A stretch of DNA of 40,889 nucleotides, taken from IMG/VR virus record IMGVR_UViG_3300020446_000022, positions 1 through 40,889 of that record. One strand, 5' to 3'. Each line of letters starts with the position of its first letter. Positions within the stretch are counted from its first letter, which is position 1. The DNA is from a virus. Under the pieces are notes generated by a model that saw only the letters and a list, made by a program, of their open reading frames with translations, did no database searches and was not told where the DNA came from. Of this stretch, positions 1-40,889 are shown one piece after another. The translations under genes and the position numbers were made by a program.

Positions 1-72
1 AGTTCTTGCACTATTTGGTGCAAATTGTTTTAATGTGTCTTGACAGTTTCCAAATAAAATTTTGTTTTTCAT
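1..72 (-). CDS. DNA methyltransferase, N-terminal fragment (runs off the window)
   Basis: Only the first 24 codons lie in the window. The start reads MKNKILFGNCQDTLKQFAPN, which resembles the N terminus of N6-adenine/N4-cytosine methyltransferases, where a G(D/N)C...L......S segment precedes the SPPY catalytic motif. The SPPY motif would lie outside the window, so the catalytic site is not seen. The ATG overlaps the stop of the 34-codon ORF upstream as ATGA, which supports this start and suggests translational coupling to that ORF and to the helicase. It probably modifies phage DNA. Assignment rests on a short segment only. Confidence 0.5.
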   Translation of the reverse strand, partial: MKNKILFGNCQDTLKQFAPNSART

Positions 73-173
73 CCGTAGGTGTGAATATTATAATGTTTCC
101 GAACTGGTGGATACTTGGGTTTTGGTTTCACCTTGACCGCCTTGTAAATTTTCAGAAGTAAGTCTGTTTTCAT
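69..173 (-). CDS. Small basic 34-aa ORF between helicase and methyltransferase
   Basis: This 34-codon ORF begins with an ATG overlapping the helicase stop (ATGA) and ends with a TGA overlapping the methyltransferase ATG (ATGA). The double coupling is the main argument that it is translated. The peptide is rich in Lys, Pro and Tyr (KVKPKPKYPPVRKHY in the middle) and has no membrane segment. I do not recognise a family. It could be a small nucleic-acid-binding protein, or simply a relay that carries ribosomes from helicase to methyltransferase. Confidence 0.5.
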   Translation of the reverse strand: MKTDLLLKIYKAVKVKPKPKYPPVRKHYNIHTYG

Positions 174-1342
174 CTTGTTACCACTGAAGTTGCTGCTTGA
201 CCCTTGTTGAAGATAGTATCAACTACTGCTTCGACCTTCCTAGCAGTAGAAATACCAACCTTTGAGTAAACAGGGATGCAAACAAGTCCAAATACTTTAT
301 CAGCATTGCCCTTGCGAATCACACGACCAATCGTTTGACTGATTCCAATATAATCCATAGATCTCATGAATAGGACTGCTTCAAGTCCATTGACATTGAT
401 GCCCTCTGAAAGTATGCTGTGGTGAAGAACAACAAACTTCTTGTCATTTCGACCCCATTCATTAAGTGTATCAAAGAATGTTTCTCTGTCCACCTTTTCA
501 CCATCAATGACTGCACCAGTTTTAGATGTGATAAACATGTAAGAGTAACCACGCACTGCCAACTGCTTCACAAAGTCAGTCTGTGATACAAGTGCAACAA
601 TCTGTTTTGTTGACTTGGCACATATCAAAACTTTGTCCTTATCTAGATTATCTATAGCATCAATCATCTGCTCATTATCTCTGTCTGCAACCAGTTCATC
701 TTTTTCAAGTATTCTGGTTTTGTAAACTTCGACCTTTGGTGGTAGTATGTAACCCTGCTTGACCAATTTTGGTGCGGGTACTTGACAGATCACTCTACCG
801 AATATATCAGTATCATTCATACCAACTTTCAAAGGTGTGAGACTGTGCTTTGGTGTAGCAGTAAAGAAGTATGATCTCTCTGCATACATTGAGAAATGCT
901 CAACTGCTTCAATAAAATTCTTTTGAACTGCATTATGTGACTCATCAAAATAAATGGTATCGACTTCAATGTCAAGTGATTCCTGTATCTTGTGTAGTGA
1001 GTGATATGTGGTAAAAATTAATATGTTCTTGGTGCTGTTGTGATACCACTTTTCAAGTTCATCAGTTTTAGTTGTACTGAAATGATGTGTCTCTCCACTG
1101 TGAACGTGTGCCACATCAACATTAGTGATAAACTCAAGAAACTCTGATGATAATTGATTAGCAAGTAAGATACGTGGTGCAACAACCACAATAGTTTTGT
1201 TGACGTATGATCTACTAAACTCATTCATCGCATCATCAATCATGCACATTGTTTTACCACCACCAGTGGGAACAATTATCTGACCTTTAGTATTACGAAG
1301 CATTGCTTTGATTGCTTGCTCTTGGTGAGGTCTTAATTGCAT
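170..1342 (-). CDS. Superfamily 2 DNA helicase (DEAD/DEAH type, UvsW/type III restriction-like)
   Basis: This 390-aa protein has the SF2 helicase motif set: Walker A VPTGGGKT (residues 24-31), Walker B DESH (133-136), motif III TAT (161-163) and an arginine-finger motif VI QTIGRVIRKG near residue 335-343. It should use ATP to translocate on or unwind DNA. It starts directly at the helicase core (RPHQEQAI) and so lacks the N-terminal domain of T4 UvsW, which is about 500 aa. It may be a second helicase rather than the UvsW orthologue. It follows a terminator, has its own sigma70-like promoter, and is coupled by ATGA to a 34-aa ORF and a methyltransferase. Helicase identity is strong; the exact role is inferred. 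Confidence 0.88.
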   Translation of the reverse strand: MQLRPHQEQAIKAMLRNTKGQIIVPTGGGKTMCMIDDAMNEFSRSYVNKTIVVVAPRILLANQLSSEFLEFITNVDVAHVHSGETHHFSTTKTDELEKWYHNSTKNILIFTTYHSLHKIQESLDIEVDTIYFDESHNAVQKNFIEAVEHFSMYAERSYFFTATPKHSLTPLKVGMNDTDIFGRVICQVPAPKLVKQGYILPPKVEVYKTRILEKDELVADRDNEQMIDAIDNLDKDKVLICAKSTKQIVALVSQTDFVKQLAVRGYSYMFITSKTGAVIDGEKVDRETFFDTLNEWGRNDKKFVVLHHSILSEGINVNGLEAVLFMRSMDYIGISQTIGRVIRKGNADKVFGLVCIPVYSKVGISTARKVEAVVDTIFNKGQAATSVVTR

Positions 1343-1368
1343 AAATGTAATAATATCAATATGTACAT

Positions 1369-1397
1369 ATTATAGCAAAAAAGGGTTCGATTGGGAA
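1369..1397 (-). promoter_or_regulatory. Sigma70-like promoter for the helicase operon
   Basis: On the minus strand a perfect TATAAT lies at 1374-1369, 27 bases before the helicase ATG. The hexamer 17 bases upstream (1397-1392) is TTCCCA, a 4/6 match to TTGACA, and lies inside the terminator hairpin of the preceding fibre gene. The -10 is strong and the -35 weak. Confidence 0.5.
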
Positions 1398-1400
1398 CCC
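1377..1400 (-). terminator. Rho-independent terminator after the 690-aa fibre gene
   Basis: On the minus strand GGGTTC and GAACCC pair (1400-1395 with 1388-1383) around a 6-base loop, followed immediately by six T. It lies about 85 bases after the stop of the last structural gene and closes the long late block. The T-tract is also the spacer of the helicase promoter. Confidence 0.75.
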
Positions 1401-1483
1401 CTTGTGACGCTTTTTTAACTGTCTTTAAAAAATATTAAAACTTTCCAAACAATCCATACAAGGTATGTATAAGATTAATAATT

Positions 1484-3556
1484 TTAGTGTAAGTCAACCC
1501 ATGCTCCATTCGCACGACCTTGAAACTTGTTTGTACTTGTATTATATACGATAGAACCATTGATGACACCATTGAGATTATTCCTCTGTGTAGTGGTAAC
1601 TCTTGGCATAATCATGTGTCTAGTAGTGGTAAATCCAGCATTTCCAAAATCAACAGCAGATCTTGTAATAGTAATTCCTACACCAATCTGACCAAACAAT
1701 GCTTGTCCTTGACTACAATCTAATTGAGTTGCTGGTAAAATAGATGTTGTTTTAATACCAATTTCACCACCACCACTAATAACTAATCTTCCAACTGGTG
1801 ATGTGCCTACAGCAAAAGCATGACCACTTGCTGTAGTTCCAATACCAACTCCTCCTATATCAGGATCTTGATTAAATTCCGCTGCACCATTAACTTTTAA
1901 TCCTACAAATGTGGATACGCCACTATTTGCTAAAACATTACCTACTAAATTGGTTGTAATCGTAGGAACAGTCAAGTTACCTGCTGTAATTGTGTTTGCG
2001 ACTACAAGATTATTTGCAACACTTACGTTTGTTCCAAAGTATGCAGCACCAGTTACACGAGATGTACCAACAACATGAAGTTTATTAGTTGGAACTGTAA
2101 CTCCAATACCCAAATCCCCACCAAAAGTAAGAGACATAAGAGTAGAGAAACTCGACCTTCGATGCCAGTGGAATCCACCAGTATTTAAACCAACAGTACC
2201 CGCTTCGAGATAGTAGTTAAAGTTACCTTTACCATAGTTGATAATATCTAGAGACTCTTGGTTAGCACTATATGGGAATGAGGCATTTGTGGTATTCGAT
2301 CTTAATGATGCGTTATTACCTGTAATTGCAGTTCCCCTTCCTAATACTATCGCTGACTCCCCAGAAGCGTTATAAATCTGTAAATCTGTGGTAGGTGCAA
2401 TTCCTAATCCTAGATTTGCACTTTGTAGATTTCCAGTTACATTTACAGACCCACCGAATGTCGCACCAGATGATACGTTGACATCATCTAGAGTCGTAAG
2501 TCCAATAACATCTAGATGTGTGTTTACTGTCGCACCACCAGAATGAGTTGTTGCTCCTGTAAATGTGGTCACACCAGAGATAGAAACATTATCTAAATCT
2601 GTATGCCCATCAACATCTACACCACCAGATATATCTAAACTCGATGCTGTTACTGCTCCAACAGATATATTAGGTGTGCCTGATAAATTTGCAGCAGTTC
2701 CAGTAGTGTTTTGATTACCTGATGCATTTACACCTGGTAAATTTATATCAGCAGAACCATTGAAAGATACTCCTCCAATATTTCTCGCAGTTGCAAGAAT
2801 TGTTGCAGAGTCAGCGTTTCCAGTTACATCTCCAGTTACATCTCCAACAAAACTCGTAGCAGTTGCAACACCTGTGACCACAATACCAGATGGATTTGTA
2901 TCAAACTTGGAAGAATTAACTTCACCAGTTAGATCACCTGTGACATTACCAGTAACATTACCTGTCAATGCACCTTGAAGTGATGTTGCGGTTATAATAC
3001 CAGATACAACTACACCCGCAGCATTTGTGTCAAAGTTTGGTGCATTTACTTCTCCAACAAAACTCGTAGCAGTTACAATACCAGATGCAAATATATGTCC
3101 ACCATCAGAATTGATACCAACACCTGTGCTGAAATTGGTTGGATCTCCACCAACTTGAAAACTATTTCGAGGGTCATTAGTTGATACACCTACGTTTCCA
3201 CCTGTGTTGTAGATACTTGTGAATCCTAGTCCTACATCAATATCAACCCACTGTGAAGTTGGTAAGAATTTAAGATATTGACCATCCCCATAATAAGTAA
3301 CAATACCAGATGATGCTGTAATGATACCAGATTTTATTGAAGTTATACCTATGTCTACTGTTGAAAGTGATGTTATTCCTGTAACTTGAAGAGATATTGA
3401 AGAAGTTAGTCCGCTGACTACAGCATTACCTCTGACATCTAATCTCTCTGTGGGAACGGTGGTTCCAATTCCTACCAGACCTCCACGAACGGTAAAGTCA
3501 TCATCATCTACCTGAACACCATGTCTGAAATTAAAACTTTTATTGATACTCGCCAT
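1484..3556 (-). CDS. Tail fibre-like repeat protein, 690 aa
   Basis: This is a virion fibre-type protein typical of marine T4-like phages. Short beta-rich repeats built on VGIGTT, SGIITATS and GNVTGDLTGEV run through most of its length. The region around residues 160-260 repeats a roughly 45-residue unit (FDTN...G.VV.G...ATS). The C terminus (MIMPRVTTTQRNNL, then GSIVYNTSTNKFQ) resembles fibre tips that end in a short host-contact or trimerisation segment. Unlike the two giant fibres in this window it has no S74 chaperone domain. It is the last gene of the late block, after five oxygenase-like genes, with a late-promoter-like ATAAATA 20 bases upstream and a terminator downstream. A structural role is well supported; host-receptor binding is inferred. 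Confidence 0.8.
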   Translation of the reverse strand: MASINKSFNFRHGVQVDDDDFTVRGGLVGIGTTVPTERLDVRGNAVVSGLTSSISLQVTGITSLSTVDIGITSIKSGIITASSGIVTYYGDGQYLKFLPTSQWVDIDVGLGFTSIYNTGGNVGVSTNDPRNSFQVGGDPTNFSTGVGINSDGGHIFASGIVTATSFVGEVNAPNFDTNAAGVVVSGIITATSLQGALTGNVTGNVTGDLTGEVNSSKFDTNPSGIVVTGVATATSFVGDVTGDVTGNADSATILATARNIGGVSFNGSADINLPGVNASGNQNTTGTAANLSGTPNISVGAVTASSLDISGGVDVDGHTDLDNVSISGVTTFTGATTHSGGATVNTHLDVIGLTTLDDVNVSSGATFGGSVNVTGNLQSANLGLGIAPTTDLQIYNASGESAIVLGRGTAITGNNASLRSNTTNASFPYSANQESLDIINYGKGNFNYYLEAGTVGLNTGGFHWHRRSSFSTLMSLTFGGDLGIGVTVPTNKLHVVGTSRVTGAAYFGTNVSVANNLVVANTITAGNLTVPTITTNLVGNVLANSGVSTFVGLKVNGAAEFNQDPDIGGVGIGTTASGHAFAVGTSPVGRLVISGGGEIGIKTTSILPATQLDCSQGQALFGQIGVGITITRSAVDFGNAGFTTTRHMIMPRVTTTQRNNLNGVINGSIVYNTSTNKFQGRANGAWVDLH
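2841..2864. repeat. 24-bp direct repeat, copy 1 (within the 690-aa fibre gene)
   Basis: This 24-base segment starting tctccaacaaaactcg recurs exactly at 3051-3074. It encodes the SFVGE/D part of the fibre's repeat unit, so it reflects internal duplication of the protein repeat. Confidence 0.7.
3051..3074. repeat. 24-bp direct repeat, copy 2 (within the 690-aa fibre gene)
   Basis: Exact copy of 2841-2864, 210 bases away. The distance is a multiple of three, so recombination between the copies would keep the frame. Confidence 0.7.
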
Positions 3557-3575
3557 TTTACATGAGATTTTTAGT

Positions 3576-3582
3576 TATTTAT
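3576..3582 (-). promoter_or_regulatory. Late-promoter-like element before the 690-aa fibre
   Basis: ATAAATA on the minus strand, 20 bases before the fibre ATG and overlapping the TAA stop of the oxygenase upstream. It matches the TATAAATA late -10 of T4-like phages in 7 of 8 bases. Confidence 0.5.
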
Positions 3583-4202
3583 TCCTTTTCTTTGTTACCA
3601 AAAAAACTTGTGATAGCATATCTTCCGTATCCATCAAAGTAATCTGAATCATTGATTGAAACTTTACTTACACCATGCTCCACCCAACCAGGAAACATGA
3701 TGAGTGAGTTGTTATCACAAGCGAACTCGTAATTATATCTAGGGAACATTAATTCCCCACCCTCAAATCTTTTTGGTTCTCTATAAAAGTATGAAAATGC
3801 TAGAAATTGGTAGTTTCGATCCGTATGAGGATCATAGTAATCCCCATCATGATAATATCTAACTTTAGTAATATCCCAATTAGAGTGAACTACTGTTGAA
3901 CAACAATCATGTAATTGTCCAAAAGGTTCTAAAATTTGTTTATTAAATATTTTTCTATTTACTGTGAGTATATTGGATATACTTCGGAAGTCTTTACTAT
4001 AAAGTTTATCTAGTAGAATTGCTTTCGCACTCGTATATCCAACAACTCCACCATAATCTTTTGCTTCAAATAGTTTACTGGGTTTGGTGTAGAAATCTAG
4101 TTCTTCCCATATTAATTTAAGTTCCTTATCATTATAAAAATTATGAAATATAATATGTGGAAATGGGTCAACAAAAGCGTCAGCACTTATATTTTCTCTC
4201 AT
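3579..4202 (-). CDS. 2OG-Fe(II) oxygenase, prolyl-4-hydroxylase-like (207 aa)
   Basis: This is a 2-oxoglutarate and Fe(II)-dependent oxygenase by motif. The iron ligands are visible as H126-T-D128 and H176 (in FPGWVEHGV), with R194 (GYGRYAITSFFG) as the likely 2-oxoglutarate-binding residue. The stretch FEGGELMFP between them is typical of the prolyl-4-hydroxylase-like branch. Enzymes of this fold hydroxylate protein side chains, nucleobases or small molecules. The substrate cannot be read from sequence. It overlaps the preceding gene by ATGA and ends a run of overlapping oxygenase genes just before a tail-fibre gene, so a virion protein substrate is possible but unproven. Confidence 0.8.
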   Translation of the reverse strand: MRENISADAFVDPFPHIIFHNFYNDKELKLIWEELDFYTKPSKLFEAKDYGGVVGYTSAKAILLDKLYSKDFRSISNILTVNRKIFNKQILEPFGQLHDCCSTVVHSNWDITKVRYYHDGDYYDPHTDRNYQFLAFSYFYREPKRFEGGELMFPRYNYEFACDNNSLIMFPGWVEHGVSKVSINDSDYFDGYGRYAITSFFGNKEKE

Positions 4203-4675
4203 AATTCTACCTCTGTTTCCATTTTCACATCAAGAAATAAAAACTCTAGTGTCTCATTGCTTGGATTATGTGCTTCATGTATATAATCCATTACTTGATA
4301 GCATTGTGGTACACCACTTTCCCATGTTACTTTGTGACCATCCCATATCATATAACAACCGTTCGGAACTTTGGTTGGTATTTGTATTCTCTTATATCTA
4401 TGACTATAGGTATCAGGGTCTTTGTGTGGTTTTAATACTGTACCACCATCAGAAATTGAATACATTGAATTTAATATTTCATCATTTTTGTATATTTTAT
4501 ATACACTATCAGTCATTAATTTTTTTCTGATGTTTATATTTTTACGAACAAATTTTAGTTGACAACTATAAATTTTTTTGTTTGTGTAATTTGGACTCGT
4601 AGGATTTCCTTTCATTGGAAATTTCTTACTTATTGACCACTCATACAACTCTTCTAGTTCTTTTCTCGTAATCAT
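4199..4675 (-). CDS. Aspartyl/asparaginyl beta-hydroxylase-like 2OG oxygenase (158 aa)
   Basis: Residues 78-150 follow the Asp/Asn beta-hydroxylase pattern: H84-K-D86, then R96 in a KRIQIP strand, H133 or H136 in HEAHNPS, and a closing LEFLFLDV strand. This differs from the prolyl-hydroxylase-like pattern of its neighbour, so the two genes are not simple tandem copies. Family members hydroxylate Asp or Asn in proteins, or act on small molecules. ATGA overlaps on both sides place it in the same translationally coupled string. The fold is fairly sure; the substrate is unknown. Confidence 0.68.
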   Translation of the reverse strand: MITRKELEELYEWSISKKFPMKGNPTSPNYTNKKIYSCQLKFVRKNINIRKKLMTDSVYKIYKNDEILNSMYSISDGGTVLKPHKDPDTYSHRYKRIQIPTKVPNGCYMIWDGHKVTWESGVPQCYQVMDYIHEAHNPSNETLEFLFLDVKMETEVEL

Positions 4676-5133
4676 AATTTAGTAAAAACTCCCACGATTG
4701 CATTATTTAATTCAACATCGTAATGTTTATTTTCAAGTTTAGCATAGTCCATAAACTTAAGTCTTATACCATTAATAATTGGATCTCCACTGAAACATAT
4801 CAACCAACTTTTATCATTACCCACAAAAGAATCTTTAATTAATTCACCATTCCAATCTTGATCTGGTGTTAGTGGATTAAAACCAAAGATGTAAACATCC
4901 TCCTTGCAATGATATAATCTTTTTTCATAAAGATATTTTTTAGTATCAAATATCTCTCCATTAGGAATAATATCTATACAATTATCAAAAGGTTTTGCCA
5001 ACATGACAGATCCCTTGATGCAAATATGATAAATTGTGATATTGTCTGGATACCCATCTACAAAATAATCTCCTGATTTTGCTATTTCAGAACAAATTGA
5101 GAACTCCTCACATTTTTTAAAAAATCTTTTCAT
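4672..5133 (-). CDS. Unknown protein in oxygenase cluster, possibly cupin-like (153 aa)
   Basis: I do not recognise a named family. The sequence is rich in short beta strands (TIYHICIKGSVML, DVYIFGFNPL, SWLICFSGDPI), compatible with a double-stranded beta-helix or cupin fold, but no metal-binding HxH/HxD pair is obvious. It overlaps both neighbours by ATGA and lies in the middle of the oxygenase string between two fibre genes, so it is probably co-translated with them. A role in fibre assembly or modification would fit the position; that is inference only. Confidence 0.6.
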   Translation of the reverse strand: MKRFFKKCEEFSICSEIAKSGDYFVDGYPDNITIYHICIKGSVMLAKPFDNCIDIIPNGEIFDTKKYLYEKRLYHCKEDVYIFGFNPLTPDQDWNGELIKDSFVGNDKSWLICFSGDPIINGIRLKFMDYAKLENKHYDVELNNAIVGVFTKL

Positions 5134-5480
5134 AATTCCACCCTCCTCATTTTTAGTATTGATCTCAATCTATCTCTAAATTCATAGTTTATATTTTTCC
5201 CAACCAAATCTCGTAGGTTCAATTCTCCCTCTATCTTTTTACCATAGTTACAATACAATACTATTTCTGTTTCATCTTCCTGTTTCGCAACTCTATTTGA
5301 TCCATAATTTCTCATGAAACTATCCAAGAAAGTTTCAGTATCATATAAATCAAGTTTATCAAGATCAATGGCAAATGCCTTATGATTAAGTATGGGTTCT
5401 CTTGATGTCATTTTACAAACACGCACAACAATTTGATTTGTATCTGGTAAATATTCATCAACTCTGATAGTTACTTTCAT
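5130..5480 (-). CDS. Unknown conserved-looking protein in oxygenase cluster (116 aa)
   Basis: I do not recognise a domain. It opens with a strand-rich segment (MKVTIRVDEYLP) and ends with a basic segment (RSILKMRRVEL). There is no signal peptide or membrane helix. ATGA overlaps with both neighbours (5130-5133 and 5477-5480) argue that it is a real, coupled gene. By position it may be a small accessory of the fibre/oxygenase module. Confidence 0.6.
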   Translation of the reverse strand: MKVTIRVDEYLPDTNQIVVRVCKMTSREPILNHKAFAIDLDKLDLYDTETFLDSFMRNYGSNRVAKQEDETEIVLYCNYGKKIEGELNLRDLVGKNINYEFRDRLRSILKMRRVEL

Positions 5481-6160
5481 TTAAACATCTTCCAATATTT
5501 GGGATTGATATAACCTTGAGAATAATCTAATATCTCTGGTTTATATACGAGAGTAATATCACCAACTATTGCAAGTCTTTCACCTTCAAAAGAATCTCCA
5601 TGTAAATCTGTACAATGTCTAATCGAACTTGGAAATAATACTATATTTCCATCTTTTGGATGAAGAAAAAATGTTGATGAATTAACTTCATTAAATTCTC
5701 GTATTCCATGCTTATAATCACTTGTATTTAATCCAGCGAATAAACTGTTACTATTACTTGGATTTAAGAATTTAATAACATGAGAATTTTTTGGTGCATT
5801 AACATAATATGAAAAAGAAATGTGACTCGTAGAATGATTATGCCATTTAAGACTATCCGATGCACTTCTCGCTCTTGATAACCATGTTTTTGTAATTATT
5901 ATATCATATATCTTTTTATATTTCAACACATCATAGATATAATTCTCGACATGAGAAACTATATCTGTAAATAATGAATCAAGACTTTCCTCTAAATGTA
6001 AAAGTGGATTACCACTATTTTCACTAGTGGTATTGTGCCAACTATCCTCTTCATAATCAAATTTAGAGTACACTTTATAAAAATTATCCTTATATTCTTG
6101 ATGTTTGTCAAGATCACCAACATATAATGTTGTTGGAAATATATTAATTGACTGATACAT
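5477..6160 (-). CDS. Putative 2OG-Fe(II) oxygenase with HxH motif (227 aa)
   Basis: The layout resembles the phage 2OG-FeII_Oxy_5-type family. A tryptophan precedes H107-N-H109 (KWHNHS), followed by a strand SHISFSYYV. Then comes GNIVLFPSSIRHC with H182, and R195 in GERLAIVGDI. The usual H-x-D pair is replaced by H-x-H, seen in that family, so iron binding may be altered. It starts inside the end of the preceding oxygenase (17-bp overlap) and is coupled to the next gene by ATGA. The oxygenase fold is likely; catalytic activity is less sure. Confidence 0.65.
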   Translation of the reverse strand: MYQSINIFPTTLYVGDLDKHQEYKDNFYKVYSKFDYEEDSWHNTTSENSGNPLLHLEESLDSLFTDIVSHVENYIYDVLKYKKIYDIIITKTWLSRARSASDSLKWHNHSTSHISFSYYVNAPKNSHVIKFLNPSNSNSLFAGLNTSDYKHGIREFNEVNSSTFFLHPKDGNIVLFPSSIRHCTDLHGDSFEGERLAIVGDITLVYKPEILDYSQGYINPKYWKMFK

Positions 6161-6629
6161 ATCTATTCCACGGATTTATAAGCATTGAAACTCTATGACC
6201 AGAAAAATCTTTAACACAATGACAAGCTCCAGCAGCAAAAATTACCATTCTATTGGTCTTTGGTGTTATTATATCATCTTCAATTAGTAATTGTCCACCA
6301 AACAGATTTTTTACAGAGGAATAATAAACAATCGAACATAGTGGAAATTTTAATATGCCTTCATCTGCTAATTTTTCATCTTTATCTTGATGCCAATCTG
6401 GTGGTTTAGTGTTGAATCGAGTCCAAAACTCATATCCAACACATGATGATAAATCAACATATTTTCCAGCAAGATTAATTAATGAAATACAAAAATTATC
6501 ATATACGTGATTGTCGTTTAAATCATACCAAGTTGATTTACTTGAAGATTGATCCAATGCCATGTTTATTTTATCAACGGATATATCATCAAGAACGTTG
6601 TCTATTATAATACTAGTAGTCTGAATCAT
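6144..6629 (-). CDS. 2OG-Fe(II) oxygenase (161 aa)
   Basis: A short oxygenase with a complete-looking facial triad: H80-Q-D82 (PDWHQDKDE) and H137 (AAGACHCVKDF), with R146 (SGHRVSML) as the 2-oxoglutarate-binding arginine. GGQLLIEDD between them is the usual turn of the double-stranded beta-helix. It overlaps its neighbours by 17 bp on each side, which implies co-translation. The substrate is unknown. It differs in length and spacing from the adjacent oxygenases, so the cluster holds several divergent enzymes rather than recent copies. Confidence 0.75.
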   Translation of the reverse strand: MIQTTSIIIDNVLDDISVDKINMALDQSSSKSTWYDLNDNHVYDNFCISLINLAGKYVDLSSCVGYEFWTRFNTKPPDWHQDKDEKLADEGILKFPLCSIVYYSSVKNLFGGQLLIEDDIITPKTNRMVIFAAGACHCVKDFSGHRVSMLINPWNRYVSVN

Positions 6630-7200
6630 TTGCTTGAACTATTGCCCATGATGTTGCGATATATTTCTCCCCACCAAGAGGTGGATTCCCACGATGTGTA
6701 TGAGTAAATCCAGCAGGGAAAATTAGAACATCACCCACAGTTGCTTCTTCCCTTCGATTTTGATATAAAAACTCTGTTTCTCCTCCTTGAAAATCATCAT
6801 TGAGATATAATTGTATTACAAATTGTCTTGGTGTTGCACCAATAATACCATTCTCGTAATGCCAATTATGAAATCCACCACCTATTGGTATCTTTTTTAA
6901 TTTACAATCATAAATTAAAAACTTACTCCTGTTTAACACACTAAATGTTGTTATGTATTCATCCACACAAGGTTTAAATTTAGGTATAATGGAACTCGCT
7001 ACCCTACTTGTTACTGGTAGATCATAATCATAATCCCAACATACATTTATAGTTTTGTGATCCTCTTTATGAAGACCCTCTTTGTTATATGACAGAAAAC
7101 TATTATCCTCAAAAAAGTTTATGTCTTTAATTATTTTTTTGCAATCATCGGGCGAAAAGGCACCACGATAACGTCTTATTAAATCTGATTCAATTGGCAT
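6613..7200 (-). CDS. 2OG-Fe(II) oxygenase with H-x-E variant (195 aa)
   Basis: Residues 105-190 follow the prolyl-4-hydroxylase-like pattern: H114-Y-E116 (NWHYENG), then QGGETEFLY, then FPAGFTHTHRG with H167/H169, and K179 as a possible 2-oxoglutarate-binding lysine. The first pair is H-x-E instead of H-x-D; E can act as a ligand in some members. It is the first gene of the oxygenase string, with a late-type CTAAATA 21 bases upstream, so the string is probably expressed late with the virion genes. Family call good, substrate unknown. Confidence 0.75.
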   Translation of the reverse strand: MPIESDLIRRYRGAFSPDDCKKIIKDINFFEDNSFLSYNKEGLHKEDHKTINVCWDYDYDLPVTSRVASSIIPKFKPCVDEYITTFSVLNRSKFLIYDCKLKKIPIGGGFHNWHYENGIIGATPRQFVIQLYLNDDFQGGETEFLYQNRREEATVGDVLIFPAGFTHTHRGNPPLGGEKYIATSWAIVQANDSDY

Positions 7201-7220
7201 GATAAAAAATCTCGTAGAAA

Positions 7221-7227
7221 TATTTAG
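7221..7227 (-). promoter_or_regulatory. Late-promoter-like element before the oxygenase string
   Basis: CTAAATA on the minus strand, 21 bases before the ATG of the first oxygenase gene and directly after the stop of the Gly-rich protein. It is one of a series of (A/C)TAAATA elements in this window. Confidence 0.45.
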
Positions 7228-8253
7228 TTAGTTTTCTGTAACTCCTGTAGGTGGTGGATTAAATGCTCCCTTTATATTAACAGGTCCATTGATTGTTACA
7301 GAAATACCTGTATTGCTTCTTCTTATTGCTGCTCCATCAATGCCTCCTTCTCCTTTTGCTCCACCAGATCCTTCTCCACCTGCTCCTCTACCACCATCGT
7401 CTGCTGCTTCTCCATTTGATCCTCCTTCTCCACCTACACCACCAAATGCTTCATTACCATTATTACTTCCATTACCACCTTCTCCAGCAGTATCAGCAGT
7501 TCCAGAGGTACCAGGACCTCCTTGAGCTCCACCAGATCCACCGCCACCACCAGCACCAGCGGGAACTCCTGCTCCACCACCGCCACCAGCACCTGACGCT
7601 GTTCTTTCTGAATTTTTATCGTGGTCGTGACCACCGCCACCGCCACCTCCTCCACCAAATCCAGCAGAGATAATTGAACCACCAACTGAATTGATGGTTG
7701 TTGGTGAATATTGTACACCTAGACCACTAGTTCCATCATCACCATCTTCACCAGCACCAGAACCATTTGATCCTTCACCACCTTGTCCTCCCGCACCAGA
7801 TATTCTCGCACTGCTTCCTAAATCTATTTGTAGAGTAGTATTATTCCAACTGCCTGTAGTTAATGCACATCGATTGACTGTATTATTAGAATTTTGAGTT
7901 GAACCAATAGTTTTATCAACATGAATCATAACTTTTGCACCATTGCCAGCAGAAGGTTTATTATTTACGGACTTAAAACCACCGACAATCGTAATACCAT
8001 TTGCATCATACTTATCTCTTGCATCTTGTTGAAACTCTGTACTACCGCTATGATAGTTAACAACAATATTTAATTTTTTACTATAAAAGTCTGAAAAACT
8101 AATTGAACCAGTTTGAGGAACACCATTATCTAGTGGTAAATTTGATAATTCACCAATCGTTTGAGATACTCTATATGCTCCAAGTGATCCAGCATTTCCA
8201 AACTCGTTGCTTATATCACTAAAACTAATTTGTCCTGATGATTGTAGTGCCAT
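7228..8253 (-). CDS. Glycine-rich virion protein, possible fibre-tip adhesin (341 aa)
   Basis: The ATG at 8253 gives the N terminus MALQSSGQISFSDISNEFG, a start familiar from marine T4-like phage structural proteins, and lies 4 bases after the preceding fibre stop. A 63-base in-frame extension upstream would run through that fibre's coding end and is unlikely. ISFSD occurs twice near the N terminus. After about residue 150 the protein becomes a chain of Gly runs (one of eight Gly) split by short acidic, Ser or Asn segments. This resembles the polyglycine-helix tips of T-even gp38-type adhesins, in which the loops between Gly runs contact the host. The neighbours are fibre genes. The adhesin role is inference from composition and position. 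Confidence 0.72.
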   Translation of the reverse strand: MALQSSGQISFSDISNEFGNAGSLGAYRVSQTIGELSNLPLDNGVPQTGSISFSDFYSKKLNIVVNYHSGSTEFQQDARDKYDANGITIVGGFKSVNNKPSAGNGAKVMIHVDKTIGSTQNSNNTVNRCALTTGSWNNTTLQIDLGSSARISGAGGQGGEGSNGSGAGEDGDDGTSGLGVQYSPTTINSVGGSIISAGFGGGGGGGGGHDHDKNSERTASGAGGGGGAGVPAGAGGGGGSGGAQGGPGTSGTADTAGEGGNGSNNGNEAFGGVGGEGGSNGEAADDGGRGAGGEGSGGAKGEGGIDGAAIRRSNTGISVTINGPVNIKGAFNPPPTGVTEN

Positions 8254-8257
8254 GAGA

Positions 8258-11200
8258 TTAATGTGTGTGTTTTTTGAGTTCCTCGACCTCTTCTTTGAGT
8301 TCCTTGATTGCCTCAATTAAAAGAGGAACAAGTCTATCATACTGAACTGTGATGTACTTATCATCAACGGGTGCAGGGAATACTGCTTCTGGTAATACTT
8401 TTTGTACTTCTTGTGCAGATACACCAGCAAATGATTTCTCTGTGTCATATCCAAGTTCCCCACCAATCTTATTAAAGTTGTATGTGAAACCATTTAAGGA
8501 CATGACTTTATCTAATGCACCTGTGATGCCAACCTTATTAGTTTTTAATCTATCATCAGATACAAATGCGATGACATTGCCAGTGAAACTTCCTTGACCT
8601 GTAACAGATATGTTATTACCAAATGTGGATGTATTGTCTACATTTAATGTGCCATCAAGATCAGTATTACCAGTTACATTTAAAATATCTGTAATTTGAA
8701 CAGTGCCACCAGCAGAGTCTAATATTAGATTACCTGATGAAGTATCAATTTCATTGTCATTTGTAATTGCGACCTTAATATTTCCAAATGTACCTCCACC
8801 ACCAGTGAAGTTGTTTGATCCTAGATCAATGTCACTACCTACGGTCAATGACCCAGATACAGATACATCATCGTCAAGGGTAATTGTACCACCAGCAGAG
8901 TCAATTACTAAATTACCAGTGCTTGTGTCAATCTCATTATTTGCTGTGATACCAAATCTAATGTTATCAAATTGTGCACCATCATTACCAGTAACTTGTC
9001 CTGATATCACTGCTGTTCCTGATACTGTTAAGTTGTCAGTAATTTGAACAGTTCCACCAGCAGAGTCTAATATTAGATTACCTGATGAAGTATCAATTTC
9101 ATTAGCAGCAGTAATACCAATCTTCACACTATCAATGGTTGCACCTGTCGCAGTTAAACCACCAATGTTGTAAGTTTCTGTTCCTGTTCCAACTGTGCCA
9201 CTTGTTTCCTTACTTACAAGTTCAATCCAGTTTCCAGCATGAGCAAAGAATCCTTTTCCTACAGCGTGAACATGAGCGAACATACCATGATATGTGCCAG
9301 CATTTGGTAAATCAGAATAGTTAGCGTATAGTGATGGAATCTTATTCTGACCAGATATACCCTCTATGATACCATTTGCATCGATTAATCCTGCAAATGT
9401 GGATATACCAGCTACTGTTAAATCTCCTCCGATATTGGTATTTTTCTCAATACCCATACCACCTTCAATTACATAACAACCCTCATCTTTATTATTTGAT
9501 TGAGTTGTATCTGTAATTTCTAGAGTGCTATTAATTTTAAGTGTGCCTGTAATTGTACAGTTATCATTGACTTTAATTTCATTGTTGAACGTAACAGGAC
9601 CATCAAACTGTGATAACACTCGATTTGATTTACCACCCTCAACTATAATTCTCTCTTTAACAACTACCTCATCAAATATAACACTCAATCTTGATGGATC
9701 TTGACCTGTAACTGTTGGAGTTGGTGCATCAAATGTTGTCTCTTCACCAGTTGTAGATGTGACTCTCTTGTTTCCAATATAAAAGTCACCTCTGTTATTC
9801 ATACCAGTGTAAACAACAGCACCACCACTTTTCTCTTGCGATTGTGATAAGAACTCTTCTCTCTCTGTAAGTGTTCTGTTCTGAACCTGTGGTAGACCAG
9901 TTGAGTAGTTACCTGGACCAAAACCAAGATATTCAAAAGTGTGACCTGATGCACGAAGTATTGACGGTCTTCGGAACTCAACAGAAAGAGGTTTGATTTT
10001 TTTAACTATTGAATTTACTGCGTGACTCGCTTTTAAACTACCAAGCACACCTCGAATCACTGTAATTTCATCTAATCCAGATCCACTTAAAGATGAACTG
10101 GTGACTCTCATCATTTCATTATCAATCTGAATATATGATCCAATTGGTATACGAGTTACAGTGCCGATACCAGAATTAATAGGTGTAATTCTTAAATTCG
10201 TATCAATTACATTATTTGTAATTGCAGCAACAAGAGTAAATGATTGATTATCATAAAATGTTAAGTTTCTCGCACCAATACTTTCTGTTGTTGCATCTGA
10301 ATTTGCGTTTGATGAATTTAATCCGTTTGGTAATATACGAACACCAGCAAGATTTGAATTTGTAATTGCAGAGAAGTTAGTGACACTAATCTTCTCTTTT
10401 ACAGAGAATGTGCCTAGATTGTTGTTTGACGTATCAAGAACCGTAAATTTATTTCCTGATACAAATCCATGTGCTGACTGACATACAAAAGTTGATATTC
10501 CTGTAGCGGAATCAAATGTATCTGATGTAATAGTAACTGCTACACCAACATTAATTGCATATTGACCAGATATAATTAAAGGATCACCAGATGTCTTCGC
10601 AACAGAAACAGATGTTGTAGATGGGCAAGCAGTAATTCTATAATGTCCACCAGCAGTTGTACCAATACCTGTGATTTGTAGTACATCATTTTCACAACTT
10701 GATATTTCATTTTGAGTGATAGTGTATCTTGCATTACCATCTCCAGTTCCAATGGCAGTGGCATCAAAAAATAACCCTTCAGGTGTATAAGATGATCCAC
10801 CAGTAATAATATCTACATTGGAAACACCACCACCAGATACTACAACTCTCGCAGTTGCACCTTTCCATGTTCCTGAAGCAGAACCGCTTAACAATCTAAC
10901 ATTCTGGAATGTTCCATTATTATAAGCTGCACCACCTGTAATCGTACCAGTGCTAATACCACTGAAATTATGCTCTCGATTAAATCCGATGGTCGCGATA
11001 CCAGCAGATGAATCAACAGTTGCGATTGATAGACCAACACCAAAAACTTTAAGAACACTGTCAATAGATTCTCTAGTGATGCTCTTTTTAAGATCATTAG
11101 TTACAACTTCACCAAGAGGAGCTCTCTTTGCAAAAGATACAGCAGCAGGTGGGTTATCATTGAAGTTATCTTTATCTAATTGTGGATATAAATCAACTAC

Positions 11201-14167
11201 TTTCTGACTATACTTATTACCTGTAAATTCAGTAGGCATTGAATTATCTGCCTTCAAAATATAAAGATGATAGACACCATCCTGTACATTTTCAATATGA
11301 GGAGATATAGTCTCACTTCTATAAATGTAGAAGTTAGATTTAAGATCGTTTCTTTCAAATCTTGGTAGATCTGTATTTCTGATAGTTACATCATTGGTAG
11401 AATTTGTACCTGTGCTATGAACAACACCATCTACATCAGTTGTGGAATATTTAAACTGTTTATCATTAGTAATTTCAGATACAGAGAATGTGCCATTGAA
11501 TCCTAAATTGTCTGTACCAGCAGTATTTGTGCTACTTGTGACATTCTTAACTATGATATCATCACCAACATTCAAGTCATGAGGTATTTCACTAATGACA
11601 GTTACAATATTAGATGTTTGTGTACAAGTTCCAATAAATCTTGGATTACGATTAAAATCAAAGTCTGCTGTAGTTAAATTTGATAATCCAACATCAGCGT
11701 TCTTTCTGAATCCTGTACTACTTGACTCCTGTATAATAAAACTTTCTTCTGGATTTTTTGTATTAGGAAGTTCTTTTGGTATTGCGACACGAACTCTATA
11801 AATTTTATCGTCAAGTGATCTGTCATCATCTCTTCTTGTGAGGAATGATGTCTTTGTTTTTACTATCCCAGAACTTGAATTGATTGATGTATATGCACTG
11901 TTTGTTGTTGCAACTTTAATAAACCACTGTGAGTTTACATCATCATATTGAATTGGTGATCCAATTTCACCTGCTTCCTTGTCATGAACACGACTTACGA
12001 TTGATAATTTTGTACCTTGAAAGACTGTAATCGCTGTATTATTGTTAGCGTTAGTAAGAGTTGATGCAAGTTTGATTTGTGTATCTGAATCTCTGATCGC
12101 AAAGTAAACTTTATTTTCTTCTATATTTTCTGGTAAATCACCATCATCACTGAATATTCTTACCTTCTCACCTGTCTGAATTGTATGAGTTGGAACTGTG
12201 AATACATTGTTTGTAGGACCAGATGTAACTACATATCTTTTCTCACTTGTATTTGTTCCAATACCTATTGTAGATCCAGCACCGATGATATTATCAAGCA
12301 TCTGAATATGTGCTGTGACAGTTGCTGCTGATCCAACTTGAACGGATAATGAATCATCAATTTTTGCACCAACTCGATAACCTTGAATTAAAATTGGTGG
12401 TGCATCATCTTTATCTTCAAATCCAAAGAGATACAAATGACTTGATATACCAACTGATTTTGTTTTTGTAACATCAAGTTGTAACCAATCAATAGGTAAA
12501 CTTTTGGTTGTGATTGCTTTCGGAGTGATAATTGATGTTATAAATCCTTTGTTATCTTTTGCAAATGCTTCTTTCTTAAATCCTTCAGCAACAAGTGATA
12601 TTTGTCCAAAGTTTGAGTTTGAGTTAGTGATAGATGCATCACCACCTGATTGAGCATCGAAATGTTTATTGTAACCTATTGCAAATACAGATACAACCTG
12701 TAAAACTGCATCATTAATAATTGATATATGAGTTGTATCCCATCCAGTTCGATATATCGCACCTGAATCTAAATGATAAACTGTGGATTGATCTAAAGAT
12801 GAAGATTGTGTTGATAATGCAGATCCTTTTACAGTTGTAAGTGCGATACCCTCATATAATCTATTTGTTGGATTATATTTTACAAATGCTCTATCATCTT
12901 TCTGCAATGAAATACCAGTAAACTGGGCAACAACCATTGAACGGAATCCATTTGCCTTTTTACCATCTGCTTTCATTCCCTGCATACCAAATACTGATCT
13001 TAATGAACAGTTAAAGATATAAGGGGATGCACCAGATACAGTATCTGTTTCAACAGTAATTGTTGCAGAAGAAATGTTTGGTGTTGCTGGTAAGTTTTCT
13101 CGTACAAAAGGTAAAACATATGTAAACTGTTTACTATTTGCAACAGTTGCCACCTTTGTTGAAATATTATAGTCGACTGGAGTAACACCTCTTATCTTTA
13201 TTGGTGTTCCTACATTTAATCCATGATCTTGTGGAGTTGATACAGTCACAACAGAACCAGGTGTATTTCCATCTCCAGAAATAATACTACCGCCTGATAC
13301 AGGGATGGGGTCAGATTTAAATGCACCAACTATCTCAAATTCCATTCTCTGTTTTGAGAACCCAAGAGTATTTGAGGGGAACTTTTGATCAATATCTCTA
13401 CCTGATGCTAAATTAAAGGCATTGGATAGTTTACTATAATACATATCCAAATCAGTGATGGTATAACCTGGTGGGTTATTAACACCATCTGCATATTCAA
13501 AACATGTTAGTTTGTGATGAGAAAAAGTAGGTTTTGCTTGATTAGTTGTAGAGAAATCAGAATCATCTGTATATACAAGACCTGTATCAAGACCATCAAA
13601 GAAAGAAAACTGCCAAAAGTAACAACCACCAGTAATTCTAAAAATTGCAGATGTTCCAACACTTGGATCAGTTGGATTTGGAACATATAGAGGTCTGATT
13701 TTTGTTTTTCTTAAATCAAGACCAACAATTGACGTACCACGAGGGATAATACATCCACCATTTATACTATTAAACTTATAAAGAATATTATCTTCTTGAG
13801 TTAAATCAAAATTAGATGTAAGATTTAGAGTTAAAGTATCTTGTGCAACAGTACCAACACCACCTGATGGGGGAACTGCGTATGCAGTACCACTATTATT
13901 ATAGATTGCAAAACCAGGTCTATTATCAATTACATGATCACCAGGATATACTAATATTGTTGTCTTTTCGGTTATATCATTATTTGTTCCCCTTACATAT
14001 GAAAATCTCGCAGATTCAAGCAGAGCTCTTTGAATCGTTTTAAATGGTTGTGCTAATGAATTACCTTGATTTGATATACTATCAGTAGCATCCAGATCAT
14101 TAGGATTTACATAGAGAATTTTTCCCTCTGTGTTCTTTATAAAATTCTCTAACTTATTAAGAGGCAT
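8258..14167 (-). CDS. Giant tail fibre/virion protein with C-terminal S74 chaperone (1969 aa)
   Basis: Residues about 15-90 (LYVNPNDLDATD, SLAQPFKTIQRALLESARF) look like a DUF1565/pectate-lyase-type beta-helix start. A long beta-rich shaft follows. Near residues 1640-1850 there are three copies of a unit centred on NEIDTS(S/T)GNL.(L/I)DSAGGT. The last 100 residues are an intramolecular chaperone of the endosialidase/Peptidase_S74 type: S1870 starting SDDRLKTN, then GVSAQEVQKVLPEAV, YDRLVPLLIEAIKEL and a coiled-coil end. In that family the chaperone trimerises the shaft and is cut off just before the conserved Ser. A mid-protein segment (HTFEYLGFGP...NRGDFYIG) is shared with the 958-aa protein. 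A late-type ATAAATA lies 31 bases upstream. Confidence 0.85.
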   Translation of the reverse strand: MPLNKLENFIKNTEGKILYVNPNDLDATDSISNQGNSLAQPFKTIQRALLESARFSYVRGTNNDITEKTTILVYPGDHVIDNRPGFAIYNNSGTAYAVPPSGGVGTVAQDTLTLNLTSNFDLTQEDNILYKFNSINGGCIIPRGTSIVGLDLRKTKIRPLYVPNPTDPSVGTSAIFRITGGCYFWQFSFFDGLDTGLVYTDDSDFSTTNQAKPTFSHHKLTCFEYADGVNNPPGYTITDLDMYYSKLSNAFNLASGRDIDQKFPSNTLGFSKQRMEFEIVGAFKSDPIPVSGGSIISGDGNTPGSVVTVSTPQDHGLNVGTPIKIRGVTPVDYNISTKVATVANSKQFTYVLPFVRENLPATPNISSATITVETDTVSGASPYIFNCSLRSVFGMQGMKADGKKANGFRSMVVAQFTGISLQKDDRAFVKYNPTNRLYEGIALTTVKGSALSTQSSSLDQSTVYHLDSGAIYRTGWDTTHISIINDAVLQVVSVFAIGYNKHFDAQSGGDASITNSNSNFGQISLVAEGFKKEAFAKDNKGFITSIITPKAITTKSLPIDWLQLDVTKTKSVGISSHLYLFGFEDKDDAPPILIQGYRVGAKIDDSLSVQVGSAATVTAHIQMLDNIIGAGSTIGIGTNTSEKRYVVTSGPTNNVFTVPTHTIQTGEKVRIFSDDGDLPENIEENKVYFAIRDSDTQIKLASTLTNANNNTAITVFQGTKLSIVSRVHDKEAGEIGSPIQYDDVNSQWFIKVATTNSAYTSINSSSGIVKTKTSFLTRRDDDRSLDDKIYRVRVAIPKELPNTKNPEESFIIQESSSTGFRKNADVGLSNLTTADFDFNRNPRFIGTCTQTSNIVTVISEIPHDLNVGDDIIVKNVTSSTNTAGTDNLGFNGTFSVSEITNDKQFKYSTTDVDGVVHSTGTNSTNDVTIRNTDLPRFERNDLKSNFYIYRSETISPHIENVQDGVYHLYILKADNSMPTEFTGNKYSQKVVDLYPQLDKDNFNDNPPAAVSFAKRAPLGEVVTNDLKKSITRESIDSVLKVFGVGLSIATVDSSAGIATIGFNREHNFSGISTGTITGGAAYNNGTFQNVRLLSGSASGTWKGATARVVVSGGGVSNVDIITGGSSYTPEGLFFDATAIGTGDGNARYTITQNEISSCENDVLQITGIGTTAGGHYRITACPSTTSVSVAKTSGDPLIISGQYAINVGVAVTITSDTFDSATGISTFVCQSAHGFVSGNKFTVLDTSNNNLGTFSVKEKISVTNFSAITNSNLAGVRILPNGLNSSNANSDATTESIGARNLTFYDNQSFTLVAAITNNVIDTNLRITPINSGIGTVTRIPIGSYIQIDNEMMRVTSSSLSGSGLDEITVIRGVLGSLKASHAVNSIVKKIKPLSVEFRRPSILRASGHTFEYLGFGPGNYSTGLPQVQNRTLTEREEFLSQSQEKSGGAVVYTGMNNRGDFYIGNKRVTSTTGEETTFDAPTPTVTGQDPSRLSVIFDEVVVKERIIVEGGKSNRVLSQFDGPVTFNNEIKVNDNCTITGTLKINSTLEITDTTQSNNKDEGCYVIEGGMGIEKNTNIGGDLTVAGISTFAGLIDANGIIEGISGQNKIPSLYANYSDLPNAGTYHGMFAHVHAVGKGFFAHAGNWIELVSKETSGTVGTGTETYNIGGLTATGATIDSVKIGITAANEIDTSSGNLILDSAGGTVQITDNLTVSGTAVISGQVTGNDGAQFDNIRFGITANNEIDTSTGNLVIDSAGGTITLDDDVSVSGSLTVGSDIDLGSNNFTGGGGTFGNIKVAITNDNEIDTSSGNLILDSAGGTVQITDILNVTGNTDLDGTLNVDNTSTFGNNISVTGQGSFTGNVIAFVSDDRLKTNKVGITGALDKVMSLNGFTYNFNKIGGELGYDTEKSFAGVSAQEVQKVLPEAVFPAPVDDKYITVQYDRLVPLLIEAIKELKEEVEELKKHTH
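8706..8755. repeat. 50-bp direct repeat, copy 1 (1969-aa fibre gene)
   Basis: This 50-base segment starting ccaccagcagagtct is identical at 9054-9103. It encodes the core of the NEIDTSSGNLILDSAGG unit. A third, diverged copy lies between them near 8891-8940. Confidence 0.8.
9054..9103. repeat. 50-bp direct repeat, copy 2 (1969-aa fibre gene)
   Basis: Identical to 8706-8755 and offset by 348 bases (116 codons), so exchange between copies would keep the frame and remove or add two protein repeat units. Confidence 0.8.
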
Positions 14168-14197
14168 CGCTTAACTTACACAAAATATTACTATGTT

Positions 14198-14455
14198 CTA
14201 TTTATCCGCTTTGGAATCCTGTTGAACTTCAGACCTTACTTGATTAACCATGGCTTGCCTTTGCATTGCTTTCCTTTTCGCTTTTAAACGTGCAGCAAGT
14301 TTCTCTCTCGCACTAACATCAGCATCATGCTCTTTCTCCTTTGGTTTTTCTCTGTTAACGGATGGATTTGGAGTTGATTTAAATTTACTTACTGCGTCTC
14401 TTTGTTTTTGGCGAAGAGTATCGATATTCTCTTTTAATTTATCGAAAGATTTCAT
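14198..14455 (-). CDS. Small basic coiled-coil protein (85 aa)
   Basis: I do not recognise a named family. The protein is highly charged: an N-terminal heptad-like helix (FDKLKENIDTLRQKQRD), a Pro/Lys-rich linker, and an Ala/Lys/Arg helix (REKLAARLKAKRKAMQRQA). There is no membrane segment. It sits between the two giant fibre genes with a late-type ATAAATA 12 bases before its ATG, so it is probably a late-expressed accessory or minor virion component. Confidence 0.6.
   Translation of the reverse strand: MKSFDKLKENIDTLRQKQRDAVSKFKSTPNPSVNREKPKEKEHDADVSAREKLAARLKAKRKAMQRQAMVNQVRSEVQQDSKADK
14199..14205 (-). promoter_or_regulatory. Late-promoter-like element before the 1969-aa fibre
   Basis: ATAAATA on the minus strand, 31 bases before the giant fibre ATG and overlapping the end of the 85-aa gene. 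Confidence 0.5.
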
Positions 14456-14522
14456 GGGTTTTTAAGTATTTATCAGCATCCATCATCATGTGTTGTGTGG
14501 ATACGTACAATTTCATCATCAT
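14439..14522 (-). CDS. Possible 27-aa ORF bridging two small genes
   Basis: An ATG overlaps the TGA of the 90-aa gene (ATGA). It opens 27 codons that run through the intergenic gap into the start of the 85-aa gene in another frame. It would fill the only gap in this stretch. It also contains the late-promoter-like element, so the coding signal may be accidental. No family recognised. Confidence 0.25.
   Translation of the reverse strand: MMMKLYVSTQHMMMDADKYLKTHEIFR
14467..14473 (-). promoter_or_regulatory. Late-promoter-like element before the 85-aa gene
   Basis: ATAAATA on the minus strand, 11-12 bases before the ATG of the 85-aa gene. This is closer than the other elements, so the transcript would have a very short leader. 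Confidence 0.45.
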
Positions 14523-14791
14523 GTTCCCTCATTTGATTTTTTTCTTTTTCTTCTTCTTCTTTTATCTTGTGAGGTGATTGGTGTAAAATAGATTTGTTCT
14601 TCATCTAATTTTTGTTTACAAATTTTAAGCACACCCATAAATTCATCAGGTGTTTCACATTTTATATATCTCTCCTCTCCAGTATCACTAAAGATAACAA
14701 ATTTTCTAGATGAAATGTTAATTAAGACTGATTCTACAAATCCATCAAAAGACATAAGTGATACCCGTACCCACTCATTATATAGGATCAA
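14519..14791 (-). CDS. Small conserved-looking protein of unknown function (90 aa)
   Basis: I do not recognise a family. The N-terminal two thirds look like a small beta fold (WVRVSLMSFDGFVESVLINI, RKFVIFSDTGEERY). The tail is strongly basic (KRRRRKRKK) and might bind nucleic acid. The longest reading frame starts at a TTG 10 bases after the 1788-aa fibre stop. The first in-frame ATG is at 14755, which would remove WVRVSL. Because WVRVSLMSFDGF reads as one strand I keep the longer form, but the start is uncertain. Confidence 0.5.
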   Translation of the reverse strand: MILYNEWVRVSLMSFDGFVESVLINISSRKFVIFSDTGEERYIKCETPDEFMGVLKICKQKLDEEQIYFTPITSQDKRRRRKRKKSNEGT

Positions 14792-14801
14792 GATTATTAT
14801 G

Positions 14802-17800
14802 TCAACCTTCCAGTTTTTCTAATCGTGACTTAAGATTCTCTATTGTTTGTTGTTGTTCCTTCATTGCCTCAATCAACAATGGCACAAGTTTCTCATAACG
14901 AACAGTCATATAGTTTTCATCAGCGGGTGCAGGAGCAACAGCTTCTGGTAAAACTTCCTTAACTTCTTGAGCAGATACTCCAACATGAATCTCTTCCTTA
15001 TCATATCCAAGATCAGCAGCAGTATCATTAAAGTTGAATGTAAATCCACTCAATGACATGAGTTTTTCTAGAGGACTTTCAATTGGTGTGATATTTGTCT
15101 TCAATCTCATGTCAGATGCGAAAGCAGTGATGTTATCTGTGCATAAAATTTGTCCACCATTAGTAAGTGTAATTTTAACAGTGTTTGGTGTAGATCCTAA
15201 ATTACCACCAGTATTCATAATTCTTACACCATTATCGAATCTCATTGAACAATATCCATCATTCAAATCAACTATGTCTCCATCATCAGATAGACGAACA
15301 CCACCACCTGTATCATTATCATGATTAAGAGATATACTACCATTTAATCGTAAATCATTTGTCGATGGATTATAACTAATTCCAGCATCAGTATAGACTG
15401 TCTCTGCAGTTGCTGTTGAATTATTGTCAGTTACAAATGTCAGATAATGAGTTGAATTATTTCCTCTAGATTGAGTCTTGATCTGGTCTGCGTTAGAAGC
15501 ATTAGGGACACTATTTAAGTTGATAGTTTCCCAACTCCATGTGCTACCGTTAGACATAGCAACTTGACCATTATTTCCATTATCACCTGTACTATCCTGT
15601 AGTTCAGTGATTCTTGCTGCAAGTAGTGTAAATAAATTAGATTGTGGATTATAAGTTAATTGGTCATCATAAAATACACTATTCTGTGTGCCATTATTAC
15701 CATTTAAAAATGCAATGTATCGTGTGGCATTTGTATCTTCTTCAGATGCCTGTACGCTTTGAGCACCACCAGCATTTGCAGTTCCCCATGCCCATCCACC
15801 AGAACCATTTGCAATCGGAACCTCGCCAGTTGTTCCAGAATTACCAGTTGATTCCTGAATTGTTGCTGGTCTAATCTTACTAACAGTAAATAAATTACTA
15901 CTTGGATTGTAATGTAACTGATCATCATGTCTTAAATTTTTTGTGCCATCACCACTTCCCTCAACAAAAGTAAGATAATGTAAAGTTGAAGAATCTGTTT
16001 CATCAGAGAATATTTGTAATGATGATCCAGCAGAGGGTACACCCCAATCCCAACCACCTGATCCATTCGCCACAGGAACATTACCAGTAGATCCTGTATT
16101 ACCACTCGCATTTTGAATTTGTGCTGGTTTGATTTTTTGAGATACAAGAACATTTGTATTTGGATTATAATATAAATCACCATCTGTATAAACACTTTCA
16201 TATGAGAGAGATCCATTATTACTATCAACAAAAGTTAAGTAATGCGATGCGTTAGTTGCCCTTACTTGTGTTCTTACTGTATTTGCTTGTGAAACAGTCG
16301 CTGCACTAAAGTTAATACCAGTTGTAGTGATACTTGTGACTCTTCCCTTTGCGTCAATAGTAGGAATTGGAACTTGAGTGGAACTTCCATATGTTCCAGC
16401 ACTCACTCCTGTTGCTGCTAAAGTTGCATTTGTAAGATTAATATTTGCAGTACCATCAAAGGATATATTATCAGTGCTTATATCACCAGAAACTGTAAAG
16501 GTTCTTGGATTAGTTAATTTGTTTGCCTGTGCAACAGTTGCAGTACCAAAGTTTATACCCGTTTGACTGATGGCAGTCACAAGACCTTGATCATTTACAG
16601 TTACAACAGGTGTATTTTGACTATTACCAAATTGTCCCGCTGATAATCCACTTATTGTTTTTAATTTACCTCTTAATATGACATTGGCAGTACCATTAAA
16701 TGCAACACCAGCAGCAGATACATCACCAGCATTGTTTGTTCCTGTATTTCCATCAATACTAAAGTTACGATTATTTGCTAATTGAACTGCTGTTTGAACA
16801 GTCGCGTTAGTAAAATTGATATTTCTAGTGCTTGCAGAAGTAACTCTCCCCTTTGCATCAACAGTAACTTGTGCATATTGTGTGCCAGTGGAATTTCCAT
16901 AAGTTCCAGCAGACACACCACTATTAGCAAGAGAAGTAACTAGATTTACATTACCAGTTCCATTAAATGATACTGCTGATGCTGATATATCTCCCGTCGC
17001 ACTAAAGTTTCGAGAGTTTGACAAAGCATCAGCGAAATTAGCTGTTCCCTGAAATGCACCGTTAAATGTTGTTGCAAATATATTACGGAACTTAAGTGAT
17101 GAGTTACCAATATCATATTGATTATTATCCTCTGGTAAAATGACAGAATCACCTGATGTAGCAAACCTTAATCTTGCACTACCACCACCTTCTGCATCAT
17201 ATATTCTGACACCATTTGCCATTCTGATTGAACAATATCCATCATTTAAATCAACGATATCACCATCATCGCCTAACTCAATACCACCACCAGTTACATT
17301 ATTAACTGTAACATGAAGTGATCCACCGAGTGTAAGTAAACCAGTGCTTGGATTATATTTTAATGACTCATCAGTAAAAACACTTTCATAAGTATTTGAT
17401 GAGTTATCAGAATCAACAAATGTTATATGATGAGTTGCATTTGTATCCCTTGTAACTGTGCGAATCGCATTTGCATTTTGTGCTGTACCAACAGTGGATG
17501 TAAGGAAATCAATGGCAACCTCACTTGCTGCAGTTATTCTTCCTTTACCATCAACTGTGATTCTTGAGTATGATGTTCCAGTTGTGTTACCAAATGTCCC
17601 AACATTACTATTGACTGTATCTAAAGTTGTGTTGAGGGTGACATTACCCGTACCATCAAAGTTTTGTGCTGGAGCATCAACATCTCCTGTAATCGTAAAC
17701 GTTCTTACATTTTGAAGTGCTGTTGCTGTATCAGAATTACCAGTGATGCTTGCTGTGACATTATCAGCAAAAACATTTCTCCATCTTGTTCCAGTCAGTC

Positions 17801-20168
17801 CAAGGTCATATGTGCTGTCTAATTTAGGAATGACATGTCCATCAGAATTTATGACTAATCTTGGTAGTGAATTTGTATTACCACCAGTAAAAAATTCAAA
17901 ACCATTACTTACCTGTTGTATTCGACAATCAAAATCTTCAGAAATTGTTGTTCTAAAATCAATTAAAGCATCACTTCCTTGTCTATTCAATTCAATTGTT
18001 CCACCATGAAGAAGTGTATAATCATTATTACTAGATCCTGCTCTCGCATGTATATCACCAAGTACAGTCAATACATTTGTACCTGGATTATATTTTACAC
18101 TAGCATCAGTAAATAAATTTTCAAAAGATCCTGAAGTCGAATTATCACTATCAACAAAAGTTAGAAAATGATCTGAAGATACTGATCTTGTTTGTGTTTG
18201 TACTGTTTGTGCCTGTTGCACAGTCGCAGTTCCAAAGTTTATACCTGTATTGACTACTGATGTTACACGCCCTTTTGCATCAACGGTAATCACGGGTATT
18301 GTTACAGTTGATCCATATGTATCAGCAGTTACACCTGTATTAGTCAAACTCAAATTGAGTGCAACGTCATTTGATCCATTGAAAGAAACTCCAACTGCGT
18401 TACCGTCACCAGTAATACTAAATGTTCTATTATTTGCTAATACAGTCGCACTATCAGCAAGACCTCTAAAATTTGTAGCAAATACTTCGTTTAACTTTAA
18501 CCCACTACTACCAATATCATAAGTATTATTTGCAAACGGAATGATATTCGATGCTAATGTGATTTGTCCTTGAAATGTTGATATACCTGTAACTAATAGG
18601 TTTCTACCTTGAACTTCATCATAGACAACATCTCCTAATACATTTAAGTTACCACCTACAAATAAATCAGATCCAGTGGTTACAATACCTGCAAGTGTTG
18701 ATGTTCCTGTGACACCAAGATTTCCCCCAATATTTACATTCTCCTCTACACCGATACCACCTTGTGTAATTATAGATCCGTTATCTTTATTAGTTGATGA
18801 TGTTGCGTTATTTACAAATAAAACATCGTTAGTCTGTAAAGTACCAGCAAATGAATCAAGAAGTAAATTACCAGACTGTGTGCCAAGTGTATTACTTTCT
18901 ATCTTAATATTACCAAGAGTTGAAATACCACTAACTTTTAAATTTTGAACCTCTACGTCACCAGTAAAAGATGTTTGTGGGAGTGTTGCAATACCACTTA
19001 CAGTCAATCCATCGGCAGATACAGTTCCCGTAACATCAATTCCGTAAATAGTTGTGTTCAATTTTAATATATTATCATGGTATAATTCAACGGCTCCATT
19101 TGTAATTACTTTTACTCCATCTTCACCAGTACTAGATTGCAGATGAACTATATTAGATCCTCTAATATAAAGATCTCCTTCTCCAGAATCAGTTATAAAA
19201 CTATTATCCCCATCATGAAATATTGATAAATCTAATCCAGTTCCAAAAAATAATTTATCATCATCTTGGAAATTTGCATTTGCATTATGAGTTGTAAATC
19301 CCGATATGACTATGTTTGATAAATTACTTGTTCCATCTACTCTTATATCTCCACCAACATCTAATTTTTTACTTGGATTAGCTATACCAACACCCAAAAA
19401 TTGTGTGCTTACATCATATACGATACCAGTTGCACCATCAATTAATCCAGACGAGTTATGATACTGAAGTTCTTTAACATTACCACCAGCACCTGCTTGA
19501 ACACTACCTTGATTAATATAACTTAATCCACCTGTAGAATTTTTTACAAGAACCTGACCTGTGACACCAGCAGAATTGCCTTGATCAACCAATGTGCCTG
19601 ATAATCTAATATCTCCGACCACATGAAGTTCTTGTGTAGGATTTGTGGTCCCGATACCGACCAGACCTGAATTAGTAACTCTAAATCTTGAACCATTGTT
19701 GATATCTAATGCACCACCGATTGATAATAAATCAGTTGAATCATCAAATGTCAGTCCTGATGATGTTGCAAAGTCGCCACTATCTTTAAATAGAACACTA
19801 TTATCGGCACCAGGTGGTGCTACTGTGATCGTAGCAGCAATTCCCAAGTTATTTGCACTTACTCCAATACCTGTTCCAGCAAAATTTAGTTGAGTGATAC
19901 TACTTAAAGTTCCTACAAGTGTTCCTTCATCAAATACACTTATAGAACCTGGAATTAATCCACCCTGAATTGGAACCCAAAATCTTTCGCCAGGTCTTGA
20001 CGGAATCGCAACAATTTGAAATTGAGTGCCAGATGGCACATTTGGCAATGTACCAATTGGATTTCCTAAATTTGGTTCTGCTTGATCGAGTCCAAGATAT
20101 TTGTATCTGTCAGTTGTTAGACCAGTATGATCTCTTATCTTGACTCTGCCACTCAAATACTTGGTCAT
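14802..20168 (-). CDS. Giant modular tail fibre with C-terminal S74 chaperone (1788 aa)
   Basis: The N terminus (MTKYLSGRVKIRDHTGLT) is followed by a very long repeat shaft. Recurrent modules include five copies around VDAKGRVTS..., six around HYLTFVDS...YNP.TN.L, three around GNTGSTGNVPVANGSGGW, and two around DDGDIVDLNDGYCS. The last 104 residues (from S1685, SDMRLKTN) form a Peptidase_S74/endosialidase-type chaperone with GVSAQEVKEVLPEAV, YEKLVPLLIEAMKE and a terminal coiled coil. It is paralogous to the end of the 1969-aa fibre. In the family this domain folds the trimer and is then released by cleavage before the Ser. It lies 2 bases after the 422-aa structural gene. Confidence 0.85.
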   Translation of the reverse strand: MTKYLSGRVKIRDHTGLTTDRYKYLGLDQAEPNLGNPIGTLPNVPSGTQFQIVAIPSRPGERFWVPIQGGLIPGSISVFDEGTLVGTLSSITQLNFAGTGIGVSANNLGIAATITVAPPGADNSVLFKDSGDFATSSGLTFDDSTDLLSIGGALDINNGSRFRVTNSGLVGIGTTNPTQELHVVGDIRLSGTLVDQGNSAGVTGQVLVKNSTGGLSYINQGSVQAGAGGNVKELQYHNSSGLIDGATGIVYDVSTQFLGVGIANPSKKLDVGGDIRVDGTSNLSNIVISGFTTHNANANFQDDDKLFFGTGLDLSIFHDGDNSFITDSGEGDLYIRGSNIVHLQSSTGEDGVKVITNGAVELYHDNILKLNTTIYGIDVTGTVSADGLTVSGIATLPQTSFTGDVEVQNLKVSGISTLGNIKIESNTLGTQSGNLLLDSFAGTLQTNDVLFVNNATSSTNKDNGSIITQGGIGVEENVNIGGNLGVTGTSTLAGIVTTGSDLFVGGNLNVLGDVVYDEVQGRNLLVTGISTFQGQITLASNIIPFANNTYDIGSSGLKLNEVFATNFRGLADSATVLANNRTFSITGDGNAVGVSFNGSNDVALNLSLTNTGVTADTYGSTVTIPVITVDAKGRVTSVVNTGINFGTATVQQAQTVQTQTRSVSSDHFLTFVDSDNSTSGSFENLFTDASVKYNPGTNVLTVLGDIHARAGSSNNDYTLLHGGTIELNRQGSDALIDFRTTISEDFDCRIQQVSNGFEFFTGGNTNSLPRLVINSDGHVIPKLDSTYDLGLTGTRWRNVFADNVTASITGNSDTATALQNVRTFTITGDVDAPAQNFDGTGNVTLNTTLDTVNSNVGTFGNTTGTSYSRITVDGKGRITAASEVAIDFLTSTVGTAQNANAIRTVTRDTNATHHITFVDSDNSSNTYESVFTDESLKYNPSTGLLTLGGSLHVTVNNVTGGGIELGDDGDIVDLNDGYCSIRMANGVRIYDAEGGGSARLRFATSGDSVILPEDNNQYDIGNSSLKFRNIFATTFNGAFQGTANFADALSNSRNFSATGDISASAVSFNGTGNVNLVTSLANSGVSAGTYGNSTGTQYAQVTVDAKGRVTSASTRNINFTNATVQTAVQLANNRNFSIDGNTGTNNAGDVSAAGVAFNGTANVILRGKLKTISGLSAGQFGNSQNTPVVTVNDQGLVTAISQTGINFGTATVAQANKLTNPRTFTVSGDISTDNISFDGTANINLTNATLAATGVSAGTYGSSTQVPIPTIDAKGRVTSITTTGINFSAATVSQANTVRTQVRATNASHYLTFVDSNNGSLSYESVYTDGDLYYNPNTNVLVSQKIKPAQIQNASGNTGSTGNVPVANGSGGWDWGVPSAGSSLQIFSDETDSSTLHYLTFVEGSGDGTKNLRHDDQLHYNPSSNLFTVSKIRPATIQESTGNSGTTGEVPIANGSGGWAWGTANAGGAQSVQASEEDTNATRYIAFLNGNNGTQNSVFYDDQLTYNPQSNLFTLLAARITELQDSTGDNGNNGQVAMSNGSTWSWETINLNSVPNASNADQIKTQSRGNNSTHYLTFVTDNNSTATAETVYTDAGISYNPSTNDLRLNGSISLNHDNDTGGGVRLSDDGDIVDLNDGYCSMRFDNGVRIMNTGGNLGSTPNTVKITLTNGGQILCTDNITAFASDMRLKTNITPIESPLEKLMSLSGFTFNFNDTAADLGYDKEEIHVGVSAQEVKEVLPEAVAPAPADENYMTVRYEKLVPLLIEAMKEQQQTIENLKSRLEKLEG

Positions 20169-20170
20169 AA

Positions 20171-21439
20171 TTATGTCGTGCTATTTTCTAGAATACTTGC
20201 TATAAACTCCATCTGTAATGGAGCAACCAAACCACCACTTGATGATACGCCAACATAGACTGCAAATGTGTCCGTTGTGACTGAATCTACACCAAGATTA
20301 CGATTATGGGCGTAATCTGTAGTTCTTGGATATGCGTGTTCAGTTGAATTATTATCCTGTGTGCATGTAAACACTATGGAAGTTGTAGCAATACCCACAA
20401 TACTATTTGCTTTTTTAACTCCATTAGTTGCTCCTGCTTCAAAGTAATGTTGGCTTGTATTTGATGATGTTCCTACATCAAGACGGAATGTGTTTGTAGT
20501 TACATTTGATATTGGTAAATATTTTTTACTTGCTGGATCACCATATCTTGGGTATGGATGTGTTGTTGCACGATTATCTAAATCACAACTGAATGTTATT
20601 GCACCATCTTCCAATTTAACAAGATCACCATTTGAGAATCCATGATTGTTTGCTGTCACAGTCAAGATACCCACAGTTGGACTGTAAGTTGTTCCAGCAC
20701 CTGCGGTCACTGCTGTTGGTGCTGATAGTCCATGACTCGCTTTTGTGAAAGTAGTCATACCAGATCTACCATCATATATGACATTCGTTACAGAGAATGT
20801 GCTTCCACCAACTACACTGATAGCATTTTCCCTTGCTCTTACAAAGAAATGTATCGCTGGATTATAAAAATGTTTGTAGTTTTTTGAACTTCCAACGACT
20901 GCAGAGAACTCTGTAGTGAACCCTACAAGGTCGACAATATAAGATTGTTGTGGATCTGGAAATATTGATGTGGTAAGACCAGCGTTACTTGAACATGTAA
21001 ATGCAATACCTGCAAGAGTTACTCCATCACCCGAAGATAAACCATGAGGATCCATTGTGGTGACTGTGGCGATACCAGATGGTTCATCATATATAACATT
21101 TGTAATCGTAGTTATACCTGTCTGATTACCTTTGATGAATAATCTATCAATCGTTGTTGCTGTCTTTTCTAAAACTAATCTACCATCAATTAGAATCGCT
21201 GCATCATTTGGTGGTATCTCAATATCTTTTATAATTCTTATATCTCTCTTATTATTTGTGCTTCTTGATTCTCTACGTTGTATAAGTGTAACTGTTGGAT
21301 ATGTATTGATTCCTACATTGGATACTTGTGCGTATAACAAAAGGGAGGACGCTCCTGTTGGAACTTCATATAACTTTTGTTCACCTGGTGCTACAGGTAC
21401 AGCCAATGATATAAATTTATTTACTGGTGCAATTGCCAT
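20171..21439 (-). CDS. Virion structural protein with repeated beta modules (422 aa)
   Basis: Residues 1-110 form a compact beta-rich start (KLYEVPTGASSLLLYAQVSN, PPNDAAILIDGRLVL), as seen in phage structural proteins that coat or tip other components. The rest holds three versions of a module that pairs a D(P)HGLS.GD element with a TTHPYPR...DP/HAYPRTTDY element and a VTT.TF...VG strand. The DPHGLSSGDGV segment also occurs in modified form in the 1969-aa fibre (PQDHGLNVG). It lies between the 958-aa protein (1 base apart) and the 1788-aa fibre (2 bases apart), so it is probably part of the same baseplate-fibre assembly. The exact T4 counterpart is unclear. Confidence 0.7.
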   Translation of the reverse strand: MAIAPVNKFISLAVPVAPGEQKLYEVPTGASSLLLYAQVSNVGINTYPTVTLIQRRESRSTNNKRDIRIIKDIEIPPNDAAILIDGRLVLEKTATTIDRLFIKGNQTGITTITNVIYDEPSGIATVTTMDPHGLSSGDGVTLAGIAFTCSSNAGLTTSIFPDPQQSYIVDLVGFTTEFSAVVGSSKNYKHFYNPAIHFFVRARENAISVVGGSTFSVTNVIYDGRSGMTTFTKASHGLSAPTAVTAGAGTTYSPTVGILTVTANNHGFSNGDLVKLEDGAITFSCDLDNRATTHPYPRYGDPASKKYLPISNVTTNTFRLDVGTSSNTSQHYFEAGATNGVKKANSIVGIATTSIVFTCTQDNNSTEHAYPRTTDYAHNRNLGVDSVTTDTFAVYVGVSSSGGLVAPLQMEFIASILENSTT

Positions 21440-24316
21440 TTATCTCAATGCTAATATTAATGGTGTTAACTGTGCTTGAATCGCTCTGTTGAAATCTCTT
21501 CCACGAATTGTAGAAGTAGTCTGATCAACTGTTAGACCTTGACCGATTCTGAAATTACCTTTTTGATCAGTACTGGTAAATGGGACTTGACCTCCATTTA
21601 TTGCAACAATTTCATTTTCAGGTATAGGTTCACCACCTTGGAAAGGGTTGGAACTATTTATATCTGTACCAGCACCTATGTATTCAAATGAATGGGAACT
21701 CGTGATGATACGACTGATCCTCTTAAATTCACTACTTGAACCAGCAGAGACTGCATATGGAACAAACTCATTAAAAGTAACAGTGGTCAATCCAGCGTTT
21801 GTTGGTTCGGTTGCTGTTTCTACAGTAAAGAATATCGGATCCATTTCTGCAACAGCAGTTGCTGATCCACTTGAGAATGATATAGTTACATCTTGCTGAT
21901 TCGCACCCACACCAGTTGGTAAGAAGTTTCTACCACTTGCAATCACATCAACAGAGGTAATTGTACCTGCTGCACTTACGTTCGCAGATAGCTCTGCAAG
22001 TATCGCTTCAGGACCTGCTGGTGCAGTAATTGTCACGTTTGGTGGAGCAGTCTGACTGTATCCTGATCCACCATCTGTAATCTTGATGCTTCTGACTAAA
22101 TTAAGTGGAGCTGTTGTGATTCCTGTTTTACCTAATGCTGTGTCAGCATAATCATCTAAATTTAATTTAAAGAAGAATGCTTGTCCATCAAATGGTTTTC
22201 TTACATTATTAAGATCATCTTTAACATTGTTCAATACAAATGAATCACCCTCCGCAACTGTGGCAGTGTTTACAGTTCCAGTAAATTGCGTATCACCAAC
22301 ACCATCAGCAACTAAACCAAAGATACCAAATGATGAGTTAGAGTTTGTAAGATCACATTGTCCACCAGAATCAACGTAGATACCTTTTTCACATCCTATC
22401 GTAAATATTGAAACTAATTGAGCATATCCATCATTCGTAATTGATACACCAATACCTGCTTCATTATATTGTGTGAATGAATCGCATACCATAGATTTCA
22501 AATCTTGACCTAAACTATTGATTCCCGTAAATGCTGCGTTTGCATGATCACCATTTATCTTCATACCGATACTTCCAGTCATGAAGTTTGTACAGTTTCT
22601 TATGTAAGGTGATCTCCATCTACCACTTGGACCTTCATTCGCAGGACCTAAAGCAATATAACCACTAATTGCTTTATCAGAATTTTCAGTAGGTGGAAAA
22701 GCAACTGAACCACATCCAGAGTGATCTGTTGCATGAGATATACCTGCGAAACTTAAATTTTCTACCAAACAACCTCTTCTTACATGCAGAACATCTTTAT
22801 TTGGATTATTAGGCACTATAGTAACAAGTCTTAAATCTTCACCTGAAATCGCTACATCAGTTCTTAATCCTATCGGGTTTGCCTCATTATAAACTCCTGA
22901 TCTTATTTTAATCGTGTCACCTGGTTCAGCAATGGCAGCTGCAGCAGCAACAGTAAATTTAGCATCACCTTCTAGCAGTCCACTATTACTATCCATCCCG
23001 TTCTTTGTAACCCATAATGTTCTCTTTGTTTGAACACCAGATGGTCTCCATGATACACCAGATCCAACTGATGATAATCTATAATCAGTTTGTGCAGCAC
23101 CAACTCCATCGTCATTATTGATATCTTTTAAAATACTATTAAGTTCTACACTTCCATTTAAAACTGTTTCTCCATCTACGTTGAGTGAATTATCGAAGTC
23201 AGCTTCACCTTCAACCGTTAAAGTATTTTTTAGAACTGTTGCTCCATCTACTTCTAACTCACTATTAAGATCAGTTCTCCCATCAACATCAAGAGTTGAA
23301 TTGAGTGTGGTTGAACCATCTACGTTCAATGTGGTGTCAAAATCACCAGCACCTTGCACGTTCAAATCAGATTGTAATGTAGCATTACCACCTAACTGCA
23401 TTGTGCTATTAAATATCGCTGGTCCGTCAAGGTTAAGTGATGAATCGAAATCAACAGAACCTGAAACATGAAATGTTCCTGTTACATCTAAAGTAGATGA
23501 TGGATTATTATTTTGAATACCCACATTAGTCATCCTGTAAATGGATGAATTACTACCAGATCCACTAGTTCCCCATAAATCTTTAGTTTGTATTCTTGCA
23601 ATAAAACCAGGATTACTTGGATCTGGAATTGGTATTAGTGTATCAGTTCCAAGACCAAGACTATTAAGTTGTACAAAATTTAAAGCAGTAAAAGTAGCTG
23701 CCACTCCAGCATTTTGTAGATATACACCCTCATCCTGAACAAGAATGCTCGCTGCATTTCCTGGTGTAACAGTTATCCAACGTATACCACCAGCATCTTG
23801 ATTTAAATAAGCACCATTAACTCCAGATGAATTTGTTGAATCAAATATATCATTATCAATTTTTACACTTCCACGAACATCAAGTGCTTGTTCAGGATTT
23901 GTTGTTCCACCAATACCAACAGATCCAATTCCAGTTGTTGCAGTTAAAACAGTTCCTCCAAAACCAATATGAAATTGATTATCAGCAACTTGTGCAGACG
24001 CAAATGTTGATACCCCTGTCACAAGAAGACTTCCAGTGGTTCCAGTAAACTCTCCAGTTTCGTCCCAATTATCCCATGAACCATCTAGCTCATCATATAT
24101 GGCACCCATGATTTTTACATTACCAGCAGCTTGTAATGCAGGAATTTTTCCAAATTTTCCAGGTAATCCACGATCACCAGTTATTTGTATACCTTCTTTA
24201 ACCAGTATTTGTCTGAATATACTTACTGCCTCTTCTGGTGCGACTAACTTACCATGAACATAAATGTTCTCAAAAATAGAGTCACCTGAAAATGTCTGGT
24301 CTGCATTAACTGCCAT
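21440..24316 (-). CDS. Baseplate/fibre structural protein with beta-solenoid and beta-helix domains (958 aa)
   Basis: The N-terminal region (FENIYVHGKLVAPEEAV) leads to a solenoid of about nine tandem 12-residue repeats of the form (V/L)DG.T.LN(S/T).L(N/D/E), roughly residues 280-395. Next comes a DUF1565-type right-handed beta-helix start (LWVTKNGMDSNSG, then EPGDTIKIRSGVYNEANPI). Near the C terminus HSFEYIGAGTDI and STDQKGNFRIGQ match a segment of the 1969-aa fibre, and GSGYSQTAPPNVTITAP matches a module in the 704-aa protein. It overlaps the needle-like gene by one base. Position suggests a peripheral baseplate or fibre-socket role such as gp10 in T4, but I see no direct gp10 similarity. 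Confidence 0.75.
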   Translation of the reverse strand: MAVNADQTFSGDSIFENIYVHGKLVAPEEAVSIFRQILVKEGIQITGDRGLPGKFGKIPALQAAGNVKIMGAIYDELDGSWDNWDETGEFTGTTGSLLVTGVSTFASAQVADNQFHIGFGGTVLTATTGIGSVGIGGTTNPEQALDVRGSVKIDNDIFDSTNSSGVNGAYLNQDAGGIRWITVTPGNAASILVQDEGVYLQNAGVAATFTALNFVQLNSLGLGTDTLIPIPDPSNPGFIARIQTKDLWGTSGSGSNSSIYRMTNVGIQNNNPSSTLDVTGTFHVSGSVDFDSSLNLDGPAIFNSTMQLGGNATLQSDLNVQGAGDFDTTLNVDGSTTLNSTLDVDGRTDLNSELEVDGATVLKNTLTVEGEADFDNSLNVDGETVLNGSVELNSILKDINNDDGVGAAQTDYRLSSVGSGVSWRPSGVQTKRTLWVTKNGMDSNSGLLEGDAKFTVAAAAAIAEPGDTIKIRSGVYNEANPIGLRTDVAISGEDLRLVTIVPNNPNKDVLHVRRGCLVENLSFAGISHATDHSGCGSVAFPPTENSDKAISGYIALGPANEGPSGRWRSPYIRNCTNFMTGSIGMKINGDHANAAFTGINSLGQDLKSMVCDSFTQYNEAGIGVSITNDGYAQLVSIFTIGCEKGIYVDSGGQCDLTNSNSSFGIFGLVADGVGDTQFTGTVNTATVAEGDSFVLNNVKDDLNNVRKPFDGQAFFFKLNLDDYADTALGKTGITTAPLNLVRSIKITDGGSGYSQTAPPNVTITAPAGPEAILAELSANVSAAGTITSVDVIASGRNFLPTGVGANQQDVTISFSSGSATAVAEMDPIFFTVETATEPTNAGLTTVTFNEFVPYAVSAGSSSEFKRISRIITSSHSFEYIGAGTDINSSNPFQGGEPIPENEIVAINGGQVPFTSTDQKGNFRIGQGLTVDQTTSTIRGRDFNRAIQAQLTPLILALR

Positions 24317-24876
24317 CAGAAAAATCCTCCTGCCCCAATTTTCGACGCAACTTTAGCTAAACTAACATAACTTCCAGCAAAAGCTGAAAACATATTATGA
24401 GTTCTTAATACAATTGCCATGTTACCATCACGAGGATTATGAATATGAACACGATTACCATGTATGTCTACATTACTTGTGGAGGTGTTCTTTTCAGATC
24501 TACCAATTCTTACATTATTCCCTTGCAAAACTAAAGTATCCTCTGCATCAATTGTAATATTAGTTGCTTTAATGTTTAATGAATTATTTTTTACAACAAT
24601 ATCAAACTTTCCATGATTTGTCTGAATCATGATCGCTTGTCCATCATTTGATTGAACAGCATTTTCCAATTGTCCAGCAGCTATTTCCAAAGTTCCATCA
24701 CTATGGATACGTGCTAAACCACTACCATGTTGTGTTACGTTGAATTGATGTCCAGAATCATTCTTTGAACATAGTGCCATCGCAGTATTACCTGCAGCAC
24801 CCATCTCATTCGATCCTGTTTCTATAAAACAATTCGGACCAAAAGCATTAATTTGTCTTTTTTCTTGTGATGACAT
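24316..24876 (-). CDS. Needle-like beta-helical baseplate protein (186 aa)
   Basis: Residues about 60-140 alternate hydrophobic strands and polar turns (AIMIQTNHGKFDIVVKNN, LNIKATNITIDAEDTLVLQ, NVDIHGNRVHIHN). This is the pattern of intertwined beta-helices in gp5 C-terminal needles and VgrG tips. It lies two genes after the gp5 OB-fold protein, which lacks such a needle, so it may provide that part as a separate chain. The C terminus is Gly/Ala-rich and ends GAGGFF. The name is inferred from pattern and position; it could instead be a central spike accessory. Confidence 0.55.
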   Translation of the reverse strand: MSSQEKRQINAFGPNCFIETGSNEMGAAGNTAMALCSKNDSGHQFNVTQHGSGLARIHSDGTLEIAAGQLENAVQSNDGQAIMIQTNHGKFDIVVKNNSLNIKATNITIDAEDTLVLQGNNVRIGRSEKNTSTSNVDIHGNRVHIHNPRDGNMAIVLRTHNMFSAFAGSYVSLAKVASKIGAGGFF

Positions 24877-26990
24877 TAATATCCTCCTCCATATCCTCCA
24901 CCACTAGGTGGTGATGGTGGTGGTGATGGTGGTGGTGACGATGGTGGCGAAGATGGTGGTGTGGATGCAGGAGGTGAAGAAGATTCGTTTGACTGACTTG
25001 GAGATTCTGGTGTAGATGTTTGTGTTGTTGATGTTGTTGTTGTTTCGTAAGTAGTTGAAATTGGTGTTTCAGATGTTGAAGTTGTTGATACCATGTCATC
25101 TGCTTCCTCTTCAGATGTCACAACTTCATTCATTTGCTCTGGAGGAGTTTCAACTAATGTATCAATCGAAATTTCAGGAGCAATTGACTCCTCTGATTCA
25201 ATAATCTGATAATTTTCCTTTGGTAAGATACAATCTATCACTTGAATTAACCTTTCTTCTCTTGTTGATCTTTCAATTGAAATCACTGGTCGTAAAATCG
25301 CACCTGATCCAGTTCTTGTAGAAATATTTATTGTTGGTAAAATATCAGTTGGTATCTGCTCTACTACATCCACTCCAGCAACACTTCCATCATCTTTAAG
25401 TATTAATTTAAGATTATCATCAGTGATAAAGTCTTCGGGTTTATAATTAATACCTGGATTGTCAACAATTACTTTACTAATAAACAATTCTTGAATACCA
25501 CCTTTACCTGTTGTATATTCTGCAACAGGATAATTTTCACCTTCACTGATTATGATAACATCTTTAATTTGTCCGAAAGTGGGTGAATTTTGATTCTGAT
25601 CAATTATTGCTCTACCAAATGCACCATAACCTTGACCACATGAATCAGTAAATGACACTAATGGTGCTGTTGTATATCCAGAACCTGGTTTTGTGATTCT
25701 AACTCCAGCAATACTCGCAGTTCTAGAGAAAGATCCAAATATGTCATCTACATCTAACTTGTCTATGAATTTACCCAGAATAACTTCACCAGCACCACCA
25801 CTTCCATCTCCACCAAAAAATTCTATTTTAGGAGGTCCGCAATTAAAAATATTTGTTGTATTACATGGTTCCAATCCACTTGGTGTCCCTACCTGTGTTC
25901 CGAAAATACTCCATTGACCGTATTCTTCTTCAAATTCTCCAATTTTATTTGAAACTCCATCAGTCATTCGAGTTCCAAGTGATAATGCTCCATCAATTAA
26001 ATTTTGTTGTTGTTTGTTTGATCTAGCAGGTCTTAAACCAACACCCATTTTATATACATTACTTGAAACACACGTATCTCCACCACCACATTTAAAAAGA
26101 TCAGATGCCTTTGATATAGTATCAACACCTCCAGATATGAAATCCTTAACACTAAAAAGTCCACCCTCTATTCCAAGACCACTAAAGGTATTTGATATTG
26201 GATTGATGAGAGGTGTCATTACCTGATCTATTTCTTTGTTTATTTTACCTGCTATTGCACCAGTGAATTGTTGCACCGCACACGTAGGAACATTTGTAAC
26301 ATTTTTTATCATACCAGTAAGCATGTCTTCGATTGTACCTTTTAATGCATCTGATACTTTTGATCCTAAACAATCTAATCCACTAAACATTTTTGCAGAG
26401 GGTTCAATCATACCCTCCTGTAGTTTTGTAATTTGTGCAATGGCAGCTGTTACTGGTCTACCACTAGCAGCAAATTCTGCAAAGGTTTTTGCTTCAATGC
26501 CTGATAATCCACCTTTTATATAACCTATTAAACTATCAGATAATGCATTTGTTATCTGTCCAGTAAAAGCAGTGCTTGCGTTTGATATCTCATTAGTCAC
26601 CGATTTCATGTCACTTGCAAGATTTAAACCAGCACCATCAATTTCAGTAACTTTATTAAAAAAGTTCTTCAAACTTATATCAACATTATCGAAAAAATTA
26701 TTTTTACATGGATTTGCACCTGAAACAAGTTGACCAAGATTTGGTGACAATGGTTCTACACATACTTTAGTTGGTTTTTTATATTCTTCTAATTGTTTAA
26801 ATCTTTTGATTTGATCACTAATAGACAGTTTATCAATCTGCTCTTGATTTAAAGGATTTACTTCAGCTAAATCAGGAAAGACAGATTTAATCTCCTTAAT
26901 AGCACCATCCCAATTTGGTGGGTTAAGTTCTATTAATTTCTTATATGCTTGGATTTGCTCTTCAGATATTGAGAGTTGTGCTTCTGTCAT
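24876..26990 (-). CDS. Baseplate structural protein with Pro-rich tail (704 aa)
   Basis: This is an unnamed structural protein in the hub region, between gp5 OB protein and needle-like protein. The first 300 residues are largely helical (EEQIQAYKKLIELNPPNWDG, then Ala/Gly-rich helices). Residues 415-560 contain repeats of a beta module starting TKPGSGYTTAPLVSF, also found in the 958-aa protein. After an acidic Thr/Ser-rich linker (about residues 600-675) the protein ends in PPSSPPPSPPPSPPSGGG and GGYGGGY. The linker and polyproline tail suggest a flexible tether. A late-type ATAAATA lies 22 bases upstream, on the stop of the gp5 gene. I do not recognise a T4 counterpart. Confidence 0.7.
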   Translation of the reverse strand: MTEAQLSISEEQIQAYKKLIELNPPNWDGAIKEIKSVFPDLAEVNPLNQEQIDKLSISDQIKRFKQLEEYKKPTKVCVEPLSPNLGQLVSGANPCKNNFFDNVDISLKNFFNKVTEIDGAGLNLASDMKSVTNEISNASTAFTGQITNALSDSLIGYIKGGLSGIEAKTFAEFAASGRPVTAAIAQITKLQEGMIEPSAKMFSGLDCLGSKVSDALKGTIEDMLTGMIKNVTNVPTCAVQQFTGAIAGKINKEIDQVMTPLINPISNTFSGLGIEGGLFSVKDFISGGVDTISKASDLFKCGGGDTCVSSNVYKMGVGLRPARSNKQQQNLIDGALSLGTRMTDGVSNKIGEFEEEYGQWSIFGTQVGTPSGLEPCNTTNIFNCGPPKIEFFGGDGSGGAGEVILGKFIDKLDVDDIFGSFSRTASIAGVRITKPGSGYTTAPLVSFTDSCGQGYGAFGRAIIDQNQNSPTFGQIKDVIIISEGENYPVAEYTTGKGGIQELFISKVIVDNPGINYKPEDFITDDNLKLILKDDGSVAGVDVVEQIPTDILPTINISTRTGSGAILRPVISIERSTREERLIQVIDCILPKENYQIIESEESIAPEISIDTLVETPPEQMNEVVTSEEEADDMVSTTSTSETPISTTYETTTTSTTQTSTPESPSQSNESSSPPASTPPSSPPSSPPPSPPPSPPSGGGYGGGY

Positions 26991-27012
26991 TATAAGAGTT
27001 TTATATTATACT

Positions 27013-27019
27013 TATTTAT
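27013..27019 (-). promoter_or_regulatory. Late-promoter-like element before the 704-aa structural gene
   Basis: ATAAATA on the minus strand (preceded by TG at the gp5 stop TGA), 22 bases before the ATG of the 704-aa gene. Confidence 0.5.
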
Positions 27020-27630
27020 CAGGTTATTTCAAAGTTTAAATCCGCAATATTTTCAATCTCCTTAAGTTCTTCAATCTCCTCAACCACTCGTGGTTTCTTA
27101 ATGGCATTAACTTGTGGTGGTAAATTTGGATCAATACCTAAATTTTGCAATGACACTTGAGGCACATTTCTTCCCTTTCCTCCACCTTTTTGTACACCTT
27201 TACATGTTTTTAAACCAGGTGTGCTGACATTATCGTTTTCATTAAATTCTTGTCCACCTAATATTCCCTCTGTGCTTCCATTTGTAAATCCTTTTGTCTG
27301 ATCAAATTTACCATCACCTATTTCATCACTTTTTGTTCTTGGTAAAACACCATCAATTATGGGTGCCATATTGTCATCAGCAAGAAATCTACCTATTACA
27401 GTATCACCTTGAGATATTCTCGGTGTTTGCATCATTTCTCTTGCTCCACTACCAGCAGTAGCAGGTAATAAAACCATCGCGTATACAACATCCCTATCTT
27501 CAATTCCATCTTGTTCAGAGTAATGATCTAAAATACGAACCTTGTATCTCCATCCCCAACCTTGACCAGTGACTTGATCTGCTTGATTATCAAAAGATAC
27601 GACTTTTCCTATGAAAACGTTATTATTCAT
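27019..27630 (-). CDS. gp5: Baseplate hub subunit gp5, OB-fold only (203 aa)
   Basis: The N-terminal 110 residues have the gp5 OB-fold pattern: FIGKVVSFDNQ, YKVRILDHYSEQDGI, VLLPATAGSGAREM, TPRISQGDTVIGRFL and IIDGVLPRT. T4 gp5 is 575 aa and adds a lysozyme and a C-terminal beta-helical needle; neither is present here. The C-terminal third is a low-complexity linker ending in an acidic helix (VVEEIEELKEIENIADL). It overlaps the gp27-like hub gene by ATGA, matching the gp27-gp5 partnership in the hub. In the virion it should sit at the tip of the tail tube. Confidence 0.75.
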   Translation of the reverse strand: MNNNVFIGKVVSFDNQADQVTGQGWGWRYKVRILDHYSEQDGIEDRDVVYAMVLLPATAGSGAREMMQTPRISQGDTVIGRFLADDNMAPIIDGVLPRTKSDEIGDGKFDQTKGFTNGSTEGILGGQEFNENDNVSTPGLKTCKGVQKGGGKGRNVPQVSLQNLGIDPNLPPQVNAIKKPRVVEEIEELKEIENIADLNFEIT

Positions 27631-28895
27631 TTTTTACTTACGTGTAAACCATATGTATCACGAGCGAGTGTTAATGATGTCACTGATTTATTAGAGTCAA
27701 AATAATGACACAAATGTAAAATAAGATATTTACCACTCTGTCTCTTATCTATACCTTCACTACATTTTTCATCTGCCAAAGCTTCAATTTCAAGTTTGAT
27801 AACATCACCTGCTCTTAATTCAATATTACATGGAACCATTATTTCAACAATTTGAGAATGAAGTATATTATATCTCATTGATGATTTTGCTTGCCATTCT
27901 GCTGGAGTATTATTAATAGATGTGCTAACTCCAACTTTATAACTTCCAACATCAAGAATGTGTATATTTGTTAGATTAAAACCTTGTAATTCTAATTCTA
28001 CATCTTCACTATTACCTAGTGCTTGGTCAATGCCACCCGTATCACTAATTTTGTAAATTTTTTCTACATACTTTTTATTAAAAGGATTAAAGAAAATATT
28101 ACGACTCGCATATGTCCCTGATTCAATCGCTTGAATCACATCTTGATCCTTAAGAAAATTTGGTGCTTTTAAAATTTTAAAATCGTTTTCATCACCTTTT
28201 TGATCTGCTCTAAAGGAACCATTATAAACATAAACTTGTTTTGGTTCTTGTGATACTAGAGAATTAATTGATTTAAAATTAAATCCATCTTGAGTTTCAT
28301 AGAAAAAATAACCAGGATCACCCTTGACAGGGACAGCTTTTCTTGCTAGATCTGTAATTAATTCAAAAGCAGTTTTACCCTTTCCTGTGAAATCATACAT
28401 ATTTTTTGTTGCTTCGATATCAAAATAATCAGAATCGATACCTAATTTCTTTTTTAAAATTGTAGATACTGAATCGCTAATGGTTAGATTACTGTACTTA
28501 TCAAATATGGCAGAAGTTTTGTTTTTCATTTCCCATTTTGAAACTAAATCCAATAATATTGCCTCACGATTAGATTCTCTACCGATTTGGGGAGCTGCTT
28601 TTACCTTCATCCCTGAATTTGAATTTTTCCTATTAAAATCTAAAGTTCCATATTTTGTTTCTATTTTAAAAGTAAAATCTTCATTACCAGATATTTTGTG
28701 TAAATTTTTCGCAGATTCAGAGGATTCAACATATGTGACACTTGCTGTAACTGCTGGTGAGTATACACTTTCATAATAACTGAAACTTGTAACCTTTCCA
28801 TTTACACTTCTTGTGAAAGATTGTCTCTTTCTCTTTTTTGTACGAGAGATAACAATCTCCTCATATTTTGATGCTGCAGCTGCTGCGTTTGCCAT
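27627..28895 (-). CDS. gp27: Baseplate hub protein, gp27-like (422 aa)
   Basis: The protein has the layout expected of a gp27/gpD-type hub. The start is basic (MANAAAAASKYEEIVISRTK). The middle resembles hub proteins that assemble around the tube (SVSTILKKKLGIDSDYFDI, GKTAFELITDLARKAVP, YFFYETQDGFNFKSINSL). A late beta segment (VPCNIELRAGDVIKLEIEAL) is typical of phage late-control D-like hubs. T4 gp27 is 391 aa. It overlaps gp5 (ATGA) and abuts the tape-measure pair upstream, as expected for the T4 hub order. Assignment is by fold pattern and position; direct sequence identity to T4 is low. Confidence 0.6.
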   Translation of the reverse strand: MANAAAAASKYEEIVISRTKKRKRQSFTRSVNGKVTSFSYYESVYSPAVTASVTYVESSESAKNLHKISGNEDFTFKIETKYGTLDFNRKNSNSGMKVKAAPQIGRESNREAILLDLVSKWEMKNKTSAIFDKYSNLTISDSVSTILKKKLGIDSDYFDIEATKNMYDFTGKGKTAFELITDLARKAVPVKGDPGYFFYETQDGFNFKSINSLVSQEPKQVYVYNGSFRADQKGDENDFKILKAPNFLKDQDVIQAIESGTYASRNIFFNPFNKKYVEKIYKISDTGGIDQALGNSEDVELELQGFNLTNIHILDVGSYKVGVSTSINNTPAEWQAKSSMRYNILHSQIVEIMVPCNIELRAGDVIKLEIEALADEKCSEGIDKRQSGKYLILHLCHYFDSNKSVTSLTLARDTYGLHVSKK

Positions 28896-29944
28896 TATGA
28901 TTTACCTCCTACAGGTACAGGATTATCGACAGGAACAATTTTTTCAATGGTTTTCGTAGCGACAATAATCTTTGTATTTGTTTTTGTGTTTGTTGATTTG
29001 GATTTTATTGTATCAATTCTTTGACTCTGATCATTTGATTTAATCATCACTGTTCGATTTATAATACCAAGAGCTTTTTCGTAAAAGGTTATTTTTCGAT
29101 TGACTCCAGATATTTTATTAATATCACCTGATTTTATATATTCATCTTTCCTTATATAAGCTGCAGCAAGTTTTTTTTCTAATTCAGATTTTTTATCTGA
29201 TAATTTAAATCTCTTACGATCCTCTTCAGGTAATACACCCTCACCATCTCTTTCAGTTGAATCTAATTTTACATCTGATCCAGATCCCCTTGAAATAGTA
29301 GTTTTTTTATCCTCTGGATCTTTTTCTATTTTTGTATTATTTTCTTTACCAATAGATTTGTTAAAATCTTTATTTTCATTTACATTATCAGACCCTTTTT
29401 CTTCTTCTTTCGTGGATTCACCACCAAATTCCTCTGTCTCTTTATCAACAACATCAAGATTTTTGTTCAGTGTTTCTACCTCTTTGTTTATCTCTTGTTT
29501 TCTTTTATCTTGATCTTCAAAATTAACACCTGTAAAAAATTCAGTTATATTTTTAAGACCTGTGCCAACTATTTGCAGTGTCTTAAATGCAAAATTAATC
29601 AAATTTTTATTTCGCTCCTTCCACTCTTTAAATTTTTCTATCAAACCTGGCAATGCTGTAATTAATTGACCTATTAATATTGTTGCACCAAATTGAATTA
29701 CCTTCTCAAAAAATCCCATCACACTTTTAGCAGCATTTTTAGCTGCATCACCTACTTTCTGAATTGGTGATCTTTTTAATGTTAATTTTTCCTCTTTTTC
29801 TTTAACTTTTTGTTGTTGAATTTGTTTTTCTATCAATGATTTTTTTTCGGCACGTATGTCTGCAAGAGTCTTATTCGCATCAGTTAAACTACTACGAAGA
29901 TTAGTTACATTTATTTTTAATTTTTTTACTTTTTCTTTTAACAT
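28895..29944 (-). CDS. Tape-measure/hub-associated protein B (349 aa)
   Basis: The N terminus (KLKINVTNLRSSL followed by a Lys/Glu-rich helix) matches the start of the upstream 510-aa protein (VKLNVTNLKSIF). A hydrophobic amphipathic stretch near residues 80-110 (FGATILIGQLITALPGLIEK) matches that protein's IFAGQLVTG segment, so the two look like diverged copies. The second half is very acidic and Lys-rich (EEKGSDNVNENKDFNKSIG) and then coiled-coil-like. It shares one base with the gp27-like gene. It is probably a tail-lumen or hub protein acting with the tape measure. Confidence 0.55.
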   Translation of the reverse strand: MLKEKVKKLKINVTNLRSSLTDANKTLADIRAEKKSLIEKQIQQQKVKEKEEKLTLKRSPIQKVGDAAKNAAKSVMGFFEKVIQFGATILIGQLITALPGLIEKFKEWKERNKNLINFAFKTLQIVGTGLKNITEFFTGVNFEDQDKRKQEINKEVETLNKNLDVVDKETEEFGGESTKEEEKGSDNVNENKDFNKSIGKENNTKIEKDPEDKKTTISRGSGSDVKLDSTERDGEGVLPEEDRKRFKLSDKKSELEKKLAAAYIRKDEYIKSGDINKISGVNRKITFYEKALGIINRTVMIKSNDQSQRIDTIKSKSTNTKTNTKIIVATKTIEKIVPVDNPVPVGGKS

Positions 29945-29945
29945 A

Positions 29946-31478
29946 TTATACCTTTATTTTATATTTTTCTTTTATCTTATTCATGTATGGATTCAATACG
30001 TTCACAGAATTTATATCTTCCATAATATTTGTTATACCAAGAGATAATGGAGGTTGTTCTGGCATTTTATCTTTTTCCGTGCCTAAATCCATTTGGACTA
30101 TCTCTGTAGTACCCTCTCCCACAGGTCCCAATTTACTTACAATATCTTCGGTTTGTTTATTTGGAATAATAGTTCCAGCAGTATTTGGTTTAAATATTTC
30201 CGCTCCACGTTCACCGACAAGATATGATTTATCTTTAGAAACTGATCCTCCAGTCTCTCTTGCTTCCATATTACTAGCATCATTCACATCTTTCGCGACT
30301 AAAGCAGCATCAGCAGCGAGTGATACAGCGGTTCCAACACCAGGTATCATAGATGCAGCACCAGATCCTAGTTCTAATAACGCACCGCCCCAGTCACCTT
30401 TTCTCATTCTATCAATTGCAAATACAGCACCCAATCCAAGACCCACAAATGGTATTTTCTTAAGAAGAGATTTAGCACCTGCCTTCCCCGCAGTTTTTGT
30501 TAAAGTTTTTGCAGCGATCTTCTTTCCTGTTTTTGCGATTACTTTTTTTCCAATATTTTTAGAAGTCGTACCTGTTATTTTTGCTGCTATCTTACCTGCT
30601 TTTTTACCACCGACAGCGATACTTAATCTTGTAATTGCCTTACCAAGTTTCGGTCCATACTTGAATATTGATTTTGCAAGTCTAAAAGCATTTCTGATTA
30701 CCTTTATTACACCTCGAATCGCTTTGACTATTTTCATAATCTTTCGGATTGCCAGTGCAACACCTACAAGAACGACTCCACCAACTAACCATTTAAAATT
30801 ATTAACAACCCAATCAAAAACCTTTTCTAATTTTTTTCGATTCGCCTCATCCGACAACCAACTAAAAGCACCAGTGACTAATTGACCTGCAAAAATTGTT
30901 AATAGAAATTCTTTTATCTTATCAAATAAACCTACCGCTGGTTGTAAAAGTTTCTTTGTAGTTTCTTTAATACCTGTAAATAAACTTTTTCTCTTTCCCT
31001 CTAATTTTTGCTCTTCCTCTTTACGACCTTCTTTTTCTAGTTTTGTTCTTAAATTATCATTTTCCTGCTGTCCTTGATCAATTCTAAATGCAAAATCTTT
31101 TGCAAGCACACTACTAATACTTTGTATTGCAAGTGAAATTTCGTCAATATCAGATCCCTGTGCTCGATTATTTCGACTTACTTTCAATATATCTTTTAAC
31201 TTTGTTATTTTAAATGAGTTAATCGAAATCTTTTTTTCTATCTTTGCAATTATATCAAAAATATTTTCATCTTGAGTTTCAGTCTGCTGTAAATTTTCAG
31301 TCGTAAGTGCTCCACTAGGACTTGGTATTATAGAACCACCTCTTAAGGATCCAAGACCACCACCACTTTTTTTTACTATTGCACTACCACCTCCATCACC
31401 CCCAGTGAATATACTCTTGAGGTTTGTTACATTTAGTTTTACGTTTGAAGGAATGACTTCAGGATTAATGGCTTCCAC
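29946..31478 (-). CDS. Tape-measure-like tail protein (510 aa)
   Basis: Starts with GTG (31478). Near residues 415-437 it carries SYLVGERGAEIFKPNTAGTI, the signature seen toward the C terminus of many phage tape-measure proteins. Other features fit: an early coiled coil, hydrophobic helices (NNFKWLVGGVVLVGVALAIR), then a Lys/Ala/Gly-rich segment (GKKAGKIAAKITGTTSKNIG) and another hydrophobic helix region (SGAASMIPGVGTAVSLAADA). T4 gp29 is 590 aa. Tape-measure proteins set tail length inside the tube and help DNA entry through the envelope. It follows a 59-aa ORF that overlaps its start by 14 bases. The relation to T4 gp29 itself is inferred. Confidence 0.68.
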   Translation of the reverse strand: MEAINPEVIPSNVKLNVTNLKSIFTGGDGGGSAIVKKSGGGLGSLRGGSIIPSPSGALTTENLQQTETQDENIFDIIAKIEKKISINSFKITKLKDILKVSRNNRAQGSDIDEISLAIQSISSVLAKDFAFRIDQGQQENDNLRTKLEKEGRKEEEQKLEGKRKSLFTGIKETTKKLLQPAVGLFDKIKEFLLTIFAGQLVTGAFSWLSDEANRKKLEKVFDWVVNNFKWLVGGVVLVGVALAIRKIMKIVKAIRGVIKVIRNAFRLAKSIFKYGPKLGKAITRLSIAVGGKKAGKIAAKITGTTSKNIGKKVIAKTGKKIAAKTLTKTAGKAGAKSLLKKIPFVGLGLGAVFAIDRMRKGDWGGALLELGSGAASMIPGVGTAVSLAADAALVAKDVNDASNMEARETGGSVSKDKSYLVGERGAEIFKPNTAGTIIPNKQTEDIVSKLGPVGEGTTEIVQMDLGTEKDKMPEQPPLSLGITNIMEDINSVNVLNPYMNKIKEKYKIKV

Positions 31479-31644
31479 TTTGTTGTGCTTTTAGGTTTTC
31501 CTCTTCAATGTATTGTTGTAGTAATGAAACGTAAATTTCACGCTCCCACGGAATCATATTTTCAATCTCCGTTAAAGAGTATTTATGATGCTGAATCAAG
31601 GCAAAATTTATTTTATAGTATGACTCAAGATTCGTATGAGACAT
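31465..31644 (-). CDS. Short 59-aa protein between gp26 and the tape measure
   Basis: I translated this frame directly: it begins MSHTNLESYYKINFAL and contains SLTEIENMIPWEREIYV and LLQQYIEEENLKAQQ. The ATG lies 2 bases after the gp26 stop and the TAA is 14 bases inside the tape-measure gene, so it fills the only gap in this run. The IPWER.IY...L..Y pattern resembles small tail-assembly chaperones encoded just before tape-measure genes in other myoviruses (for instance the GpE-like class). That role is inferred from length, motif and position; no T4 gene is assigned. Confidence 0.65.
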   Translation of the reverse strand: MSHTNLESYYKINFALIQHHKYSLTEIENMIPWEREIYVSLLQQYIEEENLKAQQSGSH

Positions 31645-31646
31645 AC

Positions 31647-32372
31647 CTAACTGAAAAAAGCAGCTAAACCCTCCAACACTACGTCAGATTCAACTTTTGT
31701 TTTTGGATTTGTTATTTTAACTGTATGTGTAAGTTTTGGCATGGTTGCAAAGAAATTTTCAATTTCTTTAAATTGTTTTGTATTCAATTGCTCAACAAAT
31801 TCTTCAAGTTCTTTCTTTGTTGAATCATTTGCACCCCAACTTTCTTCTGCATTATATATCATATCAATACAAGAAGTTACCATTCCCATCGTTGTTGTTA
31901 TATCAGAACTCGCACTTTCCGTTGTGTCAAAATTATTTTCTACAAATTGATTTAAGGATGGATACTTCATTTTCATAGAAAGTTCATCATCAAGTTTAAT
32001 AATATTTTTATGTGACTTATCTTTCTTAATTTTTATTGTATCAATGTCTATTTCAGTTGTAACTTGTGTTTTTTCATCATCAGGACATAATAAATTTACT
32101 TCTATAGTTTCTCCAACTGACTTACCACGAACATTTAAGAACAAATATTCCATATCAAAGGTAGATAAATTACTTATTTTAACACCCTTCGTCATAATAC
32201 AAGCATCTAATATTTCAACGATTGCGTTTGTAATCTGTTTCATATCCTCTGACTCAAGTGCCATTATAAGAATTTTCTCTTCACGAACAAGAAACGGACG
32301 ATATTTTATTTTTTTACCAGTTGAAGGTAATACCAACTCATAAGTTGGCGTATTAATTTTAGGTAAAGGCAT
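31647..32372 (-). CDS. gp26: Baseplate hub subunit gp26 (241 aa)
   Basis: The N terminus MPLPKINTPTYELVLPSTGK followed by KYRPFLVREEKIL is the familiar start of the T4 gp26 baseplate family (T4 gp26 is 208 aa). The middle contains FDMEYLFLNVRGKSVGE and a CPDDE segment typical of the family. It is needed to assemble the central hub of the baseplate. The promoter is clear: TATAAATA on the minus strand 26 bases before the ATG. The stop is 2 bases from the following 59-aa gene. This is one of the safest T4 orthologue calls in the window. Confidence 0.88.
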   Translation of the reverse strand: MPLPKINTPTYELVLPSTGKKIKYRPFLVREEKILIMALESEDMKQITNAIVEILDACIMTKGVKISNLSTFDMEYLFLNVRGKSVGETIEVNLLCPDDEKTQVTTEIDIDTIKIKKDKSHKNIIKLDDELSMKMKYPSLNQFVENNFDTTESASSDITTTMGMVTSCIDMIYNAEESWGANDSTKKELEEFVEQLNTKQFKEIENFFATMPKLTHTVKITNPKTKVESDVVLEGLAAFFS

Positions 32373-32392
32373 AATGTCTGATACAATTCAGT

Positions 32393-33013
32393 TTAGTTAT
32401 TTATACTACCTACGTCCATGATGTATCTGTCATAATTAAAACTAACAGTTACTTTAAGGATTTCAGCAGTACCATATGATACAGGTATAGAAGTTATAGA
32501 TTTCGGAAATGCGTTTATAAATTGATAATCTAATCTTCTTCTAAAGTTCTTTTCAAATTTAGTTACATACATTGTATCACATTTATATGAATCTGGATAC
32601 TGAACTCTACGATAAAATCCCTTTTGACTCTCACTCACATTAGAACCACTTGAAATATAATCCATCCAACCTTCAAAAATTCTCAAATTTGTATAATTTT
32701 CATCTATGTAAAATGTAAAATCTATGTCAGTATAAATTCTCGTGTGTGCAAATTCTTGAGGAACACCCATGAAATCACCTTTTACCTCTCCAGTTGTAAA
32801 GGCAGATGCTGGAAGAGATGCTTCATTACACAATATACCACTTTTTCTGGAAATAAAATCTCTTACATTTGCAATTCCCATTGATGAAAGATGATTTGTG
32901 ACTGATGGTTTAAGTGTAGAAAAACTCACTTGAAAATAATTTGACTGTGCAAGAGGGGTCAATGCCTCTTTTGCACCAAACATGGTAATGTTTCTAACTA
33001 TAGGTTTTGACAC
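32393..33013 (-). CDS. gp54: Tail tube/baseplate tube initiator protein, gp54-like (206 aa)
   Basis: Starts with GTG (33013). The protein follows the pattern of the gp19/gp54 tube fold: NEASLPASAFTTGEVKG, then TDIDFTFYIDENYTNLRIFE, GWMDYI, and near the end LKVTVSFNYDRYIMD. T4 gp54 (320 aa) starts the tube on the baseplate; gp19 (163 aa) is the tube subunit itself. Because it sits beside gp26, gp48 and gp53 rather than next to a sheath gene, gp54 is more likely. It is the first gene of the minus-strand late block, with an ATAAATA element 35 bases upstream that overlaps the start of the divergent gp4. Confidence 0.62.
   Translation of the reverse strand: MSKPIVRNITMFGAKEALTPLAQSNYFQVSFSTLKPSVTNHLSSMGIANVRDFISRKSGILCNEASLPASAFTTGEVKGDFMGVPQEFAHTRIYTDIDFTFYIDENYTNLRIFEGWMDYISSGSNVSESQKGFYRRVQYPDSYKCDTMYVTKFEKNFRRRLDYQFINAFPKSITSIPVSYGTAEILKVTVSFNYDRYIMDVGSINN
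32398..32405 (-). promoter_or_regulatory. Late promoter (exact TATAAATA) before gp26
   Basis: TATAAATA on the minus strand, identical to the T4 late -10 consensus, 25 bases before the gp26 ATG and located in the last codons of gp54. Confidence 0.65.
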
Positions 33014-33021
33014 TCTAAATA
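33014..33021 (+). promoter_or_regulatory. Late-promoter-like element for gp4
   Basis: TCTAAATA on the plus strand, 31 bases before the gp4 ATG and just outside the GTG start of gp54. It is one half of a divergent pair. Confidence 0.45.
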
Positions 33022-33047
33022 CCTATTAAGACTTTCTATATTATTTC

Positions 33048-33054
33048 TATTTAT
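33048..33054 (-). promoter_or_regulatory. Late-promoter-like element for gp54
   Basis: ATAAATA on the minus strand, 34 bases before the gp54 GTG and overlapping the gp4 ATG. Together with 33014-33021 it forms a face-to-face divergent arrangement within 41 bases. Confidence 0.5.
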
Positions 33055-33490
33055 GTCATATAAAGGTAAGTTTAGACCAACTTTCATTAAAAAGTACAAG
33101 GGAGATCCTACAAACATCATTTACAGATCATTGTGGGAGAAAAAATTCATGGTCTACTGTGATAAAAATACAAATGTATTAGAGTGGGGAAGTGAGGAGA
33201 TCGCACTACCATATCGTTCTCCTGTTGATAACAAGATTCATAGATACTTTCCTGATTTTTATATTAAAGTGAGGGAATCTACTGGTCATATTAAAAAATA
33301 CTTGATTGAAGTGAAACCTTTTAAACAAACAGTTGAACCTCAAGTTAAAAAAAGAAAAACAAAAGGATACATCTATGAAGTTTATGAGTATGCTCGTAAT
33401 CAAGCAAAGTGGAAAGCAGCAAGAGAATTTTGTAAAGATAGATTATGGGAATTTAAAGTCTTAACAGAAAATGAACTTGGAATCAAATGA
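33053..33490 (+). CDS. gp4: Head completion protein gp4 (145 aa)
   Basis: The N terminus (YKGKFRPTFIKKYKGDPTNI, then YRSLWEKKFMVYCD) and the HRYFPDFYIKV and KYLIEVKPFKQT segments match the T4 gp4 (gp50/65) head-completion family, about 150 aa. The DFYIKV...LIEVKP pattern also resembles the D...ExK core of small endonuclease folds, consistent with a DNA-end role in head-to-tail joining. It is the first gene of the plus-strand island and overlaps the next gene by ATGA. Confidence 0.88.
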   Translation: MSYKGKFRPTFIKKYKGDPTNIIYRSLWEKKFMVYCDKNTNVLEWGSEEIALPYRSPVDNKIHRYFPDFYIKVRESTGHIKKYLIEVKPFKQTVEPQVKKRKTKGYIYEVYEYARNQAKWKAAREFCKDRLWEFKVLTENELGIK

Positions 33491-33834
33491 GTCGAATCAG
33501 TCCAGTTTTAAATGAATTAATAGGTATAGAGGATCCTGATGTATTGATGGCAGAAATTCTTGAAGTATGCAGTGAAACAGAATCAGTTCCAAGTATTGGT
33601 AATTATTACACTTTCATATATCAACCAAAAACATCGAGTCTTCGTTATGACGCACATCCATTTGTTGCTGTCACAAATATATTTTCATGGGGTTTCAGTG
33701 GAATCAATTTTCATTGGGGGCAATCAAGGCAATATACCTTTGAAGAAGTGGTTGGAAGTCTACATAAAATTTACCCAAATGAGATTAGAGATTTACAAAC
33801 ACTGCCTTTTGGTAAAATACGTATAAATAGTTAA
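33487..33834 (+). CDS. Unknown protein between gp4 and gp48 (115 aa)
   Basis: I do not recognise a named family. Aromatic-rich segments stand out: GNYYTFIYQPKTSSLRYDAH, WGFSGINFHWGQ and LPFGKIRIN. The protein begins by ATGA coupling to gp4. Its stop region carries the late promoter of gp48 (CGT ATA AAT AGT TAA encodes the end). The tight fit between two structural genes suggests a conserved role in head or tail completion, which is inference. Confidence 0.65.
   Translation: MSRISPVLNELIGIEDPDVLMAEILEVCSETESVPSIGNYYTFIYQPKTSSLRYDAHPFVAVTNIFSWGFSGINFHWGQSRQYTFEEVVGSLHKIYPNEIRDLQTLPFGKIRINS
33822..33829 (+). promoter_or_regulatory. Late promoter (exact TATAAATA) before gp48
   Basis: TATAAATA on the plus strand, 16 bases before the gp48 ATG and inside the last codons of the 115-aa gene. 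Identical to the T4 late -10 consensus. Confidence 0.65.
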
Positions 33835-33845
33835 AAAAAATATAG

Positions 33846-34988
33846 ATGGCACGAGAAATCATAGGTTATAGGACTAATAGAAGAGGTAGAAGAGTCGCTA
33901 TCTATGGAGATTCTAATCCGTCTGTAAATACTAATGTCACACCAAAACCAGTTGAGAAACTGACAGAGGGTGGAGATCAACCTGTCATAAAAAATAAAAA
34001 TACAAATAATAGAACACAAAATAAACCAAAAAGAGCATCTGTTGGTGGAATATTAAGGTATCCATATGAAGCACTCACAGCACATACAGATTATTTACAA
34101 ATCGATATTGTAGAATATAAATCTGTTAAACAGAGTAGTGGTAGTTTAGTATCAAATCCAGCATCTGGTGGTCGTAGAATACAAGGTAGCAAAGTAGTTG
34201 GAAGCACAAGACCTAGAGGACTTGCAACGAAAGCGTTAAAAAACACGGGAACTATTTTATTACCAGTGCCCAATTCAGTACAGGATGGAAACTCGGTAGA
34301 TTATGGTAGCAGTAAATTAGGAAGTTTACAAGCAACTGCAGCAACTGGAATCAGAAATTTAATGGATGCTGACTTTACGAAAGGTGCAGAGGCATATGGT
34401 GATCAGGTCAAACAATCTGTTGCAAAAGCAAAAAATGAATTTGTAGCTGGTGTCGGAGGTGCTGATACGGCTGCTGATATTTTAAAGAAACAACTTACAA
34501 CTCAAGCAGTTGGAATGTTAGGGGGGAACATAACTATCGATCAATTAATGGCAAGAGAGAATGGTGAAATATTTAATCCAAATATGGAACTTTTATTTAA
34601 TGGTCCTACATTAAGAAATTTTAAATTTTCATATAAAATGATGCCTCGAAACGAAAAAGAAGCAGAACAAGTCAGATTAATTATACGATCATTAAAAAGT
34701 AACATGGCGGTAAAGACAAAAGCATCATCTGGTCAGGGTGGTTCATTTTTCTTAAAAACTCCAAACGTTTTTAATTTAAGATATCGAACTGGTAATAGTG
34801 ATCATCCTTTCCTACATAGATTCAAACAGTGTTTCTTAACTGATATATCAGTGAATTATACAGGAGAAGCATCACACATGACATACGCTGATGGAACACC
34901 AGTTTCAATGGTCATGGATTTAACATTCAAAGAACTTGAACCAATATATGATGTGGATTACGATGAAGATGGAGGAGTAGGTTTCTAA
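33846..34988 (+). CDS. gp48: Baseplate tail tube cap gp48 (380 aa)
   Basis: The pattern LRYPYEALTAHTDYLQIDIV, then ILLPVPNSVQDGNSVDYG, and C-terminally TLRNFKFSYKMMPRNEKEAE with IIRSLK and YTGEASHMTYADGTPVS matches the T4 gp48 tube-cap family (T4 gp48 is 364 aa). gp48 sits on the baseplate hub under gp54 and starts tube growth. An exact late promoter precedes it. Its TAA shares a base with the gp53 ATG (TAATG), which suggests coupled translation of two adjacent baseplate parts. Confidence 0.85.
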   Translation: MAREIIGYRTNRRGRRVAIYGDSNPSVNTNVTPKPVEKLTEGGDQPVIKNKNTNNRTQNKPKRASVGGILRYPYEALTAHTDYLQIDIVEYKSVKQSSGSLVSNPASGGRRIQGSKVVGSTRPRGLATKALKNTGTILLPVPNSVQDGNSVDYGSSKLGSLQATAATGIRNLMDADFTKGAEAYGDQVKQSVAKAKNEFVAGVGGADTAADILKKQLTTQAVGMLGGNITIDQLMARENGEIFNPNMELLFNGPTLRNFKFSYKMMPRNEKEAEQVRLIIRSLKSNMAVKTKASSGQGGSFFLKTPNVFNLRYRTGNSDHPFLHRFKQCFLTDISVNYTGEASHMTYADGTPVSMVMDLTFKELEPIYDVDYDEDGGVGF

Positions 34989-35647
34989 TGAGTTTTTTCA
35001 GAGAATTTCCAAATTTAATTTATCCGTCATATATGTCGGATAATTTTTCATCTCTTAATACAATAGAGGTGAAAAATATTTTTCGTAGAATTAAATTACG
35101 TGATGATTTAAAAAATAATTTTACTGTTTTTAATTATTATCAAATTCCAATGAATTATAGACCAGATATGGTTGCTGATGAAGAGTATGGATCACCAGAA
35201 CTTGATTGGGTTGTTATATTAACAGCAGGTATCATAAATGTTAGAAATGAATGGCCTCTATCTGACAAAGAGATATATGACTTTGCACTTGAAAAATATG
35301 GAACTAACTTAAATAATGTAAAATATTACGAATCTAAAGAAATAAAAAATTCAGATGGACGAATCATACTACCAAAAGGTAAAATTGTTGATGAAGATTT
35401 TATATTTACTTACTTTGATGGTGGTCGTCAATCAGTTTCTGGAAAAAATATAAGAACTGGTATTAGTCACTATGAACATGAAACTCGTGAAAACAATAAA
35501 AAACGTCAAATACAAATTTTAAGACTTGAATATTTACAACAATTCCTGAATGATTTTAGAGATATCATGGTATATGATAAATCGTCGCAATACGTTGATG
35601 AAACGACTGCGACGACTGAAAATTCCAACCTTATGAATTCTTATTAG
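34988..35647 (+). CDS. gp53: Baseplate wedge subunit gp53 (219 aa)
   Basis: The opening MSFFREFPNLIY and the segment VKNIFRRIKLRDDLKNNFTV are characteristic of T4 gp53-type wedge proteins (T4 gp53 is 196 aa). YYQIPMNYRPDMVADEEYGS and ELDWVVILTAGIIN follow in the usual order. gp53 joins wedges around the hub during baseplate assembly. It ends the plus-strand island: its TAG overlaps the TAA of gp32 coming from the opposite strand, with no obvious terminator between. Confidence 0.85.
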   Translation: MSFFREFPNLIYPSYMSDNFSSLNTIEVKNIFRRIKLRDDLKNNFTVFNYYQIPMNYRPDMVADEEYGSPELDWVVILTAGIINVRNEWPLSDKEIYDFALEKYGTNLNNVKYYESKEIKNSDGRIILPKGKIVDEDFIFTYFDGGRQSVSGKNIRTGISHYEHETRENNKKRQIQILRLEYLQQFLNDFRDIMVYDKSSQYVDETTATTENSNLMNSY

Positions 35648-36552
35648 GATTCTGCTAATTTAGCAAAATAAGATAAAGCATCATCATCCTCATCACTAGC
35701 AAGTGATACTGGTTCTTTGGGTCTTGAAATACCTTCACTTAAATCTTCAAGTTCTCTTACTGATCCACGATTTGTCTCTTCTTCAAAGACTTCTGGATCT
35801 GATGGTCGTGAACTTGTCACTCTTAAAACATTTTCTAAACGTTTTTTAAGTTCATCATAAGTTTTAAATTGGTCGGTAGCAACAATCTCTGCAAGAGAAT
35901 ATTGTTTTTTCCATAAACCTTCAAGTGCATCATCATCTTCAAGTAAAGGACTTACTGCTGCAAATTCAGAACTATCATAGTTTCTAAATCCTGCCACATT
36001 TTTTGCTTTTAACTTGAAATTAGCACCTTGCCAGAAATCAAATGGATCAATTGCTTCTTCGTCTTCAAACTCTGGTTGCATCGCTGCGGTGAGTTTATCA
36101 AAGATTTTCTTTCCATATTTAAAGAGAAATACTTTCCCTTCATTTTCTGGATTTGCTGGATCCTTAACAACGTAGATGTTAGATATGTAAGTTAACTTAC
36201 GTTTCTGTTTTCTCGCTGTCTCCTTTCCCGCATCTGTTCCATTATTCCAGAGTTCGGTATTATATTCTGATACTGGATCTTTTTGTCCTAAAGTTGTCAA
36301 AGAGTTTTCAATATACCATCCGCCTGGTCCTTGAAATGCATGAGAATATAACTTCACGAATGGAAGATCCTCACCATTAGGAGCAGGTAAAAAACGGATA
36401 ATGGCATATCCATTACCACCTTTATCAACATCAAGTTTCCACAGACGATCATCAGTAGATCCTCCTGTGTTATTCATTTTTTCGACTTCTTTAACAAGTT
36501 TAGCTGTCAAAGAACCTAGCTTTGATTGCTTTTTAAGATTAGCAAACGACAT
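35644..36552 (-). CDS. gp32: Single-stranded DNA-binding protein gp32 (302 aa)
   Basis: I start at ATG 36552 (MSFANLKKQSKLGSL) because the basic, Ser-containing N terminus corresponds to the LAST motif used for cooperative binding and because GAGGT lies 8 bases upstream; length then equals T4 gp32 (301 aa). An 18-codon extension upstream would contain the promoter. The OB-fold core is visible (DRLWKLDVDKGGNGYAIIRF, then GGWYIENSLTTLGQKDP, SNIYVVKDPANPENEGKVFL). The C terminus is acidic (SDEDDDALSYF), the usual partner-docking tail. The His/Cys zinc site of T4 gp32 is absent: the protein has no cysteine. It coats ssDNA during replication and recombination. Confidence 0.92.
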   Translation of the reverse strand: MSFANLKKQSKLGSLTAKLVKEVEKMNNTGGSTDDRLWKLDVDKGGNGYAIIRFLPAPNGEDLPFVKLYSHAFQGPGGWYIENSLTTLGQKDPVSEYNTELWNNGTDAGKETARKQKRKLTYISNIYVVKDPANPENEGKVFLFKYGKKIFDKLTAAMQPEFEDEEAIDPFDFWQGANFKLKAKNVAGFRNYDSSEFAAVSPLLEDDDALEGLWKKQYSLAEIVATDQFKTYDELKKRLENVLRVTSSRPSDPEVFEEETNRGSVRELEDLSEGISRPKEPVSLASDEDDDALSYFAKLAES

Positions 36553-36560
36553 TTTTGGAT

Positions 36561-36565
36561 ACCTC
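36561..36565 (-). promoter_or_regulatory. Ribosome binding site of gp32
   Basis: GAGGT on the minus strand, 8 bases before the ATG at 36552. It decides the start in favour of the 302-aa form. Confidence 0.65.
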
Positions 36566-36596
36566 GGATTAATTAGATTTGGTAGATTACTTTTAT

Positions 36597-36625
36597 AGTA
36601 TAACAAAGAATCTCTTATTGGTCAA
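36597..36625 (-). promoter_or_regulatory. Sigma70-like promoter for gp32
   Basis: On the minus strand TTGACC (36625-36620) and TATACT (36602-36597) are separated by exactly 17 bases. The -35 overlaps the last codons of the upstream gene (ATT GAC CAA TAA). The -10 ends 44 bases before the gp32 ATG. It would give gp32 its own supply beyond the upstream operon. Confidence 0.65.
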
Positions 36626-36947
36626 TAGCCAATCGTAGAGACTGAATTGTCTTGTGCATTGCATTAAAAAGAAACTGCATGTCTGTCCCATCAGGAAAAC
36701 CCATGAGAGTGATACTTTTTTTAAGTTCCTCTTTCATTCGTTTTGCATCTGGATCATCAGAAAGAGACAGTCGAGTATACATAATTTTTTGTCTCTCCAA
36801 CAAGTCAACTAACAGGTCAATATGTTCAATACGATCCTCACGAGACATACCTGCAAAAGAAAAAAGACTTCCATAGACAGTTTCTTGAAGTTCGTTAATT
36901 TCACGTAACTCTTCACGTATTATTTCTGAATCGAAAAATTTACTCAT
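36615..36947 (-). CDS. DUF1825-like protein, cyanobacterial type (110 aa)
   Basis: The start MSKFFDSEIIREELREINEL and the helical middle (SREDRIEHIDLLVDLLERQK, YTRLSLSDDP) resemble DUF1825, a small helical family known mainly from cyanobacteria. Function is unknown. It sits between the helicase loader gp59 (8-bp overlap) and gp32, which in T4 are adjacent, so it is an insertion into a conserved replication run and may act with it. The family link is from memory of the motif, so moderate confidence. It is one of the best hints for a cyanobacterial host. Confidence 0.65.
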   Translation of the reverse strand: MSKFFDSEIIREELREINELQETVYGSLFSFAGMSREDRIEHIDLLVDLLERQKIMYTRLSLSDDPDAKRMKEELKKSITLMGFPDGTDMQFLFNAMHKTIQSLRLAIDQ

Positions 36948-37548
36948 TGACTAGTTCCCGTAAAAATTTTTTATATTGAAACACATTAATATTTAGGAAA
37001 GGTAGATATTTTTTCAATTTAAGACTTACGGATTCCCACACTGGATCCTTGAGTTTATTATCAAAATTTTTTCCAAAAGAAAATATTTTCTCGAAAATTG
37101 CGAATGTTTCTAAACTGATATTTCCACCCAGATATTTTTTTAGTATCACTGGATGTCCTTTCGAGCAGTTGAATAGATCTTCCAATTTTTTTTCCGAGAG
37201 CAATTCCTTTGATTGTTCTTTGAACAAGTATGTTAAACTCTGTTGTCGTCTCATCCAATCTGCGTAATTTCTTTCTCCAGAGTTTATTATTTCTCCAATC
37301 CATAAATTTTGTGGTGTGTCAGTGGTCACGAAGTTTGCAAGAAGAAAATCAGTTATCTCCTGATCCGAATATTTTCTTGATGTTTTTTCAAACCAATACT
37401 TGTCTTTTCTTTTATTAAATGAAGTGACAGTCGCTCTTGATTTACCACCATACTTAAAAAAGTCATACTTACGATTCGTAAAATGACTTTTCATCGAAAG
37501 ATATGTTTGGTAAGTCTCAAACGGAGTCACTTTCGTCTTCAACATCAT
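36940..37548 (-). CDS. gp59: Helicase loader gp59 (202 aa)
   Basis: The N-terminal half follows T4 gp59 (217 aa): ETYQTYLSMKSHFTNRKYDF, FNKRKDKYWFEKTSRKYSD, then FLLANFVT and LWIGEIINS. The C-terminal half is helical with SLETFAIFEKIF and PVWESVSLKLKKYLP, also as in gp59. It loads the replicative helicase gp41 onto gp32-coated forks. Two ATGs are adjacent (37548 and 37545); either gives practically the same protein. Position next to gp32 and gp33 matches the T4 order. Confidence 0.85.
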   Translation of the reverse strand: MMLKTKVTPFETYQTYLSMKSHFTNRKYDFFKYGGKSRATVTSFNKRKDKYWFEKTSRKYSDQEITDFLLANFVTTDTPQNLWIGEIINSGERNYADWMRRQQSLTYLFKEQSKELLSEKKLEDLFNCSKGHPVILKKYLGGNISLETFAIFEKIFSFGKNFDNKLKDPVWESVSLKLKKYLPFLNINVFQYKKFLRELVNE

Positions 37549-37729
37549 GTGATTCTAATTGTGTAATTGCATCAACAGGAACTTCATTATCACCGATACG
37601 ATACCAGTGTTCTAGTTTTCCTGATTTATAACTTTCACGTTTTCCAAGATATTCGAGGTCATGAAATTTATGCTCTCGAAGCATTGCTTGTAAACGATGG
37701 TGTGTCAAGTCCGATTGGGAAATTTTCAT
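37517..37729 (-). CDS. Small unknown protein between gp33 and gp59 (70 aa)
   Basis: I do not recognise a family. The N terminus is helical with two His (SDLTHHRLQAMLREHKFHDL), followed by a short beta part (LEHWYRIGDNEVPVDAI) and a very acidic tail (ESHDVEDESDSV). The ATG overlaps the gp33 TGA (ATGA) and its end overlaps the start of gp59 by 32 bases, so it is a coupled gene of the replication run. Confidence 0.6.
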   Translation of the reverse strand: MKISQSDLTHHRLQAMLREHKFHDLEYLGKRESYKSGKLEHWYRIGDNEVPVDAITQLESHDVEDESDSV

Positions 37730-37986
37730 AATGGAAGTTTAGCACGAGAAGTCTTCTTCATGAAGTTGAGTCTTGTTGCATCCCATTTGAGTCTTTCCTT
37801 CAAGGGTTTTGAAACAACCTTCTTTATAGATTCTACCTCAAGATTGTTAATTTCGCAATAGTGCAAAATTGCATCAATATAATTGAGATTTTCCTCTGCC
37901 ACGATAGTCTCAATTTCTTGTGCAAATTTTTGCGGAGTTAGAAATTTACTCGCAATCGCTTTTTCTAGTTCTTTATTTGGTTCCAT
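37726..37986 (-). CDS. gp33: Late promoter transcription accessory protein gp33 (86 aa)
   Basis: Start chosen at ATG 37986 (MEPNKELEKAI): the longer in-frame extension would run 35 codons inside the upstream exonuclease. FAQEIETIVAEENLNYIDAI, LHYCEINNLEVESIKKVV and the C-terminal LNFMKKTSRAKLPL match marine T4-like gp33; T4 gp33 (112 aa) has the related YLEATTAFLEENSI segment. gp33 links RNA polymerase to the sliding clamp gp45 and activates late promoters with gp55, so it explains the TATAAATA-type elements seen in the structural block. It overlaps its neighbours by 14 and 4 bases. Confidence 0.78.
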   Translation of the reverse strand: MEPNKELEKAIASKFLTPQKFAQEIETIVAEENLNYIDAILHYCEINNLEVESIKKVVSKPLKERLKWDATRLNFMKKTSRAKLPL

Positions 37987-38653
37987 AGAGTTCCAATTTA
38001 TCCCTAATAAACTTCTCGATGTACTTTGTAAGAAGTTTGATGTACTTTGATTTGTCTCTTTCTTCATAGACGACACACTCTCCATTTTCACAAGCCATGA
38101 TAATGACCAATTTTTTTACGGTAATCCCAGTCAGTTCATATAACATACAACCGTATGCCATACATTGAACAAAATAGTGATCGATCCACTCTCGTGGTTT
38201 TGGTTTTTTTGAAGTTTTGAAATCGATTATCGCTAACTCATTCGCATACTCTGCTATACAATCAACGGTTCCCGCAATACCAAGTTGTTTACTATAGAGA
38301 GATCCTTCTAGTGCGTGTATATTATTTATGTTGTTTAATTTAGATTTAGAAATCTTAAATAGAAACTCTGCCATCGGTTGAACTGGCGGTAGTTCATTAT
38401 TTTTAAGATAATTTTCTGTCAAAGTATGCATATCAGTGCCACGACTGGTAGCCGCCTTTGTGATACGATCCGCTTTTTCATTTCCTACTTTTTTTCTCCA
38501 ATTAACAAAAATCTCTTTATTATAGTGACTTGTAATTGAAGTAATAGAAACTAATTTTAATAATTCATCATTATCTGGAACAGAATAATAACGAACTCCC
38601 TCGATTGTCTCCCTTTCTAATTTGGGGAGATTTAAATTAACAAAATCAAACAT
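37973..38653 (-). CDS. PD-(D/E)XK exonuclease, MGME1/Cas4-like (226 aa)
   Basis: The protein carries the nuclease core as E116 (HALEGSLYS), D131 (GIAGTVDCIAEY) and D144-F-K146 (LAIIDFKTSKK), preceded by RGTDMHTLTENYL (residues 71-83), the RG...H...E helix typical of the MGME1-type exonuclease branch. Such enzymes trim single-stranded DNA ends. In the run of replication genes it probably acts in recombination, DNA repair or host DNA degradation. The ATG shares one base with the phoH stop. Confidence 0.78.
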   Translation of the reverse strand: MFDFVNLNLPKLERETIEGVRYYSVPDNDELLKLVSITSITSHYNKEIFVNWRKKVGNEKADRITKAATSRGTDMHTLTENYLKNNELPPVQPMAEFLFKISKSKLNNINNIHALEGSLYSKQLGIAGTVDCIAEYANELAIIDFKTSKKPKPREWIDHYFVQCMAYGCMLYELTGITVKKLVIIMACENGECVVYEERDKSKYIKLLTKYIEKFIRDKLELYGTK

Positions 38654-39408
38654 TACATACCTAATTGCATTTTAGCGATGATGTATTCTTTAACAAGACC
38701 AGAGCGAACAATGTCTTCTATACCAAATTCGATAAGATCAAAAGAAGGCATAGTGCGAACAATTTTCATAAAATCAATAATCCCATTTTTTTCATTAGTT
38801 TTTTGTAAATCAGTTTGAGTGGCATCACCACAAAAACATATTCTACTGTTTTCACCAACTCTTGTTATTATACTATCTAATTCATGAAAATTCAAGTTTT
38901 GAAATTCATCTACAAAGACAATACAATTATCAAGTGTTGTTCCTCTTAAAAATGAGGTGCTCCAAAACTTAATTGTTTCTTGAGCTTTCAAATTACCATA
39001 TAACATCTCAAAATCGGCATCAGATGGCATTTGAAACATATATTTTACCATATTTTTATATGGTATTTGATATATATCTGCTTTGTCTTCATGATCTCCT
39101 GGTAAAAATCCAATTTCACGAGTTGCAACAAGAGATCTCACCAAATAAATTTTTTCATAAGGTGTATTCTCATCAAGCACATCCTTTAAGGCATTATATA
39201 ATGTAATAAATGTTTTTCCTGTACCTGCTGCACCATATGCAATAAAATGTTTATTATTTGAATAAGATTCAAATAATTTTTTTTGACTATCAGATAAAGG
39301 TTCAATATCTACAAGATAATCTAAATTTAATGGTTTTTTCCTTTTCATCTGTTTAGCGGTCAATCCGACCCCAATCGCCTGATCGGATCCTCTTTTTTTT
39401 CTTGCCAT
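38653..39408 (-). CDS. phoH: PhoH-like ATPase (251 aa)
   Basis: The ATPase domain is clear: Walker A GAAGTGKT (residues 59-66), Walker B IVFVDEFQN (163-171), and the PhoH signature stretches LSDSQKKLFESY, YLVRSLVATREIGFLPGD and ICFCGDATQTDL. PhoH belongs to the SF1 helicase-like NTPases and occurs in many marine phages; its role in infection is not settled, although it is often linked with phosphate stress or RNA metabolism. It shares one base with both neighbours (TAATG-type junctions). Confidence 0.92.
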   Translation of the reverse strand: MARKKRGSDQAIGVGLTAKQMKRKKPLNLDYLVDIEPLSDSQKKLFESYSNNKHFIAYGAAGTGKTFITLYNALKDVLDENTPYEKIYLVRSLVATREIGFLPGDHEDKADIYQIPYKNMVKYMFQMPSDADFEMLYGNLKAQETIKFWSTSFLRGTTLDNCIVFVDEFQNLNFHELDSIITRVGENSRICFCGDATQTDLQKTNEKNGIIDFMKIVRTMPSFDLIEFGIEDIVRSGLVKEYIIAKMQLGM

Positions 39409-39656
39409 TATAATTTTTTCACTCTTGAACCAGGCATTTTTGATGCTTTTTGTAAAACATCATTCCAACCTGGTTTTGATTTTCTTAACTTATCTCTCCA
39501 TTCTCCAACCTCACCTACACCTGGCACTGTCGAAGGATCAGAATAGTCACGAGTCCATTCAGGATTGTTTTCTTTCCATTTATCCCAATCATGAACACTC
39601 ATGGATACTTCTTTTTTTTCACCTGTCTCTTGGTGTACTACTGGATAAGTTGCCAT
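39408..39656 (-). CDS. Small conserved-looking protein upstream of phoH (82 aa)
   Basis: The layout YPVVHQETGEKKEVSMSVHD, W..W...NPEW, then PGVGEVGEWRDKLR and PGWNDVLQKASKMPGS is reminiscent of small marine-phage proteins related to FmdB-type zinc-ribbon regulators, but no cysteine is present, so no zinc ribbon could form. Function unknown. Its ATG is 22 bases from a CTAAATA element at the thyX stop, so it and phoH may gain late transcription. Confidence 0.6.
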   Translation of the reverse strand: MATYPVVHQETGEKKEVSMSVHDWDKWKENNPEWTRDYSDPSTVPGVGEVGEWRDKLRKSKPGWNDVLQKASKMPGSRVKKL

Positions 39657-39677
39657 TTGATAATTACGATATGTTAA

Positions 39678-39684
39678 TATTTAG
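39678..39684 (-). promoter_or_regulatory. Late-promoter-like element inside the replication operon
   Basis: CTAAATA on the minus strand at the thyX stop (GTC TAA ATA), 21 bases before the next ATG. Its spacing and stop-codon overlap match the structural-gene elements, but one 7-base match could be chance. Confidence 0.35.
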
Positions 39685-40313
39685 ACCCATTCAAGAGCCT
39701 CTGATACAGTTGGAAACTGTTCGATAAAGACACTACGACATGCTTCAGCGATGCTCATGTGTTCTTTTTGTGTTCCATGTGCAGAACGTAAATCGATATA
39801 GTGAATCCATGAACGACATGAACCTGTCATATAGATTTTAGTTGGTGTACACAATGGTAATACCATTCTAGCACATTCTTTTGCAACTCCCTCCTCAATC
39901 ATTTGATTGTACAATGATTGTGCAGAACTAAAGAGAGTTATCATTTGTGCCTCTAATTTTTGTTTCACAAAGGGATCAAGATCATCTGTAGAATTTTGAC
40001 GATTTTTAAGATCTTGTTTTCTTAAATCTGGTAATTGAATTTTTCCTAATTCATTACTTTTCGCATATCGTTGAGAAAATTCTTGAAATGTAAATGAACG
40101 ATGTCTCAAAATCTGTGCAGCAATCGCACGAGTTGTCTCTATTTCAAGAGTCATTGATGATTGTTCAAATACAGACCAATGATTATGTTTAATACAATAT
40201 TTCAATAATCCCGCATAATTTGGATTATCTTGATTATTTGGATTAGAGACTCTGGCAATATGTGCCATCGTTTTTTCAGCATCAGGAGTAATACTTACTA
40301 ATTTGACTACCAT
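39681..40313 (-). CDS. thyX: FAD-dependent thymidylate synthase ThyX (210 aa)
   Basis: The ThyX signature RHR-x7-S is complete: R70-H-R72 and S80 in RHRSFTFQEFSQRY. Further family segments are NHWSVFEQSSMTLEIETTRA, LPLCTPTKIYMTGSCRSWIH and LRSAHGTQKEHM. ThyX makes dTMP from dUMP with methylene-tetrahydrofolate and reduced FAD, supplying thymidine for an AT-rich phage genome. Length is usual for the family. Its ATG shares a base with the stop of the 56-aa ORF. Confidence 0.93.
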   Translation of the reverse strand: MVVKLVSITPDAEKTMAHIARVSNPNNQDNPNYAGLLKYCIKHNHWSVFEQSSMTLEIETTRAIAAQILRHRSFTFQEFSQRYAKSNELGKIQLPDLRKQDLKNRQNSTDDLDPFVKQKLEAQMITLFSSAQSLYNQMIEEGVAKECARMVLPLCTPTKIYMTGSCRSWIHYIDLRSAHGTQKEHMSIAEACRSVFIEQFPTVSEALEWV

Positions 40314-40483
40314 TACTTAAATCCTTTAAAATTTTGACTTTTGAGATTTACAAGTTCTTCCCTTGCGATTTTAAGTTGATCTCTCATAAGTTGTATTTGA
40401 TCATCTGTATATAGATCATCTTTCTGAAGCAATCTTTCAAGCATTTTTATAAGTCTTTTTGTTCGATTAATCGGAGTACCCAT
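40313..40483 (-). CDS. Small helical protein upstream of thyX (56 aa)
   Basis: Starting at ATG 40483 gives MGTPINRTKRLIKMLERLLQ followed by DDLYTDDQIQLMRDQLKIA and a KGFK end, which reads as two amphipathic helices. The same frame is open further upstream, but that part overlaps the 55-aa gene and is Met/Leu/Ile-rich noise; ATG codons at 40495, 40492 and 40489 are alternative starts. Function unknown; by position it is coupled to thyX. Confidence 0.6.
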   Translation of the reverse strand: MGTPINRTKRLIKMLERLLQKDDLYTDDQIQLMRDQLKIAREELVNLKSQNFKGFK

Positions 40484-40634
40484 CGTCATCATCATACAAT
40501 TCATCATAATCCATAGAATTTGCGAATGCATCAGAATTTTTGTATGCATCGACATCAGAGTAGACTTCTGCTTTGATATTGTCAAGTAATAATTCAAGAT
40601 TACGGATCAATATCTTTAGTTTATCTCTATCCAT
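40467..40634 (-). CDS. Small acidic-tailed protein (55 aa)
   Basis: I translated this frame directly: MDRDKLKILIRNLELLLDNI, then KAEVYSDVDAYKNSDAFANS and a strongly acidic end (DYDELYDDDDGYSD). It is the first gene after the sigma70-like promoter at 40653-40681 and overlaps the next gene by 17 bases. No family recognised; an acidic tail on a short helix suggests a protein-binding or DNA-mimicking peptide, which is speculation. Confidence 0.65.
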   Translation of the reverse strand: MDRDKLKILIRNLELLLDNIKAEVYSDVDAYKNSDAFANSMDYDELYDDDDGYSD

Positions 40635-40652
40635 TTGATTATCATTTTATAC

Positions 40653-40681
40653 ATTATAACAAAAAAAATAGGAAGAGTCAA
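40653..40681 (-). promoter_or_regulatory. Strong sigma70-like promoter for the thyX/phoH/gp33/gp59 run
   Basis: On the minus strand TTGACT (40681-40676) and TATAAT (40658-40653) are separated by exactly 17 bases, 5/6 and 6/6 matches to consensus. The -10 ends 18 bases before the 55-aa ORF start. The -35 lies mostly in the loop of a terminator hairpin and the terminator T-tract forms the spacer. Confidence 0.78.
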
Positions 40682-40691
40682 CCTCTTCCTA
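40661..40691 (-). terminator. Rho-independent terminator after the DUF4278-like gene
   Basis: A perfect 9-bp stem, TAGGAAGAG with CTCTTCCTA (40691-40683 and 40677-40669 on the minus strand), with a 5-base loop, followed by eight T. It starts 6 bases after the stop of the 47-aa gene. Confidence 0.85.
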
Positions 40692-40697
40692 AAATGA

Positions 40698-40841
40698 TTA
40701 ACTGCAAGGTGATGCCTTGCTTTTAACTTTAAGACCACGATACATTAGTTCGTGTCTTTCACGCTTTGCTGCTTCATCAACAACTTTTGCGTTGTACTCT
40801 TCAGTGTCGTATTCGACACCACGATAAGTGACTTTTGCCAT
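40698..40841 (-). CDS. DUF4278-like small protein (47 aa)
   Basis: I translated this frame directly: MAKVTYRGVEYDTEEYNAKV, then an Ala/Arg/Glu helix and ELMYRGLKVKSKASPCS. The paired Y-R-G elements (TYRGVEYDTE and MYRGLKV) resemble DUF4278, a small family of cyanobacteria and their phages; function unknown. A good ribosome site GAGGAC lies 6 bases before the ATG and a strong terminator follows at once. The frame stays open upstream to the window edge, so a longer protein cannot be fully excluded, but the ribosome site favours this start. Confidence 0.72.
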   Translation of the reverse strand: MAKVTYRGVEYDTEEYNAKVVDEAAKRERHELMYRGLKVKSKASPCS

Positions 40842-40847
40842 TTGCTT

Positions 40848-40853
40848 GTCCTC
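40848..40853 (-). promoter_or_regulatory. Ribosome binding site of the DUF4278-like gene
   Basis: GAGGAC on the minus strand, 6 bases before ATG 40841. Clear Shine-Dalgarno sites are not obvious at several of the other starts checked in this window, so this one is a useful guide to the start. Confidence 0.6.
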
Positions 40854-40889
40854 GGTAGTAGGGGTTTTTAATCCCGTTCCTTCAGTCGG

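Follow-up and report, generated by a model that had tools for sequence, protein, structure and literature searches.

The window, the whole stretch of 40,889 nucleotides analysed here (IMG/VR record IMGVR_UViG_3300020446_000022), comes from a T4/cyanophage-type virus of the sea which, our analysis suggests, may chemically modify its own host-contact fibres. Seven genes, named A to G below, are packed tightly on its minus strand between positions 3579 and 7200. Five of them (A, B, C, F and G) encode predicted 2OG-Fe(II) oxygenases that differ clearly in kind and whose metal residues are conserved. The seven genes would be the contents of a variable, late-expressed slot lying between the gene of a Gly-rich tail-fibre/adhesin-like protein (GLY) and a uvsW-type helicase gene, and the oxygenases would hydroxylate side chains in proteins of the phage itself (GLY, the adjoining fibres, or both) during their synthesis. 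We regard it as an evenly balanced proposition that the slot is a late, swappable island for side-chain modification of adhesin and fibres. Gene content, conserved active-site residues, placement, a late-type element and co-divergence are observed; substrate, reaction and purpose are presumed. Cyanophages carry many oxygenases and some halogenases, whose genes tend to be classed with host metabolism. Where a conserved slot is linked to an adhesin gene, the question of what these enzymes act on becomes directly testable. If the proposal is true, it would show a way for phages to vary their contact with the host through chemistry, not sequence.

Seven overlapping genes beside a Gly-rich protein

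All features described here lie on the minus strand. A (6613–7200) is followed by B (6144–6629), C (5477–6160), D (5130–5480), E (4672–5133), F (4199–4675) and G (3579–4202). The coordinates of the open reading frames bear out what the initial annotation had noted, seven genes in 3.6 kb with overlaps of 17 bp (A/B, B/C) or 4 bp ATGA overlaps (C/D, D/E, E/F, F/G). The string also adjoins a Gly-rich protein and fibres, as had been described: GLY (7228–8247; phrog_11439, tail fiber, E 2e-7) on one side, and the tail fibre FIB1 (1484–3556; phrog_3269, E 1e-73) on the other. Beyond GLY comes TF529, a large tail fibre protein with an S74 chaperone end (8258–14167; phrog_529, PF13884), and beyond FIB1 the uvsW-type helicase (170–1342), which is 60–65% identical to the helicases annotated in S-SCSM1 and P-SSM2. 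At the DNA level, comparison with isolates gave fragmentary matches only.

The late-type element reported ahead of the string is indeed present: CTAAATA (7227–7221) stands 27 nt upstream of A. In the window, TAAATA is found 18–45 nt upstream of 9 of the 33 genes, with about 0.6 expected, and a late-type element precedes A both there and in 13 of 39 GLY-A junctions. In one branch of the relatives B starts 3–15 nt past the GLY stop, and is therefore very likely co-transcribed with GLY. Late-type element in some, short gap to the Gly-rich gene in others, co-expression is implied.

GLY probably makes contact with the host. T-even phages such as S16 encode gp38-type Gly-rich tip adhesins near their long tail-fibre genes, and we know of no oxygenase island beside adhesins of that type. 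GLY resembles gp38 in being a Gly-rich protein encoded near tail-fibre genes, and differs from it in having no match among solved structures: up to E 0.1 the PDB returned nothing, solved gp38 included (the S16 structure paper is cited in PMC6957217).

Five kinds of oxygenase and two companions

Pfam searches place A (E 5e-8) and G (6e-8) in PF13640, both above cut-off, C in PF13759 (E 7e-13) and F in PF05118 (E 1e-8). Taken alone, B stays below the 27-bit cut-off of PF13640 (1e-4, 23.6 bits), and it joins the superfamily through its homologues, 21 of 24 of which match that family (best 7e-10). In alignments the iron triad is kept as H114-x-E116...H169 in A, H80-x-D82...H137 in B, H107-x-H109...H182 in C, H84-x-D86...H133 in F and H126-x-D128...H176 in G. 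A downstream basic residue follows it (K in A; R in B, C and G), and among the B homologues H80, D82, H137 and R146 are invariant. C departs from the H-x-D/E rule with an H-x-H that is found in all its aligned PF13759 relatives, including solved 3bvc. The claim of five divergent oxygenases with H-x-D (B, F, G), H-x-E (A) and H-x-H (C) variants thus stands, and so do the two types that had been named, prolyl-hydroxylase-like for A and Asp/Asn-hydroxylase-like for F. Prolyl 4-hydroxylases (P4Hs) are the solved structures nearest to A in profile searches: its family profile matches the bacterial P4Hs 5c5t and 3itq, and also 5hv0, at 3e-12 over profile positions 4–184, near full length, giving a full-length similarity to the procollagen-type P4H catalytic domain; lysyl hydroxylase LH3 follows at 6e-5. 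F, aspartyl/asparaginyl beta-hydroxylase-like by its Pfam family, has homologues at 41–44% in P-HM1 and P-HM2 that are annotated D/B-b-hydroxylase. Its profile found no match in the PDB, and scanning viral contigs with F as the seed gave no confirmed hit, though homologues exist there. The G family profile has weak matches to 3dkq and PiuC, a weak kinship of the PKHD type. Since no AlkB or DNA-demethylase family gave a match above cut-off in the window (Pfam search), an AlkB-type DNA repair enzyme is not favoured.

In the proposed island, A would act foremost on GLY and F on Asp or Asn, with other positions falling to B, C and G. GLY is Gly-rich but proline-poor. Its Pro, Lys, Asn and Asp content bears no obvious relation to the enzyme set, and no residue signature was found; nor does the presence of A go with that of the conserved GLY proline, which occurs without A as well.

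D and E had been described as two unknown proteins. This holds for D, a small protein and conserved partner of E (24 sequences in its family), whose predicted model (pLDDT 81) found no PDB match at E < 0.5 in a fold search. It does not hold for E, a predicted bicupin: its AlphaFold model (pLDDT 93.5) has the double-stranded beta-helix but lacks the metal triad of the 2OG enzymes, and Foldseek aligns it with YhaK/pirin (TMq 0.66) and HutD (0.62). Many cupins, not all, have metal-binding histidines; among 33 E sequences no histidine is invariant or near-invariant. Both proteins would probably have an assisting role, such as that of an assembly or carrier factor.

A variable slot between GLY and uvsW

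The frame tail fibre, GLY, variable enzyme slot, uvsW is common to some 70 IMG/VR loci. GLY is its fixed upstream edge and uvsW its fixed downstream edge, while FIB1 may be found on either side of GLY. At least one labelled oxygenase is present in 34 of 35 complete slots (mean 2.9, in 30 arrangements), and in most relatives the gene next after GLY is an oxygenase. A search seeded with GLY gave a similar picture: in 18 of the 19 loci that had downstream sequence, one or more oxygenases came before uvsW was reached or the contig ended. The order GLY-A or GLY-B-A persists over deep divergence. Some slots add a flavin halogenase (PF04820, E 2e-86), a sulfotransferase (PF03567) or a JmjC oxygenase (PF08007), enzymes that likewise make changes of the side-chain type. 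Slot proteins of 180, 197 and 227 aa have no Pfam or PDB relatives where these were searched. One genome carries a second GLY copy, and behind it, too, stand a sulfotransferase and an oxygenase of the G type.

Could the slot be simply a recombination hotspot for unrelated late cargo, its position meaningless, with oxygenases playing general roles in the infected cell (2OG/nitrogen balance, repair of DNA or RNA, host-protein hydroxylation)? Roles in nitrogen/2OG metabolism and in DNA repair have been proposed in the literature (PMC3037559, PMC2984593), and some slots include DNA-methylase-like and helicase-like genes. Furthermore, B and G switch between the slot and the replication block: in related phages, homologues of B (about 50–59% identity) lie between thyX and phoH, and homologues of G (61–63%) between an exonuclease gene and gp59, all far from fibres. 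Oxygenases, however, occupy the slot far more often than other cargo, the order GLY-A or GLY-B-A is conserved, the window lacks AlkB and DNA-demethylase family matches above cut-off, and the divergence of A tracks that of GLY, not that of uvsW. The Mantel correlation between A and GLY is 0.82 (n 58), a value that adjacency by itself raises, and 0.70 given FIB1; given GLY, it falls to 0.08 between A and FIB1 and 0.07 between A and uvsW. We therefore find the hotspot quite improbable.

Proximity to fibres can also be counted. In all, 45 2OG genes lie no more than 10 kb from the main fibre gene where 19.6 are expected (p 0.0006), in records partly selected through matches to these very genes; isolates alone give 31 against 16.2 (p 0.009). 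Yet the majority of 2OG genes in isolates are away from the main fibre gene, scattered over the genomes, which suits the hotspot and counts against a strict role in fibres. Also against such a role are the replication-block homologues, one slot (L155) with no oxygenase at all between GLY and uvsW, the presence of GLY without A (in G007) and its occurrence with other enzymes, and the lack of a residue signature in GLY. The module for modifying virion proteins put forward in the initial annotation is partly supported: it has the five mutually divergent oxygenases, the late-type element, the recurrent placement by GLY and the A-GLY co-divergence on its side, and has to accommodate the replication-block homologues of B and G and GLY without A.

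Oxygenase clusters in other phages

Single oxygenases had been mentioned for cyanophages. They are not usually single there: genomes have 1–5, and up to 24 in S-SCSM1. The density also thought unusual is real in the window, but it is not unique, and because syn9, with a run of about seven oxygenases adjoining fibres, and S-SCSM1 show it too, the argument from density is weaker than stated. It is the setting, a variable slot linked to an adhesin, which seems undescribed. S-SCSM1 has four oxygenases consecutively between helicase and tail-fibre genes, without a recognisable GLY. The 2OG sets of S-SCSM1 and other cyanomyoviruses (Sullivan et al., 2010, for the gene clusters) belong to the same Pfam families, PF13640 and PF13759, and differ in being described as auxiliary metabolic genes, with no adhesin link. 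A comparable case is the P4H of the Chlorella virus PBCV-1, also virus-encoded and proposed to hydroxylate viral proteins (Eriksson, 1999, cited in PMC9301287), in a eukaryotic algal virus and with no link to a phage adhesin.

The cluster of cyanophage S-SSM6a, just behind fibre genes, combines carbamoyltransferases, halogenase, 2OG oxygenases and cupin-like proteins; Iyer et al. (2021; PMC7824862) interpreted it as chemistry of a secondary metabolite or of the capsule. The window shares with it the site, several 2OG oxygenases and a cupin-like fold, and sister slots share the halogenase. This reading might be extended to the present slot, which would then make or decorate a molecule other than a protein (a secondary metabolite bearing halogen or hydroxyl groups, a capsule or LPS sugar, or the host receptor glycan), for example excluding rival phages, the linkage to the adhesin matching receptor specificity to surface chemistry. 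Homologues of A and B do adjoin sugar-nucleotide/glycosyltransferase clusters in Sf-FS3, those of B also in S-SCSM2R, and the sulfotransferases of some slots could have glycan targets. We nevertheless think it unlikely: the window's slot is devoid of carbamoyltransferase, glycosyltransferase and methyltransferase (Pfam search) and, the halogenase being in sister slots only, of the S-SSM6a-type core of carbamoyltransferase plus halogenase. Late-type expression and coupling to the adhesin gene over 3–15 nt suit virion proteins more than receptor masking, and the S-SSM6a cluster itself begins directly past a long run of structural and fibre genes.

To return to modification of the phage's own adhesin and fibres, phages would swap 2OG oxygenases, halogenase, sulfotransferase and JmjC enzyme, and in this way vary the surface chemistry that the host encounters. 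A stronger version, about which we are tentative and somewhat doubtful, is a combinatorial island of post-translational modification tied to the adhesin gene, where exchange of hydroxylases, halogenases and sulfotransferases would diversify the chemistry of the receptor-binding tip. If true, it would supply a natural class of substrates for cyanophage flavin halogenases such as VirX1. In syn9 and Sf-CH11, halogenases and several oxygenases are found directly by fibre or structural genes.

A packed run of oxygenase genes beside the fibres

This single IMG/VR virus record of 40,889 bases carries genes of T4/cyanophage type, and on its minus strand follow one another the large tail fibre gene TF529 (8258-14167), the gene for the Gly-rich adhesin-like protein GLY (7228-8247), seven genes A, B, C, D, E, F and G in that order (7200 down to 3579), the tail fibre gene FIB1 (1484-3556) and the helicase gene uvsW (170-1342). 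The initial annotation had seen in the seven an overlapping string of five 2OG-Fe(II) oxygenases and two unknown proteins; the observation is real, down to the overlaps (17 bp at A/B and B/C, 4 bp at the remaining junctions), and belongs to a pattern wider than that annotation had in view.

The Pfam matches of A, C, F and G lie above the cut-offs, and support for B comes from its homologues; metal-binding residues are invariant or near-invariant in each oxygenase gene (alignments of 13 to 24 sequences each). A resembles procollagen-type prolyl 4-hydroxylases (P4H; profile match 3e-12 to 5c5t and 3itq), F is Asp/Asn-hydroxylase-like, G weakly PiuC/PKHD-like, C of the PF13759 type, and B forms a group of its own; the five are not recent duplicates of one another. 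The H-x-H of C is common to every aligned PF13759 relative, the solved 3bvc included, and, as read from the alignments, it is not decay. Structure prediction makes E, with high confidence, a bicupin, in which no conserved metal ligands were found; a double-stranded beta-helix is therefore probable for six of the seven proteins. D is small and conserved, with no known match found. A CTAAATA element precedes A by 27 nt, and TAAATA stands upstream of the window's genes far more often than expected (9 of 33 vs about 0.6), which would be compatible with late expression.

A variable slot between GLY and uvsW

Searches seeded with B, E, A and GLY gave about 70 related loci with a common frame of tail fibre, GLY, variable genes and uvsW, with FIB1 on either side. 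At least one oxygenase is present in 18 of the 19 GLY-seeded loci having downstream sequence, a set free of selection for oxygenases. The 35 complete slots show 30 arrangements, with a mean of 2.9 labelled oxygenases and a single slot free of them. A or B directly follows GLY in 68 of 75 distinct cases (a set partly recruited via A and B), at a GLY-to-B gap of 3-15 nt in the B-first branch. The genome G001 has a second GLY copy (L173:1429-4904), behind which again stand a sulfotransferase and a G-type oxygenase, with an unknown protein of 185 aa between them: the same association seen twice within one genome. Mantel tests show that, in sequence divergence, A tracks GLY (r 0.82; 0.70 given FIB1), not FIB1 (0.08 given GLY) or uvsW (0.07 given GLY); close linkage contributes, inseparably here. 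Within 10 kb of TF529, 14 whole records hold 45 2OG genes vs 19.6 expected under rotation (p 0.0006), and isolates only, 31 vs 16.2 (p 0.009), an enrichment that is indicative because some records were picked via matches. The best-supported reading, to which we give about an even chance, is that these enzymes modify side chains of the phage's own adhesin or fibres.

In a sister branch the slot holds a flavin-dependent tryptophan-halogenase gene on the opposite strand (PF04820, E 2e-86; L048:6214-7749, minus, and 16 related ORFs, which together make one cluster of 17; also L172:9217-10737, minus), adjoined by a DUF6356 gene; this hints at fibre or adhesin as the substrate of cyanophage halogenases. 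Sulfotransferases or a JmjC_2 oxygenase occur in single slots, and the genome G007 has the order C-GLY-D-E-halogenase-sulfotransferase. A conserved slot protein of 170-180 aa (L081:7344-7886, plus strand, and five relatives), for which no Pfam or PDB relative was found, has an N-F-I-V-E / V-D-x-Q-S pattern that recalls, as an impression only, kinase-like folds.

Cargo, glycans or metabolites

A recombination hotspot taking up unrelated late cargo is a serious rival explanation of the slot. Counting against adhesin or fibre modification, B homologues (about 50-59% identity) and G homologues (61-63%) lie between neighbours which we take, by comparison with annotated cyanophages, to be thyX and phoH, and an exonuclease gene and gp59, respectively. 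Such single insertions were seen in L029, L016, L024, L027, L028 and L008; the window's own block (37.5-40.3 kb) has no inserted B or G homologue. By their placement in these sequences, B- and G-type enzymes alternate between two genome sites. Also against the adhesin reading, A-family members occur in isolates without GLY of this kind, G007 has GLY without A, and GLY composition, examined for a residue signature, gave no obvious one. AG-345-D19 has the D-E pair between GLY and a fibre in a slot without oxygenase, and D-E and the oxygenases are therefore separable.

Glycan or metabolite chemistry is the other serious rival as slot function: glycan clusters adjoin B and A homologues in Sf-FS3 and a B homologue in S-SCSM2R, and a jumbo cyanophage cluster of halogenase, 2OG, cupin and carbamoyltransferase genes was interpreted as secondary-metabolite or capsule chemistry (PMC7824862). 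In S-SSM6a, we find, this cluster comes immediately after a series of long genes for structural and fibre proteins. For 2OG oxygenases, earlier papers have suggested a part in nitrogen/2OG balance or in DNA repair (PMC3037559; PMC2984593), and a Baltic Sea study, citing PBCV-1, considers the use of viral P4H unknown (PMC9301287). The literature searched, subscription journals aside, yielded no link between oxygenases or halogenases and phage fibres. In AG-345-L05 (L008:20018-27365, minus) a long fibre-like gene is directly followed by a P4H-like gene, then by two genes that may encode a sulfotransferase and a glycosyltransferase, and by one resembling carbamoyltransferase genes. This enzyme string, also linked to a fibre, is of a second type; all but the P4H were assigned by eye.

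Oxygenase density in other cyanophages

Cyanophage genomes usually have 1-5 oxygenases, with 24 in S-SCSM1 (PMC9602691), where four in a row adjoin helicase and tail-fibre genes; in syn9 (L169:9986-19626), a phage isolated and grown in the laboratory, the fibre genes are followed immediately by two halogenases and then by a run in which about seven proteins are of 2OG or JmjC type. Density itself, which the initial annotation had held to be unusual, is therefore not new, and syn9 offers a practical test system. Another IMG/VR virus, with no GLY or fibre gene recognised nearby, has thirteen successive ORFs of which nine belong to the P4H family (L130:3766-12357, plus strand).
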